From Paraneptunicella aestuarii (lineage in GTDB: Bacteria > Pseudomonadota > Gammaproteobacteria > Enterobacterales > Alteromonadaceae), in the NCBI RefSeq assembly GCF_019900845.1, contig NZ_CP074570.1, forward strand, positions 2,790,001-2,854,000: 64,000 nt of DNA, in the 5' to 3' direction. Each line of letters starts with the position of its first letter. The stretch's first letter is position 1. Positions 1 through 64,000 of the stretch are shown here, piece after piece. The notes under the pieces were generated by a model that did not search any database, was not told the origin of the DNA, and was given only the letters and a program-made list of their open reading frames with translations. Both the position numbers and the translations under genes were made by a program.

Positions 1-2692
1 GTTGCATACCTCGGGCAATCTCCCGGGCTATCACCGCTGCTGAGCGCACGACATCCTCTTCCAACAGAGCGTTTTCTATCTCGCCCAACTCAATACGGAA
101 ACCCCGTATCTTAACCTGGTCGTCATTACGTCCCAGATATTCAAGCTCCCCTTCACTGTTCCAGCGACATATATCACCCGTACGGTATAAACGCGCTCCC
201 TCAACATGACTAAATGGGTCCGCAACAAAACGCTCGCGCGTTAAATCCGGGCGGTTCAAGTAGCCACGACCAACCCCTTCTCCTCCGATATAAAGCTCAC
301 CTGTCACGCCAATAGGAACAGGCTGCATATTTTCATCAACAACATGTAACGTTTCACTTGGGAAAGGTTTACCAATAGGGACTATCTCAAGTCCCTTATT
401 CAAACAGGACACCGAAGAAAAAATAGTGGTTTCTGTTGGGCCATAACAATTAAATAATTCACCCTCAAATGAATCTAACAACCTATTAGCCAACAGAGGT
501 GGCAAAGCCTCGCCAGCTACAAACAACTGCTGAATTTTTTTGAGCCCAGCCTGGAATTTTGTGTCTTCCAGATAGGCTGAGATCAAGGTAGGTGTTGATT
601 GAAAATGAGTTACTGGATACTTCTCTAGCAAGTCTGCCAAAGATTCTTCTTCAGCATGAATTTGCTCGTTTTTAGCCAAAAGCAGTGTAAAACCACTAGC
701 TAAAGTACAAATCAACTCAGCAATAGAAATATCAAAGCAATAGCTGGTCGCACCCAACCAAATTCCTTCAGGGTTAGAGAAATCCGCATATCTCTTGAAA
801 TCATTTTCAAAAGAGAACAAATGGCGGTGTTCGATCTCAACACCTTTTGGTTTACCGGTAGACCCTGAAGTGAAGATGACATAAGCACGGTTATCAAATG
901 ACAAGGGATTTGATAAAACAGGCGTTTCAAGGCCACCGTCGGTAAGAGACTCTTCAAATTTTTCTTCGCCCAAACACAGTATTTGTGCTGGCGTTTCGGG
1001 CAACCGGGTTCGAATATGCGATTCAGTAATGATGGCTTTGGATTCTGCGTTTTCCAATTGATAAGCCAAACGCTCCCTGGGATGATCAGGATCTAATGGC
1101 AGGTAAGCCGCCCCGGCTTTTAATACAGCCAAAATACTAATGACTATCTTCTCATTGCGCTCGAGATACAATCCAACAATGTCTTCTGGCTGAACGCCCA
1201 TAGAAATTAAGTGATGAGCTAACTGGTTAGCTTTTTCGTTGATTTCTTGAAAGCTAAATGATTTTCCATTGCTAATCAGTGCTATCTTTTCTGGCGTTTG
1301 TAACGCGTGCTGTTCAAACAACTGATGAACAAACTTTCGCTCATTAACCTGTTGCTTAGGGCCAGACCAGTCTGCAATCTGAGCCACTTCGCAGTCAGGC
1401 ATAATACGAACGTTTTTAAGATCCTCATGTAATTTGCCCAGACTATCCTCAATAAGGAAGTCCAAACGAGCCAAAATGAATTTTATTTCCTGTTCATTGA
1501 AGAATTTGGGATTGTAATCCAGGTGTAGATCTAGCGACCCATCGCTATCTTGCTCCCATACTGTCAGCATGAAAGGTCTGGTTTCATGATTGTGGCTCTG
1601 ATAAACCAGCTTTCCCGGTTGGCCCCCAAAGAATAATTCTTGCTTCAACTGTAAGTAATTATATGCAACTTCATATACTTGACGTCCTTGCAAACCCAAC
1701 GCGGAATTAAGGTGCCCTATTGGATAACGTTGATGCCTTAAATTTGAGCGTTGAGATTTGGTAATACTCTTCAGTAACTCTGCAAATGTATCAACGCTTG
1801 CTGTATCAATATTAGAAAGTGCAGTACTGACAAATGCCCCCAGCATCGATTTTTGTCGAGCTTTTTTCCGATTATGGGAAGGCACGCCAAAAAGTAAATC
1901 GGTACGATGATATGCAACAGAGAAGTAATGCGCTAACGCCCCCATAAAATAGTGAGCATTTGTTACTCCAACAGATTCAGATGCCTTTGAAATTTGCTCA
2001 ACTTTTTCAGCTGAAATATGGAAGGTTTCCCTTTGACTTCGAATATGAACTTTTTTATCTCTGTTCTTATGATAAAACTCGGTCAGGAACCTATCTGTTT
2101 TTCCTGCACATAAATTAGACCAATATTCTTTATTTCTTTGGTAATTTTCGCTTGCAAGGTAACGCTCATCATCCCGTGCAATCGCTTCCCACTCTTCATC
2201 CTTTTGCGCCTCTACTGGATTTCCATTATAAAGTTGGCTGAGGTTTTGCGCCCAATTTGAAAAGCCCCAACCATCCATTCCCAGATGATGATATAAACCA
2301 ACATACCAAAACCTGTCATGGCTCAACTTCACCAAAAATGCCTTGAAGAGTTCTTTATCCTCAATTTCCAGAGGAGTTTCAAAAAGTTCAGTAATCCATT
2401 TTTTAGCTGCATCAAAAGCATTAGCTTCATGTGTGAAATCAATAAATGGTAAATCGGTGCTACGTTGAGATGAACTATACTGTTTTACATGCTCTCCCTG
2501 AGAAACGATTCTCAGGCCAAAAATATCAAAAGTTTCTACCAGTTGACGATGCGCATCGGTCACCTTCTTTACATCAATAGCAGGTAAATCGATATAACCA
2601 CCAACGTTATATAGGGGGCTCCCCTGATTCCATATCTGGTCAAAATAGATGTCTTTTTGTGTCAATGTTAATGGGTAAAAATTCACATTCAT
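1..2692 (-). CDS. Non-ribosomal peptide synthetase, N-terminal part (C-A...)
   Basis: Partial gene; its 3' part lies beyond base 1. The ATG at 2692 is preceded by an AAGG ribosome-binding site. The product starts directly with a condensation domain (HHxxxDG motif at about residues 135-141), followed from about residue 465 by an adenylation domain with the A3 SGSTGKPKG loop (about 605-616), A4 FDIS, A5 YGPTE, A7 YRTGD and A8 RGFRIE. No carrier domain is reached. The specificity-pocket residues, aligned by eye to GrsA, read D-I-A-Q-F-A-C-I-F, which I cannot assign to a known substrate. A gene starting with a C domain is either a downstream subunit that accepts a peptide or a starter C domain that loads an acyl group. 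The second reading fits the acylase in the cluster. It is the last gene of a leftward operon, 106 bases after the permease. Confidence 0.95.
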   Translation of the reverse strand, partial: MNVNFYPLTLTQKDIYFDQIWNQGSPLYNVGGYIDLPAIDVKKVTDAHRQLVETFDIFGLRIVSQGEHVKQYSSSQRSTDLPFIDFTHEANAFDAAKKWITELFETPLEIEDKELFKAFLVKLSHDRFWYVGLYHHLGMDGWGFSNWAQNLSQLYNGNPVEAQKDEEWEAIARDDERYLASENYQRNKEYWSNLCAGKTDRFLTEFYHKNRDKKVHIRSQRETFHISAEKVEQISKASESVGVTNAHYFMGALAHYFSVAYHRTDLLFGVPSHNRKKARQKSMLGAFVSTALSNIDTASVDTFAELLKSITKSQRSNLRHQRYPIGHLNSALGLQGRQVYEVAYNYLQLKQELFFGGQPGKLVYQSHNHETRPFMLTVWEQDSDGSLDLHLDYNPKFFNEQEIKFILARLDFLIEDSLGKLHEDLKNVRIMPDCEVAQIADWSGPKQQVNERKFVHQLFEQHALQTPEKIALISNGKSFSFQEINEKANQLAHHLISMGVQPEDIVGLYLERNEKIVISILAVLKAGAAYLPLDPDHPRERLAYQLENAESKAIITESHIRTRLPETPAQILCLGEEKFEESLTDGGLETPVLSNPLSFDNRAYVIFTSGSTGKPKGVEIEHRHLFSFENDFKRYADFSNPEGIWLGATSYCFDISIAELICTLASGFTLLLAKNEQIHAEEESLADLLEKYPVTHFQSTPTLISAYLEDTKFQAGLKKIQQLFVAGEALPPLLANRLLDSFEGELFNCYGPTETTIFSSVSCLNKGLEIVPIGKPFPSETLHVVDENMQPVPIGVTGELYIGGEGVGRGYLNRPDLTRERFVADPFSHVEGARLYRTGDICRWNSEGELEYLGRNDDQVKIRGFRIELGEIENALLEEDVVRSAAVIAREIARGMQ

Positions 2693-2798
2693 TTTTTGGC
2701 CTTATTAATATCTTCCATACCCGTTACGATCAGTAAAACCAATCACATAGCTTTTTATTAACAGTCGCTAATTAGCGATATTTGATGCATTCCATTGT

Positions 2799-5234
2799 CT
2801 ACTCATATCTCAAAACTTCCATTGGGCTTGATAGAGCAACTTTTCTGGTTTGAAAAAAGGCTGACAGTGTGGCAACCAAAAGTGTGAGAATGATCGTCAG
2901 AATGAAAATGTAGATGTGCTCCCCAACGCCAATACGCAAAGCGAAACTGTTTAACCAGCCCTGAATAAACCAGAATCCGCCAATTAGACCAATAAAGCTG
3001 CCTAGTATAACGGGCTTGGAGAATTGCCAATTAAGTAACCAGATGAGTTCCCAAACAGACGCGCCCAATACCTTACGAATTCCAATTTCTTTTTGACGAC
3101 GGGTAACATAAAACAGTGCCATGCCATACAGGCCAGTAGCAGCCATGAATAAAGCAACGGCCGAGAATACCAGTAAAATGTTTATTTGACGGTCTTCAGT
3201 GCGGTATAACGCCTCGAACTCTGATTCAACAAACTTTTTGGATATTGGTTGGTCGGGTAAAACCTGACGCCAGATCGTATCAATTTGTTTTAACACAGTT
3301 GAGGTAAATGCAGGATCTAAATCCAACGTCATAATGTGCAATTGATTGGGTGTCCCCAAAGTAAAGACCATGGGTCTGACGGCATGATGCATTGAACGTA
3401 ACTTCAGATCTTCAACAACCCCGATAATTTTGAGATCGCTATCATCAGTTGAAATCACTTGCCCAATTGCAGCTTCCATTGAATTGATGCCGAGTTTGTT
3501 TAAAAACTCTTTGTTGACCACGACATCACCTTGACCTCTGACATTTTCCTGCGGTCGGATGAAAACCCGGTCATTCTGACCAGTGGAAAACACTCTTCCT
3601 GACTTGGCACTAATTTCAAAGAGATCGAAAAATTCAGTGTCGACAAACATTTGCTCACTAATGAGCCTGCCACTTTCCTGATTGCCCGCGATTTGCGCGT
3701 TAATTGTACTTGAACTAAGTCTCGGGAAAGGACTGTTAGATAAAGCAGCACCTTTCACACCATTGATGCTCAGCAACTGCTGTTTGAAAGTATCTGCCAA
3801 TGCTTTGTTCTGCCCACCGAAGAATAATGTCAGCTTATTAGATTCATTAAATCCCTTGTCTACGCTGTAGAGATAGTTCATTTGCATATAGAAGAAGGCC
3901 GTGCCAATGATTAATGCGGCAGAGACAGCAAATTGCACAACAACCAGTGCGTTTCTGACATAGGATTGTCCGGGAGGGGATGACTTGTTAGCAGTTAAAA
4001 CGGTTGTCGGTTTAAGGGATGACAATACAAATGCAGGATAACTGCCGGCAATAACAGCCAGAACAAAAACAAATACAATGCTCCCGAAAAATAATATGGG
4101 ATCCAGCAAAGTAACCATTGTTAGTGACTTTTCCCACAACAGGTTGAACCAGGGTAGAGCCAAAGCCCCGATGACTATTGCCAGTAAAAATGCAAAAAAA
4201 GAGATAACAATGGATTCAGTAATGAATTGAATAATAAGCTGCTTGCGAGAAGCCCCCATTACCTTACGGATGGTAACTTCCCGTGTTCTTAATGATGCTC
4301 TGGCAGTGGAAAAATTAACAAAGTTAATACTGGCTATTAGCAGTATCAGTATTGCAGCTAACAATGCAGAGTAAACCGCACTTATACTGCCATTCTGATC
4401 ACGCTGATGCTCTTTATCACCATGCAAATGAATATCAAACAATGGAATTAGATTGATCTTGATATTTTCAACATTTTCCAAGTGATCATTAGAAATAAAG
4501 TTTTTAGCCAGATGCTCTACTTTCCTGTTAATTAACTGATCATTTTGTGGAGTAGAAAATTTAATATAGGAATGTACGGCTGCCGAATACCACTCATTTA
4601 TAATGCCACTGAATACCGTTTTTTTTTCATCAAATAAAGTCAAAAAATTCAACTTGAAATGCGAGTTTTCAGGTACATCTTTGAGTACCCCAACAACCTC
4701 GTAATCAACAATTTGGCCAAAAGCATCAATAGCCAGAATCTGCCCAATCGGATTCTCCGAACCAAAGTATTTTAAAGCCATAGATTCGCTGACAAGAATA
4801 TTACTCGCGCTTTGTAATGCCTCTGCACCAACCCCTTTGACTACTGGAAGATCAAAAATGTCGAAGAAAGATTTTTCAGCATATGTGATTTGTTCATAGA
4901 ACACCTGATTGTTGCGACGAACTCTGTTGTCCCAATCAAATAAGCGAACCGACGCACTTACATTGGGCACCTGTTCAATTACCGCACTCAATACAGGATA
5001 AGGTGATTTGGAAGTTCTGAATGGTTGTAAATTTTTGGGATAATAACTGGTTTCAATCTTGTAAACATTTTCACCGCCATCAACCCAACGGTCATAACTC
5101 AGTTCATCAACTATATATAAGGTCACCAATAAGCACGCGGCAAAACCTATAGCTAATCCCCCTACACTAATAAGGAAATTAACTTTATTTGTTAACGCGA
5201 TTCTTAGTGCAATATTGAAATAATTCTTAAACAT
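2799..5234 (-). CDS. ABC transporter permease, duplicated FtsX/MacB-type
   Basis: Inner-membrane permease of about 811 residues. An N-terminal transmembrane helix with a GLAIGFAA motif precedes a MacB-like periplasmic domain. A first FtsX block of three helices follows (about 290-420, with the coupling motif TREVTIRKVMGAS), then a second helix, a second periplasmic domain and a C-terminal FtsX block (RRQKEIGIRKVLGAS). Two complete halves mean one polypeptide can serve as the whole permease, unlike MacB, which dimerises. It should work with the ATPase at 9563-10279 and the HlyD-type adaptor at 14608-15861 as an efflux system driven from the periplasm. I prefer the ATG at 5234 over a TTG nine bases upstream because AGGAA/GGAAG precede it. 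Confidence 0.9.
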   Translation of the reverse strand: MFKNYFNIALRIALTNKVNFLISVGGLAIGFAACLLVTLYIVDELSYDRWVDGGENVYKIETSYYPKNLQPFRTSKSPYPVLSAVIEQVPNVSASVRLFDWDNRVRRNNQVFYEQITYAEKSFFDIFDLPVVKGVGAEALQSASNILVSESMALKYFGSENPIGQILAIDAFGQIVDYEVVGVLKDVPENSHFKLNFLTLFDEKKTVFSGIINEWYSAAVHSYIKFSTPQNDQLINRKVEHLAKNFISNDHLENVENIKINLIPLFDIHLHGDKEHQRDQNGSISAVYSALLAAILILLIASINFVNFSTARASLRTREVTIRKVMGASRKQLIIQFITESIVISFFAFLLAIVIGALALPWFNLLWEKSLTMVTLLDPILFFGSIVFVFVLAVIAGSYPAFVLSSLKPTTVLTANKSSPPGQSYVRNALVVVQFAVSAALIIGTAFFYMQMNYLYSVDKGFNESNKLTLFFGGQNKALADTFKQQLLSINGVKGAALSNSPFPRLSSSTINAQIAGNQESGRLISEQMFVDTEFFDLFEISAKSGRVFSTGQNDRVFIRPQENVRGQGDVVVNKEFLNKLGINSMEAAIGQVISTDDSDLKIIGVVEDLKLRSMHHAVRPMVFTLGTPNQLHIMTLDLDPAFTSTVLKQIDTIWRQVLPDQPISKKFVESEFEALYRTEDRQINILLVFSAVALFMAATGLYGMALFYVTRRQKEIGIRKVLGASVWELIWLLNWQFSKPVILGSFIGLIGGFWFIQGWLNSFALRIGVGEHIYIFILTIILTLLVATLSAFFQTRKVALSSPMEVLRYE

Positions 5235-5312
5235 TACTTCCAATTCCTGTTTAGACCCTATCCGGGTCTGATTTCAGGCAACCTGTTTGCCTGATAAAAA
5301 TACAAACACTAC

Positions 5313-6308
5313 TTATTCTTCTAATGCGGCAACAGGCTGGGCATGTAATAACCTGGAAGACATTTCGTAGCGATAATCAGCAGATTTTTTCAAATCCTGA
5401 GTGATATTTATGCGCTTTAACCAGCGGTCGTTACCATCAAAATTGGCAACAAAAGGTTTACGCCCATGAACCCATTTAAAATTGTCCAGGTAACAGATAT
5501 CGCCAGCCTGAATAGGAATTTCTATTAGCTTCGATTCTATTTCCTTATTTAAATAATCCAGTGCCATCTGAGCCTCTTCATCATTTTCCATGGCATGGGT
5601 GAAATCTGGATCAATACATAAAAAGGGTTCGTCCGGATTGCCATATAAAATGGAATGCGTCACAAAAGTATCACCCTCAGTCTGATGCGCATTGTCAGGA
5701 ACGATATAAAACCGTTTCTGGAAAAGAATGTTGAAAATATCTTTAGGAATATCCAGTGCACTAAGGGAAATGCCTGTAGTACCAGTGTTTGTTGGGTTTT
5801 TAAGACAGTAGAAACACAAGTATTCACCTTTATGCGGATGAAATGCATCTTCAGTGTGAAAACTAAGAGTAGCAAGACTGCTACAACCAGCCTGATAATA
5901 TTCCTTACCCTTTATCGGCACAACATCGTGGATCAGTTTTCCACCCTGCTGGCTTACAAAGCCAAATGCATCCCCCAGACGAGAAGAAGCGATAACAGCT
6001 AAATAATCCACTTTTTTATTGGGAATATAAGTATCTTCTGGATGCCAGGTTTTAGGCGTTAGTGGAAGCTTATCTTTCTGAAACCCTCGAATAATCAAAC
6101 ACCCACTATGTGAATTGTTGTTTTTCAATTCATTCAGTTGTTCCAGCAATGATTTAGGCAAATCTCCTGCCAGCACATAAGCGATTTCGAGAAATTCAGG
6201 GTCCTCTGCTGTCGAAAACTGTTCACGAATATCTGCCATATAAACATCTAAGGCATCAACTTCACTATCGCTTAATTCATAAATATCAATGAGATTTACA
6301 CTAGACAT
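5313..6308 (-). CDS. VioC/AsnO-type Fe(II)/2-oxoglutarate amino acid beta-hydroxylase (copy 2)
   Basis: Clavaminate-synthase-like oxygenase of 331 residues. The iron ligands are H151 and E153 (FHTEDAFH) and H281 (WVHGRKPF), and the 2-oxoglutarate arginine is in DRWLKRIN. VioC makes (3S)-hydroxy-L-arginine for viomycin; AsnO makes hydroxy-asparagine. Residues 233-235 here are D-P-D, aligning with the Asp-x-Asp pair that I recall holds the guanidinium group in VioC. This copy is therefore the better candidate for the arginine hydroxylase (inference). The ATG at 6308 follows a GGAGAGG site and overlaps the 3' end of the previous gene by 8 bases, so the two are translationally coupled. An upstream start six codons earlier is possible but less likely. 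Confidence 0.9.
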   Translation of the reverse strand: MSSVNLIDIYELSDSEVDALDVYMADIREQFSTAEDPEFLEIAYVLAGDLPKSLLEQLNELKNNNSHSGCLIIRGFQKDKLPLTPKTWHPEDTYIPNKKVDYLAVIASSRLGDAFGFVSQQGGKLIHDVVPIKGKEYYQAGCSSLATLSFHTEDAFHPHKGEYLCFYCLKNPTNTGTTGISLSALDIPKDIFNILFQKRFYIVPDNAHQTEGDTFVTHSILYGNPDEPFLCIDPDFTHAMENDEEAQMALDYLNKEIESKLIEIPIQAGDICYLDNFKWVHGRKPFVANFDGNDRWLKRINITQDLKKSADYRYEMSSRLLHAQPVAALEE

Positions 6309-7314
6309 GATTATCGACCTCTCCAATGATTCTGTCTTTGCTTGACTTTCTAACGCTTGCTGAGCGTCTTAAACTTGAGGTGATATTGATGCGCTTTAAC
6401 CATCGATCTGTGCCGTCAAATCGTGCGATAAAAGCTTCTCGACCATGGACAACCTTACGATTATCCACAATGCATACATCACCACTCTGAAAAGGAACTT
6501 TGACTACATTGCGGTTAACTGCTTCTGTCAATATTTCCAGAGCGCGTTTCGCTTCCTTATCGTTCCTTAATTCCTGCGTATAATGAGGGTCGTAGCAAAT
6601 GTAAGGACGTTTGAAATTACCGTACAACATAGACCGTCTTTTGCCATTGCTGCACAACTCATTGAGGTAATCTTCCGACACAGGATCTTTGGATTGTTCT
6701 TCATCAAGATGTGATTCGTCCGGCATAATGCTATAGCGCTCCTGAAATAAAATTCTCTTAACTTCAGGCTCAATATTGAGGTCGACTACAGAACAAAAGG
6801 TTGTTGCGATGTTGTCCGGGTTGCGCACACATACAAAATTAACGTATTCCCCTCTATGAGCATGGAATGAGTCTTCAGTATGTAAAACCAGTTCAGAATC
6901 ACTGCCATAACCGGTTTGGGCATTTCCTCTTCCTTTAATTGGAATCAGGTCATGGATTATTTTACCTTTTTGTTGTGTTTCCCAACCAAAGGCTTCCCCC
7001 ACCAATGAAGAAAGCAAAACTGAAAAATAATCAAGATCCATCATTGGTCGATAAGATTCCGGGTAATCCCATGAAGAAGGCGTAGGGCCAAGATCTGCAA
7101 CAGGAAACCCTCTAACCAGTACGAGTCCACGGTCATCGGGATTATATTTTAAGTCTTTGTAAGCCATACGAATTCTTCGGGGCAAATCACAGGCATACAG
7201 AGACGCTCTGTCCAAAAATACGGGAGCATCAGCGGTTCCGTACCTGGCCTTCAACGCTGCAACCAGTTCCAGACAAAATTCGATCTCTTTTTGAGTAAGT
7301 GTTATTTGGTTCAT
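6301..7314 (-). CDS. VioC/AsnO-type Fe(II)/2-oxoglutarate amino acid beta-hydroxylase (copy 1)
   Basis: Oxygenase of 337 residues and a full-length VioC/AsnO/OrfP-family protein. The metal-binding motif is LHTEDSFH (H145, E147), with the distal H290 in VVHGREAF and the 2-oxoglutarate arginine in DRWLKRIN. It resembles VioC along its whole length, including FGWETQQ and the QERY...PDESH lid region. At the guanidinium-binding position it has D242-P-H244 where its neighbour has D-P-D, so it may act on a different amino acid such as asparagine, ornithine or an already modified arginine. GAGG precedes the ATG. It lies between the VioD-like gene and the second oxygenase. Confidence 0.9.
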   Translation of the reverse strand: MNQITLTQKEIEFCLELVAALKARYGTADAPVFLDRASLYACDLPRRIRMAYKDLKYNPDDRGLVLVRGFPVADLGPTPSSWDYPESYRPMMDLDYFSVLLSSLVGEAFGWETQQKGKIIHDLIPIKGRGNAQTGYGSDSELVLHTEDSFHAHRGEYVNFVCVRNPDNIATTFCSVVDLNIEPEVKRILFQERYSIMPDESHLDEEQSKDPVSEDYLNELCSNGKRRSMLYGNFKRPYICYDPHYTQELRNDKEAKRALEILTEAVNRNVVKVPFQSGDVCIVDNRKVVHGREAFIARFDGTDRWLKRINITSSLRRSASVRKSSKDRIIGEVDNHV

Positions 7315-7413
7315 CCCTTTACCTCTTAGGACTAATTATGCTTAACGAATATACTACTGAATAGAACATGTGCTTTTGTGGAGACATTTTTTAGTCCTGC
7401 ATATTTGACTCTA

Positions 7414-8529
7414 TTAAGCCCAATAGCGCTTTTTAAGAAAGTCTGTCAGTAGTCCAAAACCCTCATCGAATGAAGCTTTTGAAGCACCAAAACCCAAGCG
7501 GCAATACCCCTTGTAACCAAAACATTCTCCCGGAACCAGCATTACGCCCGTTTCGTTTACCAAGTCTCGGCAAAACTGCTCTGTATCCTCAACCCCCTTA
7601 AACTTGATGAAACAGGAGACACTACCTTGAGGATTAGTCCACTTAACCCGATCTTTGTTTTTCTCTACCCAATGAGTTAATTGTTGAAGGTTATCTTTGG
7701 CTTCTTTCATTTTGGGGGCCATCAAAAGATCAATATTTTCAATGGCTATCTGGCCTACGTATTCAACCAGAGGGGAAATATATAACGTTGTATAATCACG
7801 TAGCTGTACACAGTGCTCGATGACTTCTTCTGAAGCAAAGCACCAACCAATCCTGAGGCCTGGTAAACCATAGCCTTTGGATAATGTTCCAACTGAAATT
7901 GCCTTATCATATTCAAGGAAAGGATTAGGCAACTGTTCTCCCAGTGTCATTTCTTCAAATGCAGCATCCCACACAAGGTACGCATCAACCTCAGACACTA
8001 ACTTAATAAGCTCTTTCTGCTGCTCACGAGTGATAGTGACTCCTGTAGGGTTATGAGGAAAGTTTACCGCGACCAATTTGGTATTTTCAGTAAGAAGGGA
8101 TTTAAAATCATCCATTGCAGGAATGAAACCTGCCTCAGGTTCCATTTTCCAGTATTTGATATTACAGCCTTTTGTTTCAGCTACTGTGCTTAAGGCATGA
8201 TAAATCGGATCCAGAAGAATAACTTCATCACCAGGCTCAAGTAACGTGCTCATAATATGGTATAGCATCTCGTTTGAGCCGTTAGCAGTCATGACATTGT
8301 GTAAATTGCCATTTCCCCATCTGTTAGCTATCGCCTGGCGTAAACCATCACAGCCTCGAGTCATACTGTCATCAAAAGAAATAGCATCCATTTTTTCCAG
8401 ATCAATGGGTAAAAGCTTGCGCAGGTCGCCAAAGGTATATGTAGCAACACCGCTACTACCAAGGTCCATCTTGCAATCAAAGTAAAACTCCCTCATCCAG
8501 TGCTCTAGTGATGCCTTTGGTAACTGCAT
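7414..8529 (-). CDS. VioD-like capreomycidine synthase (PLP-dependent)
   Basis: Fold-type I PLP enzyme of 371 residues. The Schiff-base lysine is K218 (GTLSKGYGLPG). N160 lies in NFPHNPTG, D188 pairs with the PLP nitrogen, and R226 binds the substrate carboxylate. The N-terminus (LEHWMREFYF, then DLGSSGV and YTFGDLR) resembles VioD/CmnD/OrfR closely, as I remember those sequences, more than it does general aminotransferases. VioD removes the hydroxyl of 3-hydroxy-arginine and cyclises it to capreomycidine, the residue found in viomycin and, after further steps, in streptothricin. Position beside two VioC-type hydroxylases supports this. An ordinary aminotransferase is the alternative. AGGAG precedes the ATG. 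Confidence 0.85.
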   Translation of the reverse strand: MQLPKASLEHWMREFYFDCKMDLGSSGVATYTFGDLRKLLPIDLEKMDAISFDDSMTRGCDGLRQAIANRWGNGNLHNVMTANGSNEMLYHIMSTLLEPGDEVILLDPIYHALSTVAETKGCNIKYWKMEPEAGFIPAMDDFKSLLTENTKLVAVNFPHNPTGVTITREQQKELIKLVSEVDAYLVWDAAFEEMTLGEQLPNPFLEYDKAISVGTLSKGYGLPGLRIGWCFASEEVIEHCVQLRDYTTLYISPLVEYVGQIAIENIDLLMAPKMKEAKDNLQQLTHWVEKNKDRVKWTNPQGSVSCFIKFKGVEDTEQFCRDLVNETGVMLVPGECFGYKGYCRLGFGASKASFDEGFGLLTDFLKKRYWA

Positions 8530-8550
8530 AAATTCTCCTATTAAAGTATG

Positions 8551-9510
8551 TTAAGCCATTGCGGTTAGCGTTTTACGCTCCCCTGAGAAGGGTTTTCGGC
8601 CATGGCTGAAAGCGAGATTATCCAAAATCATCAGATCGTTCTCTTGCCACTTAAAAACGATTTCATTGTCCGCGTAGACTCTTCGAATAACGTCAAGATC
8701 TTGTTCATCAATCTCACTTCCATCACCAAAATAGGCATTCCTTGGCAGGTTCTCTTTGCCCAATACTTCAACCAGGCTTTCTTTGGTACTCTTGGTAAGG
8801 CTGGAAACGTGAAACAGGTGTGCCTGATTAAACCAAACGTCTTTATTCGTATGCGGATGCTTTAGCGTGGCCTGATTAATTTGTTTTGTACGCAAGCCAT
8901 TGTTCCCTATCCACTCGAACTGAATATCATTGTCGCGGCAATAAGATTCAACTTTTGTTTTATCGGTGGTCTGAAATACTTCGCTCCATGGAAGATCGAT
9001 GTCTTGATAATTACGTACATACATGACTTTTTTAGCAATAAACTTTTCCCTTATCTCAACAGGAATAGCCTCAAAAACCTTATGACTATCTGCAATTGGA
9101 GTTTCACCGCCAATGCTTGCTGCAACCTGGCTAAAAAAACCAATTTTTGTCGGCCATTTGTTCGAGTATGAACTTTCATTATGTTGCAGAATCGTCTCAT
9201 CAGGATGGTATTCAGTAGCCGTGTAGACATTAGCACGAAGCTGAGTTCGCGGCGTAGACCGGTACACGTAAGACAACAGTGGCATACTAAAAATTTCTGA
9301 CAAAACCCGGCTCAACTGTTTACTGCCAGATATGCGCAATCCTCTGATAAGAAGTGCACCATTCTGGTCTAATAAGCGATTAATATCGGAATGATTATTT
9401 TGGGCCCAATCAGTAACTTTTTCACCTTGTGGATCAACATGAATCAACATGGGTTTACCGCTAATTAACTCTAAATCAGATACCTGAATACCATTCAGAT
9501 TGTTGACCAT
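8551..9510 (-). CDS. SyrP/TauD-family Fe(II)/2-oxoglutarate oxygenase
   Basis: TauD/TfdA-fold oxygenase of 319 residues. The proximal iron ligands are in LQHNESSY (H-x-E), the distal histidine in NLAFSHGRKPF, and the 2-oxoglutarate-binding arginine lies shortly after. SyrP-type members beta-hydroxylate aspartate or other amino acids while they are bound to an NRPS carrier domain, so this is a likely third tailoring hydroxylase of the pathway. It belongs to a different branch from the two VioC-type genes. A GAGG site precedes the ATG, and the stop is 21 bases before the VioD-like gene, indicating one transcript. The substrate cannot be read from the sequence. Confidence 0.85.
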   Translation of the reverse strand: MVNNLNGIQVSDLELISGKPMLIHVDPQGEKVTDWAQNNHSDINRLLDQNGALLIRGLRISGSKQLSRVLSEIFSMPLLSYVYRSTPRTQLRANVYTATEYHPDETILQHNESSYSNKWPTKIGFFSQVAASIGGETPIADSHKVFEAIPVEIREKFIAKKVMYVRNYQDIDLPWSEVFQTTDKTKVESYCRDNDIQFEWIGNNGLRTKQINQATLKHPHTNKDVWFNQAHLFHVSSLTKSTKESLVEVLGKENLPRNAYFGDGSEIDEQDLDVIRRVYADNEIVFKWQENDLMILDNLAFSHGRKPFSGERKTLTAMA

Positions 9511-9562
9511 AACTCATCCTCTATTATCATCTTCGTTATCATTTTTTCTTGCGAGTTTTCTA

Positions 9563-10279
9563 CTAAGCCACGGTTACTTCTGGTGTGGTTTCAGTTTGCT
9601 TTTCCAGTCTTTTCTCAGACACAACTTTGCCATCCAGTAAATTAACGACATAATTGGCAAAGCGAGTGTGCTCTTCAGAGTGGGTTACCATGACAATGGT
9701 TGTCCCCTTTTCATGCAACTGGCGAAGCATTTCCATAACTTCTTCACCATGTTTTGTATCCAAATTACCCGTTGGTTCGTCAGCAAGAATGACCTGGGGG
9801 TCAATCACTAACGCTCTGGCGACAGCAACTCTTTGCTGCTGACCTCCCGAAAGCTGATAAGGGCGATGATTTGCTCGATGGGAAATATTAAGCTTCTCTA
9901 AAACCGCATTTACCCGGCAGGTAATCTCACTAGCCGGTAGTTTCTGATATAGCAGTGGTAGCTCAATGTTTTCCCTGATAGTTAGTTCGTCAATCAAATT
10001 GAAAGACTGAAAAACAAACCCGATATTTTTCTTTCTGATGGTTGAAAGCTGGTCTTCTGAATAGTTGGAAATATCCTCTCCATCAAAGATATAACTACCG
10101 CTAGTAGAGGAATCCAACATTCCTAATATGTTGAGAAGTGATGATTTTCCACAACCAGATGGCCCCATAATGGCCACAAAGTCACCACGTTGGATTTGTA
10201 GGTCAAGGTCACTAACGGCTGCGGTCTGAACCTCTTCTGTCCTAAACAATTTAGTTAATCCTTTAAGTTCAATTAACAT
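9563..10279 (-). CDS. ABC transporter ATP-binding protein, MacB/LolD type
   Basis: ATPase of 238 residues with Walker A GPSGCGKSS, Q-loop FQSFNL, signature LSGGQQQR, Walker B VILADEPTGNLD and the switch histidine in MVTHS. The TGNLD extension marks the MacB/LolD/FtsE group that drives FtsX-type permeases. It should energise the permease at 2799-5234, with the HlyD-like protein as periplasmic adaptor. In MacB the ATPase and permease are one chain; here they are separate and six genes lie between the ATPase and the permease or adaptor partners. The cytoplasmic subunit is probably held at the inner membrane. Confidence 0.92.
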   Translation of the reverse strand: MLIELKGLTKLFRTEEVQTAAVSDLDLQIQRGDFVAIMGPSGCGKSSLLNILGMLDSSTSGSYIFDGEDISNYSEDQLSTIRKKNIGFVFQSFNLIDELTIRENIELPLLYQKLPASEITCRVNAVLEKLNISHRANHRPYQLSGGQQQRVAVARALVIDPQVILADEPTGNLDTKHGEEVMEMLRQLHEKGTTIVMVTHSEEHTRFANYVVNLLDGKVVSEKRLEKQTETTPEVTVA

Positions 10280-10325
10280 GTTCCAGCTCCAGCAAAATTT
10301 AAATTATTATTTAGTTGTAGGGTTG

Positions 10326-12023
10326 TTAGTGAACAGCTTCCAGCTGCTTTTTGGTTTGTACTTTTTTGATTTTGCCTTCATCCATCACAATGATTTTGTC
10401 AGCGATATCAAAAAATCTGTCGTCATGACTGATAACAACAACCATTTTTCCTCTGGCTTTTAGTTCTGGTAAGATTTCCTTGTAGAATACAATCTTAAAG
10501 CTAGGATCCTGATCCGCGGCCCATTCATCAAAGATATACAAGTCACGATCTTCAAGCATTTCAACCAAAAGGGCTAACCGTTTCTTCTGTCCGTCAGACA
10601 AAGATATTGTTGAAAATTTTCCATTCTCAATTTTTACTTTTTTATCCAGACCTAACTTGTTCAGTAATTCTTGAATTCTTGAATTTTCATCGGGATTGAT
10701 ACTACCCAACAGACGATCAAACAAATAAAAATCGGTAAAAATTGCCGAAATCGCCTCTCTACAACTATTTAGGGTGCTTTGATCTACGCGAGTATTTCCG
10801 AAGTAAATATCACCTTCATGGACAGGATAATGAAGAGCTATCAGTTTACATAAAGTAGACTTACCGGAACCGTTGCCTCCCACAATAAAAGCAATTTCAC
10901 CTTTAGCGAGTTCCATATCTATCGGACCTAATTGAAAACTATGATTTGTGCCTTCGTAACGGTAGGTCAGATTGGAGTAACGTACTGTTTTCCAATCAGG
11001 CAATCTGATTATCTCTTCACTGGCGTTTTCCCGAGACATTAAATCAATGAATTCGTTGACTCGCCCCAAAGCGACCTTGGCAACAAGTAATTGTGGAACC
11101 GTATTCATAATCGCAGTGATTGGCCCTGTAATGTACAGCATGGCCATGATGACACCGATCAGTGTTTCAGTACTGATCGAGTTATAGTTAACGTAAACAA
11201 AGGCGACGAAACCTATTACAAAAAAGCTAACCAAATCACCGTAACTACGTGCAGAACGCACGATTGTTTCAGCTTGTAAGCTGTCATCCCTAAGTAACCG
11301 TTCTGCATCACTCAATATTTCGTTGTAATAAGCTTCTCTTTTGGCTTTGTTAAGCTTCAGTTCTTTGGTGCCATATACCAGCCCCAACATTGACTCATAC
11401 AAATAATCCCAATGCTTTCTTACCTTTCGGAAATAGTGGTTACCAATATACAGGGGGATCTGATATGTCACGCCACCAAATACAATAGCCAGGATAACTA
11501 CCCAGAACAGCTCCGTATTCAGAAACAACAAAAAGCCTAACAAACCAACTAAAGTTACACTGTTCACCAATAGCCCTGGAAATAATCCGGCTCCGTCAAC
11601 AATTTGCGATACATCTCCGGTAATAACAGCCAATGTACGAGATGACCCCAGCTTGTCCAACTCATCAATTGGCGCTTTTAAAATACGACGATATATATTC
11701 AGTCTTGTTCTGTTGGTAATCTCGGTAGCGATTCTCACCAATAGAATTTGAGATGCTGTGCGGGCTATCAGGATAATGACGCATATCGCCAGGAAAAGTA
11801 GTGCGAAATAAGGATTGGAAACCTTAATTTCAAACATTGTTAAAGCACTGGACTGATCGACTGTAGGCAAATTATTGTCAGCCCCAATGCTCTTCAATAT
11901 GATGGGAATCAGCATTGAGTAACAAATACCAGCAATCGCACCTAATAACATGGAAATGAATACCATATTAGGTGCGTTTTTTGTGAAAGCTTCAAAGAGC
12001 TTCATGGGTTCTCTTTGTGGCAT
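10326..12023 (-). CDS. Cyclic-peptide/siderophore export ABC transporter, PvdE/SyrD type
   Basis: Fused transporter of 565 residues. Six transmembrane helices fill residues 1-320, then an ATPase with Walker A GGNGSGKST, signature LSDGQKKRLAL and Walker B IFDEWAADQDP. The EWAADQDP wording is typical of PvdE, SyrD and related NRPS-peptide exporters. These carry peptide or lipopeptide precursors from cytoplasm to periplasm. In the pyoverdine system PvdE precedes acylase PvdQ, and here the acylase gene lies immediately upstream. Start at ATG 12023 with GGGAG upstream; an in-frame ATG six codons on is also possible. Confidence 0.92.
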   Translation of the reverse strand: MPQREPMKLFEAFTKNAPNMVFISMLLGAIAGICYSMLIPIILKSIGADNNLPTVDQSSALTMFEIKVSNPYFALLFLAICVIILIARTASQILLVRIATEITNRTRLNIYRRILKAPIDELDKLGSSRTLAVITGDVSQIVDGAGLFPGLLVNSVTLVGLLGFLLFLNTELFWVVILAIVFGGVTYQIPLYIGNHYFRKVRKHWDYLYESMLGLVYGTKELKLNKAKREAYYNEILSDAERLLRDDSLQAETIVRSARSYGDLVSFFVIGFVAFVYVNYNSISTETLIGVIMAMLYITGPITAIMNTVPQLLVAKVALGRVNEFIDLMSRENASEEIIRLPDWKTVRYSNLTYRYEGTNHSFQLGPIDMELAKGEIAFIVGGNGSGKSTLCKLIALHYPVHEGDIYFGNTRVDQSTLNSCREAISAIFTDFYLFDRLLGSINPDENSRIQELLNKLGLDKKVKIENGKFSTISLSDGQKKRLALLVEMLEDRDLYIFDEWAADQDPSFKIVFYKEILPELKARGKMVVVISHDDRFFDIADKIIVMDEGKIKKVQTKKQLEAVH

Positions 12024-12092
12024 ACGCTAAATAATCTCCCTGCCAATAGTTTTGCTTACTCGATCATTCATAAAAGTCGAAAAACGTTCTTA

Positions 12093-14540
12093 TTAATTTG
12101 TTGTTGGATTCAGAATCGTTGTAGTTTCAACGTTTTTATTCCCATCACCATACAGTTCAAAGAATTCAACTCTATTGAACGGTTTCACCATATCGGAATA
12201 ATGCTTACTGAGCACATGACCAGACTGGCCAGTAGAGTTCATATAAAGATGACGGATGTCACCATCCCCCATTTGCATGATTTGCCTGAAAGTGGCGCCA
12301 AAGGTTTGTTGGTATCCCTCTCCTTCCAACCACCTGGCATTTGCAACATTAACAGTATTACTTGATCCGCCATTCTCGAGTTGACGGCCAAAGACCATAT
12401 CCAAAAACCGGAAGTCACTAAAAGGCGTATGCTTGTAGAGAGTGAAATGAAGATTTCCCCAATTCCAATTCGAAAAGCTTCCTCCTTTTAATTCTTCCAA
12501 TTCTTCAAGAGCTGCTTTCAAACTCTGCTGCAACATTGTCTTGCAGTTTTCTTTCACCGCAGTGCCAACATTTTCACACCAGTCCAACTCGTTAGATGTC
12601 AATGCCTTGTAAAGTTGTGAATTGGAAGTGCCTCTTCCAATATCCAGCAATCTGTCACTTTCGGTGATTTTGTTCCAAAATCCATCTAATTGATCATCAA
12701 AAAGGTGCATTCTCAAGTGCTTCACCCATACATAGAAAATACTTGCAGCAACACTGTCTTCGGACATTTGTCCATCCCAATCCCTGATCAGAGCAATTAC
12801 CTGTTTCTGTTTATCATTCTCTGGTTCTAATGAGAGTAAAACTGGCACTAAAGCAAGTGCACTTACATCCTTCGTGTCAGCATGCATAGACTGGATAAAC
12901 GCCAAATCAACCGCCTGTTCACCTTCAATCTGTTGTTCGAGCAATTCTTCTATTCGTTGTGCTCTTGCAGGCTCAGCCCAATCTTTTGAAATGAAGTAAG
13001 GGTATTCATCACCAATAATTTTGTTATTAGCAGAAACAATAAATCCTTTTTTGGGATTGAATGTTCTGGGCATGACTTCATCAGGAATATATCCGTTCCA
13101 AGCAAACTCATCAGTCCATCCAGGAACGGGAAGTTGCCCTTCCCCATTCGCTCTAACAGGAATTTTGCCAGCAGCCAAATAACCAATATTATTTTTTGAA
13201 TCTGCATAAAGCATATTCAGTGCTGGTGTCACGAGGAAACTGGCAGCCTTTTGAAATGCGGTCCAATCCTGAGCATAATTCATCTGAAAGAAAGACTGAT
13301 ATGTAGTGTCGTTTTCATTAAGTGCAGTCCAGCGCAATGAGACTGGTTGATCAAACACACCATTCATATCCGTAACTAAAGGACCATGGCGAGACTTACG
13401 TAAAATGATTTTTACCGGTTGGTAAGGGGACATTAACTCCGCAGGAAAATCTGCTTTTATAGAAATTTCTTCGGTGCGGGTTTCAAATTCAAGCCACTCA
13501 CCGTTGAAAAGGTACTGCTTGGAATTTTTAGCATTTACCTGCTCAAAATACAGGTCCTGAACGTCTGCAAGCATTGCCGTACCGCCCCAGGCAATACTCT
13601 CATTTCTGCCAAACACGACTACGGGCATACCAACTAAAGTCATACCTGATGTATTCAGGCGATCCCCCTTTAAGCTTGCGACATACCATAGTGATGGCAT
13701 TTGAAGACCCAAATGAGGATCATTCGCCAAAATAGCAGCTCCTGATTCGGTATATTTCCCTGAAACAACCCAAGCATTACTGCCAGCATTTTGTCCCCCA
13801 ATGCCCAAGTCGGTTTCCATTTCCTTGTTCACTTTACCTAGAGACAACAAAGCGGCCTCTGTCTCAGGAGAGAGCTCAGTAATCGAGACAGGTGCATTTT
13901 CCGGATAACCTTTATTCAAAAATGCCTGCTGATCAGGTGAAAGATATTTGTTCGTTATTAGATTATTAATTTCCTGATCAAGGTTGGCTGATATATTAAG
14001 TGCAAACACTTTGGCCCAGGCAAGTGAATCTATTGGTTTCCAAGGGGCTGGTGTCACACCAAGAATCAAGAATTCCGGAGGCAATACAGGATTACTGTTC
14101 AACCACGCGTTAATACCATCAGCATAGGCCTGCAGGGAAGCTTTGGCATCTTCATCTATTGCCTCATAAGCACTTTCCGCAGCACCATAAAAATCCAACG
14201 TCCGCATCCATGTGTCTTTACTCAATAAAGCCTTGCCAAAGACTTCACTCATTGTTCCTGCAGCAATTCTGCGCTGTAATTCTAATTGCCACAGGCGATC
14301 CTGCGCATGAGCGTAACCAATTGCGAAAAAGGCATCAGTATCAGTTTGTGTATCTATATACACAACACCATTGTTATCACGACGAATTTTTACAGGATGA
14401 GAAATTCCTTTTACGACAACGTCTGTGTCAGAATCCACAACGCCTTTTGCCACATGCCAATACACTGCAAACAAAATCAGAAATAATGGAATTATGATGA
14501 AGATTAAGAATCTTGACATCACAGGGTATTTCTCAAACAT
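12093..14540 (-). CDS. Penicillin-acylase family Ntn hydrolase (putative precursor deacylase)
   Basis: About 815 residues. An N-terminal signal anchor (SRFLIFIIIPLFLILFAVYW) sends it to the periplasm. An alpha-chain region (IGYAHAQDRLWQLE) follows, and the autoproteolysis site falls before a serine in QNAGSNAWVV, where the new N-terminal serine is the nucleophile. The beta chain carries NDPHLGLQMPSLWY and GRNESIAWG, both typical of the family. By analogy with PvdQ it would remove a fatty acyl or other protecting group from an exported NRPS precursor. I choose the ATG at 14540 because AAAGGAA precedes it and the signal anchor then starts at once. A longer frame would overlap the upstream gene. 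Confidence 0.9.
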   Translation of the reverse strand: MFEKYPVMSRFLIFIIIPLFLILFAVYWHVAKGVVDSDTDVVVKGISHPVKIRRDNNGVVYIDTQTDTDAFFAIGYAHAQDRLWQLELQRRIAAGTMSEVFGKALLSKDTWMRTLDFYGAAESAYEAIDEDAKASLQAYADGINAWLNSNPVLPPEFLILGVTPAPWKPIDSLAWAKVFALNISANLDQEINNLITNKYLSPDQQAFLNKGYPENAPVSITELSPETEAALLSLGKVNKEMETDLGIGGQNAGSNAWVVSGKYTESGAAILANDPHLGLQMPSLWYVASLKGDRLNTSGMTLVGMPVVVFGRNESIAWGGTAMLADVQDLYFEQVNAKNSKQYLFNGEWLEFETRTEEISIKADFPAELMSPYQPVKIILRKSRHGPLVTDMNGVFDQPVSLRWTALNENDTTYQSFFQMNYAQDWTAFQKAASFLVTPALNMLYADSKNNIGYLAAGKIPVRANGEGQLPVPGWTDEFAWNGYIPDEVMPRTFNPKKGFIVSANNKIIGDEYPYFISKDWAEPARAQRIEELLEQQIEGEQAVDLAFIQSMHADTKDVSALALVPVLLSLEPENDKQKQVIALIRDWDGQMSEDSVAASIFYVWVKHLRMHLFDDQLDGFWNKITESDRLLDIGRGTSNSQLYKALTSNELDWCENVGTAVKENCKTMLQQSLKAALEELEELKGGSFSNWNWGNLHFTLYKHTPFSDFRFLDMVFGRQLENGGSSNTVNVANARWLEGEGYQQTFGATFRQIMQMGDGDIRHLYMNSTGQSGHVLSKHYSDMVKPFNRVEFFELYGDGNKNVETTTILNPTTN

Positions 14541-14607
14541 TAATAATTTCCTTTCCTGGCTTGCATGCTCAATTTCTCTGGTCCTTAATGAATAAACTTT
14601 GAAGGCT

Positions 14608-15861
14608 CTAACGAGAATTGATTTCAAGCACATCTTTATCTTCATAACCGGAATATGAAGATGAAACGATAAACTCACCTAACTCCAGACCGTTTAGTAC
14701 TTCGATGTACTTGGAATTGTGACGCCCTAATTGCACTTTTCTTTTGGTAGCATAAGTTCCATCGTCAGATAATACGAACACCCAGTTGCCACCGGTTTCC
14801 TGATAAAAGGAGCCATACTCAATCAAATTCGCAGAGGTAGATTCTCCCAACTGCAAGTTGCCAATGACAGTCTGGCCTCTACGGAAATCGGCTGGAGATT
14901 CCCCATCAAATTTCAAATCGACTTTAAAAGTGTTGTTAGTCACCTGGGGATAGATTTTAGCAACATAAAGCTGATGAACTTTGTCGTTAATGGTTACCTC
15001 AACTTTCTGATTTACATGCACACGCTCCAAATAGAATTCACCGATATCAGCAACCAATTTAAATTGCAGAGGATCATCAATTTGTCCGATTCGAACTCCT
15101 ACGCCAACAGCCTGGCCTTTCTTCAATTCAAAAGAAGTAAGTCGACCAGACCTGGGAGCCTTGACGGAAAGGTTTTCCAGATTTTTACGAGCCATAGCCA
15201 GGTTCTTTTCCAATTGCTCACTTGCCTTTTTCAACTGACCTATCTGTACTTCCTGCATTTCAATATCGTTTTGTTGACTTTCCAGCGTTACTTCTCGTTG
15301 AGAAACATACCAGTCCAATTCGATTTGAGTATCTTCAAGGTCGGCTTTCATCAGTACATTGTCTTTCACCAAAGGAAGAGAACGTTCAAGCTTTTTCCTC
15401 AATCGACGAATCTGATAATTAATATCGATAAGATTTTTTTTGTGGCTAAGACGGTTTTGCTCTAACTGAAGTTCGAGAGTTCGGATATTATTTAATTGCT
15501 GAGTAGTATCTGCGTCACTTCTGATCACCGATATTTGTACAGCGGGGTTAGAAAGCACCAGCATTAGCTGTCCCTCTTCAACCAATTCCCCATCCTCAAC
15601 ATAAATATCTTCTACCCGTCCACCTTCAATAGCGTCCAGGTATAAAGACTCTAATGGCTGTACATTAGCTCTAATAGTAACTCGATCATCAAAATTACCT
15701 TCTATAACCTGAGACAGAGATAAAACCTCACCTTCGACATCAACCGTACGTGAACTTTCTGGCACGAACAGCTTATATAGACTCACAGCTATGATTAAAA
15801 CTATTGCTACTACAATTAATTTCTTTCGGCCATCATTTGTTTTTTGAATTACTGTATCCAA
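14608..15861 (-). CDS. HlyD/MacA-family periplasmic efflux adaptor
   Basis: Membrane-fusion protein of 417 residues. It has a single N-terminal membrane anchor (LIVVAIVLIIAVSLYKLF), a lipoyl-like half-motif, a long heptad-rich coiled-coil hairpin (about residues 115-220), a second lipoyl half (VKAPRSGRLTSFELKKGQ) and beta-barrel and membrane-proximal domains. It should link the FtsX-type permease and its ATPase to an outer-membrane channel, as PvdR or MacA do. No TolC-type gene is visible, so a shared channel encoded elsewhere is implied. It lies between the CmlA-like gene and the acylase. Confidence 0.92.
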   Translation of the reverse strand: MDTVIQKTNDGRKKLIVVAIVLIIAVSLYKLFVPESSRTVDVEGEVLSLSQVIEGNFDDRVTIRANVQPLESLYLDAIEGGRVEDIYVEDGELVEEGQLMLVLSNPAVQISVIRSDADTTQQLNNIRTLELQLEQNRLSHKKNLIDINYQIRRLRKKLERSLPLVKDNVLMKADLEDTQIELDWYVSQREVTLESQQNDIEMQEVQIGQLKKASEQLEKNLAMARKNLENLSVKAPRSGRLTSFELKKGQAVGVGVRIGQIDDPLQFKLVADIGEFYLERVHVNQKVEVTINDKVHQLYVAKIYPQVTNNTFKVDLKFDGESPADFRRGQTVIGNLQLGESTSANLIEYGSFYQETGGNWVFVLSDDGTYATKRKVQLGRHNSKYIEVLNGLELGEFIVSSSYSGYEDKDVLEINSR

Positions 15862-15911
15862 GAAATTACCTTATAAACAGTTAACTTTTCCAATTACTCA
15901 AGCATGTCTTA

Positions 15912-17510
15912 TCAAACAAACTCGTATGTTTTTTTACCATATAGCATTTCTGCTTCGATATTAAGATCTGAGCATTCACAGACAAACTTCCTTGATTCCA
16001 CCAATTGTTCGGAATCATGTTCATAATTCATCCCCATAAAATATCTATAACAGGGTTCCACACCTAGCGCATAAACTGCTACATTTTTAGGTAAGAATTT
16101 GTTAACAAGAGCAATTGCCTGTACAGAATTCGCGCCATTCAACCGGCGGCTTTCTTTAATCTTTTTGGAAACCTTTTTGCTACTCAAAGCCCCATAAATC
16201 CAAGTATAGGGTGCCCCTACACACTCCATTCCGATAGCAAACAAATCAATATTTTCAAAGAAGGAAGACATATTATCATACACCTGAATGTCAGGGTTTG
16301 CAGAGTCAGCTCCGAAAAACATCCTTCGGCCATTTATGTCAATTATCCAGGCAGTTTTGGATCGAATATTAAGATCGCCATGCTCACCTAGAAAAGGAAT
16401 TGCTGTAATACTGCCTTTATCTAATTTGATGGAATCCAGATCTTCAACATCAATGACATCAAATCCTAATTTCTCCAGCCCCAACCGTAACGAAGGGTCC
16501 TCAAGTGTTCCACCATTGTTACGAGGAACGATTATCTTTCCAATTCTATGCCTTAGCTGAATAAGCGTTTCCAAATTGACATGATCAAGATGGTGGTGCG
16601 TTAAACATGCGTAATCAATTCTTTCTGGTAATTCAGAAAAGCTCATTACTTGAGCTTTATCATCATTACTCACCGCGATTACCGGATCTATCAGGATATT
16701 AACTTCCTGAGTTTCAATTAAGAATCCTGCGTGTCCCGTATAATTAACGCGCACACCTTGATGTTCTAAAGGCTTATGAAACTTCAGAGGTTTTGATTCT
16801 GTGAAGAGTTCTTCAACATCAAGCCCGCCCTCTATAGAGACATTTGAAAACAACTCTTTGATTCTTTTGGAAGATATCGGGTTAACGCGGGCACTGAATA
16901 TTTCATCAAGTATTGGAGAATCAAATGCTAAATCAGCCTGTAGATGCTGTTTGTCAGGTAAGCGGGGCGTGCTTAAAACGAAGGGACGCTCTTTAACTTT
17001 TTCCAGTGAGCCAAAAGATACTGACTGTAATTCTGGTTTGTAATAATCACTTATATATAGAAGTGACTCCAGAATACGATACGAAACCCTGTGTTCCCGA
17101 TCCATGAGCAATTCAACAAAGCCCTTTAGCGGCCCAGGTATCTGCGAATAAAGATATTCAATACTTTCTCCACTAACATGGCTATTCACAAGTTCGTCTA
17201 ATTTATCTATCGCTTCAGATAGTTGAATAAGATCGCGATTATGCGTTTGGGTTTTATCTACCAACGCACTGATTTCCTGCACCTGGTCTTCGGTACAATT
17301 GAGAAACTCACCTCCCGCCAGATTAGGATCCTTAGAGGCTATAATATGAAGTTGATGGTTACTAAGGAAAGAGCGCATCAATCTCAGATGGGTATGGACA
17401 AGATAACGGGAAAATGTAGCCGGAGAAACCAGGTAAGACCATGCATACCAGTGATTAATCAATGGTTCAAAGTAAACATCGTCTCTCAAATAAAGGGCTT
17501 TGCCGTCCAC
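15912..17510 (-). CDS. CmlA-like diiron beta-hydroxylase (metallo-beta-lactamase fold)
   Basis: 532 residues, the same length I recall for CmlA, which beta-hydroxylates p-aminophenylalanine on an NRPS carrier in chloramphenicol synthesis. The N-terminal domain has the family opening (FEPLINHWYAWSYL). The C-terminal metallo-beta-lactamase domain has H305-x-H307-x-D309-H310, E376 (GEHGDL) and D402 (GADSANPD), at nearly the numbering of CmlA. No histidine occurs between residues 379 and 497, so the last CmlA iron ligand (H468, as I remember it) has no obvious equivalent. The start is GTG with GGAAAGA upstream; the nearby ATG is out of frame. First gene of the leftward operon, so its promoter is in 17511-17984. 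Confidence 0.85.
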   Translation of the reverse strand: MDGKALYLRDDVYFEPLINHWYAWSYLVSPATFSRYLVHTHLRLMRSFLSNHQLHIIASKDPNLAGGEFLNCTEDQVQEISALVDKTQTHNRDLIQLSEAIDKLDELVNSHVSGESIEYLYSQIPGPLKGFVELLMDREHRVSYRILESLLYISDYYKPELQSVSFGSLEKVKERPFVLSTPRLPDKQHLQADLAFDSPILDEIFSARVNPISSKRIKELFSNVSIEGGLDVEELFTESKPLKFHKPLEHQGVRVNYTGHAGFLIETQEVNILIDPVIAVSNDDKAQVMSFSELPERIDYACLTHHHLDHVNLETLIQLRHRIGKIIVPRNNGGTLEDPSLRLGLEKLGFDVIDVEDLDSIKLDKGSITAIPFLGEHGDLNIRSKTAWIIDINGRRMFFGADSANPDIQVYDNMSSFFENIDLFAIGMECVGAPYTWIYGALSSKKVSKKIKESRRLNGANSVQAIALVNKFLPKNVAVYALGVEPCYRYFMGMNYEHDSEQLVESRKFVCECSDLNIEAEMLYGKKTYEFV

Positions 17511-17984
17511 TCTTTCCTTTCCGTCATAAAAATCAGTTTCCGAGGTGCGAAACGCCCCCCAAAATCACTTATTTGGCAACATCGTGTTGTAAGCAAAACA
17601 GATGTCGCTAAACCCTATAAGTTTACAAACATCTAAAAGTAGTTGTTTGACTGTTCACTCGAAGGAACGGAATGCCTTAGACCCTATGCAGTCAATATTA
17701 GCTCAGAAGAACATAAAGGATAATTTTCATCGACACACAATAACAACAGCACTTACAAACATGCACAATTGATTACTCGTGCATACTATATTTATTTTTT
17801 CCTTAAAAAAAGTAAATTCACACACTTTCAACATTTTTTATTAACCTTTTTGAACGAACATTTTCACCAATAAGAAAAAATTGTAACATTAGATTGTTTT
17901 TCATACGAAAAAATGCCAAGGCCGGATCGCACTTTATTTAAAAATATGATCAAATAACGGCAGTTTCCCTAACCAGCCGTAGCA
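17511..17984. promoter_or_regulatory. AT-rich non-coding region upstream of the peptide cluster
   Basis: No credible gene is visible in these 474 bases. The region should hold the promoter of the leftward peptide operon. The part from about 17740 is rich in A/T runs. The right end approaches the truncated ISAs1 gene and probably includes that element's original terminus. I could not pick a convincing promoter or operator. Confidence 0.4.
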
Positions 17985-18186
17985 ATGACACTTATAGAAC
18001 ACCTTTCCATAGTTGAAGAGACTCGCTCAGACATTAACAAAAAACATGACCTCACCGATGTTATCTTTTTGGTCATCAGTGCCATTATGGCTGGTGCTGA
18101 AGGATGGCAGGATATTCAGACTTATGGTGATGCCAAGAAAGACTGGCTTAAGAATTATCGTCCCTTTAAAAATGGCATTCCTCGCC
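17985..18186 (+). pseudogene. Truncated ISAs1-family transposase, N-terminal fragment
   Basis: The first 65 or so residues match the N-terminal domain of ISAs1-family transposases (DLTDVIFLVISAIMAGAEGW, then the DWLK...PFKNGIP segment). The reading frame is cut at 18187 by the end of the IS10-like element. The remainder of the ISAs1 gene does not reappear on the far side at 23304, so sequence has been lost. Confidence 0.8.
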
Positions 18187-19456
18187 GGGTTCTACCCTGA
18201 GGGATCCCCACAAATTTAAATGGGAACATAATTCACTTCCGCTAGTTTTAGTTTCAATACGTCTCTATTTTTTAGGCTATTGGCTTGATAACGACGATGC
18301 TTATTGGCCATTTTTACCGTCCACCCCGTCAGCGTAGCAACGAGATGGGCCAGAGTGGTGAGCAACACCAGAATGCGTAAACGCCGTGTGTCTTTGCTCA
18401 GATTATTGCTAAATCCCAAGGCAAAACGTGGGCTCTTCATATCCCGAAACGTTTCTTCAATCTGCATTCGGGTTTGATATATTTTCACCACACGTTTACC
18501 CAAATGACTTTTATCTGGTAACGACGTCACCAATAACCATGGTTCACGGTTTCGTTTAGCGCCCTTTTGGGATGGGCCTTTAAGACAGGAGGTGCCGGAG
18601 CGGTTAAGCTTATGACGCCCCTTGGGATTTTGTTTATATAAAACGAATCGTACATCCATTGGACTGCTCCGACACAACTGTCCAGCAAAGGTTTTAGGAC
18701 ACGATGTCGCAGCAGGATAAAGGGAAGTGATACATTGCCAGTTTTCATCGTTTATATGGAAAAAGTTGGGTTTTCTTGCTCGTCCAACAAAATGCCATCC
18801 CAGTGATAACACGGTATTAAACCAAGGCGTTTTAAACCCTGCATCGGTGACAATAACAGGCGTTGAACCCGGTGGAAGAATGGATTTAAGCACATCCAGA
18901 AAATGGCGATGTGTTGCTGGTTTTTCCTTGGTTCCAATATCATGCACTTCTTCATATAGAGTAATGCTTCGTCCCTCAAATGCTAATGAAGCTCTAAGAA
19001 GAAAATGTCGTTTATATTCATCGAGGTCAGACCAATCGACATGAATAACCGGAGTAGAAAGAGCCGCCGTAAAAAGCCTTCCCATGAAACCATAAATCCC
19101 GGATAACTCAATGTATAAGTGGCTATTTGAAAGCAGCCTGTCAGCACGTTTAATGTTATGTTTTTCTCCAGCAGAGGATGAAATTCCACGACCAATACTT
19201 GTCACTGTCGCATTTGCTCCATGCAATATGCTGGTCATGCAAGCGAGCGGTGATTTTCTTCTAGTGACATGCATACTGGGGGTGACAAGTGTGATGGTTT
19301 TATTCAAAATCTGGGGTACATTCATGGCGTATCCGTTTGGGGTTTGTGATGTTTGGCGATTGATCAGATCACCAAATGCCATGAATGTTCCCTTCTATTT
19401 AAAATAAATTATTGATCCACAAAATTTATTTGTGGGGATACCCCAGGGTTCTACCC
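18187..19456 (-). mobile_element. IS10-like element (IS4 family), left copy
   Basis: About 1270 bases, bounded by imperfect terminal inverted repeats. The outer end reads GGGTTCTACCCTGAGG and the inner end, reversed, reads GGGTAGAACCCTGGGG, each followed by ATCCCCACAAAT. It encodes one transposase. Its inner end differs from that of the right copy in the 50 or so bases before the gene. Confidence 0.85.
18216..19382 (-). CDS. IS10-like transposase (IS4 family), left copy
   Basis: 388-residue DDE transposase similar along its length to IS10 transposase. HNIKRADRLLSN and the first catalytic aspartate in VDWSDL are present. The second aspartate is in VTDAGFKTPW, and the YREK-type signature appears as YQTRMQIEETFRDMKS with the catalytic glutamate. 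Full length and apparently intact. The protein is identical to that of the right copy, and the antisense frames also agree, so the DNA is nearly identical. It should cut and paste itself or the whole composite. Confidence 0.93.
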   Translation of the reverse strand: MAFGDLINRQTSQTPNGYAMNVPQILNKTITLVTPSMHVTRRKSPLACMTSILHGANATVTSIGRGISSSAGEKHNIKRADRLLSNSHLYIELSGIYGFMGRLFTAALSTPVIHVDWSDLDEYKRHFLLRASLAFEGRSITLYEEVHDIGTKEKPATHRHFLDVLKSILPPGSTPVIVTDAGFKTPWFNTVLSLGWHFVGRARKPNFFHINDENWQCITSLYPAATSCPKTFAGQLCRSSPMDVRFVLYKQNPKGRHKLNRSGTSCLKGPSQKGAKRNREPWLLVTSLPDKSHLGKRVVKIYQTRMQIEETFRDMKSPRFALGFSNNLSKDTRRLRILVLLTTLAHLVATLTGWTVKMANKHRRYQANSLKNRDVLKLKLAEVNYVPI

Positions 19457-19509
19457 AGATTTTACGGACACATCTAAAAAGAGGCATACTATGCCTGATA
19501 GGAGTGTTC

Positions 19510-19797
19510 ATGACCAAACGAAGAAAGTTTTCCCCAGAATTTAAGCGCGAAGCTGTCGCCTTAACGCAACAGCCAGGTGTTAGTTGTCGTCAAATAGCAT
19601 TAGACATTGGCATCAACCCTAATATGTTGAGCCGTTGGAAACGTGAAGCGGAACAAGCGAAAGAGCAAGCATTTAAAGGCAGTGGCTCCCCGCGTGATGA
19701 AGAAGTGGCCCGTTTAAAAAGAGAGTTAGCCAAGGTCAAAAAGGAACGAGATTTTTTACGAGAAGCGGCAACGTTCTTCGCCAAAGAGTTACCTTAA
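19510..19797 (+). CDS. IS3-family transposase OrfA
   Basis: 95 residues. A helix-turn-helix ([37 protein letters not shown], about 6-42) is followed by a leucine-zipper-like heptad region ([20 protein letters not shown]). OrfA binds the element ends and is joined to OrfB by frameshifting. The ATG at 19510 follows GGAG; the frame is open further upstream but without a ribosome site. Confidence 0.9.
19752..19758 (+). promoter_or_regulatory. T-TTT-TTA slippery heptamer for -1 frameshifting
   Basis: The heptamer lies in the OrfA frame as TTT-TTA codons, 39 bases before the OrfA stop. The -1 frame is open from before this point through to the orfB start at 19845, so a -1 shift here yields an OrfAB fusion, the normal transposase of IS3 elements. 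Confidence 0.7.
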
Positions 19798-20374
19798 GGT
19801 ATCAGGCGATAAAACGTTGTCGCGCTCAGTTTTCGATTAGACTCATGTGTCGTTGTTTGAATGTATCACCTAGCGGTTATTACGCTTGGGCGGCGCGTCA
19901 ACCAAGCCCGCGAGTCCTTGCCAACGCATACATACTTAAGCGAATTAAGGATATCCACGAAGACAGTCACGGTATCCTTGGTGCTCCTCGCATGTTGGAA
20001 GACCTTCTGGATGAAGGGATTAAAGTGAGTTTAAATCGTGTCGCTCGACTGATGTCAGTCAATGGTATTCAAGGCTGGCCTCGTAAAAAAGCTCGGGGAT
20101 CAAAACGTCATTCCATTCGCCCTGATGGCTTAAAGAATCATCTTGAACGAGATTTTTCTGCATTAGAGCCAGAAACAAAATGGGTTACTGACATAACAGA
20201 AATTCCGACTCAAGAAGGAAAACTCTACTTATGCGTGGTATTGGATTTATTCAAGAAACTGGTTCTGGGCTGGTCGATGCACCATAGGCAAGATCGCTAC
20301 ATGGTAATGCGAGCAGTGGAAATGGCAATCTGGCAGCGTGAAGGTAAACATGAGGTGATTCTGCATTCGGATAG

Positions 20375-20651
20375 TAATAATGTTCTTGCTTTGTTTAATA
20401 GTGTAAATCACTCCTTAGTGTTTCATGCTTGAGACATGGTGCAGATAATGTACTGGGCTTTCTGACCCTCATTCCGATCGACCTTTTGTGTCATTCCTTG
20501 GATCTGTCGATTGCCCGGTTACATTATTTGGTGAGGGCAACCTCGCTGATATTTGTGACTCAAGAAGGGCCTGGTGATTATCTCATTACTGTCATGTCCA
20601 AGTATTCAGTTTGCTGCTCTCTTCCATATTTTTAAGAATTGGAGATAAGCG
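20375..20651 (+). ncRNA. Candidate IS110 bridge RNA (left non-coding end)
   Basis: Four segments match the expected guides when read in the bottom-strand orientation. ACATTATT at 20521-20528 is the exact complement of 20376-20383 (left donor end). AGAAGGGC at 20563-20570 equals 21740-21747 (right donor end). GGCTTTCT at 20456-20463 is complementary to the right target AGGAAGCC with one mismatch. CATTCCGAT at 20470-20478 equals the left target CATTCGGAT with one mismatch. The target pair comes first and the donor pair second, as in known bridge RNAs. Folding was not computed. Confidence 0.65.
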
Positions 20652-21734
20652 ATGAATCAAGCAAAAGTGATTGAAGCTGGATATGTTGTTGGCGGCGTAG
20701 ATACTCACAAAGATATCCACGTTGCTGCGGTTGTAAATCATTCAAATCAAGTTTTATCGAGTGAAAGCTTTCCTACAACGCGATATGGATACAAAAAAAT
20801 GCTGAGTTGGATGTCATCATTCGGCAAAATCTCACGTGTAGGTATTGAGTGCTCTGGCTCATATGGTCAAGGACTGCTTCGCTATATGCAGTCCAGTGGT
20901 GTAGAGGTATTAGAGGTAACAGCACCAGATAAATCAGATCGCCGTAAACGTGGAAAAGACGACACTTTGGATGCACAAAATGCTGCGCATGCCGCGTTTA
21001 GTGGGCATCGGACGGTTACACCGAAATCCAGAGATGGAATGGTTGAATCGCTACGAGTGCTAAAAAGTTGCCGTAAAAGTGCCGTGGCAGCAAGAACGGT
21101 TGCATTACAAATGATTAGAACAAGTATCGTTTCTGCGCCAGAGGAGCTGCGTGACACCTTAAGACACATGACTCGGATGAATCTAGTCCGCACCTTGGCC
21201 GCTACTCGGCCTGATTTAACGAGCTATAAAGATATTACGACAGCTTACAGAATCACTTTGAAGTCGTTGGCCCGAAGATATATTGAACTTCACGATGAAA
21301 TCGCAGATCTCGATAAAATGATTGCTACGATTGTTGAAACACTAGCACCAGAGTTATTAATGCAAACAGCTGTTGGATACGAATCGGCAGCGCAACTACT
21401 AATCACTCTAGGCGATAATCCCGAAAGGCTTAGTTCTGAATCGAGTTTCGCCGCTTTATGTGGTGTCAGTCCAATTCCTGCATGATCAGGAAAAACAAAT
21501 CGGCATAGATTAAATAGAGGTGGAGACCGCGCTGCAAATAGTGCACTTCACATAATTGCCATAGGAAGACTTCGAACTGAAGAACGTTCACAAACCTATA
21601 TCAAGAAGCGCACGGCTGATGGCTTATCGAAAATGGAAGCATTGAGATGCTTGAAAAGATACATAGCTCGCGAAATCTACTATCTATTAAGAAATAGAAA
21701 CGCGTCTATAAATGCTATTCAAATTACTACTTGA
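20652..21734 (+). pseudogene. IS110-family DEDD transposase with in-frame TGA
   Basis: The N-terminal RuvC-like DEDD domain is complete, starting GGVDTHKDIHVAAV, with the glutamate in GIECSGSYG and the aspartates in KDDTLDAQNAA. The C-terminal Transposase_20 domain reaches GVSPIPA and meets TGA at 21483-21485. Translation then continues in frame as SGKTNRHRLNRGGDRAAN and on to a normal end at 21734. Relatives have a serine at the stop position (ASSGK), so one base change TCA to TGA would explain it. As it stands the product lacks the catalytic-serine region and should be inactive. GGAG precedes the ATG. Confidence 0.85.
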
Positions 21735-22034
21735 CTCTTAGAAGGGCATCAGAGGAAGCCAATATACCAGCGGTGATTATCAGCGTCTGCTCAAACGCAA
21801 TCAGCTAATCAGCAGTATGAGTGCAGTTGGACATTGTGGTGATAATGCGGCCTGTGAGGGTTTCTTTGGAATGTTAAAGCGTGAACGGGTAAACCATCGG
21901 CGCTATCGAACACGAGATGAAGCAAGAGCGGATCTGTTTGATTACATTGAAAGGTTCCATAACCCGAGAATGCGACGTAGACTAGCGAATCAAGACAAGA
22001 AGTTTAAGTCTTTATAAAACTGTCCGTAGAAACG

Positions 22035-23303
22035 GGGTAGAACCCGAGGTATCCCCACAAATAAATCAGGCAAATCAATAAATTAATTCGCAAAGGAAGG
22101 AACATTCATGGCATTTGGTGATCTGATCAATCGCCAAACATCACAAACCCCAAACGGATACGCCATGAATGTACCCCAGATTTTGAATAAAACCATCACA
22201 CTTGTCACCCCCAGTATGCATGTCACTAGAAGAAAATCACCGCTCGCTTGCATGACCAGCATATTGCATGGAGCAAATGCGACAGTGACAAGTATTGGTC
22301 GTGGAATTTCATCCTCTGCTGGAGAAAAACATAACATTAAACGTGCTGACAGGCTGCTTTCAAATAGCCACTTATACATTGAGTTATCCGGGATTTATGG
22401 TTTCATGGGAAGGCTTTTTACGGCGGCTCTTTCTACTCCGGTTATTCATGTCGATTGGTCTGACCTCGATGAATATAAACGACATTTTCTTCTTAGAGCT
22501 TCATTAGCATTTGAGGGACGAAGCATTACTCTATATGAAGAAGTGCATGATATTGGAACCAAGGAAAAACCAGCAACACATCGCCATTTTCTGGATGTGC
22601 TTAAATCCATTCTTCCACCGGGTTCAACGCCTGTTATTGTCACCGATGCAGGGTTTAAAACGCCTTGGTTTAATACCGTGTTATCACTGGGATGGCATTT
22701 TGTTGGACGAGCAAGAAAACCCAACTTTTTCCATATAAACGATGAAAACTGGCAATGTATCACTTCCCTTTATCCTGCTGCGACATCGTGTCCTAAAACC
22801 TTTGCTGGACAGTTGTGTCGGAGCAGTCCAATGGATGTACGATTCGTTTTATATAAACAAAATCCCAAGGGGCGTCATAAGCTTAACCGCTCCGGCACCT
22901 CCTGTCTTAAAGGCCCATCCCAAAAGGGCGCTAAACGAAACCGTGAACCATGGTTATTGGTGACGTCGTTACCAGATAAAAGTCATTTGGGTAAACGTGT
23001 GGTGAAAATATATCAAACCCGAATGCAGATTGAAGAAACGTTTCGGGATATGAAGAGCCCACGTTTTGCCTTGGGATTTAGCAATAATCTGAGCAAAGAC
23101 ACACGGCGTTTACGCATTCTGGTGTTGCTCACCACTCTGGCCCATCTCGTTGCTACGCTGACGGGGTGGACGGTAAAAATGGCCAATAAGCATCGTCGTT
23201 ATCAAGCCAATAGCCTAAAAAATAGAGACGTATTGAAACTAAAACTAGCGGAAGTGAATTATGTTCCCATTTAAATTTGTGGGGATCCCTCAGGGTAGAA
23301 CCC
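22035..23303 (+). mobile_element. IS10-like element (IS4 family), right copy
   Basis: 1269 bases. The inner end reads GGGTAGAACCCGAGG then TATCCCCACAAATAAAT; the outer end is the exact mirror of the left copy's outer end. The stretch between the inner end and the start codon differs from the left copy although the coding parts are the same. Confidence 0.85.
22108..23274 (+). CDS. IS10-like transposase (IS4 family), right copy
   Basis: 388 residues, identical to the transposase at 18216-19382, with the same D-D-E residues. AAGGAAGGAA precedes the ATG, a better ribosome-binding region than that of the left copy. It is intact and is the likely source of active transposase for both copies. Confidence 0.93.
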   Translation: MAFGDLINRQTSQTPNGYAMNVPQILNKTITLVTPSMHVTRRKSPLACMTSILHGANATVTSIGRGISSSAGEKHNIKRADRLLSNSHLYIELSGIYGFMGRLFTAALSTPVIHVDWSDLDEYKRHFLLRASLAFEGRSITLYEEVHDIGTKEKPATHRHFLDVLKSILPPGSTPVIVTDAGFKTPWFNTVLSLGWHFVGRARKPNFFHINDENWQCITSLYPAATSCPKTFAGQLCRSSPMDVRFVLYKQNPKGRHKLNRSGTSCLKGPSQKGAKRNREPWLLVTSLPDKSHLGKRVVKIYQTRMQIEETFRDMKSPRFALGFSNNLSKDTRRLRILVLLTTLAHLVATLTGWTVKMANKHRRYQANSLKNRDVLKLKLAEVNYVPI

Positions 23304-23628
23304 AAAAATGATTCGGTCATCGAAGCCGTTTAGCTGTTTTTCACTAACAGCAGTTCAAAGCTGCTTTTTCGATCTCGAGGAACCTCAAGTGCAATTTCAC
23401 TATGGACACTACGAACAGATTTGGAGAACCTACCAGTACAGGAGTTACAGGCATTTTTTCCGGTAGGTTCATTTTTAGAATAACCAAGATGCTGTTCCAT
23501 CCAGCTTCTAGGGCTCTTTCTACAACTTTCTTGGTGAGTTGTTTTAATAATCCTGATTCGCCCAAAATATCTTTTGGTGAATCACAACTTTCAAGCAATT
23601 AATCGATTAGTTTGTCTAAAATTGGCAT
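23304..23628 (-). pseudogene. Degenerate IS256-family transposase, N-terminal fragment
   Basis: Reading left from ATG 23628 gives MPILDKLID, a TAA stop, then LLESCDSPKDILGESGLLKQ, LTKKVVERALEA. The reading frame shifts there and continues as QHLGYSKNEPTGKN, then SVRSVHSEIALEVPRDRKSSFE, the classical IS256-family N-terminal region. It is cut at 23303 by the IS10-like end. One stop, one frameshift and the truncation mark it as a relic. Confidence 0.85.
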
Positions 23629-23770
23629 TCTTACTTCCTACTACTTCATTTAACAGAATGTCAGTACACAACTCTTTTTCCATTCAAGAATGAGCCAGAT
23701 CAAGCAACCTGACTCAAGAGAACACCTTGAAAGAGCCTATGTAGCTAAGCTTTAAATTGTAGAAGTTAAC

Positions 23771-24055
23771 TTATGAGTTAGCCGCCAATCGAACCAACCC
23801 CACTATCCCCTCCTCAAAATCTAGCTTTAGCTCATCTTGCCTAAGCTGAAGCTCGTAGGCGGCTTCAAGGTAGGGATTGGAAAACCCGATAATAATTAAT
23901 TTTGGGAGTGAAGCTTGAAAGATATTCCCTTCAGGAGCGCTTTCTAAACAAAGTTCTTCTTGCATTTCACTGAGAGAAATAGAAAGTTTGCTATCTATTG
24001 ATGATATTTGTTTGACAAACCATGGTTGTGGTTTTGTATTATTGCCGTTAGCCAT
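23771..24055 (-). CDS. Small hypothetical protein next to the integrase
   Basis: 94 residues, not recognised. It is acidic overall with a central hydrophobic patch (LPKLIIIGFSNPYLEAAYEL) and no signal peptide or membrane helix. AGAGG stands 5 bases before the ATG, a good ribosome site. It lies 92 bases downstream of the integrase on the same strand and probably belongs to the integrated element. Confidence 0.6.
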   Translation of the reverse strand: MANGNNTKPQPWFVKQISSIDSKLSISLSEMQEELCLESAPEGNIFQASLPKLIIIGFSNPYLEAAYELQLRQDELKLDFEEGIVGLVRLAANS

Positions 24056-24147
24056 AATTACCTCTGCTTAGGTTGTTGTGGTTAGTCAGGTAGTTGGGCT
24101 GCAACCCTTCTATCTGGCGTTAAAAATTCTTCGTTGTCTGATGTATT

Positions 24148-25305
24148 TTAAAAATCTGTCAGCAGCTTCTCGAAAGCGCTGCCGTCTTTTCTCGTTAAAT
24201 TGGGAACGTATCGAGAATAAACTCGAAATAGCATTGCTGTACTTGTATGCCCTAATTGCTTAGCGATCCATTCAGGACTCTCCCCTGCTGCCAACCACAA
24301 TGTTGCTGTGGTATGTCTGCTTTGATAAGGATTCCTTTCTAGTATGTTCAGTCGCCTTAAAAGTGGATACCAAACTCGTTTAGTGACGTTCCTATGCTGC
24401 AAGGGCGTCCCTGTGGCGCTACAGAACACGAAACCAGATCGATTAGCCGTCATTGCTCTTTGGGCTTTTAAAGCCTCTATTACGGGCTCTGACAAATCCA
24501 CATGGCGATAAGAACCATCCGTTTTAGTATCCTGGATATTGCCATTTACCAAAGATTTGTAGATCAATAGTTGCCTGTTATCTAAATCGACATACTTCCA
24601 CTGCAAACCGTCAATTTCACCCGTACGCAATCCAGTAAAAAATCGAACCGTATAGTAATTTTTGAAGTCATCTCGCACATATTTGATCAGCCTTTTAACC
24701 TCATCCATAGTGAAAGGATTTATCTCGGTACGTGGTACAGATAATTGCTTAATACCACGCCACGGAGACTCAAATTCAAAACGATCTGCGGCTTCTTCCA
24801 CAATCATCTTAAGCGGTGAAAGAATATGATTGATTCTTGAGGAAGATAGTCTCTTTTTGGTCACTGGAGACTCTTCTGTAATTTTACGCCTGAAATCCAT
24901 AATGTCTGCCTTTTGGATTTCATGAAGTTCACGCTCTCGCCAAACAGGCAAAAGATGCTTGTCCAATATTCCTCTGATGTTTTCAATCTGCGATTGTCGC
25001 CATTCTACTTGCTTCTCAGCAAACCAGATTTCAGCGAATACACCAAATAACATACGGTTACCAATTCGCTTAAATTTCTCCTGACGAATTAAGTTTTCAA
25101 ACTTTTCCACCTTAGGGCTATCAGGAAAGTATCTGGAGTAATCGAATTTACCCAATTTGATTTCTGCCTCAATCATGCTGATTAGCTTTTCCAGGCGCTT
25201 ACGATTTTGAGGGTTATCAAGATGGCTTGTCTGTTCTCTGCATCTAACTCCCTTGAAACGGAAGTCCACATATAACTTTCCATCTCTGGCATTAATAGCG
25301 CCCAT
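24148..25305 (-). CDS. Tyrosine recombinase/integrase with Arm_DNA-bind_2 domain
   Basis: 385 residues. The N-terminal DUF3596-type arm-binding domain (GAINARDGKLYVDFRFKG, about 1-65) is followed by a SAM-like core-binding domain and the catalytic domain. The catalytic residues are R in FFTGLRTGEIDGL, R in PYQSRHTTATL, H in QLGHTS and the nucleophile Y in FRVYSRYV. It integrates and excises a mobile island by site-specific recombination. It starts 2 bases after the excisionase-like gene and is transcribed away from the tRNA-Asp genes, which are the likely attachment sites. Confidence 0.92.
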   Translation of the reverse strand: MGAINARDGKLYVDFRFKGVRCREQTSHLDNPQNRKRLEKLISMIEAEIKLGKFDYSRYFPDSPKVEKFENLIRQEKFKRIGNRMLFGVFAEIWFAEKQVEWRQSQIENIRGILDKHLLPVWRERELHEIQKADIMDFRRKITEESPVTKKRLSSSRINHILSPLKMIVEEAADRFEFESPWRGIKQLSVPRTEINPFTMDEVKRLIKYVRDDFKNYYTVRFFTGLRTGEIDGLQWKYVDLDNRQLLIYKSLVNGNIQDTKTDGSYRHVDLSEPVIEALKAQRAMTANRSGFVFCSATGTPLQHRNVTKRVWYPLLRRLNILERNPYQSRHTTATLWLAAGESPEWIAKQLGHTSTAMLFRVYSRYVPNLTRKDGSAFEKLLTDF

Positions 25306-25307
25306 AT

Positions 25308-25517
25308 TTAGCCCACCAGTAATGTAAGAGGATCAGGCCCTTGATGCATTTCTTTTTCTATCTCTTCCCAAAGATACAGAATTTTGCGACCACCAAATGG
25401 CCTTACGTAATGAACACCTTCAAAGAAAACCGAATCCTTTAGTCTTTCCCTTACCGTTCTGACATCGTATTTAATTTTAGCGGCAAGCTCTTCCGCTGTA
25501 AGATAGGTGTATGACAT
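25308..25517 (-). CDS. Excisionase-like winged-helix DNA-binding protein
   Basis: 69 residues: LTAEELAAKIKYDVRTVRERL forms a MerR/AlpA-type helix-turn-helix, followed by VHYVRPFGGRKILYLWEEIEKEM, the wing and substrate-contact pattern of excisionases. GGAGG is 5 bases before the ATG at 25517, so a longer frame to 25556 is rejected. It is co-transcribed with the integrase and should set the direction of recombination. Confidence 0.8.
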   Translation of the reverse strand: MSYTYLTAEELAAKIKYDVRTVRERLKDSVFFEGVHYVRPFGGRKILYLWEEIEKEMHQGPDPLTLLVG

Positions 25518-25631
25518 AATACCTCCAAAAGTTAAATTATTAACTTTGCAACACATTTAATACCTACAGGAGTTACTTTACCACCATAAATACCTTCTGC
25601 AAGTATTTTTTATTATCTGGAGGGATTATTT

Positions 25632-25835
25632 TTGGTTAAGTGTCATTTGAGCCGAATTATGGGTGAGCGTAAAATTAAAGTTGCTGAGCTTTCCAGAGAG
25701 ACAGGAATTAATAAAAACACGTTACATAGGATGTATAAGGAAACTGCTTCGAGAATTGAGCTAGATGTAGTAGAAACACTCTGCCGCCACCTTGATATAG
25801 GCATCGCAGATTTATATGAAATTACTGATGAATAA
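25632..25835 (+). CDS. Xre-family regulator (YozG-like)
   Basis: 67 residues, almost entirely a Cro/CI helix-turn-helix (HLSRIMGERKIKVAELSRETGINKNTLHRMY) with a C-terminal dimer segment (LCRHLDIGIADLYEI). The start is TTG with GGAGGG 8 bases upstream; the start fits the usual MVKCHLS beginning of this family. It is divergent from the excisionase gene and shares a 114-base promoter region with it, so it probably controls the int-xis pair. Confidence 0.8.
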   Translation: MVKCHLSRIMGERKIKVAELSRETGINKNTLHRMYKETASRIELDVVETLCRHLDIGIADLYEITDE

Positions 25836-25840
25836 AATGG

Positions 25841-25987
25841 GGTTTGGTCACGGTGACCATTCCAAGAAGAGCAAGTGCTTATAGCCAAATATTATTTTTT
25901 CGCAAAAATTGGAATCTATTGGCAAAAACACCAAGTGATACCCGGCCTTTTGATACAAAAGTCACGGTTTGGTCACGACATGGTCAC
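25841..25987 (+). repeat. Cluster of GGTCAC motifs between the Xre gene and tRNA-Asp
   Basis: GGTTTGGTCAC occurs at 25841-25851 and 25966-25976. The first is part of a perfect palindrome GGTCACGGTGACC (25846-25858). A third GGTCAC starts at 25982. Iterated sites next to an integrase and a tRNA suggest arm-type integrase sites or a regulator operator. Confidence 0.5.
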
Positions 25988-26059
25988 AAGCGATATATTG
26001 AGTTGCACTGGAATGTGCTGATATAAGAGATAAGGTATTGATTTTATTGACATGAATAG

Positions 26060-26136
26060 TGGCGGAGTGGACGGGACTCGAACCCGCGACCCCCGGCGTG
26101 ACAGGCCGGTATTCTAACCAACTGAACTACCACTCC
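26060..26136 (-). tRNA. tRNA-Asp (GTC), copy 1
   Basis: 77 bases with encoded CCA. The acceptor stem is GGAGTGG/CCACTCC, the anticodon loop is CTGTCAC, and the TPsiC arm contains GGTTCGAGTCC. Copy 1 lies next to the integration module, 3' end facing it. A 7-base leader/trailer complement (ATGAATA/TATTCAT) flanks it. Confidence 0.97.
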
Positions 26137-26211
26137 GCATTATTCATTTCAGAAATCTTGTTAGGAACAAGGAATTATCTGAATTTTGCAGATGAAATAT
26201 AACTTTAAAAG

Positions 26212-26288
26212 TGGCGGAGTGGACGGGACTCGAACCCGCGACCCCCGGCGTGACAGGCCGGTATTCTAACCAACTGAACTACCACTCC
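26212..26288 (-). tRNA. tRNA-Asp (GTC), copy 2
   Basis: Same 77-base sequence as the copy at 26060. It is the 5' member of the tandem pair in transcription order. A perfect 10-base leader/trailer complement (AACTTTAAAA at 26201-26210, TTTTAAAGTT at 26295-26304) flanks it. Confidence 0.97.
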
Positions 26289-26518
26289 GCATTATTTTAA
26301 AGTTTTCAAGAAGTTAAGAAGATACTCTTGTATTTCTTTGAACCCCTCGTCCACCGCGGCGCAGATAATACGGCGATGGCAGAAATGAGTCAACAGCTTT
26401 TTTTGAAAAAGTCGTTCGTTAGCTTTATTTATGCGCGAATTGTTCAAAGTTTGCTTTGTTCAAACAAAAATTCAACAAACTTAAGGCTTATATCCATAAA
26501 TCAGCCAAGTTTTTAGCG

Positions 26519-27985
26519 TTAAGCCTTCTCTTTCTTCTTACCAGACTTGCCAGGTTTTGCTTTTGGCAACTTACTCATTAACCCTTTCATCGAGTTAAGC
26601 ATTCCGGAAAAATCCATCTTAGGCATACTCAATGTCTTATTGGCAGTCTTATTATTTGGTTTCTTGCTTGATGAACCCGTTTTTTTTCTGGAAACGATAA
26701 ACCAAATAACGCCCGCACCAATAATAATAATCCCCAGATTAATACCAATGATAAGCTTCACCAATGTACTGGTTGACATAGAATCATCTTCAACAACGGG
26801 CTGATTAATACGTTTCATTTCTTGCAAGGCTAGCGCCTCTGCACTTAAGGCATCTTCAGGAATACTTTCAATCTGTTTTGGAGGCGCACCAGCAGGCAAT
26901 TCAGGTTCTTCTGCAAAGAAAGTAAATTCAGGAACATCTAAAATAAAGTCGCGTCCATCGATTGTATTGCCATAGGCTGTTAATTTGACCCTAAAAATAC
27001 CGTACTCAAAATTAACAACATCATAGGTGCGAACATCGTTTGAAACCCGGGTAATTGAAAAATTCTGCACATCACCATTGGGATATCGGATTTTTCCGTC
27101 TACCAACAAACTTCCCATATCTACCATTTCCCGATCCGCATCCACCATTAATTTATGATAACCGGAGCCGGTATCATCCAGTTTGACATCAACTTTAATG
27201 GGATTTTCATGCAAAATGATAGGTTCACTGACCTGCTCCCGAGTAAACATGGGAGTCGATACGGTGAAAATGGGTTTCCATTCGCCTGCAGGTATGGTCA
27301 AGTTAAACTGACCGGTAAAAGTGCCGTCCAACGGACGTTCATCCATGCCTTTACCATTATCTTCAAAGGTGGCAATGGTCTGAGTTTGAGCACCAAAATT
27401 ATTAAAGTTAGGGTTATTGGTACTAACAAATTCCATGTTTAACTTAACGACGTCGCGAAACTCAGCATAATCAATAGGCTTGCCGCCATTAGTCAAATAG
27501 GCCGTTTGCTTAAGAATCTCACCCGAAAATAGAACGGTAGGCAGTGGTTCAGCCTGCAATTCAATATCACTGAGCACCATAACGCGACTACCGGGCAAGA
27601 TCTGCCCTACCGCTTGCCAAGGCCCCGGTGTTGGATTTTTCATGCGTATCATGTCGTAGGTAGTTGAGTCATACCATTCAACATCATTCTCTTCGGCTTG
27701 AGACAAAAAGATTTTAGAACCATCAGGCCGAACCAGCACAATAGGAGCAGAGCCGAACTTGCGGAAAAACACCATGGTGATTTCATCCACTTTATAGTCA
27801 ATACGAAATCGGTTTTGCAGCAAACGTATACCATTGTGGTATTCGCTGCCGATTTCCCGCAACGGTGTCGTATCAACCTGTTCGACCGCTGTTTTTTGTT
27901 TATTTGCGTTATATTCCTGGTCTGACTCTTGGGCAAACGCGCCCAAAGTCAGCAATATCGCAAATAAATAAATTACTCTGCTCAT
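26519..27985 (-). CDS. TIGR03503-family membrane-anchored protein
   Basis: About 488 residues. The signal peptide (VIYLFAILLTLGAFAQ) is followed by a long periplasmic beta-rich region with a VWA-associated look (MVDADREMVDMGSLLVDG, FTGQFNLTIPAGEW), a transmembrane helix near residues 408-430 (LVKLIIGINLGIIIIGAGVIWFIV) and a very basic cytoplasmic tail rich in K, P and S. It matches, as I recall, the TIGR03503 family found beside dnaQ/rnhA in marine gammaproteobacteria; its function is unknown. ATG 27985 is chosen because GGGG and the signal peptide follow directly; dnaQ stops 1 base before it. Confidence 0.8.
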   Translation of the reverse strand: MSRVIYLFAILLTLGAFAQESDQEYNANKQKTAVEQVDTTPLREIGSEYHNGIRLLQNRFRIDYKVDEITMVFFRKFGSAPIVLVRPDGSKIFLSQAEENDVEWYDSTTYDMIRMKNPTPGPWQAVGQILPGSRVMVLSDIELQAEPLPTVLFSGEILKQTAYLTNGGKPIDYAEFRDVVKLNMEFVSTNNPNFNNFGAQTQTIATFEDNGKGMDERPLDGTFTGQFNLTIPAGEWKPIFTVSTPMFTREQVSEPIILHENPIKVDVKLDDTGSGYHKLMVDADREMVDMGSLLVDGKIRYPNGDVQNFSITRVSNDVRTYDVVNFEYGIFRVKLTAYGNTIDGRDFILDVPEFTFFAEEPELPAGAPPKQIESIPEDALSAEALALQEMKRINQPVVEDDSMSTSTLVKLIIGINLGIIIIGAGVIWFIVSRKKTGSSSKKPNNKTANKTLSMPKMDFSGMLNSMKGLMSKLPKAKPGKSGKKKEKA

Positions 27986-27986
27986 T

Positions 27987-28712
27987 TTACCCCTGAAGTT
28001 TTTGATCCTGTATTTCTCGCCACAGGCAACTACCGCCTTCTTTGGCGACAATATCTAAACGGCTTTCATGCTGTTCCAATTCATCGGCGGAAGCGTGGAT
28101 AATCTTTAGCGGTTTACGATCAGAAGTTAATCTTCGGATCACTTCTGCGCCTCCGTCATTTTGTTTATTACCCGATAAATTTAAGCTGGTTTGTCCCCCC
28201 GTCATCATCAGATAAACATCAGCCAGGATCTCGGCATCCAGCAAAGCGCCATGCAGTTCACGTTGCGAGTTATCTACGCCATATCGCTTACACAAGGCAT
28301 CAAGATTATTTTTCTGACCCGGGTGCATGGTTCTGGCAAGTACCAGAGTATCCAGCACGGTACAAATTTCATCGGTGGTTTTTACCGGGCTTTTGCGACT
28401 TTTCTTGAATTCATGATTCATAAAGCCCACGTCGAAGGGAGCATTATGAATGACCAGTTGAGCACCGCTGATGAAATCGACAAACCCTTGCACAACATCA
28501 TCAAATATAGGTTTGTCAGCCAGGAATTGGTTGGTTATACCGTGAACTTCAATGGCTTCCTGTTCAACTTCACGTTGAGGATTAATATATTGATGGTAGT
28601 GATTCCCGGTCAGACGACGGTTAATTACTTCAACACAACCGATTTCAATAATACGGTGTCCCTGCAATGGATCGATACCTGTGGTTTCGGTATCAAGAAC
28701 AACTTGCCTCAA
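27987..28712 (-). CDS. dnaQ: DNA polymerase III epsilon subunit (3'-5' proofreading exonuclease)
   Basis: About 241 residues. Exonuclease motifs: ExoI DTETTGID, ExoII HNAPFDVGFMNHE, ExoIII HGALLDAEILADVYL with the catalytic H and D. The C-terminal tail that binds the polymerase alpha subunit is present. The preferred start is TTG 28712, with GGAG 7 bases upstream, giving the usual RQVVLDTETTG beginning; an in-frame ATG at 28760 has no ribosome site. Divergent from rnhA, as in E. coli. Confidence 0.93.
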   Translation of the reverse strand: MRQVVLDTETTGIDPLQGHRIIEIGCVEVINRRLTGNHYHQYINPQREVEQEAIEVHGITNQFLADKPIFDDVVQGFVDFISGAQLVIHNAPFDVGFMNHEFKKSRKSPVKTTDEICTVLDTLVLARTMHPGQKNNLDALCKRYGVDNSQRELHGALLDAEILADVYLMMTGGQTSLNLSGNKQNDGGAEVIRRLTSDRKPLKIIHASADELEQHESRLDIVAKEGGSCLWREIQDQKLQG

Positions 28713-28867
28713 TGTTTTTCTCCAAACTCTCTTCGTGTTAGCGCTATTCAAGCTCTTCAATTCAGCTTCTTATTCAAAAGAAGCATCGCAAAAAATGAAG
28801 CTCTGTGCCTGAAAGCATAATCTGAGTTATCATACACCGCCATTAATCAAGTAGACTACAGTTAACC

Positions 28868-29335
28868 TTGAAAACCATTCAAATATACACAGACGGTTCC
28901 TGTTTAGGAAATCCCGGGCCAGGCGGATATGGCGCAATCCTTGTTTACAAAAAGTATCGTAAAGAACTAGCTGGCGGCTTTAATCTGACAACGAACAACC
29001 GTATGGAGTTGTTAGCAGCCATTAAAGCGCTGGAATCACTGAAAGAAGCTTGTCAGGTAGAACTCACCACCGACAGCCAATATGTTAAAAATGGCATTAA
29101 TCAATGGATTAATAACTGGAAAAAACGAGGCTGGAAAACGGCTGACAAGAAACCGGTTAAGAATCAGGATTTATGGCAAGCGTTGGATCACGAAGTGTCA
29201 AAGCACAAAGTCAACTGGCACTGGGTAAAAGGTCATTCAGGTCATCCTGAAAATGAACGCTGTGATGAACTTGCTCGTGATGCGGCGTCACAATCCAATT
29301 TACCTAAAGACCCAGGCTTTATTCAAGAAAGTTAG
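28868..29335 (+). CDS. rnhA: Ribonuclease HI
   Basis: 155 residues. It removes RNA from RNA-DNA hybrids. The catalytic residues are visible: D in [12 protein letters not shown] in [10 protein letters not shown] in TTDSQYV and D in CDELARDAA, plus the conserved H in [10 protein letters not shown]. The start is TTG at 28868; no ATG is available before the first motif. It is divergent from dnaQ with a 155-base shared promoter region. Confidence 0.96.
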
Positions 29336-29364
29336 AGTGGGCTTCTCAGTTCCATTTACCAGCA

Positions 29365-30333
29365 CTATTCCCAGTTAATAATGAATTTGCCCATACTGTC
29401 GTTTTTCGCCATACGCTCATGGGCAATGTCAATATCAGAAATTTCAAATTCCGTATCGATAACGGGTTTTAACTCACCAGATTCGAACCGGGATAAATAC
29501 TGTTTGGTAAAATCCCTCACCAAATCCGCTTTATAACTGTCACTGCGATTCCGTAATGTGCTTCCAACCAGTGTTGCCCTTTTCCCCAATAACAATGCCG
29601 TATCGAACTGTTCAACAAAACGCCCTCCCAATATTGCCAAGTCGATAATACAGCCATCCATGTTTAACAATTTCAAGTTTTTATTGGTGTAATCCCCCGC
29701 GACCATATCAATAACCAGATCCACACCACCCCAAGCCAGCTTCAACTCTTGATAGAAATCCTGTTGCTTGTAGTTAATCGCAATATCCGCGCCCCATTCT
29801 TGGCAATAATCGCCTTTAGCCTCACTGGAACAGGTGACAGCCACTTTTGCTCCGTGTAATTTTGCTAATTGGATCGCAGCAAGCCCAACGCCACTGGCAC
29901 CAGCATGAATAAGAAGGTTCTGACCAGATTGCAATTCTCCAATCCAGTGTATTGCTTGAAAGGCAGTTAAGAAGACTTCTGGTATTGCCGCCGATTCCGC
30001 CATTGTAAGTGTCGCAGGACAAGGTATTAGCAAGCCCACATCAACAGCTGCGTATTCAGCATAGCCGCCACCAGCAATCATGGCGCAAACAGGATCGCCA
30101 ATTTTCCAACCAGTGACTTGCTCTCCCAGCTCTTCTATAACACCTGAAACTTCCATCCCTAAAATGTTACTTGCTCCGGCAGGAGGCGGATATTTGCCCT
30201 GCTTCTGCAATAAATCGGCTCGATTAACGCCAAATGAAGCCACTTTCACCAATACCTGATGAGGCTGAATATCTGGTTTATTGGTTTCCTGAAGAGAAAG
30301 AGTTCCATCTTCCGAGTAAGAAACATAACGCAT
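29365..30333 (-). CDS. NAD(P)H:quinone oxidoreductase, zinc-independent MDR type
   Basis: 322 residues with an N-terminal GroES-like domain (SFGVNRADLLQKQGKYPPP) and a Rossmann domain (HAGASGVGLAAIQLAK). The zinc-binding cysteine set is absent, which places it with Qor/PIG3-type quinone reductases, not with alcohol dehydrogenases. It probably uses NADPH to reduce quinones or reactive carbonyls. It starts where the acylphosphatase gene ends (shared base 30333), so both are on one transcript. Confidence 0.88.
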   Translation of the reverse strand: MRYVSYSEDGTLSLQETNKPDIQPHQVLVKVASFGVNRADLLQKQGKYPPPAGASNILGMEVSGVIEELGEQVTGWKIGDPVCAMIAGGGYAEYAAVDVGLLIPCPATLTMAESAAIPEVFLTAFQAIHWIGELQSGQNLLIHAGASGVGLAAIQLAKLHGAKVAVTCSSEAKGDYCQEWGADIAINYKQQDFYQELKLAWGGVDLVIDMVAGDYTNKNLKLLNMDGCIIDLAILGGRFVEQFDTALLLGKRATLVGSTLRNRSDSYKADLVRDFTKQYLSRFESGELKPVIDTEFEISDIDIAHERMAKNDSMGKFIINWE

Positions 30334-30641
30334 TAGAGCACCTGAAATTCATTGTCTGTATTTGTTGAAGCGCTATTTGAGGCGCTATCTGAAGAGAGCA
30401 TCGTAACACTGTCTACCCTTGAACGGTCTGGCCCTTGCCATAACCAATCCATAAGAGATTGAACTTGAGCCTCCACGCCACAAGCCATAACCTCAACAGA
30501 ACCATCGGGCAGGTTCTTGGCGTAACCTGTTAATCCCAACTCCAGCGCTTGTTGACGAGTTGTGGCACGATAGAAAACACCCTGCACTTTTCCAGTTACA
30601 ATGGCTTTTTGAATAATAAAACCGTTATTGGTTATCGACAT
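30333..30641 (-). CDS. Acylphosphatase
   Basis: 102 residues. The active-site arginine and asparagine lie in [33 protein letters not shown], the hallmark of the family. It hydrolyses acyl phosphates such as carbamoyl phosphate. The C-terminal 20 residues, rich in S, T and N, extend beyond the compact domain. First gene of a two-gene leftward operon with the quinone oxidoreductase. Confidence 0.93.
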
Positions 30642-30708
30642 TAAGATAGCCTGCGATCCATTTGTGAAGAAAGGATTATAAACAAAAATACGAGTGAATT
30701 AAGAAGTG

Positions 30709-30732
30709 AAGCCGTTTAAAGACAAACGGCTT
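30709..30732. terminator. Candidate bidirectional terminator hairpin
   Basis: AAGCCGTTT and AAACGGCTT form a perfect 9-base stem around AAAGAC. It lies between the PilZ gene end and the acylphosphatase start. T-runs beyond the stem are weak on both strands. Confidence 0.45.
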
Positions 30733-30825
30733 TATACGAAGCGGAATAGCTCTTAGATAGCTTGGTACTAATAGCCAAAACTGTCACCTCAAAAGATTTC
30801 CTTATCTTGATTTGAGTTTTTTACT

Positions 30826-31125
30826 CTAGGTCATATTGACAATTTCAACACCAACCAGAAAGGTGCTATCAGATAATTTTTGCTCTCGAACCACCTTAAC
30901 AACCGCCGATAAAGACGCGATTTGGGCACTATTAGAATCTATAGAAACGCTTAACTCTGTACCAATTGCGATAGACTCACCCACCTCAAAAGACATACCC
31001 ACCGCACTAATATCCTTACATACAGCAGAAATGGGGTTTGAGACATCTTGGCCTTGTACACGCAATTCACAAGGTGAATTCATAATCATTCTGAAAAATG
31101 AGCGTTTATCGTCGTACTGCAGCAT
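30826..31125 (-). CDS. PilZ-domain protein
   Basis: 99 residues with the PilZ fold: RSFFRMIMNSPCELRV at the start and DISAVGMSFEV in the middle. These domains often bind cyclic di-GMP through R-x-x-x-R and D/N-x-S-x-x-G. Here the D-I-S-x-x-G half is present, while the first half has RSFFR in place of RxxxR spacing typical of strong binders. It may sense cyclic di-GMP or be a degenerate receptor; the target is unknown. Single gene between hrpA and the acylphosphatase operon. Confidence 0.85.
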   Translation of the reverse strand: MLQYDDKRSFFRMIMNSPCELRVQGQDVSNPISAVCKDISAVGMSFEVGESIAIGTELSVSIDSNSAQIASLSAVVKVVREQKLSDSTFLVGVEIVNMT

Positions 31126-31185
31126 GATTATTCCTCTATTGGTTTAATGCAAGTCTAATACATCCACATCCCTTTTTCGTATTCC

Positions 31186-34100
31186 CTATAGATTATCTAA
31201 ATAGTTTTCTATACGTTTCGCCGATATTGGCATACTTGTACCTAATTGCTGAGCGAAAAGCGATACTCGTAATTCTTCAATCATCCAGCGTACCTCAGCA
31301 ATCTCGTCGCTTACAGGCCTTCCTTTAGGTATTGTATTCAGTAATGACTGATAGCGTGCGGTTACCTTTTCAATACTCAATTGATGCTGCTTATCCTTGA
31401 TTGGATCGACGGGTAATTTCTCCAGTCGCTTCGATAACCCCTGAATATATCGACGCCAATCTTTCAAACGACGAACACCAACATCAGTGACAAATCCTGG
31501 ATACACCAAGGATGCCAAATGCTGCTTTACATCATTGAATGCCTGCACCATTTCAAAGCCCACTTTGCCTTTTAACTTCTTATTTATGGCATGAGCTTCG
31601 GTTAATCCTTTCTCTACTTCACTGGCTACGACCAATACTCGTTCATTTAACTCACCAGCTATAGTCTTTGTCAGCAACTCAAATTGAGCCTGGCTACGGA
31701 TACTGTTATCCGAAGCAATGAGATATTCATCAATCACGGCTTCGATACAGTCATCGATCAACTTTTTAACTTGTCCAAATGGATTGAAGTACAGTCCAAG
31801 TTTAGCCTTATTTGGTAATTTATCCTGCAAATAGCCGACAGGAGATGGCAACTGCTTCATTAATAAACAACGCAATCCCACTCTATGTTCGCGCACAGCT
31901 TCATCCTGATTGGGAAACAAACGGACATTAACCTGCTGGCCTTCTCGACTTAATGCCGGGTAGCTTTTTAATTCAAAGCCGGCTGTTTTACTCGTCCACT
32001 GTTCAGGTAATTCACCAATATTCCATTCATTCAAATCATCTTGTTCAATGCTGTCAGGAACCGTTTTATCCAAGGTTTCTTTAAACTTATCTTTTAACGC
32101 TGTTTGCAATTCAAGCAAGTTTCGCCCCTGCTTGATGACCTGATGATTGTTGTCCAGCACTTTGAAATTAAAATGCAAATGCACTGGCAAGTTATCCCAC
32201 TGCCATTGCTCTAATCCAATTTCAACGCCTGTCATGCGCAATAACTTCTGAGACAACACACTTAAGAATTCACCTTGCTCAGGATGAATATCATTGAGCA
32301 CCGCATTGGCATAATCGGGGGCAGGTACAAAATTGCGTCGGTATTGCTTAGGGAGAGATTTAATCAAAGACACAATTAATTCGTGGCGCAAGCCAGGAAC
32401 CAACCAGTCAAATCCCTGATCGTGAACCTGATTTAATATTGGTAAGGGAATTAACAGGCTAACACCATCATCAATCGCACCGGGGTTAAACTGATAATCT
32501 AACGGCAAGCTGATATTACCCTGAGTCCAATAATCGGGGTATCCGGTTTCACTGGCTCCGCTAGCACCTTCTTTTTGCAACTTGTCGGGGTCGAATACCC
32601 AATCTTTCTGCTGATTCTTGCTTTGCCCTTTCCACCATTTTCGAAAACCCGCTTCAGTGCAAATATTCTCAGGCAGTCGCTCTGCGTAGAAGGCTTCCAG
32701 AATTTCTTCATCAACCAGAATGTCTCGACGACGTACCTTGTCTTCCATTTTCTCGATATCCGCTACCAAGTCTTGATTGGTTTTCAGAAATCCAAAATCC
32801 AGTCGAGTCTCGCCGTGAACCAGCGCTTCACGAATAAATAATTCTCGAGATACACCGGGATCAATATCGGAATACACCACATGACGATTAACCACTATGG
32901 GCAAACCATAAAGAGAAACAGAACACACTGCTTTAGCTGCTCCGGATTTTTTGCTCCAGTACGGTTCAGCATAATGGTATTTACATAAATGCTGCCCGGG
33001 CACTTCTAACCATTCCGGTTGGATCACCGCAACCATGCGAGCAAACAATTTACTGGTTTCCACCAGTTCTGCTGCCACAACCCATTTGGGTGTGCGCTTG
33101 GCAAGACCTGAGCCGGGAAAAATAGCGAACTTGATATTACGAGCCCCGGTATATTCCTTGTCTTTATCCAGTTGCCCGACATGAGATAACAAACCCGGTA
33201 ACAGTGCTTTATGAATGGCTTCATAGTCAGCTTGAGTGGAGTTTAAACGCAGCCCCATTTCCGCAGCAGAACGGCGAAGCTGGCTAAACACATCCTGCCA
33301 TTCTCGCACTCGCAAGTAATTTAAAAACTGTTGCTGGCACCATTTACGAAATTGATTACCTGATAAAGCCTGTTGCTGCTCACGAATACCAAACCATAGG
33401 TTCACCAGAGCAAGAAAATCTGATTCTTTGTCATGCCATTCCTGATGCGCTTCGTCGGCTTGCTGTTGTTTGTCTCTGGGGCGTTCACGAGGATCTTGAA
33501 TGCTTAATCCAGAAACAATAACCATGGTTTCTAACAGGCTGTCGGTGTCGGTCGCAGCAATCACCATTCGAGCGTAACGAGGGTCGATGGGTAATCTCAC
33601 CATCATGCGACCATGTTGAGTCATTTTCCATTGACCACCTTGCTTGCGAATAGCTTGCAATTCCTCTAGCAACTTAATCCCATCATTGATATTGCGAGAA
33701 TCCGGTGCCTGTAAAAATGGGAATTGATTAATATCGCCTAATCCCAGCGACATCATTTGTAGTACAACAGATGCCAGATTGGTACGCAGAATTTCAGGAT
33801 CGGTAAACTCATCGCGCTTGTTGTAGTCATCTTCATCATACAGGCGAATACAGATACCATCCGACAAACGACCACATCGTCCTGCCCGCTGATTAGCACT
33901 GGCTTGAGAAACATCTTCAATAGGTAATCGCTGCACTTTGCTGCGCACGCTATAACGGGAAATTCTGGCTGTTCCAGGGTCGATAACGTAGCGAATACCC
34001 GGCACGGTCAGAGAGGTTTCAGCAACGTTAGTGGACAGTACAATCCTGCGCCCACTATGTCCCTGGAAAATACGGTTCTGCTCGCTGGCTGAAAGTCGAG

Positions 34101-35097
34101 CGTACAAGGGTAAAATCTCGGTGTGACGCAATTGCGCTCGCTTTAAAAACTCAGCAGTGTCACGAATTTCTCGTTCACCACTAAGAAAGACCAAAATATC
34201 ACCTGGCGCTTCCTTATCCAGTTCATGAACCGCCTTTAGTATTGCCTGTGTCTGCTCTAATACTTCACCATCTTCTTGCATTAAAGGGCGGTATCGAATT
34301 TCAACCGGATAAGTTCGACCACTCACTTGAATAATAGGTGCGTTACTAAAATGTTCGGAGAAACGTTCCGGGTCGATAGTCGCAGAAGTAATGATGACTT
34401 TAAGATCTTTACGCTTGGGCAGTAACTGCTTTAGGTAGCCAAGAATGAAGTCAATATTCAGGCTACGTTCGTGAGCTTCGTCGATGATCAGCGTGTCGTA
34501 TTTATTGAGATAGCGGTCTTCCTGAATTTCGGCGAGCAAGATACCGTCAGTCATTAACTTAACGAGCGAATCACTTTGAGTCTGATCACTAAAACGAACC
34601 TTAAACCCTACCTCACTCCCTAAAGGCACCTTTAATTCTTCAGCAATACGAGTTGCGACGCTACGAGCAGCGAGTCTTCTTGGCTGCGTATGACCAATAA
34701 CCCCCGCAATACCCTGCCCGGCTTCAAGACAGATCTTAGGTAACTGAGTGGTTTTTCCTGAACCGGTTTCACCTGCAATAATCACTACCTGATTATGCTT
34801 AATGGCTTCAACCAGTTCATCTTTCATTTCCGAGACAGGTAATTCAGGATAAATAATCTCAGGCACGGACACTCTGCGCGCTTCATACTGCTGAGTAGAA
34901 GCTTCATACAAAGCCGTGAGCTTATTTTGCAACTCAATACGTTTTTCATCACCTAATTGTTGCTTAAGCTGTTTTCTTAACTGCTGAATGCGGTGCCTGT
35001 CTTGAGTAAGACAGCGAGAGATATCCCTTGTTAAATCCAAAAGAGGCTTACTTGCTAATGCTTGGGATGCCTGGCGAGAAGATGCAGATTGACTCAA
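31186..35097 (-). CDS. hrpA: ATP-dependent RNA helicase HrpA
   Basis: 1303 residues, the length of E. coli HrpA. DEAH-box motifs are in order: GETGSGKTTQLPK (Walker A), TQPRRLAARS (Ia), IDEAHERS (II), SATID (III), FLSGEREI (IV), STNVAETSLT (V) and QRAGRCGR (VI), then the HA2/OB region and the long DUF3418 C-terminal part special to HrpA. It acts on RNA processing and rescues stalled or collided ribosomes. Monocistronic leftward gene. Confidence 0.97.
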   Translation of the reverse strand: MSQSASSRQASQALASKPLLDLTRDISRCLTQDRHRIQQLRKQLKQQLGDEKRIELQNKLTALYEASTQQYEARRVSVPEIIYPELPVSEMKDELVEAIKHNQVVIIAGETGSGKTTQLPKICLEAGQGIAGVIGHTQPRRLAARSVATRIAEELKVPLGSEVGFKVRFSDQTQSDSLVKLMTDGILLAEIQEDRYLNKYDTLIIDEAHERSLNIDFILGYLKQLLPKRKDLKVIITSATIDPERFSEHFSNAPIIQVSGRTYPVEIRYRPLMQEDGEVLEQTQAILKAVHELDKEAPGDILVFLSGEREIRDTAEFLKRAQLRHTEILPLYARLSASEQNRIFQGHSGRRIVLSTNVAETSLTVPGIRYVIDPGTARISRYSVRSKVQRLPIEDVSQASANQRAGRCGRLSDGICIRLYDEDDYNKRDEFTDPEILRTNLASVVLQMMSLGLGDINQFPFLQAPDSRNINDGIKLLEELQAIRKQGGQWKMTQHGRMMVRLPIDPRYARMVIAATDTDSLLETMVIVSGLSIQDPRERPRDKQQQADEAHQEWHDKESDFLALVNLWFGIREQQQALSGNQFRKWCQQQFLNYLRVREWQDVFSQLRRSAAEMGLRLNSTQADYEAIHKALLPGLLSHVGQLDKDKEYTGARNIKFAIFPGSGLAKRTPKWVVAAELVETSKLFARMVAVIQPEWLEVPGQHLCKYHYAEPYWSKKSGAAKAVCSVSLYGLPIVVNRHVVYSDIDPGVSRELFIREALVHGETRLDFGFLKTNQDLVADIEKMEDKVRRRDILVDEEILEAFYAERLPENICTEAGFRKWWKGQSKNQQKDWVFDPDKLQKEGASGASETGYPDYWTQGNISLPLDYQFNPGAIDDGVSLLIPLPILNQVHDQGFDWLVPGLRHELIVSLIKSLPKQYRRNFVPAPDYANAVLNDIHPEQGEFLSVLSQKLLRMTGVEIGLEQWQWDNLPVHLHFNFKVLDNNHQVIKQGRNLLELQTALKDKFKETLDKTVPDSIEQDDLNEWNIGELPEQWTSKTAGFELKSYPALSREGQQVNVRLFPNQDEAVREHRVGLRCLLMKQLPSPVGYLQDKLPNKAKLGLYFNPFGQVKKLIDDCIEAVIDEYLIASDNSIRSQAQFELLTKTIAGELNERVLVVASEVEKGLTEAHAINKKLKGKVGFEMVQAFNDVKQHLASLVYPGFVTDVGVRRLKDWRRYIQGLSKRLEKLPVDPIKDKQHQLSIEKVTARYQSLLNTIPKGRPVSDEIAEVRWMIEELRVSLFAQQLGTSMPISAKRIENYLDNL

Positions 35098-35208
35098 GAA
35101 TTACGTTCACTTACCTGAAAAATAATGCCGCCGATCCTAGAGAATTTTATCAACAGGGTAAAGCGCTCTTGAACAAGAGCGCTAATAAAACCGTAGATTG
35201 AAAACGAA

Positions 35209-35637
35209 TTAAGCTGATTGGCTACGTTTGCGATACCCATCCCTGAGTTGAATATCTATAGCATTGAGCACTTGTGAACGATTAATGGTTCCCATCAAAG
35301 TACCCTCATCATCAATAACCGGATACACCTTGGGCTTTTCAGTTATCATCTTTTGGGCAAGCTCCAACACAGAGTCATAGTGTTTTACCGTTAATACTTC
35401 AGTGCGCATGATGTCTTTAACCCGAGCAACTTGCTCGCGATAATAACTGGATTCAATCATTTGTCTAAGACAGTCTTGCTCAGACAAAAAACCAACCAGC
35501 TCATGACACTCATTAACAACCGGCCCGCCGGTCTGATGACTTTGAACCAATCTTTCAACGGCTTCAGCCACAGGCATTTCTGTGGTAAATGTGACCGGAC
35601 GTGAATTTAAGTAATGTTTAACTCTTAACGATTCCAT
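35209..35637 (-). CDS. Two-CBS-domain protein
   Basis: About 142 residues made of a CBS pair: SRPVTFTTEMPVAEAVERLVQSHQTGGPVV and MRTEVLTVKHYDSVLELAQKMITEKPKVYPVID. Such pairs bind adenine nucleotides and sense energy state. I choose ATG 35637 (GGGGGT 6 bases upstream) over an ATG six codons earlier. No partner gene is fused or adjacent, so its target cannot be named. Confidence 0.88.
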   Translation of the reverse strand: MESLRVKHYLNSRPVTFTTEMPVAEAVERLVQSHQTGGPVVNECHELVGFLSEQDCLRQMIESSYYREQVARVKDIMRTEVLTVKHYDSVLELAQKMITEKPKVYPVIDDEGTLMGTINRSQVLNAIDIQLRDGYRKRSQSA

Positions 35638-35791
35638 CCTGTACCCCCATAACATGGTTTCAGGTTTTAATTTATATAGCTTCCATACCAGCCATTGCTA
35701 GCCTTGATACAACTCCCTGGAACAGTGTCTTGTTTAAAGATACTCGCTACTTTTGCTTATTCCCAGTGCTTCACGTGATCTGGCGCAATTT

Positions 35792-36832
35792 TTAATATAT
35801 ACCGACCATTATTTCACCATTTTGATCAATACTTGCGCGATACATACCTTCTGTATTATATGGTGTTGAAATATTACCCTTGTTATCCAACACAATTACT
35901 CCGCCACTACCACCGACGGGTTTCAATACTTTATGTATCACATCGTTTGCAGCTTTCTCAGCCGATTCACCTTTGTATTTCACTCTGGCACAAATATCAG
36001 CAGCCACATTGTAACGAATAAAGAATTCTCCATGCCCCGTCGCAGAAACTGCACAACTGGCATTGTCTGCATAAGTTCCCGCACCAATAATTGGAGAATC
36101 CCCCACTCGACCGTAACGCTTTAGCGTCATACCGCCAGTCGATGTTCCTGCAGCCAAATTGCCATTTTTATCCAAAGCAACCGCACCAACAGTACCAAAC
36201 TTATAATCTGGCCATTTGAAATAAAAAGCTTGCTTATCCGCTTCTGATTTTGCCTTGGCTTTTTCCCACGCTTCATAGCGAATTTGAGAATCAAACATAT
36301 GATTGTCGGCAAACATAATACCTCGGGATTCAGCAAACTCTTCAGCGCCTGTACCCGTCAACATCACATGATTGGAATGCTCCATCACCTGAAACGCTAA
36401 TTGAATGGGGTTTTTAATGCGTTTTACACCAGCAACAGCACCAGCGTTGAGTGTTTTGCCATCCATAATGGATGCGTCAAGTTCATGCTCTCCATTATAG
36501 GTATAAACGGCTCCAATACCTGCATTGAACAGCGGCGAATTTTCCAGAATGGTAATAGCGCTTTGAACCGCCTGCAGGCTGGAGTACCCCTCTTTTAATT
36601 GCCCATAGCCAGCTTTTACAGCTTCCGTTAACTTGGCTCTGATTTGCGCCTCTTTCTGTTCACTTAAATTAGCTTTGGTAATGGTTCCTGCGCCGCCATG
36701 AATGGCAAAAGCAATCGGCTGTTTGTTCCCCTCTGCTGAGGCCATATCAGCGGCCATAGATGCCTTAACAAAACAATAGCCAGAAATTAATAACCCAAAT
36801 GACATCAGCAATCGAGGTGACATTTTTTTCAT
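35792..36832 (-). CDS. Isoaspartyl peptidase / type III L-asparaginase (Ntn hydrolase)
   Basis: 346 residues. A signal peptide (LLMSFGLLISGYCFVKASMA) directs it to the periplasm, unlike cytoplasmic E. coli IaaA. Autoproteolysis before the threonine in KFGTVGAVALD exposes the nucleophile. GGMTLKRYGRVGDSPIIGAG and GHGEFFIR, both family signatures for substrate binding, are present. It hydrolyses beta-aspartyl dipeptides and asparagine. No neighbour suggests a pathway; monocistronic. Confidence 0.92.
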   Translation of the reverse strand: MKKMSPRLLMSFGLLISGYCFVKASMAADMASAEGNKQPIAFAIHGGAGTITKANLSEQKEAQIRAKLTEAVKAGYGQLKEGYSSLQAVQSAITILENSPLFNAGIGAVYTYNGEHELDASIMDGKTLNAGAVAGVKRIKNPIQLAFQVMEHSNHVMLTGTGAEEFAESRGIMFADNHMFDSQIRYEAWEKAKAKSEADKQAFYFKWPDYKFGTVGAVALDKNGNLAAGTSTGGMTLKRYGRVGDSPIIGAGTYADNASCAVSATGHGEFFIRYNVAADICARVKYKGESAEKAANDVIHKVLKPVGGSGGVIVLDNKGNISTPYNTEGMYRASIDQNGEIMVGIY

Positions 36833-37382
36833 ATCTGAAACCTTTGGTGAAAATGATAAAGCCTGAGACTTTCAATAAAAGCCTACATACCAGTAAACAA
36901 TATCGTCAAAATCAGCTCATCCAATACAATTCTGGTGGCGTTCCAACGCTAAACTTTACATTTAAAGTAGCTTAATCTACATGAAATTATTGAATTAAAA
37001 CAGGAGGATATAAAAAGCCCCACGAAGGGGCTTGAAGAGGTAACACAATTAACACTGTCAGCTTCAGTACTGCTTCTTTGTTTTTGAATCCAGGCAAACA
37101 AAACAAGCTTGGCTAGCATATCCAGTAGGCGCATATAATAACCACATATGATGAAATATTAAACACTGGATGACCACTTATTTCATAAATACTTCAAAAC
37201 CATTACAAAATACTTTTCAACGGTCATTAAATTTCACATTCACGTAATTAATATGTAATCAAGAAATCATGGAACGGCCTTGGTTCATGGCTTGGCGATT
37301 ATCTTAATAACAACGTAGAATAGTCCCTTCCAACTCATCACAAATCACTAGCCAGCTCAACTAAACAGGACATTTATAGCAC
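36833..37382. other. Long intergenic region between the asparaginase gene and sbcB
   Basis: 550 bases without a credible protein gene. It should hold the promoters of the leftward asparaginase and rightward sbcB genes. The one distinct element is a strong minus-strand terminator at 37015-37033. Confidence 0.5.
37015..37033 (-). terminator. Intrinsic terminator, leftward
   Basis: AAGCCCC and GGGGCTT pair around ACGAA; on the minus strand the stem is followed by TTTA. No annotated leftward gene lies directly upstream of it (sbcB is rightward from 37383). Confidence 0.7.
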
Positions 37383-38816
37383 ATGACACAACAAGCCTCT
37401 ATCTTATGGCACGACTATGAATCCTGGGGGGCGGATCCCCATAAAGATCATCCCAGTCAATTCGCAGCAATTAGAACTGACCTTGATCTTAATGAGATTA
37501 GCGCTCCAATGAATTGGTATTGCCAAATCCCTAATGACTGTCTTCCCCACCCTCAGGCTTGCTTGATCACTGGTATTACTCCACAACGCTCATTACGAGA
37601 TGGTTTATTGGAATTTGATTTTATACAACGAATTCTTTTTGAAATGAGCCAGCCAGGAACTTGTAGCGCGGGTTACAATAGTATTCGATTTGATGATGAA
37701 ATGACGCGTTTCACTGCCTATCGTAACTTTCATGATCCTTATGCTCGTGAATGGCAAAACGGTAACAGTCGCTGGGATATTATTGATTTAGTAAGAGCCG
37801 CCTATGCGTTAAGACCAGAAGGTATTAATTGGGTATATAAAGAAGATGGAACGCCCAGCTTTAAGCTTGAGCAATTAAGCATAGCCAATAACATCATCCA
37901 TGCCGATGCTCACGATGCGTTGTCAGATGTACGAGCGACAATTGGATTAGCCAAGCTCATTAAGACCAAACAGCCTAAATTATACGACTATGTGTTCTCG
38001 CTACGTTTCAAGAAAAATGTAAATAGCCAGATTGATTGTTTTAATATGAAGCCACTGGTTCATATTTCTTCAAGGTTTCCAGCATCGAATGGATGTTGCT
38101 CCTGGATAGTGCCAATCAGCCCTCACCCGGTAAATAGTAATGCAACTATCTGTGTGAATTTAGCACTACCGCCTGAGCCACTATTTGAATTAAGCGTAGA
38201 AGAAATAAAAGCAAAACTTTACACGCCAAATTCAGAACTACAGGAAAATGAAACACGCATACCTCTCAAGTTACTACATAGCAATAAGAGCCCGGTCATT
38301 GCCCCCGCAAAAACATTAACGCCAGAACATGCTGAGCGACTCAATATTGATCGTCAGATATGTCTGGATAATTTACAGAAACTTCGTTCTTTCACCGGAT
38401 TGCAACAAAAATTAAGCGCCGTGTTTGAACAAGAAGATCATCCTCAAGAATCTGATGCTGAATTTGCCTTATATTCTGGCGGATTTTTTAATCACAGCGA
38501 CAAAGCTAAAATGGAGCAAATTCGCCAAAGCGATAAGTATCAACTCAGTAATTTTACTAACAGCTTTGATGACCCAAGATTAAATAGATTATTGTTCTAC
38601 TATCGAGGACGTAACTTTCCCGACACCTTTTCAGAATCAGAAATGCAAAAATGGCAAGCTCATCGTCGCTATCGATTAACCGATCCAACTTCACCTGCAT
38701 CGATCAATTTAGAGTCATTTCTACATGAATTGGAGGCTCTTGCGGACACTTATCAACAAGATCAGAAAAAAATAAGCATAATAAAAGACTTGTATCGTTA
38801 TGCCGAGCAACTATAA
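37383..38816 (+). CDS. sbcB: Exodeoxyribonuclease I
   Basis: 477 residues. The DnaQ-type exonuclease domain begins LWHDYESWGADP (in place of DxE), with NSIRFDDEMTRF and HDALSDVRATIGLAKL supplying further acidic residues; the SH3-like and C-terminal helical domains follow. It degrades single-stranded DNA 3' to 5' in repair and recombination and is stimulated by SSB. Monocistronic, with the DUF342 gene 64 bases downstream on the same strand. Confidence 0.95.
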   Translation: MTQQASILWHDYESWGADPHKDHPSQFAAIRTDLDLNEISAPMNWYCQIPNDCLPHPQACLITGITPQRSLRDGLLEFDFIQRILFEMSQPGTCSAGYNSIRFDDEMTRFTAYRNFHDPYAREWQNGNSRWDIIDLVRAAYALRPEGINWVYKEDGTPSFKLEQLSIANNIIHADAHDALSDVRATIGLAKLIKTKQPKLYDYVFSLRFKKNVNSQIDCFNMKPLVHISSRFPASNGCCSWIVPISPHPVNSNATICVNLALPPEPLFELSVEEIKAKLYTPNSELQENETRIPLKLLHSNKSPVIAPAKTLTPEHAERLNIDRQICLDNLQKLRSFTGLQQKLSAVFEQEDHPQESDAEFALYSGGFFNHSDKAKMEQIRQSDKYQLSNFTNSFDDPRLNRLLFYYRGRNFPDTFSESEMQKWQAHRRYRLTDPTSPASINLESFLHELEALADTYQQDQKKISIIKDLYRYAEQL

Positions 38817-38880
38817 ACTTCAATAAATTAAAAAATGGCCGATACTTACACTAGTAAGTTAACTAACGATTGAATAGTTT

Positions 38881-40536
38881 ATGGAAGGCATCTCCCTCAG
38901 ACTAGAAGAAAATAACAAAGATGTTGTGCTAACTATCAAGCCTGGGCAAGTAAAAGGCAGGGTTGATGCGCAGGCACTGCATAACTTTGTCAAAAATAGT
39001 GAGTATGCAAACTTCTTCATTATGGAAGATGCCATTGCCAGTGCCGCCAGCTCACTCAAGATTGCTCAGCAAGCGTCAAAAAATAATGAAATTATAGAGC
39101 GTGTTGCGGAACGTCGTGATGCCATTGCAAGGTTCGCAATGGACGAAGACGAAATGAAGGCCTATTTGAGCATCACCGCTCCTAACGCAGGTAAACATAT
39201 CACTATTAGTGACCTGAACAAGCTTGCGAAAGATGCAGGAATTGTTCGGGGTTTAAGCCGAAAACGTATGCAATTACTGCTTGCCGAGGTTAAGCAAGTT
39301 GCTCCTGGTGGAGTCGTTGAAGATTTGGTCGCCAAAGGGCTTCCTGCTCGTCACGGTAAAAACTCCAGAGTTGTTCCATTGGTTCCTAATGCACTGGAAC
39401 GTATATTACGACCTCAACGTGTAGACGAATCGAAAGTTGATATGCGTAATTTGGGGGAAATTATCTGTGTTAAAGCGGGTACCCCGATTTCTCGTCGACT
39501 ACCACCAACATTAGGAAGAGATGGTTATACTGTCACCAACACCCCGCTAGAGAGCCAGCAAGGACAATGGGTAGCCTTTAAGCCCGGCTCAGGAACCAAA
39601 CTAAGCGATACCGATGAAAATCTGTTGTTATCAGAAATCAACGGCATGCCGAAATTTAAAAATGAGCAGATGTGGGTAGACGATACCTTTATTTGCAAGG
39701 GCTGTAACGTTGGTACGGGAAATATCAATTATGATGGCGCAGTGTTGGTCAACGGTGACGTTACAGAAAAAATGAAAATTGTGGCTACCGGGGATGTAAC
39801 CATCAACGGTTTTGTTGACTCAGCAACTATCCAAGCTGGCGGCGATATTATCATTACCGAAGGGGCAATGGGTAAAGTTAACGAAGCCAACACAGAATTT
39901 GGCACGTCGCTAATTGCTCAGGGCAGCGTTCACGTCCAACACGGGCAGGGCTTGGATATTATGTGCAATGGTAATGTAACCATTGGACGCCAACTGGCCT
40001 ACAGCCGCATTGTTTGCCGAGGAAGTGTTATTGTTGGCCCGGTAGACAATCCTAACGGTAATCTGTTCGCTTGTGAGATCCAGAGTCAAGACGCGATTAG
40101 AGCGGGTACATTAGGCGCTGTTTCAGGTAGCACATTGTCGATTGATTTCAGCTCTGGCTTCAATATGCTGGTTGAGAAGAAAGAACAATTAGACGAAATG
40201 GTGCAACAGATCCAACGCAACTTTAAACGTCACGAAGACAAGATAGCCTTTATTAAAAGTAAGAAGATACCAGCTGAACTTGCAGACAAAGTGATAGAAG
40301 CTGTCACTCTATACAATAATGAAAAGCAATTAATGGAGTGGCTGGAAGAAAAAGCGCTACAAATGAAAAAGGCTAAAGAACAGTACACTGAAGAAATTGG
40401 CCTGTTTGCTACTCAAAGGTTATATCCTGGTGTCGTGGTCAAGCTAAATAATCGTACCTGGAGAGCTGAACGAGAGTATCCCAAAGCCAAGATCCATTAT
40501 TATGAGCATCAATGGCAATACGAACCCATTTATTAA
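38881..40536 (+). CDS. FapA family (DUF342) protein
   Basis: 551 residues. The N-terminal half is mixed alpha-beta. Residues 250-430 form a right-handed beta-helix of repeated V-x-x-x-G-D-V units (VLVNGDVTEKMKIVATGDVTI and so on), and the C-terminus is a coiled coil (KKEQLDEMVQQIQRNFKRHEDK). The family is common in marine gammaproteobacteria and is linked by position in some genomes to flagellar and surface traits; its biochemical role is unknown. Start ATG 38881, probably with TTG... no clear Shine-Dalgarno seen. Confidence 0.85.
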   Translation: MEGISLRLEENNKDVVLTIKPGQVKGRVDAQALHNFVKNSEYANFFIMEDAIASAASSLKIAQQASKNNEIIERVAERRDAIARFAMDEDEMKAYLSITAPNAGKHITISDLNKLAKDAGIVRGLSRKRMQLLLAEVKQVAPGGVVEDLVAKGLPARHGKNSRVVPLVPNALERILRPQRVDESKVDMRNLGEIICVKAGTPISRRLPPTLGRDGYTVTNTPLESQQGQWVAFKPGSGTKLSDTDENLLLSEINGMPKFKNEQMWVDDTFICKGCNVGTGNINYDGAVLVNGDVTEKMKIVATGDVTINGFVDSATIQAGGDIIITEGAMGKVNEANTEFGTSLIAQGSVHVQHGQGLDIMCNGNVTIGRQLAYSRIVCRGSVIVGPVDNPNGNLFACEIQSQDAIRAGTLGAVSGSTLSIDFSSGFNMLVEKKEQLDEMVQQIQRNFKRHEDKIAFIKSKKIPAELADKVIEAVTLYNNEKQLMEWLEEKALQMKKAKEQYTEEIGLFATQRLYPGVVVKLNNRTWRAEREYPKAKIHYYEHQWQYEPIY

Positions 40537-40551
40537 TCCAATGTGTGGATA

Positions 40552-40577
40552 ACAACGGGCAATACAGTGCCCGCTGT
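40552..40577 (+). terminator. Weak hairpin after the DUF342 gene
   Basis: CGGGCA and TGCCCG pair around ATACAG, with AACA/TGTT extending the stem. No T-run follows, so it may be a factor-dependent or weak terminator. Confidence 0.35.
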
Positions 40578-40766
40578 TACCCGCTATAAATCTTAATAAT
40601 ACAATTCAATTAAACTTCCCTTACCTATCTACTTTTTAAAATTTCTCTTTCTGCTAGTTCGTCATAGTATCATCAATATTCCGTCGTAAATTTCATGGCA
40701 TAACTGCTATGAATACGTTATTTTTTACAGTTAATCAATCGCCTTCCAATAGAGAGAGAATATTTA

Positions 40767-41252
40767 ATGAGCAACATTTACTCATTTGACGTAGTTAAAA
40801 ATAATGGAGAAAAACAGGCATTATCTGATTATTCCGATAAAGTAATTTTGATCGTTAACACAGCAAGTAAATGTGGTTTTACACCTCAATATGAAGGATT
40901 ACAGAAATTATATGATAAATATCATGAGCAAGGTTTAGAAATACTTGCGTTTCCATGTGATCAATTTGGGCATCAAGAGCCAGGTGATGATAAGGAAATC
41001 GCTCAATTCTGTAGCCTTAACTACAATGTCTCATTCCCATTATTCAAAAAGCTGGAAGTTAATGGCGATAATGCCTCACCTTTATTTTCATATTTAAAGA
41101 AAAACGCTCCAGGAATTTTTGGAAGTGAAGGGATTAAGTGGAATTTCACTAAGTTTTTAGTTAGTAAAAAAGGAGATGTAATAAAACGATATGCTCCAAA
41201 GACTGCACCTGAGAAACTTGAGAATGACATAAAAGAAGAGCTTGAAAAATAA
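40767..41252 (+). CDS. Glutathione peroxidase (cysteine type)
   Basis: 161 residues. The catalytic cysteine is in NTASKCGFTPQYEGL, where animal enzymes have selenocysteine. The glutamine in FPCDQFGHQEPG and the W-N-F in KWNFTKFLV complete the catalytic group. It reduces peroxides, in bacteria often with thioredoxin as donor. An extra cysteine in FPCDQ is the usual resolving cysteine. Monocistronic; AGAGAGAG lies before the ATG. Confidence 0.94.
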   Translation: MSNIYSFDVVKNNGEKQALSDYSDKVILIVNTASKCGFTPQYEGLQKLYDKYHEQGLEILAFPCDQFGHQEPGDDKEIAQFCSLNYNVSFPLFKKLEVNGDNASPLFSYLKKNAPGIFGSEGIKWNFTKFLVSKKGDVIKRYAPKTAPEKLENDIKEELEK

Positions 41253-41933
41253 ACCTTTATCTCATTAATAAACAATTAACTATTACATACGTAATATACA
41301 TAGCATGAATAATTTCTTTTATAAAATCATAAAAAAGCCGAAAGAATTTAATTAGCATTATCAAAATAGGTCATGGACGTTCGCCCAAATTAAATTTGAG
41401 CTGGGGGGCCCGTCCATGACCCAAACAGTTTGGAGGGTAATTCAAATAATTTAAATTCGCAGAGTCTGAAAAATGCTTATTTTTCAATAAGTGACAACCT
41501 GTCATTTCGGAGCGAATTCCCATACAAACCTCCCATCCAATTAATAACATCAACAATATAAACCCCCCTACAATGAAGAGAGCTAAACACTTTTTTGAGG
41601 CAAGCGATGTTACCTTAACGCTAACAAGGTTATTCATTCAAAGTAGGTAAACTAGTGATTTTCGATACTTTCCATTCAACAAATAATGCTAGAAAACAAA
41701 AATTTATCACCTAACAAAAAAACAAGACAACGAAATGAGACTTGGAGGATGATATACAAGTTGATGTCAGAAAAACCTGACACTTTTAAATAAAGTTCGC
41801 TTTTTTAAGCAGCAGATAAAAACTGGATGGCATAACAGAAGGAAATTATTTTCTATGATCTAATTAAAATGTGTAGAAAGAAAAGGCTACAAAAGTAATT
41901 AGATTATTCTCTCGCAGCCAAAAAAGCCAATAT
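41253..41933. other. Gene-poor AT-rich interval with a large inverted repeat
   Basis: 681 bases between the peroxidase and an Xre regulator. I see a 53-base inverted repeat (41369-41421) but no gene I can support. A leftward 88-codon frame with one hydrophobic stretch lacks a ribosome site and ends inside the repeat. Confidence 0.5.
41369..41421. repeat. 53-base inverted repeat
   Basis: GGTCATGGACG (41369-41379) pairs perfectly with CGTCCATGACC (41411-41421). Inside it GCCC/GGGC and a small CAAATT-A-AATTTG palindrome extend the structure. It could be a terminator-like RNA hairpin, a MITE or REP-like relic, or a protein-binding site. Confidence 0.7.
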
Positions 41934-42209
41934 TTAGTCTTCGAATCCCTTTGTATCTTCGATTGCATTTTTCTCAATGTGTTCTTGAACAATAACAGCC
42001 ATTTCGTTCAGCAATCCTTTCACATTTGTTAAACCACATGCACTAGCAATAAGTAAAAACTGATCATACCGGGGTTTTCCAACGCCACATTCCCAAGAAC
42101 TATAAGTCTGTCTGCTAACCCCTGCGATTTTAGCCAACTCAATGGTTGTCTTTTTCCCATGTAATCTCATGGCTCGCAAATTGTCGCCGGTAAAACGATG
42201 TTTAACCAT
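41934..42209 (-). CDS. Xre-family transcriptional regulator
   Basis: 91 residues with a Cro/CI helix-turn-helix (LRAMRLHGKKTTIELAKIAGVSRQTYSSWECGVGKPR, about 11-47) and a short C-terminal helical part (LLNEMAVIVQEHIEKN). Monocistronic and flanked by non-coding AT-rich DNA on both sides, as in relic islands. No partner toxin or phage gene is visible. The target is unknown. Confidence 0.8.
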   Translation of the reverse strand: MVKHRFTGDNLRAMRLHGKKTTIELAKIAGVSRQTYSSWECGVGKPRYDQFLLIASACGLTNVKGLLNEMAVIVQEHIEKNAIEDTKGFED

Positions 42210-42379
42210 TGTAATATAAGCTTTTTCTTTAAAAAGTTAATGAAACAAAATAGTGTTCCATATGGAAATAATGAGCGCATCTTATAGAGTTGAAATATTA
42301 CCGTCAAGATATTAAATGCGCGAAAAAGTGTATCACTATATCACCACATTATTAAACACATATAGGATATTTTTTTGTT

Positions 42380-42540
42380 TTCAATAAAAATTAAAACTTG
42401 AATTAAAAAAGAAAAAAGAGACTATCATTGAAAAATAAGAGAAAACAACAAAACAAAAAAAATAAAAAAAGCAAAGAAAAACAACAATAAAAAACAACAT
42501 GTAGAACAAAATAAAATAGCACTAAAATACGGAATGCAAA
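42380..42540. other. Strongly A-rich tract on the plus strand
   Basis: The plus strand here is largely A, with short G and C interruptions and few T, between the Xre promoter region and the lysC terminator. No gene is visible; 42210-42577 otherwise holds only the Xre promoter region. Confidence 0.55.
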
Positions 42541-42563
42541 AAAAGGAGCGCAGGACTCCTTTT
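42534..42563 (-). terminator. lysC intrinsic terminator
   Basis: AAAAGGAG and CTCCTTTT (42541-42548, 42556-42563) form the stem. On the minus strand it is followed by a run of seven T (42534-42540), 15 bases after the lysC stop. Confidence 0.85.
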
Positions 42564-42577
42564 ATGAAATTAACAGA

Positions 42578-43924
42578 CTATTCAAATAATTTTTGATGTA
42601 AATTTTCAACAATTCTTTCGGCGTCTTCAGCATAAACCAGAAAACATAAATTATTCGGACTTGCTCCATGACAAATCATTCTCAAATTATAAGAATCCAT
42701 GGCAGACAAGATTTTCCCACCTACACCATTAACCGATTGAAGTCGATTTCCAATAACTGCAATTAATGATAATCCCTGCTCTACTTTTACATCACAAATT
42801 TCCCCAAGTTCAGCAAGTAATTCAGAGCTCAACGTTTTACGAGTACCATTTTGAGGTTCATCAATTGTTAATGCGACACTAATTTCTGAAGTTGTAATTA
42901 AATCAACACTAATTTTATATTTGGCAAGAATGCCAAATACATCAGCAAGGAACCCCGTGGCATGCAGCATATTGGGGCTTTTCAGAGTAAGTAACACCTG
43001 ATCTCTTCTAAGAGCAATAGCTCTATAAGCTGGACGTTCCTGTGTTTCTCTGGAAATCCATGTTCCCCCATCATTTGCGGCACGGCTAGAGCCAACAAAC
43101 ACTTTCGACCCGGAGCGAATAGCAGGAATCAGTGTGGCAGGATGAAGTATCTTGGCTCCAAAAGTCGCCATTTCAGCTGCTTCATCAAAACTAATCTCAG
43201 GAATAGGTCTGGCACTGCTGGCAACTCGGGGATCGGTAGTAAAGATACCTGTTACATCGGTCCAAATATGAAGCGTTTCAGCATCTAGAGCCTCAGCAAG
43301 TAACGCTGCGGTATAATCACTCCCTCCTCGTCCCAGTGTGGTAGTTGCGTTCTCACTATCAGATCCAATAAATCCCTGGGTTACAAAAACACTGCGGCTT
43401 AATTCAGGCTTCATGAGTGTTTGAGCCTGACGCCTTGTAGCTTGAATATCAGGTTGAGCCTGGCTGAAAGTAGAGTCTGTTTTTAGCACCTGCCGAATAT
43501 CAAAATTGACAGCTTGCACACCTCTCTGACGCAATAACTCAGCAAATAAAAGGGACGACATTCGTTCGCCAAAGGAAAGCAGCGCATCTTTTAATTTCAA
43601 GCTTTCAGATAATTGCTCATTTCTTGCGATTGCAGACATTTCGTGGATAAGGTTATCCAAAGCAGTTAATACATCTGCCGGCTGTTTTAAACGCCCAATA
43701 ACGGCATATTCAATGTCACAAATAGCCTGAATTATCTTATCTTGTTGTTCTGCAGTAAGATTCCCCTGAGCTAATTGCACAAGGTAGTTAGTCACGCCAG
43801 CAGAGGCACTGACAACAACAACTCGAGTGTCCGGATTATTAACAATGATATCCGCGCAACGCTGCATAGCATCATAATCAGCCACACTGGTTCCACCGAA
43901 TTTCGCAACGTTTAATTGATTCAT
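42578..43924 (-). CDS. lysC: Aspartate kinase, lysine-sensitive type
   Basis: 448 residues. The kinase domain opens KFGGTSVADYDAM, with GRGGSDYTAALLA and DVTGIFTTDPR; two C-terminal ACT domains follow (LHATGFLADVFGILAKYKISVDLITTS and ISLIAVIGNRLQSV-like). It makes aspartyl phosphate, the first step to lysine, methionine and threonine, and the length matches E. coli LysC (AK III). A lysine riboswitch lies in the leader, so lysine controls both enzyme and expression. AGGAA is 10 bases before the ATG. Confidence 0.95.
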   Translation of the reverse strand: MNQLNVAKFGGTSVADYDAMQRCADIIVNNPDTRVVVVSASAGVTNYLVQLAQGNLTAEQQDKIIQAICDIEYAVIGRLKQPADVLTALDNLIHEMSAIARNEQLSESLKLKDALLSFGERMSSLLFAELLRQRGVQAVNFDIRQVLKTDSTFSQAQPDIQATRRQAQTLMKPELSRSVFVTQGFIGSDSENATTTLGRGGSDYTAALLAEALDAETLHIWTDVTGIFTTDPRVASSARPIPEISFDEAAEMATFGAKILHPATLIPAIRSGSKVFVGSSRAANDGGTWISRETQERPAYRAIALRRDQVLLTLKSPNMLHATGFLADVFGILAKYKISVDLITTSEISVALTIDEPQNGTRKTLSSELLAELGEICDVKVEQGLSLIAVIGNRLQSVNGVGGKILSAMDSYNLRMICHGASPNNLCFLVYAEDAERIVENLHQKLFE

Positions 43925-44038
43925 AAGCTACAAATTCCTGAATGTTAAATACAAGAAAATGGGAGAATGGGTAGCAGAAGATCAATAACAGGCTGAAAGC
44001 CAGTATCGAAAGGTTCGACAAAGTACAGAACACTTATA

Positions 44039-44300
44039 CCGAAGCACCCCACTCCGCCACCAAATATAAATTTAGTGCCACGAAGCGACAGTTACAGAGT
44101 TTCACCTCAAATAACCGAATTTAAAGTGTTCCAACACACTTCAATTCTCGGCATTAGTCCCCCTCGGTAATAATTATTAAAAATAACAATTATCAAATAT
44201 TGGCTGCATAATTACGCTAATAACAAGGTTATTAAAAGAATTACGCTGATGATTGGACATCTCCAATACCCTACCTGGCTAATGCACCTCTTCAGACAGT
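44039..44300 (-). promoter_or_regulatory. Lysine riboswitch (L box) upstream of lysC
   Basis: The minus-strand RNA has the L-box segments in order, as compared with the E. coli lysC leader: CTGAAGAGGTGCATTAGCC, GTATTGGAGATGTCC, ACCGAGGGGGACTAATGCCGAG, CGGTTATTTGAGGTGAAACT and GGTGGCGGAGTGG. P1 closes as CTGAAG with CTTCGG at the ends. About 115 bases separate the aptamer from the start codon, room for an expression platform. No T-run terminator is obvious there, so control may be at translation. Confidence 0.88.
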
Positions 44301-44482
44301 AAAAGGAATCGATGATTAAAAGCAATTCATAGAATAAATGCAAGGCATTTTCTTAAAATGAGCTAGTTAATTTTATGAAAAATTATAAACACTAATGACG
44401 CGGCAATTCTATTAACCTGAAGTTAACAAAAATAAATATTTATCCACATTAAATAGAAGTTTTTTAGAAAAAAAACGAAAAT

Positions 44483-45235
44483 TTAAATTACACGAACAAT
44501 AATATGGAAATATTTTCCTAGCCACATATAAGGCTCTTTAGTTCCATATTCCAGTTCTAACGCAAAAAGTTCATCGTACTTTTCTTCAATCGCTTCTTTT
44601 TGCTTTACATAATCGTGAAAACAACGAATACCAGACTGACTCACAACCTCTACAGGCAGCTTGTCCAACATGCTTATGACCTTCTCAGGAGTGATTGGCG
44701 AGTGAGGCGTCAAACGAACCTGATTCCTTTTTTTCATTCCACCTAAAACAAAATGGAAGTTACCGTACACCATATTGCTGAATAGCTGAGCATGGTAGTT
44801 ATAAAAACTCAGGGAAATGTATCCACCCGGTTTGGTCAGAGAAACCAAGTCATCAAGCAATTGACCTTGATCTGCGGCCCATTCCAACACCGCATGACAA
44901 GTAACGAGATCGTATGATGATTGTTTAGGGATCTCCTGAATTGATGAGCAAAGATATTGAACATCAGGGAATGCCTGACACTTTTCTTGAGCTGCCAATA
45001 GGGATTCACTGGAAATGTCATTCAAAGTCACTCTATGCCCTAATTGCAATAGAGCACGAGTCATTTCTCCAGTGCCCCCACCGGCATCCAGAATATCCAT
45101 TGACGCATCAGTCAAAACATGTTCACGCAATTGATGCAATAACAATTCATGCCTCAATTTACCTTTACTGGTACCATAGATATTCTTGTCAAACTTACGT
45201 ACCAAATCATCAAAATTGCGATCGTTTTTACTCAT
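44483..45235 (-). CDS. cmoM: tRNA 5-carboxymethoxyuridine methyltransferase (CmoM/SmtA)
   Basis: About 250 residues. The class I SAM-binding motif is DILDAGGGTGEMTRALLQLGH. The N-terminus DRNFDDLVRKFDKNIYGTSKGKLR and HAVLEWAAD, LSFYNYHAQLFSNMVYGNF match CmoM. It methylates cmo5U34 to mcmo5U in tRNA wobble positions. The gene is divergent from elyC, the neighbour it also has in E. coli. Start ATG 45235 is chosen to fit the family N-terminus; a frame seven codons longer is open. Confidence 0.9.
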   Translation of the reverse strand: MSKNDRNFDDLVRKFDKNIYGTSKGKLRHELLLHQLREHVLTDASMDILDAGGGTGEMTRALLQLGHRVTLNDISSESLLAAQEKCQAFPDVQYLCSSIQEIPKQSSYDLVTCHAVLEWAADQGQLLDDLVSLTKPGGYISLSFYNYHAQLFSNMVYGNFHFVLGGMKKRNQVRLTPHSPITPEKVISMLDKLPVEVVSQSGIRCFHDYVKQKEAIEEKYDELFALELEYGTKEPYMWLGKYFHIIVRVI

Positions 45236-45274
45236 CAGCACCAGACTAATCATTCAAAGTTGCAGAATTAAATC

Positions 45275-46024
45275 ATGGATTTATTTACATTCAAAAAAAT
45301 AGTTGCTCATTTACTTATGCCATTACCCGTTATTGCTTGCCTATTAATCCTGGCCTTGTATTGGACAATACGAAAACGTAACAAGCTGGCTTTCATAGCT
45401 CAGTTATGCGTTTTATTCATGGTCATAATGTTGGGTAATCCAACTATCGCTAACAAGCTGCTTTCACCTATGGAAAGAACATTCAAGCAATATGATTTAG
45501 ACACCAAAGTAAATACGATTGTCGTTTTAGGATGTGGTCATAGTAATGATGGTATGCTCCCTGTCACCGCACAGCTTTACGGTTGTTCTTTATATCGCCT
45601 AGCAGAAGCCATGAGGATATATAAGGCTAATCCGGGAAGCAAAATCATCACATCAGGTTATGGCGGAACTGAACAATTCAGTAATGCCTTTATGGTAAAA
45701 GAAGCGGCTATAGCAATGGGAATTCCAGCTCAAGACATCAGTATAATTGAGTCGCCAAGAAACACAGCGGAAGAAGCTGATGCTATAAAACTAAAACTTG
45801 GAAACAAGAAATTTGCTTTAGTCACATCAGCCAGCCACATGCCTCGAGCCATAAGCACATTTAATGAAAAAGGCTTGTTCCCCATTCCCGCACCAGCCGG
45901 ACACTTGGCAAAAGATGCCAGCCGAGCCAATTGGTGGCAACAGCTACCTCAATCTGAAAATTTACGCAAAGCCGAAACCTGGTGGTACGAAACGATGGGA
46001 CAATTGGCACAAAAGTTAGGATAA
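45275..46024 (+). CDS. elyC: ElyC/YdcF-family envelope biogenesis protein (DUF218)
   Basis: 249 residues. Two N-terminal membrane helices (LMPLPVIACLLILALYW and LAFIAQLCVLFMVIMLG) precede a DUF218 domain with IVVLGCGHSNDG, ITSGYGG, SPRNTAEEADAI and TSASHMPRA. ElyC in E. coli is needed for peptidoglycan assembly at low temperature and affects undecaprenyl-phosphate use. The divergent pair with cmoM supports orthology. A 21-base gap separates the end of cmoM's start region. Confidence 0.9.
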   Translation: MDLFTFKKIVAHLLMPLPVIACLLILALYWTIRKRNKLAFIAQLCVLFMVIMLGNPTIANKLLSPMERTFKQYDLDTKVNTIVVLGCGHSNDGMLPVTAQLYGCSLYRLAEAMRIYKANPGSKIITSGYGGTEQFSNAFMVKEAAIAMGIPAQDISIIESPRNTAEEADAIKLKLGNKKFALVTSASHMPRAISTFNEKGLFPIPAPAGHLAKDASRANWWQQLPQSENLRKAETWWYETMGQLAQKLG

Positions 46025-46035
46025 ACAGTAAAAAC

Positions 46036-46063
46036 AGGCTGTTCCAGTTGCAGGTAACAGCCT
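46036..46063. terminator. Candidate bidirectional terminator, elyC/nif3-like
   Basis: AGGCTGTT and AACAGCCT form an 8-base stem between two convergent genes (elyC ends at 46024, the Nif3-like gene at 46079). AAAA precedes it, giving a short T-run on the minus strand. Confidence 0.55.
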
Positions 46064-46078
46064 AATGCGCCTCAATGT

Positions 46079-46834
46079 CTATACCGGATTGTTAATATCA
46101 ATAAACTCAACCTTCAAACCCAGTTCAGCAGCTAGATGTTCCCCTAATGCTTTAGCCCCATATCGCTCTGTTGCGTGATGTCCTGCAGCAATAAAGTGAA
46201 TCCCCATTTCTCTGGCTGTATGAATAGTCTGCTCAGAGGCTTCTCCTGTAATGAATGCATCGATTCCTTCTTGAGCAGCTAATTCTATATACCCTTGCCC
46301 ACCGCCGGTACACCAGGCCACAGTATGAATTTCATCTTTCCCAGCCGCCTCAATCAATGGTTTTCTGCCAAGTTGTAAACTAATACGTTGCTCCAAGGCA
46401 TTAATATCGATGCCATTCACAAAACAGCCTCGACGCACAACACTTTGCGCATTTCCCTCTTCTATCGGTTCATTCCCTTCGATATCAAGAAGCTTGGCCA
46501 ACTGAGCGTTATTACCTAAAACCGGATGGCAATCCAACGGCAAATGATACGCAAACAGGTTAATATCATTGGCAAGCAAAGCACGAATACGATTACGCTT
46601 CATTCCTGTAATGACCTGATTTTCGCCTTTCCAAAAATAACCATGATGTACCAATATCGCATCAGCCTGAACATCAATTGCAGCATCGATCAGCGCCTGC
46701 GATGCCGTTACTCCCGTAACCACTTTATGTACGTCGGTTTTTCCTTCAACCTGAAGCCCATTTGGGCAATAGTCTCGAAATAGCCACGGCTGCAACAATT
46801 CGTCCAAATAGGCTAATAATTTGGTATTTTCCAA
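46079..46834 (-). CDS. Nif3-like dinuclear metal-centre protein (YbgI type)
   Basis: 251 residues. Metal-binding motifs: ILVHHGYFWKGE near residue 60-70, FAYHLPLDCHP, and the C-terminal FIAAGHHATERYG. The family forms a hexameric toroid; members are annotated as GTP cyclohydrolase type 2 but the true activity is unproven. The gene is convergent with elyC and divergent from the small unknown gene at 46956. Confidence 0.92.
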   Translation of the reverse strand: MENTKLLAYLDELLQPWLFRDYCPNGLQVEGKTDVHKVVTGVTASQALIDAAIDVQADAILVHHGYFWKGENQVITGMKRNRIRALLANDINLFAYHLPLDCHPVLGNNAQLAKLLDIEGNEPIEEGNAQSVVRRGCFVNGIDINALEQRISLQLGRKPLIEAAGKDEIHTVAWCTGGGQGYIELAAQEGIDAFITGEASEQTIHTAREMGIHFIAAGHHATERYGAKALGEHLAAELGLKVEFIDINNPV

Positions 46835-46955
46835 GCGAATATCCTCTCTAAAATGAAAAGCTGGGTCGAATATTAGACATTTTACTTAAAAGCAGGTATA
46901 ACAATCGCCTTAAATTTTCGCAATCTTAAAATCAATAAGGCAATACAATAACGAT

Positions 46956-47324
46956 ATGAGTAAATTGGATAAAGACGAAGTTATAGCCAAATTTACCGAA
47001 GCATATAAAGCGGCTAATGGCAAAGAGCCACAAATTGAAGTTAAAAGTGGCTGGTATAGCGTTGACGGCGGTAAAAATATTCGTTTGGCTCAAATAGAAG
47101 AAATGTTGGCAGAACTCACTAGCGGTTCAACCAATACAAGCGAAGCAAAAGCAGAGAAAACAGAAAAAGCTGCTGCGCCTAAAGCTGAAAAAGCACCTAA
47201 GAAAGAAAAAGCCCCAGCTAAGAAAGCTGCGCCCAAGCCTAAAGCTTCTGGCGGTTTTTCAGTGAAAGCCTATTGGGCTGAAAAAATCACTGAAAACAAC
47301 CCAGGTTCAAAATTACCTCGCTAA
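46956..47324 (+). CDS. Conserved small protein with Lys/Ala-rich linker
   Basis: 122 residues, not assigned. A folded N-terminal part (DEVIAKFTEAYKAANGKEPQIEVKSGWYSVDGGKNIRLAQIEEMLAEL) is joined by a low-complexity K/A/P/E linker (about 62-98) to a short C-terminal motif (GFSVKAYWAEKITENNPGSKLPR). The linker resembles histone-H1-like or nucleoid-protein tails, so nucleic-acid binding is possible but unproven. Separate promoter region shared with the divergent Nif3-like gene. Confidence 0.75.
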   Translation: MSKLDKDEVIAKFTEAYKAANGKEPQIEVKSGWYSVDGGKNIRLAQIEEMLAELTSGSTNTSEAKAEKTEKAAAPKAEKAPKKEKAPAKKAAPKPKASGGFSVKAYWAEKITENNPGSKLPR

Positions 47325-47426
47325 ACCTGGCAATCAGAGATATCACACACCGTTAGCCAATGCTTTCGGTGTGATCTTCTCTTATATTTCTTCAGCGATT
47401 TTTCTAAAGCCTTCTATTTTTCTATC

Positions 47427-48377
47427 CTAAGCATGCAACCCCAATTCTATAGGGAATGGCTGTAAGTATGCCTGTTGCTCAAGATAAGGATTAGGAAAGC
47501 GTTTCAAATGATGGCGCAGTAAAGTTAAGGGCGCCAGTAAAGGCACATAGCCCAACCGGAAATGCTCAATCGCTTGAGACAACTCTCGTTTCTCTTCTTG
47601 CTCCAAATGCTTCTTAAAGAATCCCTGTAAATGCATAAGCACATTAGTATGCTTCTTACGGGAAACTGTACGAGATAATGCCGCCATCATTAGCGATTGA
47701 TACTCACTCAAAGTGCTGGCGAGCTCTCCCTGCGACGCCTGAGCAACAATACGCCCGAGTTGACGATAAATATCTTCTTTATAAGCGAGGATCAAAAACT
47801 TGTAACGACTATGAAACGCCACCAAACTTCTCACACTTGGCTGTTCCAACACTTGGGTACGGAATTCATGATGAGCCATGACCCTAACGAAAAAGCTTTC
47901 ACGTAAGCCTTGATCATTCAATCGCCCATCTTCTTCAATAGGTAGATTAGGAAAATGTGCTTTCATTTTCGCAACATACAACCCCATACCTTTACGATGC
48001 AACAAATCACCCTGCTCGGTATAGACCTTTATTCGCTCCATGCCACAGGAAGGAGACTTTGCCGCAACGATATATCCATCCATCGCTTTCAATCGAGAAT
48101 GAACAGACTGATAAAAATTCTCCATAGCTTCAGAGTGGTCAATACTACCATCTTTGGAATCAACCAATCTGATTGAGATATTATCTGACTGTTGAAATTC
48201 TCTTAAATGAATCGTCGGCCTGGGCACAGGCATTCCCATACCAACTTCAGGGCATATGGGCACCAATTCAAAAATATCAGCAACCTTTTTTGCCACAAAA
48301 CCTGATTTTTTATGTCCACCATCATAGCGAACTGATTGCCCTAGCACACAAGAGCTAACACCAATCTTAATTTTCAT
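47427..48377 (-). CDS. DUF523-DUF1722 fusion protein (YbgA type)
   Basis: 316 residues. The N-terminal DUF523 domain (GVSSCVLGQSVRYDGGHK, VCPE-like VPICPEVGMGMPVPR, AKSPSCGMERI) carries conserved cysteines consistent with a metal or Fe-S site. The C-terminal DUF1722 domain (LVAFHSRYKFLILAYKEDIYRQLG, FFKKHLEQEEKRELSQAIEHFRLGYVPLLAPL) is typical. The same fusion often lies beside photolyase genes in other gammaproteobacteria; none is present here. Function unknown. Confidence 0.88.
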   Translation of the reverse strand: MKIKIGVSSCVLGQSVRYDGGHKKSGFVAKKVADIFELVPICPEVGMGMPVPRPTIHLREFQQSDNISIRLVDSKDGSIDHSEAMENFYQSVHSRLKAMDGYIVAAKSPSCGMERIKVYTEQGDLLHRKGMGLYVAKMKAHFPNLPIEEDGRLNDQGLRESFFVRVMAHHEFRTQVLEQPSVRSLVAFHSRYKFLILAYKEDIYRQLGRIVAQASQGELASTLSEYQSLMMAALSRTVSRKKHTNVLMHLQGFFKKHLEQEEKRELSQAIEHFRLGYVPLLAPLTLLRHHLKRFPNPYLEQQAYLQPFPIELGLHA

Positions 48378-48511
48378 AGCAGATATCGAATTTTGAATAG
48401 TTTAAACACCAAGCAAAGCTCGGAAATAAGAACAGACTGTATGTATAAAATGGTTAGTTCCTATCGACAGATATCGACAGGAACTAACTCTCATTAAATC
48501 ACAAACAATAT

Positions 48512-48814
48512 TTAAGGAGTTTCTGAAGGCTTTGAATTCTCAACCCGACTCTTCAATTTTTGTCCAGGTCGGAATGTTACTACTCGCCGAGCTTTAATAG
48601 GAATATCTTCCCCTGTTTTAGGATTACGACCTGGTCGCTCATTTTTGCTACGCAGATCGAAATTTCCAAAACCGGAAAGTTTCACTTGCTCCCCAGCTTC
48701 TAACGCTTCGCGCATTTCCTCAAAGAAATACTCAACCAAATCCTTGGCATCACGCTTGTTTAATCCAAACTTTTCGAACAAATGTTCCGAAATCTCAGCT
48801 TTAGTTAGGGCCAT
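48512..48814 (-). CDS. ihfA: Integration host factor, alpha subunit
   Basis: 100 residues. The HU/IHF fold is complete: [31 protein letters not shown], then the DNA-intercalating arm [27 protein letters not shown]. It bends DNA as a dimer with IHF-beta. It starts 4 bases after pheT, the conserved pheST-ihfA order, and is probably co-transcribed. Confidence 0.97.
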
Positions 48815-48818
48815 AAGA

Positions 48819-51215
48819 CTAATCCCTCAAAGACGCACCAAAATCAGTACATAATTTTTCGACTACAACATTCACTATAGACTGAATCTCAGCCTCTTCC
48901 AGTGTTCTGTTGTCATCTTGTAAAGTAAGAGAGATCGCCAAGCTCTTGTGACCTTCAGGGATCCCTTCTCCCTTGTATACGTCAAACAAGTTTAGGCCAA
49001 CTAATTGATTTACGCTACATTTTTCGACAGCAGATAAAATATCAGCCGCTGCGACCTCATCTTTAACAATAATAGCAAGGTCTCGACGGTTTGCAGGATA
49101 TTTGGAAAGTTCCTTACTCGCAGGAATCACTTTCTCTCCTAAAGCAGCCACAGCAAGCTCAAATACGAAGGTTTTACCTTTTAAATCCAAAGAATTTTCG
49201 TACTTGGGATGCAATGCACCAATATATCCAACCAGTTGCTCACCATTGAAAATGGCAGCAGCTTGCCCAGGATGTAAATAAGAGGCTTGTTCTAGATTAG
49301 CTCGCTCGAAGCGGAACTTTCCAGGTTGAACACATTTGTTCAACATCGCCTCAACATCACCTTTTAAATCAAAGAAGTCACATTTGCGATTATCAGAATT
49401 CCAACTTTCTGGCAAAACCAAGCCAGAAATCACACCTGCGATCATTTCTTCTTGCTTTAAGCCCAAATCAGCTTGCTCATCTGGAACAAAACGCAATCCG
49501 GTTTCAAACAAGCGAACGCGATTTTGCTGGCGATTCAGGTTGTAAGACAGAGCTTGCAATAATCCCGGTAACAAACTCAAACGCATTACCGACATATCCG
49601 CAGAAATAGGATTTGGAAGATGAAATCCTTCTTGCTCAGGGAATAACGCAGCTTGCATTTTTGGATCAACAAATGAATAGGTAATCGCTTCTTGGTAATC
49701 TCGAGCAATTAACACATTCTTCAATTCAGTTAAGGTAATATTCGCTTCTTTGGTATTACGCATTCTCAAATCAGCTTTAGGGGCCTCATTTGGAATATTG
49801 TTGTAACCATACACACGAGCAACTTCTTCAACCAAATCTTCTTCAATGGCAATATCAAAACGGAAAGAAGGGGCGACAACATCCCATTTGCCATCTAATT
49901 CAGTAACAGACAACCCCAAACGAGTCAGTATTTCAGTGACCTTCTCTTTCGGGATCTCAATACCAATTAGCCTTTCAAGCTTTTCAGCTCGTAAGGTGAT
50001 TTCGTTCATTTTAGGAATATGCTGTTCCAATACGGCTTCAGTAATCGGCCCAGCTTCACCACCAACGATGTCTAACAACAGCTTGGTAGCTCGTTCCATT
50101 GCAGTACGCTGCAATTGAGGATCGACACCACGCTCATAGCGGTGAGATGCATCAGTGTGCAAACCATACTGACGAGCTTTACCTGCAATGGCTAAAGGCG
50201 CAAAGAAGGCACTTTCCAGGAAAATATGACGGCTTGATTCAGTCACCCCGGAATCCAAACCACCAAAAATGCCCGCCATTGCGACAGGTGCTTTATGGTC
50301 TGCGATGATCAAAGTATCAGACTTTAATTCAACTTCATTACCGTCCAACAAAGTCAGCTTTTCACCTTCTTTAGGGAAACGAACTTTAATGCCGCCTTGT
50401 AGTTTTTCCAAATCAAAGGCGTGCATTGGATGGCCTAATTCCAGCAACACGTAGTTGGTCACATCAACAACTGGATCAATACTGCGAACACCACAACGAC
50501 GCAGTTTTTCTTGCATCCAGACAGGAGATGTCGCCGCCAGATTGATGTTACGAATCACACGTCCAAGATAACGCGGACAGGCTTCGTTGGCTTCCAATTC
50601 GATAGCGAATTCATCGTCAATCATTGGAGCAACAGGTTCAATAACAGGAACCGTCACATCCAGATTGTTTAATACGCCTACTTCACGCGCCAAACCTTTA
50701 ATGCTTAAACAATCGGCACGGTTAGCGGTTAAGTCCACTTCAATTGTGACATCATCCAGTACAAGATAATCACGAATATCAGTGCCAATCGGCGCATCTT
50801 CTGGAAGTTCAATAATACCGCTGTGATCTTCTGAAATACCCAATTCAGAATAGGAGCACAACATACCATGAGAAGGCTGCCCACGAAGCTTGGCTTTCTT
50901 AATCTTGAAATCACCTGGCAAAACTGCGCCCACAACAGCAACAGCAACTTTTAATCCCAGGCGGCAGTTTGGTGCGCCACAAACGATATCAAGAAGTTCG
51001 TCCTGACCAACATTAACCTTTGTCACTCGCAGTTTATCGGCATCAGGATGCTGACCACATTCAACCACTTCACCAACCACCACACCTGAAAATTCACCCG
51101 CAACAGGATCAACTGCGTCTACTTCAAGGCCGGCCATTGTAATTTGCTCAGCCAATGCTTCACTTGTCAGAGCAGGGCTTACCCACTCTCTTAACCATTT
51201 TTCACTGAATTTCAT
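48819..51215 (-). CDS. pheT: Phenylalanyl-tRNA synthetase, beta subunit
   Basis: 798 residues. The tRNA-binding (EMAP-like) domain is at 40-150 ([21 protein letters not shown]), followed by the B3/B4 editing domain, B5, catalytic-like core and C-terminal FDX-ACB domain ([18 protein letters not shown]...[23 protein letters not shown]). It pairs with PheS as (alpha-beta)2 to charge tRNA-Phe. The start is 8 bases after pheS. Confidence 0.97.
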
Positions 51216-51223
51216 CGGTCTGC

Positions 51224-52267
<1,044 letters not shown>

Positions 52268-52381
52268 CTACACGAAAGCCAAACGAGGCGACTAGTGAAA
52301 ATGCAGTATATTTAACAGATTGACGCATTTTACCGAAATTTAAGTAGTAACATTCTAGAAATAGCAGGAGGAAGTCGCTAA

Positions 52382-53629
52382 ATGCGTGTCTATGCGGCAA
52401 GACAAGCAATTCTGAATCGCCGAAAACAGTCCGTTGCCTATGAATTATTTTTCAGGGATGGCGTTAGCAACAGTTTTCCTAATATTGACTCAACAGCAGC
52501 CACCTCCAAACTCATGCTTAATCACCACTTCAATGTGGGTTTTAAGACAATTACCAGAGGTAAACGTGCGCTGATCAATTTCTCTGAGCAAGCTATTTTA
52601 GCCAGATTACCGACTCTTTTACCGGCAAACGACATTGTTGTTGAAATTCTGGAAGATGTACCACCGTCTGAAGAAGTATTCCAGGCTTGTCGAGAAATGT
52701 TCCATCAGGGATATCGTTTGGCGCTTGATGATTTTCAATATCATCATGGCTGGGAGAAATTCATGAATTTCACTCGCCTTATTAAGTTTGATATTCAACA
52801 TACGCCTCTTAATAAGCTTGGTGGAATACTGCCAGAATTAAAGAAAAAATATAAACAAATTAAATTTCTGGCAGAAAAAATAGAGACTTATGAAGAATAC
52901 GAACAAGCCAGAGAAATGGGCTTTGACTTCTTCCAGGGCTATTTTTTCTGTCGTCCAGAAATGATGAGCCACAACGATATAGATGTTAGTTATCAAATCG
53001 TTATGGCTATTTACGCGGAAGTGCTTAAACCCAATTTCAGTTATGACAGGTTAGCTCGTCTGTTTGAAAAAGATGTTTCCCTAACCTACAAATTACTTAA
53101 ATTTATTAATTCGGGATTATTTGTACTGGTAGAGCCGATCGGCTCTATTAAGCAAGGTTTAGTCTACCTTGGAGAAGAAAGAGCAAGAAAATTCATCTCT
53201 CTGATTGCGACGGCTCATTTGGGAATAGTAAAACCCATGGAGCTCATCAGGATGTCAGTCATTAGAGCGCGCTTTTGTGAATTTATTGCTGAAAAATCAC
53301 ATCCCGCAATGAAAGATCAGGCGTTTTTGCTCGGCCTATTCTCCTTAATTGATGCCATTCTGGATAAATCAATGGAAGATATCGTTCAGGCATTACCTTT
53401 GGTAGAGGAAATCAGAGAAGCACTCATAGGCTACAAAAATGTGTTATTTCACAACTTGGAGCTAGTGAAGGCTTATGAATCAGGAAGCTGGTACAACACC
53501 CAGAAAAAAGCGCGAGTATTACGATTACAACAGGATTCTTTGGCTGAAATGTACAATAAAGCCGTCGCTTGGTCTGAATCGTTCGAAGAAGGTACTGAAC
53601 AAATTGCTGCATTAACCGATGATATATAA
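52382..53629 (+). CDS. EAL-HDOD domain protein (probably catalytically inactive)
   Basis: 415 residues. The N-terminal EAL-like domain has the family's altered signature: AYELFFRDG where active phosphodiesterases have EALLR, VVEILED, LALDDFQYHHG and LAEKIETYEE. The C-terminal HDOD domain (FEKDVSLTYKLLKFINSG) follows. Such proteins (CdgJ/YuxH group) usually signal by protein contact without degrading cyclic di-GMP. The gene is oriented opposite to the translation genes on both sides, and shares the terminator at 53706-53732 with rplT. AGGAGG stands 9 bases before the ATG. Confidence 0.9.
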   Translation: MRVYAARQAILNRRKQSVAYELFFRDGVSNSFPNIDSTAATSKLMLNHHFNVGFKTITRGKRALINFSEQAILARLPTLLPANDIVVEILEDVPPSEEVFQACREMFHQGYRLALDDFQYHHGWEKFMNFTRLIKFDIQHTPLNKLGGILPELKKKYKQIKFLAEKIETYEEYEQAREMGFDFFQGYFFCRPEMMSHNDIDVSYQIVMAIYAEVLKPNFSYDRLARLFEKDVSLTYKLLKFINSGLFVLVEPIGSIKQGLVYLGEERARKFISLIATAHLGIVKPMELIRMSVIRARFCEFIAEKSHPAMKDQAFLLGLFSLIDAILDKSMEDIVQALPLVEEIREALIGYKNVLFHNLELVKAYESGSWYNTQKKARVLRLQQDSLAEMYNKAVAWSESFEEGTEQIAALTDDI

Positions 53630-53705
53630 GGCTCTTTACCGAGCCTTTATTTCATTGCACTTGCTTTTTCAATTCGGCTTTTCAATTTAGTTTTTCAACA
53701 GATAT

Positions 53706-53732
53706 AAAAAAGGAGCGTTAAACGCTCCTTTT
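53706..53732. terminator. Bidirectional intrinsic terminator, EAL-HDOD gene and rplT
   Basis: AAAAAGGAGCG and CGCTCCTTTTT pair around TTAAA. T-runs follow the stem on both strands, serving the convergent EAL-HDOD gene and rplT. Confidence 0.9.
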
Positions 53733-53759
53733 TCAAAATCACATCAACAGATGCAAATC

Positions 53760-54113
53760 TTACAAAGCACCTTTTGCAGTTTCAACCAAAGCAGTGAATG
53801 CTGCTTTGTCATGGACTGCGATGTCAGAAAGGATCTTACGATCGATTTCAACAGATGCTTTCTTAAGACCATTGATGAATCGGCTGTATGACATACCGTT
53901 CTGACGAGCGGCAGCGTTAATACGCGCAATCCACAATTGACGGAACTGACGCTTGCGTTGACGGCGGTCACGATAAGCATATTGACCCGCTTTAGTTACC
54001 GCTTGATAAGCAACGCGGTATACACGACTACGAGCGCCGTAATAACCTTTTGCTTGCTTCAGTACTTTCTTGTGACGTGCACGCGCCACTACACCACGTT
54101 TTACTCTAGGCAT
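53760..54113 (-). CDS. rplT: 50S ribosomal protein L20
   Basis: 117 residues: [29 protein letters not shown] is the universal start. L20 is needed for large-subunit assembly and in enterobacteria also represses translation of its own operon. Last gene of the infC-rpmI-rplT block. Confidence 0.98.
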
Positions 54114-54127
54114 TATTCAGTCTCCCG

Positions 54128-54325
54128 TTACACGTAAGGCATCATACGTTGAATCAACGCAGTATCCGATTCATGAACTAATTTTTTACCACGTAGATGA
54201 CGTTTACGCTTAGAGCTTTTTTTCGTCAAAATGTGGCGCAAATGAGACTGCTTGCTTTTGAAACCACCAGAAGCAGTTTTTCTAAAACGCTTCGCGGCTC
54301 CGCGGTTAGTTTTCATTTTTGGCAT
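54128..54325 (-). CDS. rpmI: 50S ribosomal protein L35
   Basis: 65 residues: [22 protein letters not shown] then [14 protein letters not shown] basic sequence. It is 14 bases from rplT and about 116 bases from infC. In E. coli the infC-rpmI gap contains the pseudoknot target of L20; a similar length is present here. Confidence 0.98.
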
Positions 54326-54441
54326 GAGTATATACTCCGCATTTTTAAGGCAGCATGCATAACACGCTGCTAATTACAAACTGGTTGCAAGGTGATTAGC
54401 TGTTCTAAAAGAACATCTAATACTTGTAGTGACCTTACCAC

Positions 54442-54981
54442 CTACTTTTTAGAGGGGGCTAATACCATGATCATCTGGCGACCTTCTACCCTATTAGGGA
54501 AAAACTCGCAAGAAGCAATGTCTTCCAAATCCGTTTTAATACGGTTTAGAAGTTCAATACCGATCTCTTGGTGAGCCATTTCACGACCGCGAAAGCGAAC
54601 CGTAACTTTGGCTTTATCACCCCCTTCGAGAAAGCGACGCAGGTTGCGCAGTTTTACCTGGTAGTCGCCAATATCAGTGCCAGGGCGAAATTTAATCTCC
54701 TTGACCTGAATTTGTTTCTGTTTTTTCTTCTGCTCTTTCTGAGCCTTACTTTTCTCGAAAAGAAACTTACCGTAATCCATTACTTTACAGACAGGAGGAG
54801 TGGCATTAGGGCTAATTTCAACCAGATCCATATCACTCTGCGAAGCTCGTTCTAAAGCTTCCGTCAGAGAAACAACACCGACCTGTTCCCCATCCTTTCC
54901 AATTAAACGAACCTCTCTTGCTGTAATTTCATCGTTGATGCACTCTTTGTTTGCATCAGCCTTGTTGTTGCTTCTTTTAAT
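54442..54981 (-). CDS. infC: Translation initiation factor IF-3
   Basis: 179 residues. N-terminal domain ([42 protein letters not shown]), lysine-rich linker, and C-terminal domain ([33 protein letters not shown]). It discriminates the start codon and keeps ribosomal subunits apart. The best start is ATT 54981, with GGAGG (54990-54994) 8 bases upstream, in the context ATT-AAA as in E. coli. A TTG two codons earlier is only 2 bases from GGAGG. AUU starts make infC self-regulated. Confidence 0.96.
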
Positions 54982-55008
54982 AAGCAATTCCTCCGAGAAA
55001 AGTTAATA

Positions 55009-56919
55009 TCATGATTTCTGTTCAATTTCTTGAATCAGTTTATTCACTATATCGTCAATGTGGAATTTACCAAGGTCTTCACCTTTACGAGTCCGAACAG
55101 CCACTTCACTGCTCTCAACTTCCTGATCTCCGACCACTAACATATATGGAACGCGCTTAAGCGTGTGCTCGCGGATTTTAAAGCCAATTTTTTCATTTCT
55201 CAAGTCCGCTTTTACTCTTATGCCATGTTTCCGTAACTTTTCAGCAACAGAAAGCACATATTCGGCCTGTTTATCGGTAATATTCAGGATAACGACCTGA
55301 GTCGGAGCCAACCAAAGTGGAAAATGACCAGCATACTCTTCAGTTAAAATACCAATAAATCTTTCGAGCGAGCCTAATATAGCACGGTGAATCATAACCG
55401 GTACTTTTCTTTCTCCATCTTCAGCAACATAAGTGGAATCTAATCTTGCCGGCATAGAGAAATCGAGCTGAACTGTACCGCACTGCCATTCACGATCCAA
55501 ACAGTCGTGCAAAGTAAATTCGATCTTAGGCCCGTAGAATGCGCCCTCACCTTCCTGATATTCAAACTCAATATCATTAGACTTCAGAGCTTCTGCCAAG
55601 GCTTCCTCAGCTTTATCCCAAATTTCATCACTACCCACACGTTTTTCAGGACGAGTGGAAAGTTTCACATCAATTTTTTCAAAACCAAAGGTTTGATAAG
55701 TCTCGTAAACCATCTTGATACAACCGCTGACTTCATCAAGAATTTGCTCTTCGGTACAGAAAATATGAGCATCATCCTGAGTAAAACCACGAACACGCAT
55801 CAAACCATGTAGAGAACCAGATGGCTCATTACGATGGCAGCTACCAAACTCTGCCATACGTAAAGGTAAATCACGATAAGATTTTAGACCCTGATTGAAA
55901 ATTTGCACGTGCCCCGGACAGTTCATTGGCTTAACGGCATATTCTCTATGTTCCGACTGTGTCGTGAACATGTTTTCTGCGTATTTGTCCCAATGCCCTG
56001 ACTTTTCCCACAGAACACGATCCATCATCAATGGGCCTTTAACTTCCTGATAATCAAAGACAGACAACTTTTCACGAACAAAAGCTTCAAGTTCTTTATA
56101 GATAGTCCAGCCATCGTTGTGCCAGAACACCATACCCGGGGCTTCTTCTTGCCAGTGGAACAAATCCAACGCTTTACCAATTTTACGGTGATCACGTTTT
56201 TCAGCTTCTTCCAGCTTCACCAGGTAGGATTTCAGTTCTTTTTTATCAGCCCATGCCGTACCGTACACACGCTGCAACATTTTGTTGTTGCTGTTACCAC
56301 GCCAATAAGCACCCGCAACCTTCATCAATTTAAAGTTATGGCAAAAGCGCATATTAGGTACGTGCGGGCCACGGCACATATCGACATATTCTTCATGATG
56401 GTACAAACCAGGACGATCATCTTTACTGACGTTTTCGTCCAGGATTTCCATCTTGTAAGTTTCGCCTCGCGCTTCAAACGCATCACGCGCTTCCTGCCAG
56501 GAAACTTTCTTCTTGATAACATCGTAATCGGTTTTAGCCAGATCCAGCATGCGCTTTTCCAGCTTATCCAAATCTTCCTGACGCAGTGGCTCATCTAAAT
56601 CAACATCATAGTAAAAACCATTGTCAATTACCGGACCGATAGCCATCTTGGTATTAGGCCACAATTGCTTGATAGCATGACCCAATAAGTGGGCACAGGA
56701 GTGACGCAAAATTTCTAGTCCTTCCTTATCCTTTGCGGTAATGATACGCAAAGACGCGTCTTCAGAAATTAAATCACAAGCATCGATCAGATTACCGTCA
56801 ATTTCCCCAGCAATGGTTGCCTTGGCTAAACCAGGGCCAATATCGTTGGCAATGTCCATTACAGATACAGGGTTATCAAATTGACGTTGACTACCGTCAG
56901 GGAGCGTAATTACAGGCAT
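55009..56919 (-). CDS. thrS: Threonyl-tRNA synthetase
   Basis: 636 residues. TGS domain ([14 protein letters not shown]), editing domain with [12 protein letters not shown] and [11 protein letters not shown], class II core with [25 protein letters not shown] and [15 protein letters not shown], and anticodon-binding domain. ATG 56919 has AAGGA upstream; the open frame extends 11 codons further. First of the thrS-infC-rpmI-rplT run, whose order matches E. coli. Confidence 0.97.
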
Positions 56920-57313
56920 GTTTAATCCTTTTACAGTGGTGACACGTACCAAGCGCCACTTGTTAATTCTTTAAAAAAAAACTAATCGAAAATATTTGGC
57001 AAAATGAAGTATTTGCGATCGATTAAAAAAACGGGCGGATATTAACAATTTAGAGCTTTGATTACTACCTTGAATGCTCACTGAAATGCAGATATTCCGG
57101 ACTTTCGCTCATTTAAGAGAAGTTTTAAAACAGAAAACACATGGTAGCTTTCAAATTTATGAAAATAAATTTAAAAAAGCATCAACAAGTTAGTAATAAT
57201 TCCTGCAAATTTGCGGAGAATCCCCGCAACAACACAACAATTTGTACCATACTAACAAAATATTATTGGTCTTAAGTCGTAATGACAGCCATTAAACCTT
57301 TGCCTACTGTGTA
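56920..57313. other. Intergenic region between thrS and the fructosamine kinase gene
   Basis: 394 bases shared by two divergent genes; it should hold both promoters and the thrS leader. TTGCGG/CCGCAA (57211-57229) is a small hairpin. I found no riboswitch-like or protein-coding feature. Confidence 0.4.
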
Positions 57314-58183
57314 ATGACTATGTGGCATTTTATTAGTGAAAAAATTAGTGACGCTCTAGATATCGAATTCGTCTGTGACGACATTCGACATATCTCTGGT
57401 GGTGATACTCATTCTTGCTTCAAAATCAGTAACGATAAAAAACGTTTTTTTGTCAAAATCAATTCACCGGATATATTGCCTCAATTTGAAGCCGAAATAG
57501 ATGGATTGTTGCATTTAAACAAAACAGAGCTCTTCTTTGTCCCTCATCCAATTTGCTCAGGCATTATCGAAGACAAAAGCTATTTAGTGCTGGAATACAT
57601 CTCCATGCAGGAAGGAACAAAGAATGACTGGTTTGCCTTCGGGCAACAACTCGCCAACATGCATCAACAATGGACTTCAGAAACCTGCGGTTGGCATATC
57701 AACAATTTCATTGGCTTAACCCCACAACTCAACACCCCATGCCAAAACTGGACTGAGTTTTTTATTGAATATCGCATTCGGTACTTAATGAAATTGCTTC
57801 AAAAACAAGGACATTCCGTCGCAGATATCAATGACACTTGCAAGTGCATTTCATCCTTACTTGACGGACACAATCCAGTAATCTCGCTAATGCATGGTGA
57901 TTTATGGGGCGGAAATGTAGCTTTTCATAAAGCTCAACCTGTTTTATTCGACCCAGCCATCTACTATGGTGATAGAGAAACAGATATTGCCATGACCGAA
58001 TTGTTCGGTGGTTTTAATACCTCATTTTATAAAGGCTACAACACCACATATCCTCTTAATGATGGATACACATTGCGTAAGTCTATCTACCAGCTCTACC
58101 ACATTCTCAATCATGCATTATTGTTTGGAGGACATTACCTGGAAAATGCAAAAGCAATTATTGCTCAGTTACGTGAAAGCTAA
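57314..58183 (+). CDS. Fructosamine kinase family protein (YniA-like)
   Basis: 289 residues with the APH-like kinase fold: catalytic SLMHGDLWGGNVAF and metal-binding LFDPAIYYGDRETDIAMTELFGGF. It phosphorylates sugar-amine adducts (ribulosamine or fructosamine) to start repair of glycated proteins. The likely start is ATG 57314; a second ATG is 6 bases later. The CPXCG gene follows 45 bases downstream on the same strand. Confidence 0.93.
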   Translation: MTMWHFISEKISDALDIEFVCDDIRHISGGDTHSCFKISNDKKRFFVKINSPDILPQFEAEIDGLLHLNKTELFFVPHPICSGIIEDKSYLVLEYISMQEGTKNDWFAFGQQLANMHQQWTSETCGWHINNFIGLTPQLNTPCQNWTEFFIEYRIRYLMKLLQKQGHSVADINDTCKCISSLLDGHNPVISLMHGDLWGGNVAFHKAQPVLFDPAIYYGDRETDIAMTELFGGFNTSFYKGYNTTYPLNDGYTLRKSIYQLYHILNHALLFGGHYLENAKAIIAQLRES

Positions 58184-58228
58184 CCGCCATCACAATCATC
58201 GGTTTAAGTTGTTGAACGAGGTGTGTTT

Positions 58229-58429
58229 ATGAAGTTGAAGTATACCGATATCCAATGCCCTCATTGTGGTCATAGAGTGCATCTGGAAATTGACGCCAGC
58301 AACGGCGATCAAGACTATTACGAAGATTGCCCCAACTGTTGTAACCCAATCCATTTACGAACCCACGTTGACGAGTTACATCGCCAAATACAGTTAAATG
58401 TGGATTCAGATGATGAGCAGATTTATTGA
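58229..58429 (+). CDS. CPXCG-motif small cysteine-rich protein
   Basis: 66 residues. Two C-P-x-C pairs (IQCPHCGHRV and DCPNCCNPI) form a probable zinc knuckle. YEDCPNC and the acidic C-terminus follow the family. ATG 58229 is chosen for the MKLKYTDIQCPHCG opening. Function unknown. Confidence 0.88.
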   Translation: MKLKYTDIQCPHCGHRVHLEIDASNGDQDYYEDCPNCCNPIHLRTHVDELHRQIQLNVDSDDEQIY

Positions 58430-58444
58430 TTCAGCAGATTGAGT

Positions 58445-58930
58445 CTACAGAAGATATTCTTCATCAATGATCTGAAAGTCATTACAACTGTTGATCAAAG
58501 AGCGAGCGGTTAACTCTTGTACTCCCATAACATGGGTACGTACATGGTATTTCTCTGCCACATGTTCCAGCAGCATGTCGAAATCACCATCACCACTCAT
58601 TAATATGATATTTTCCACCTGAGCAGCGGCTTCCATCACATCAATGGTTATTCCTACATCCCAATCCCCTTTTGCCGAACCATCACTACGCTGAATATAA
58701 GGCTTTAATTTTACGTTAAAGCCCATGCTACGTAGCGCCGTTTGAAACTTATGCTGTCCATCATTGTTGCTATCAATCGCATACGCATTGGCAATCGTTA
58801 ACTCATAAGTCTCACTCAACTTTTGCCACAATAAACGATAGTTGAACTGCCTTTGGTACTTTTGGCGGCAGGTATAGTAAATATTCTGCACATCAACAAA
58901 CAGAGCCGCTGTAGGTTTGGTTTCAGACAT
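58445..58930 (-). CDS. NYN-domain (LabA/DUF88) protein
   Basis: 161 residues. The PIN-like NYN fold has FVDVQNIYYTCR, then WDVGITIDVMEAAAQVENIILMSGDGDFDMLLEHV with the acidic active-site residues. Members are candidate RNases, often linked to RNA turnover. It is 9 bases downstream of rhlE and probably co-transcribed, which suggests an RNA-metabolism role. Confidence 0.9.
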   Translation of the reverse strand: MSETKPTAALFVDVQNIYYTCRQKYQRQFNYRLLWQKLSETYELTIANAYAIDSNNDGQHKFQTALRSMGFNVKLKPYIQRSDGSAKGDWDVGITIDVMEAAAQVENIILMSGDGDFDMLLEHVAEKYHVRTHVMGVQELTARSLINSCNDFQIIDEEYLL

Positions 58931-58939
58931 ATTAAGCCT

Positions 58940-60331
58940 TTATGATGGACTTTCAGGACGCTTACGCGGTCGACGCCACTTTGCAGGTTTTGAACGAGAG
59001 TCTGTTTTTGTACGAGAATCTTGTTTTCTATGAGACTCGGGTTTTGGATCCGTTTTTGATTTTACTGATTCATTTCCCTCTTTCGGCGATGTCGCAGGCC
59101 ATGCAAATTCGCCCTGCTTTTTCCTAAGCTTGGCTTTGTGTGGCTTTTTCGGTTTTGAACTTGATGCTTTCTTGCTATTCACTACTTTTAGCGCAACCGT
59201 CGGTTCGAATCCTTCAATCACCTTTTGCGGGATCGTTAAATTAATAAATTTTTCAATGTCTGCCAGTTGTTCACTTTCTTCACTGCAAACCAAAGAAATG
59301 GCCATTCCCGATTTGCCCGCTCTTCCTGTACGACCAATTCGGTGTACATAATCTTCTGAAACGTTCGGCAGGTCGAAATTAACCACATGCGGCAATTGTT
59401 CTATATCAATGCCTCGAGCAGCGATATCAGTCGCGACAAGCACTTGCACCTTGTTCTGTTTGAAGTCAGCCAGCGCCCGGGTACGGGAATTCTGGCTCTT
59501 ATCACCATGAATCGCAGCCGCAGAAATGCCTTTTTTGTCCAGTGTTTTAGCGAGTCGATTAGCGCCATGCCTGGTACGACAAAACACCAAAACCTGAAAC
59601 CAGTTTTCACTACTAATCAAATGCAAAAGCAACTTTGTTTTATCGCTTTTATCAACCGGGTGAACACATTGGTCGATGCGATCAACTGTTGTATTGGGTG
59701 AAGAAACAGAAACTTCCACCGGGTCAACCACCAGGCTCTTTGCCAATTCTCGAATATCATCCGAAAACGTTGCCGAAAACAACAGGTTCTGACGCTTTTT
59801 AGGCAACAACGCCAATATCTTTTTGATATCGTGGATAAATCCCATATCCAACATACGATCAGCTTCATCCAATACCAACACTTCCAATTGTTGAAACTTG
59901 ATGGCATTTTGTTGGTACAGGTCTAACAACCTTCCCGGCGTTGCAATTAATACATCAGTGCCTCGACGTAACTTCATCATCTGAGGATTGATTTTCACAC
60001 CACCAAATACCACGTTGTAATTTAGCGGTAGTTGCTTGCCGTATTTGTTGACGCTATCAGCCACCTGAGCAGCCAATTCTCGAGTCGGCGTCAAAATTAA
60101 AGCTCGAATATGATTGTGATGAACTTTATGCGCCTTCTCACTCAAATTATGCAATATAGGTAAAGTAAACGCCGCAGTCTTACCGGTTCCGGTTTGCGCT
60201 GCCGCCATGACATCACGACCTTCCAGCACGGAAGGAATGGCTTTTTGTTGAATAGGAGAAGGATCGCTATAACCTTGTTGTTCTAGCGCCAGAAGTAAAG
60301 GAGCGGAAAGCCCCAGAGATTTAAAATCCAT
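58940..60331 (-). CDS. DEAD-box RNA helicase (RhlE type)
   Basis: 463 residues. Q motif [14 protein letters not shown], Walker [53 protein letters not shown] and [13 protein letters not shown] are all present. The C-terminal 100 residues are basic, rich in K, S and P ([17 protein letters not shown]...), typical of RhlE. ATG 60331 gives [13 protein letters not shown], the family start; a frame 13 codons longer is open. Confidence 0.95.
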
Positions 60332-60679
60332 AAAATAAGGTTTCTTTTGTGATAAAACATATCCGCTCAAACGATCTGCGTCTATTCACAAACAATTCGC
60401 GGCTTAATCATATAATTCATGCGTTAATTGCCCGCCTATTCTAGCAACAAAGAGCTGACGACAAAAAACAGGCAACAAACGCATCTAAACATTCATTCGA
60501 AAATAATCACTGGCAACTTAAAAAAATATTGCCCTTGGTTTTCATTCCATCGTAATAAACCAATAGAAGTTTTACGCTATTTAGAGACTAGCAACCGGAG
60601 AAAATTCATCAACGCTTAAAATAACGATGATTTTCTTTTGTCTGGCTTGGAGGTTAGATATCTGAAAAGAATTTGGAAA
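60332..60679. other. Intergenic region between rhlE and tRNA-Val
   Basis: 348 bases that must contain the rhlE promoter (leftward) and the tRNA-Val 3' trailer. A rightward 63-codon frame here has no ribosome site and no recognisable similarity. I see nothing else. Confidence 0.4.
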
Positions 60680-60756
60680 TGGTGCGTCCGAGTAGACTCG
60701 AACTACCGACCCCCACCATGTCAAGGTGGTGCTCTAACCAACTGAGCTACGGACGC
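60680..60756 (-). tRNA. tRNA-Val (GAC)
   Basis: 77 bases with encoded CCA. The acceptor stem is GCGTCCG/CGGACGC, the anticodon loop TTGACAT, and TPsiC arm GGTAGTTCGAGTCTACT. It lies 154 bases upstream of the patatin-like gene's end on the same strand. Confidence 0.97.
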
Positions 60757-60909
60757 ACTTGAATGAATCGGCGCGTATCATAACGATGCCGCCTATAAGG
60801 TGCAAGTAGTTTTTATGCCATCCTTGTTTCTCTGATGATTTAGTAATCATTCGCAAGAATTTCATACCGCTCGGCACGATAACGCACATTAAATTTCCGC
60901 GTTTGTGTG

Positions 60910-61980
60910 CTACTTCATCTTGAAGGGCAAAGGTTTTATACGTTTGCGCAACTTGACCGGATCCAGCAGTTCCATAAAGTCCTGAGCCAGTTTATCGCCT
61001 TCTTTAATAATCGTTTGCCAATAAGGAATACGCTCTTCAGCACTCATGCTTTCAAAGTCTTTTCTGTCGGCAATCTTGCGTTTAGGTAGTTGCGCAACAA
61101 AACGCTTACTGGGAGCTAAAATAACCACTTTGTCGTAACTGGATGCATGTGGACGACGCTTGCTCATTTTATCGAACCAGCCTGGCGTAGGTTTCGGATA
61201 AAAATGAGGATATAAGGTAAGCCCTTTTCTATTCGGGAAAGAAAAATCAAAATGGTAATCAATGATACCACCATCACGGTACATGCCCTCTTTTGCCCCT
61301 TCGATATCTTCAACTCCTCTTAATACTCCGGGTATTGAGCCAGAAGCCAACAGCGATTCAAATACATTTTCAGGAGTTAAAGGAACTATTTCAGTAGGTA
61401 TATGGCAAGGATCTTTAAACTCTAGCCCGGATTGAGATTGCGAAAAGACAACTCGAGTATAGTGATTGCCCAGATGCTTGCGTTTTACGGAGTTACTTGC
61501 CGCACTTGCCAGTAATCCCATCGTTAACCCGGGTTGCCTTTCTCGCGCCGTCAATCCACGGCAACGAACAGCAATAAAGTGAGCTTTAAATACCGGGTTA
61601 TTCACAATTTGGTTTAGCCTGTCACCGGCCAAAATTTCAGATAATAGCGCCTCGGCTTTATCGGAAATTTCATGAATATCCGGCTTTTCACTGTAAACCG
61701 TATGAGAATATCTATCTGCTAATATACTTAGCGTTTCCGCAGGTGAACTTTGAGCAAGACAGGCAAAGCGAAACGCGCCCGCAGAAGAACCAACCAAATC
61801 AAGCGGCTTACTACGCCCTTTAAAAAATTCTGGCACAAGCACTTTATCCAGCCCAGCCAAAATAAACCATTTAGGCCCGCCAGAAGCGCCTAACATGACG
61901 TCAAAGTCATCTGCAACCAATCCAGTATCCAGCAATTGAGCCATTGCAGCCGGCCCCGCATAAATATCCAAGTTCAACAC
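60910..61980 (-). CDS. Patatin-like phospholipase family protein
   Basis: 356 residues. The nucleophile elbow is GSSAG (LVGSSAGAFR), the oxyanion loop GASGGPKW (residues about 32-39) and the catalytic aspartate DGG (MYRDGGIIDYH). No signal peptide, so probably cytoplasmic. A Ser-Asp dyad phospholipase A or lysophospholipase activity is likely; the substrate is unknown. Monocistronic. Confidence 0.88.
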   Translation of the reverse strand: MLNLDIYAGPAAMAQLLDTGLVADDFDVMLGASGGPKWFILAGLDKVLVPEFFKGRSKPLDLVGSSAGAFRFACLAQSSPAETLSILADRYSHTVYSEKPDIHEISDKAEALLSEILAGDRLNQIVNNPVFKAHFIAVRCRGLTARERQPGLTMGLLASAASNSVKRKHLGNHYTRVVFSQSQSGLEFKDPCHIPTEIVPLTPENVFESLLASGSIPGVLRGVEDIEGAKEGMYRDGGIIDYHFDFSFPNRKGLTLYPHFYPKPTPGWFDKMSKRRPHASSYDKVVILAPSKRFVAQLPKRKIADRKDFESMSAEERIPYWQTIIKEGDKLAQDFMELLDPVKLRKRIKPLPFKMK

Positions 61981-62265
61981 TTACCCCCTTACATATCTGG
62001 ATTGATCACTATTCAAACAACTTTTATTGTTGGCTTTTTATTCGTTGATCAAAAGCTGATCAAGACGAATTTTTATTATTTTTCATTGAGTTACAAGACA
62101 ATACCATGCTTACCCCCAAGGTTATCCACAACATTTGTGTATATCTATTCTGGCGTAGATATACATTCGCCAATATTCTACACTTGCAAAAGGTCGCTGA
62201 CTTTCAGATGATTTAAGTCGTTATTGCGCCTCAACAAATAAAATAACTACAACGTTGGATTAATT

Positions 62266-62649
62266 ATGCCTAAACAGACATTAGCTGTATTGCCTCAACA
62301 GTTTTCAATATACAGTCTTGATGTCAATGCTGACATTCCAAAGCAAGTATTCAATGCATCGGTTTATTTTATTGGTAAAACCAATGAAGAGCTTTCTCTG
62401 GTGCTTCCCGAAACCATCACTATCGACGCAGAAGAATGCGACAGTGGCTGGTGTGCCATGGAAGTATTAGGCCCCCTGCAACTCTCTATGGTAGGGATCA
62501 TGGCAGATATTGGCAACGTATTAGCTCAAGCGCAAATAAGTATTTTTGTTATATCAACATTTGAGACCGACTTTTTCCTGGTAAAAGCTCATAATCTGGG
62601 AAGTGCCGCCAAAGCGCTGGAAAACGGTGGTTATAAAGTCATACTGTAA
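62266..62649 (+). CDS. ACT-domain protein
   Basis: 127 residues, CASTOR-type tandem ACT fold: VLGPLQLSMVGIMADIGNVLAQAQISIFVISTFETDFFLVK is a typical ligand-binding ACT segment, with preceding SDSGWCAMEV-like segment. It may bind an amino acid. The stop overlaps the start of the EIIA-like gene by 1 base (TAATG), so the two are translationally coupled. Confidence 0.85.
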   Translation: MPKQTLAVLPQQFSIYSLDVNADIPKQVFNASVYFIGKTNEELSLVLPETITIDAEECDSGWCAMEVLGPLQLSMVGIMADIGNVLAQAQISIFVISTFETDFFLVKAHNLGSAAKALENGGYKVIL

Positions 62650-63176
62650 TGAGCCTATTTAGCAAGCAAATCCTTTCTGGCAGTGATCCTGTTCATTCAG
62701 TAAAAAACCCGGAACAAAGCAGAAAAATAGCAATTCCCAGCCCTCTCAATGGTCGGGTTAAGCCTTTAGATAGCGTTCCTTTAAAAATATTCTCACAACG
62801 GTTATTGGGCGAAGGCATTGCAATAGAGCCAAGCGGATATCAACTTTTCACTCCCTTTGACTGCAAAATCGATCTACTCCCAGCCACGGGCGAGCAAATA
62901 CGACTGCGAGCATCCAACGGGCTACAGCTATTAATTCAATTGGGAATTGGCACTGAACGGCTGATGGGTGAAGGATTTAAATTTCATGTCAAAGAAGGTG
63001 ATCTGGTACGTAAAGGTGAGCATATTCTTGATTTTGACCTGCGAAAAATGAAAGCTCAGCTAGATTCAATCCTATGCCCTGTTACCGTGCTTAATAGCCA
63101 AAAAATAAAGGGCATTGAACCCAATTTTCGACAGGTGCTGGCTTTGGAAGATCACATCTTCTATTTACATTTGTAA
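62649..63176 (+). CDS. EIIA-Glc-like protein lacking both catalytic histidines
   Basis: 175 residues. The PTS EIIA-Glc (Crr) fold aligns without gaps around the active site. The two histidines are replaced: E82 stands at the Crr H75 position (ATGEQI for ETNHAF) and Q97 at the phosphorylated H90 (LLIQLGI for LFVHFGI). GEGIAIEPSG, GEGFKFHVKEGD and the N-terminal helix remain. It cannot carry a phosphoryl group like Crr and may act as a regulator. Coupled to the ACT-domain gene. Confidence 0.9.
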   Translation: MSLFSKQILSGSDPVHSVKNPEQSRKIAIPSPLNGRVKPLDSVPLKIFSQRLLGEGIAIEPSGYQLFTPFDCKIDLLPATGEQIRLRASNGLQLLIQLGIGTERLMGEGFKFHVKEGDLVRKGEHILDFDLRKMKAQLDSILCPVTVLNSQKIKGIEPNFRQVLALEDHIFYLHL

Positions 63177-63318
63177 TGTCCGATAGAGAAAATTTCTCTT
63201 TCCCTTTTTCTTTATTCTTGTTCATGCAGACAAGTAAAAACTTGCCGTTGCATTCTATCCCTTCTGCTATAACCTATACACACCACAAACATCATCTCCG
63301 GAACCTCACTTAATATTT

Positions 63319-63663
63319 ATGATCACTGTATTTGGTATTAAAAACTGCGACACCATCAAAAAAGCCCGCAAATGGTTTGAATCTCAAAATATTGATTATC
63401 AATTTCATGATTATCGCGCTGATGGTCTGGATCAGGATTGGTTAAAATCCTTGCTTGCTGAACACGGCTGGGAAATCATTTTAAATAAAAAAGGCACTAC
63501 CTACCGCCAGCTTCCAGAAGATAAGAAGGCTAATATTGATAATGAATCAGCCCTTGCTTTGTTAATGGAACATCCGGCAATGATTAAACGCCCTATCGTA
63601 CAAAGTGAAAGCGACATTGCGATTGGTTTTAAAGAATCTGAATATGCGAGCAAATTTGCCTAA
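63319..63663 (+). CDS. ArsC-family reductase (YffB/Spx-like)
   Basis: 114 residues. [19 protein letters not shown] has the single active-site cysteine; YRADGLD and MKRPIV-type (MIKRPIVQ) segments follow. YffB uses glutathione-linked thiol chemistry; true arsenate reduction is unproven. The gene precedes dapE as in E. coli; stop and dapE start overlap by 1 base (TAATG). Confidence 0.92.
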
Positions 63664-64000
63664 TGTCTGAAGTAGTTGAATTGACCAAAGCGCTCATTAA
63701 TCGTCGCTCTGTTACCCCGTTAGATGAAGGTTGTCAGGAAATGATGGCCGATTATCTTCGTCCTTTGGGTTTTGATATCGAATCTATGGTTTTTCACGAC
63801 ACAACCAATTTGTGGGCGCGAAAAGGCACTGAAGGCCCTGTATTTTGCTTTGCTGGGCATACCGACGTTGTACCATCGGGCCCAGAAGAAAAATGGCACA
63901 CGCCCCCCTTTGAAGCCACTGAAAAGGATGGTTTTCTCTATGGTCGTGGCGCTGCTGATATGAAAGGCAGTCTGGCAGCCATGTTGGTTGCAACCAAGCG
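63663..64000 (+). CDS. dapE: Succinyl-diaminopimelate desuccinylase (5' part)
   Basis: Partial gene cut by the window end; 112 residues visible. Peptidase M20 motifs: the metal-binding histidine in [11 protein letters not shown] and the bridging aspartate in [14 protein letters not shown]. It hydrolyses N-succinyl-L,L-diaminopimelate to diaminopimelate, the lysine and peptidoglycan precursor. It is coupled to the preceding ArsC-like gene. Confidence 0.96.

What the first reader, a model, noticed from the sequence alone, without database searches (positions are those of the whole stretch)
5313..8529. VioD-like and VioC-like genes suggest capreomycidine in a gammaproteobacterial NRPS product
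Seen: a PLP enzyme with VioD-type N-terminus and K218, next to two VioC/AsnO-type oxygenases with intact iron ligands. Known: VioC hydroxylates arginine and VioD cyclises the product to capreomycidine, described mainly in actinomycetes (viomycin, capreomycin, streptothricin). Inference: this bacterium incorporates capreomycidine or a close relative in a peptide. That would be unusual for the lineage.
Basis: partly seen in the sequence, partly recalled or inferred. Interest (0 to 1): 0.8.

Follow-up and report, generated by a model that had tools for sequence, protein, structure and literature searches.

The report
Cyclic-arginine genes in giant peptide cluster
A gammaproteobacterium appears to carry genes that turn arginine into the rare ring-shaped amino acid capreomycidine (or a hydroxylated form) and to load it at three places of a large antibiotic-type peptide, a building block known mainly from actinomycete drugs such as viomycin.

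Summary
Observation confirmed. 7414-8529(-) encodes a capreomycidine synthase (TIGR03947 441.5 bits, cut-off 390.9; E9/S25/S26/K218; inside the VioD/OrfR clade, away from ordinary aminotransferases). 6301-7314(-) (A) and 5313-6326(-) (B) are VioC-family oxygenases with intact iron ligands, but both miss the VioC cut-off and form two sister clades of their own. VioD, A and B relatives recur together, also in Microbulbifer taiwanensis. Over-cut-off VioD was found only in the own genome among 369 class and 295 order genomes.

New link to a peptide: the gene run continues, left of the window, into an NRPS with 17 A domains, three coded DVEEMGVITK. The two unsplit ones fall in a supported clade with DVEE-coded A domains of actinomycete VioD loci, including the streptothricin locus. 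The code: 12 of 60 A domains at VioD loci, 0 of 110 controls (biased samples), and as xxEExGVxxK in 3 of 3 loci checked afterwards.

Not shown: enzyme activities, product, which oxygenase does what. Eleven NRPS frame breaks, all in near-identical repeats, and the lack of a thioesterase match leave production unproven.

The parts
7414..8529 (-). VioD/OrfR-type PLP capreomycidine synthase, 371 aa (E9, S25, S26, K218)
   Evidence: TIGR03947 441.5 > 390.9; OrfR chain best; in capreomycidine-synthase clade
6301..7314 (-). Oxygenase A, VioC family, own clade (H145/E147/H290; D242-x-H244); proposed arginine hydroxylase feeding the cyclase
5313..6326 (-). Oxygenase B, VioC family, sister clade (H157/E159/H287; D239-x-D241); proposed second hydroxylation
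8551..9510 (-). TauD-family oxygenase (perhaps an Asp/Asn beta-hydroxylase; inference); relatives in VioD loci L021, L023, L037, L039
   Evidence: PF02668 132.5 bits
2..2692 (-). 5' part (C-A) of the first NRPS gene; frame runs on to G000:C1:2783741
   Evidence: PF00668 and PF00501
2799..5243 (-). FtsX/MacB-type permease
9563..10279 (-). ABC ATPase; best NCBIfam model DarD, below its cut-off (274.3 < 375)
10326..12023 (-). Cyclic-peptide exporter (TIGR01194 384.8 > 286.2)
12093..14678 (-). Penicillin-amidase-family acylase, possibly peptide maturation (inference)
   Evidence: PF01804 714.3 bits
14608..15861 (-). HlyD-type adaptor, probably of the ABC/MacB-like exporter
15912..17510 (-). CmlA-type diiron beta-hydroxylase, first gene of the run
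   Evidence: PF18456 276.2 bits

Best explanation
The three genes form a capreomycidine-type precursor pathway embedded in an NRPS gene run. One oxygenase (more likely A, the one seen more often with VioD) hydroxylates free L-arginine at C3; the PLP enzyme eliminates the hydroxyl and closes the guanidine onto C3; the other oxygenase adds a second hydroxyl, to arginine before or to capreomycidine after ring closure. The residue is activated by three A domains coded DVEEMGVITK of the 17-A-domain NRPS, two of them followed by an E-like domain (so probably D-configured), and the peptide is exported by the cyclic-peptide exporter and the MacB-like system. Shown by sequence: gene content, order, family placement, catalytic residues, the DVEE clade and its recurrence at VioD loci. 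Inferred: every reaction, order of hydroxylations, substrate of the DVEE domains, stereochemistry, export, existence of the product.
For: Cyclase over the curated cut-off, catalytic residues present, inside the VioD/OrfR clade. Both oxygenases keep the iron ligands and the D matching CmnC D247. A starts 99 bases after the cyclase and overlaps B by 26 bases counted from B's TTG. VioD+A+B relatives share contigs (inferred from equal contig lengths: 295705, 19061, 28165) and occur in M. taiwanensis. DVEE A domains: 3 in the own cluster; 12 of 60 A domains, in 12 of the 30 (of 40) VioD loci that hold an A domain; 0 of 110 controls, one of them unreadable; a supported clade joining own and actinomycete domains; 3 of 3 loci looked at afterwards have xxEExGVxxK. 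In S. globosus that A domain sits between annotated vioD and vioC.
Against: No biochemistry. Both oxygenases miss the VioC cut-off (302.6 and 286.3 against 418.6). The known capreomycidine A domain CmnG is of another type: its relative in L040 reads DPQDVGIVNK, and 18 of 30 VioD loci show no DVEE domain within the flank held. Controls are biased samples, and the DVEE rows are related to each other (also those of the later test), not independent. The trio in M. taiwanensis has no NRPS beside it in the stretches read, and 15 A domains of that genome (one unreadable) lack the code. The cluster has broken frames and no thioesterase match, so the product may not be made.
Confidence: 0.72

Rival explanations
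1. The trio makes a free or non-peptide cyclic arginine; its place in this NRPS gene run is chance or ancestral, and the DVEE A domains load an ordinary basic residue (Lys, Orn, Arg).
For: In M. taiwanensis the trio has FAN1-type and helicase genes before VioD and a KfrA-type gene after B, and no A domain in the 11.4 kb and 20 kb read there. Two acidic pocket residues would suit any basic side chain (inference).
Against: DVEE code absent from 110 control A domains (one unreadable), 49 of them of the same genome, but recurrent at VioD loci of other phyla. The trio lies inside one close-spaced run of genes with the NRPS.
Confidence: 0.15
2. The PLP enzyme is an enduracididine cyclase of GntC type acting on gamma-hydroxyarginine, with oxygenase A or B as a GntD-like enduracididine hydroxylase.
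For: Oxygenase A passes the NCBIfam GntD cut-off (360.8 > 345; B with 329.5 does not); the PLP protein also matches the GntC model at 255.9 bits.
Against: The GntC cut-off is 415, and TIGR03947 scores far higher. The OrfR chain scores 249 bits, 8fft (GntC by my recall) 136. At the place of GntC H250 the window protein has L249, as does the OrfR chain (residue role from PMC10367076 passages). Four proteins named GntD by NCBI fall outside clades A and B.
Confidence: 0.08
3. Not exclusive of the main reading: the cluster is a decaying relic. The precursor genes are intact but the synthetase is broken and invaded by insertion sequences, so nothing is made.
For: Eleven frame breaks in or next to C and A domains; IS4-family copies at both ends and a transposase inside; no thioesterase match between 2712019 and 2792692. 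In 7 of 10 repeat pairs mismatches outnumber gap openings, so the differences are not indels alone.
Against: All 11 breaks lie in repeats of 98.9-99.9% identity that cover 54% of the region, and in 3 of 10 repeat pairs gap openings equal or outnumber mismatches, once 4 to 0 over 3.3 kb; unpolished long-read sequence in repeats would look so (inference). The genes of the window run are open.
Confidence: 0.3

Closest known systems
VioC/VioD pathway (viomycin) and CmnC (capreomycin)
   Same: Same two enzyme families, catalytic residues conserved, residue loaded by an NRPS
   Different: Two oxygenases of separate clades instead of one; Q/G in place of CmnC L136/S138; A-domain code DVEE instead of the DPQD type of the CmnG relative
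OrfP/OrfR of streptothricin
   Same: OrfP-type Q/G substrate-pocket residues; a DVEE A domain near OrfR in S. lavendulae L055 and in S. globosus L169
   Different: OrfP alone does both hydroxylations (PMC9513391 passages); here two enzymes are present; streptothricin is no 17-module peptide (recalled)
GntC/GntD of guanitoxin
   Same: PLP cyclase plus family oxygenase; A passes the GntD model
   Different: PLP protein far below the GntC cut-off; A and B outside the four rows named GntD
Flk/cyclofaulknamycin (D-capreomycidine, Streptomyces albus)
   Same: Capreomycidine placed in an NRPS peptide, D-form possible
   Different: No PLP gene in the flk cluster; its A4 code is DLAESGAVDK (PMC8399532 passages)

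Membership tests
Capreomycidine synthase (TIGR03947) | Score over curated cut-off, full profile | tested here: met
   441.5 > 390.9, 1-359 of 359
Capreomycidine synthase (TIGR03947) | Glu, two Ser and PLP Lys of OrfR/GntC | tested here: met
   E9, S25, S26, K218 (roles from PMC10367076 passages)
Capreomycidine synthase (TIGR03947) | Groups with OrfR/VioD, not with general aminotransferases | tested here: met
   61-row side against 14 distant rows (SH-aLRT only, midpoint root; distant rows under 175 bits were not put in)
Capreomycidine synthase (TIGR03947) | Converts 3-hydroxyarginine to capreomycidine | not testable with these tools
   needs an assay
VioC arginine beta-hydroxylase (TIGR03946) | Score over curated cut-off | tested here: not met
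   302.6 and 286.3 < 418.6
VioC arginine beta-hydroxylase (TIGR03946) | HxE...H iron ligands | tested here: met
VioC arginine beta-hydroxylase (TIGR03946) | CmnC substrate residues L136, S138, D247, D249 | tested here: inconclusive
   A: Q,G,D,H; B: Q,G,D,D
GntD enduracididine hydroxylase (NF041363) | Score over cut-off | tested here: inconclusive
   A 360.8 met, B 329.5 not met, cut-off 345
GntD enduracididine hydroxylase (NF041363) | Clade with proteins named GntD | tested here: not met
   A and B clades apart from the four named rows put in
GntC enduracididine cyclase (NF041364) | Score over cut-off | tested here: not met
   255.9 < 415

The most novel reading that the evidence does not exclude
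A gammaproteobacterial NRPS product of about 17 residues carries three hydroxylated capreomycidines made by a pathway with two dedicated, anciently duplicated oxygenases, and DVEExGVxxK is an undescribed recognition code for (hydroxy)capreomycidine that spread with VioD across phyla.
Probability: 0.35. Interest if true: 0.75.

Novelty: new variant of a known kind. Interest (0 to 1): 0.62.

Why it matters
Capreomycidine is a characteristic residue of the tuberactinomycin antibiotics, and its hydroxy form a streptothricin precursor. A complete pathway in a gammaproteobacterium, with a paired oxygenase clade, would widen where such antibiotics are sought. The DVEE code gives a direct, testable handle: it predicts which NRPS modules in cyanobacteria, actinomycetes and proteobacteria load the residue. 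A full-text search for six DVEE code strings found 0 papers (the library holds only part of the literature). Of the 35 papers that hold 'capreomycidine' (seen as a listing; six searched by term) none that I saw reports a gammaproteobacterial product; one reports an acyl-capreomycidine from marine sponges (PMC10532625, passages) and one predicts capreomycidine peptides in a cyanobacterium (PMC9332814, passages).

Tried and rejected
Rejected: ordinary aminotransferase; GntC-type cyclase. CmnG as nearest solved relative of the DVEE domains was not borne out (155.6 bits against 436.8 for gramicidin synthetase chains). An NRPS beside the M. taiwanensis trio was looked for and not found in the stretches read. 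First A-domain codes used wrong columns for positions 299 and 301; one search corrects them and only those are used. A first VioC tree warned that A and B meet as long branches; the second, with closer relatives of each, reports no long branches and keeps them as sister clades. Structure prediction was not used.

Weak points: A-domain positions were set by motifs recalled from GrsA, the tenth position was assumed K, and amino-acid meanings of codes other than Thr (DFWSVGMVHK, printed in PMC8399532) are recalled. Contig sharing of metagenome proteins rests on equal contig lengths. VioD+A without B (six lengths) may only mean that B lies off the contig or below the 120 rows listed. The class, order and A-domain genome searches scored only the best 4-6 first-look candidates of each genome. 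The 29 control domains from seven VioD genomes were the best-scoring ones (29 of 30 loci gave one), and I did not check whether any lies near VioD.
Full report
OBSERVATION. The three genes are there and open, all on the minus strand. They sit in a close-spaced run from the CmlA-type gene (17510) down to the first NRPS gene (2692); gaps are 106 bases at most and two neighbouring pairs overlap. The PLP protein passes the capreomycidine-synthase model (441.5 bits, cut-off 390.9). Its best solved relative is 4m2j, listed with 4m2m, the OrfR entry named in PMC10367076. E9, S25, S26 and K218 are present; their roles come from passages of that paper. In a 75-row tree it lies among 61 rows with the PLP proteins of the S. 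lavendulae OrfP locus (L055) and of S. californicus (L040), away from 14 distant rows (quick tree, SH-aLRT support, midpoint root).

OXYGENASES. A (6301-7314) and B (5313-6326) match CmnC best among solved structures (227 and 208 bits). Both miss the VioC cut-off; A passes the GntD cut-off and B does not. They are 40% identical to each other. With relatives they form two sister clades (A 23 rows, 100/99; B 9 rows, 100/99; joined 100/98) apart from the 14 other rows, which include OrfP, the S. californicus relative, two cyanobacterial ones and four rows named GntD by NCBI. At the places of CmnC L136, S138, D247 and D249 (roles from PMC9513391 passages), all 9 B rows have D-x-D; the 23 A rows have D and then H (4), Y (4), F (2) or A (13). 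Q/G at the first two places, seen in winA and winB, is the OrfP pattern.

CONSERVED TRIO. M. taiwanensis has VioD at a contig end (58%) and A and B, in that order, at the start of another contig. The neighbours seen are no NRPS, and no A domain was found in the 11.4 kb and 20 kb read on the two sides. Its A relative was reported with one TGA in the matched frame.

RARITY. Over-cut-off capreomycidine synthase: 1 of 369 genomes of the class and 1 of 295 of the order, the own genome both times (samples overlap, and only the best 5-6 candidates per genome were scored). The 14 control genomes had none over the cut-off. So the gene is rare in this lineage, not an actinomycete monopoly.

SYNTHETASE. 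Left of the window, to G000:C1:2712019, the same strand encodes 17 A domains, five of them split over two frames. Codes in order: DIAQFACIFK, DAQKVAEVGK twice, DVEEMGVITK, DFWSVGMVHK, DVWHFSLIDK, DFWSVGMVHK, DASTVAAVCK, DATKVGEVGK, LDWVTSLADK, DATKVGEVGK, DAQKVAEVGK, DVEEMGVITK twice, DATKVGEVGK, VDWVTSLADK twice (the third code and the third DVEE code come as part-codes of two pieces each; those pieces are 100% identical to the second DVEE domain). Eight condensation-family domains look like E domains by their start motif, two of them after DVEE modules (motif recalled). An FkbM-type methyltransferase lies in the ninth module.

DVEE LINK. Of 60 A domains in 30 VioD loci that hold one (of 40 VioD loci), 12, in 12 loci, begin DVEE. 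Controls: 0 of 34 in six other NRPS regions of the genome, 0 of 15 in the neighbouring cluster, 0 of 15 in M. taiwanensis (one unreadable), 0 of 29 from seven VioD genomes, 0 of 17 best-matching domains in other genomes of the order. Fisher p is 1.7e-6, too optimistic because rows are related and controls were picked by score. The two unsplit own DVEE domains join ten actinomycete DVEE domains and L044 (SAEEVGVATK) in a 13-row group (SH-aLRT 99); a cyanobacterial DVEE domain (L025) lies apart, as if by convergence. Three VioD loci looked at afterwards gave DVEEAGVCTK, DVEEVGVVSK and SAEEVGVATK among 10 A domains; these resemble codes already seen, so they are not fully independent, and in one of them (L167) no VioC relative was found. 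L055 holds OrfP (100% over 204 residues), so the code occurs in a streptothricin locus. The relative of CmnG in S. californicus reads DPQDVGIVNK instead, so more than one code must exist.

BREAKS. Eleven breaks in or next to C or A domains were counted; gene ends that looked natural, such as 2757154/2757188, were not counted. All 11 lie in repeats of 98.9-99.9% identity covering 54% of the NRPS region, against 8% in the intact neighbouring cluster. In 3 of 10 repeat pairs gap openings equal or outnumber mismatches (once 4 to 0 over 3.3 kb); in 7 of 10 they do not. Sequencing error in repeats seems the likelier cause; true decay is not excluded. No thioesterase family match lies in the region.

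VERDICT.

Noticed in passing
window 18187-19483, 22009-23303; G000:C1:2710124-2711315: IS4-family copies (98.2-98.7% identical) bracket the whole 95-kb cluster, the outer two in the same orientation; composite-element-like.
   Followed up: partly
window 24148-25305 and 26060-26288: Tyrosine integrase beside two tandem tRNA-Asp genes, a usual island boundary.
   Followed up: no
G000:C1:2649886-2702702: Separate unbroken pair of NRPS genes with 15 A domains and two thioesterase matches at the end, with repeated DLYNNALTYK modules.
   Followed up: no
G000:C1:2712019-2792692: Ten pairs of 1.2-4.5 kb repeats at 98.9-99.9% identity inside one NRPS, a sign of very recent module duplication or gene conversion.
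   Followed up: partly
window 8551-9510; L021, L023, L037, L039: A TauD-family oxygenase relative accompanies VioD in four other loci of three phyla.
   Followed up: no
G000:C1:851001-888000 and M. taiwanensis G660:C10: NRPS regions with similar runs of A codes (DILQLGMVWK, DS-LIAEVWK, DILQLGMVWK, DL-KIANI) in both genomes; perhaps a shared product.
   Followed up: no
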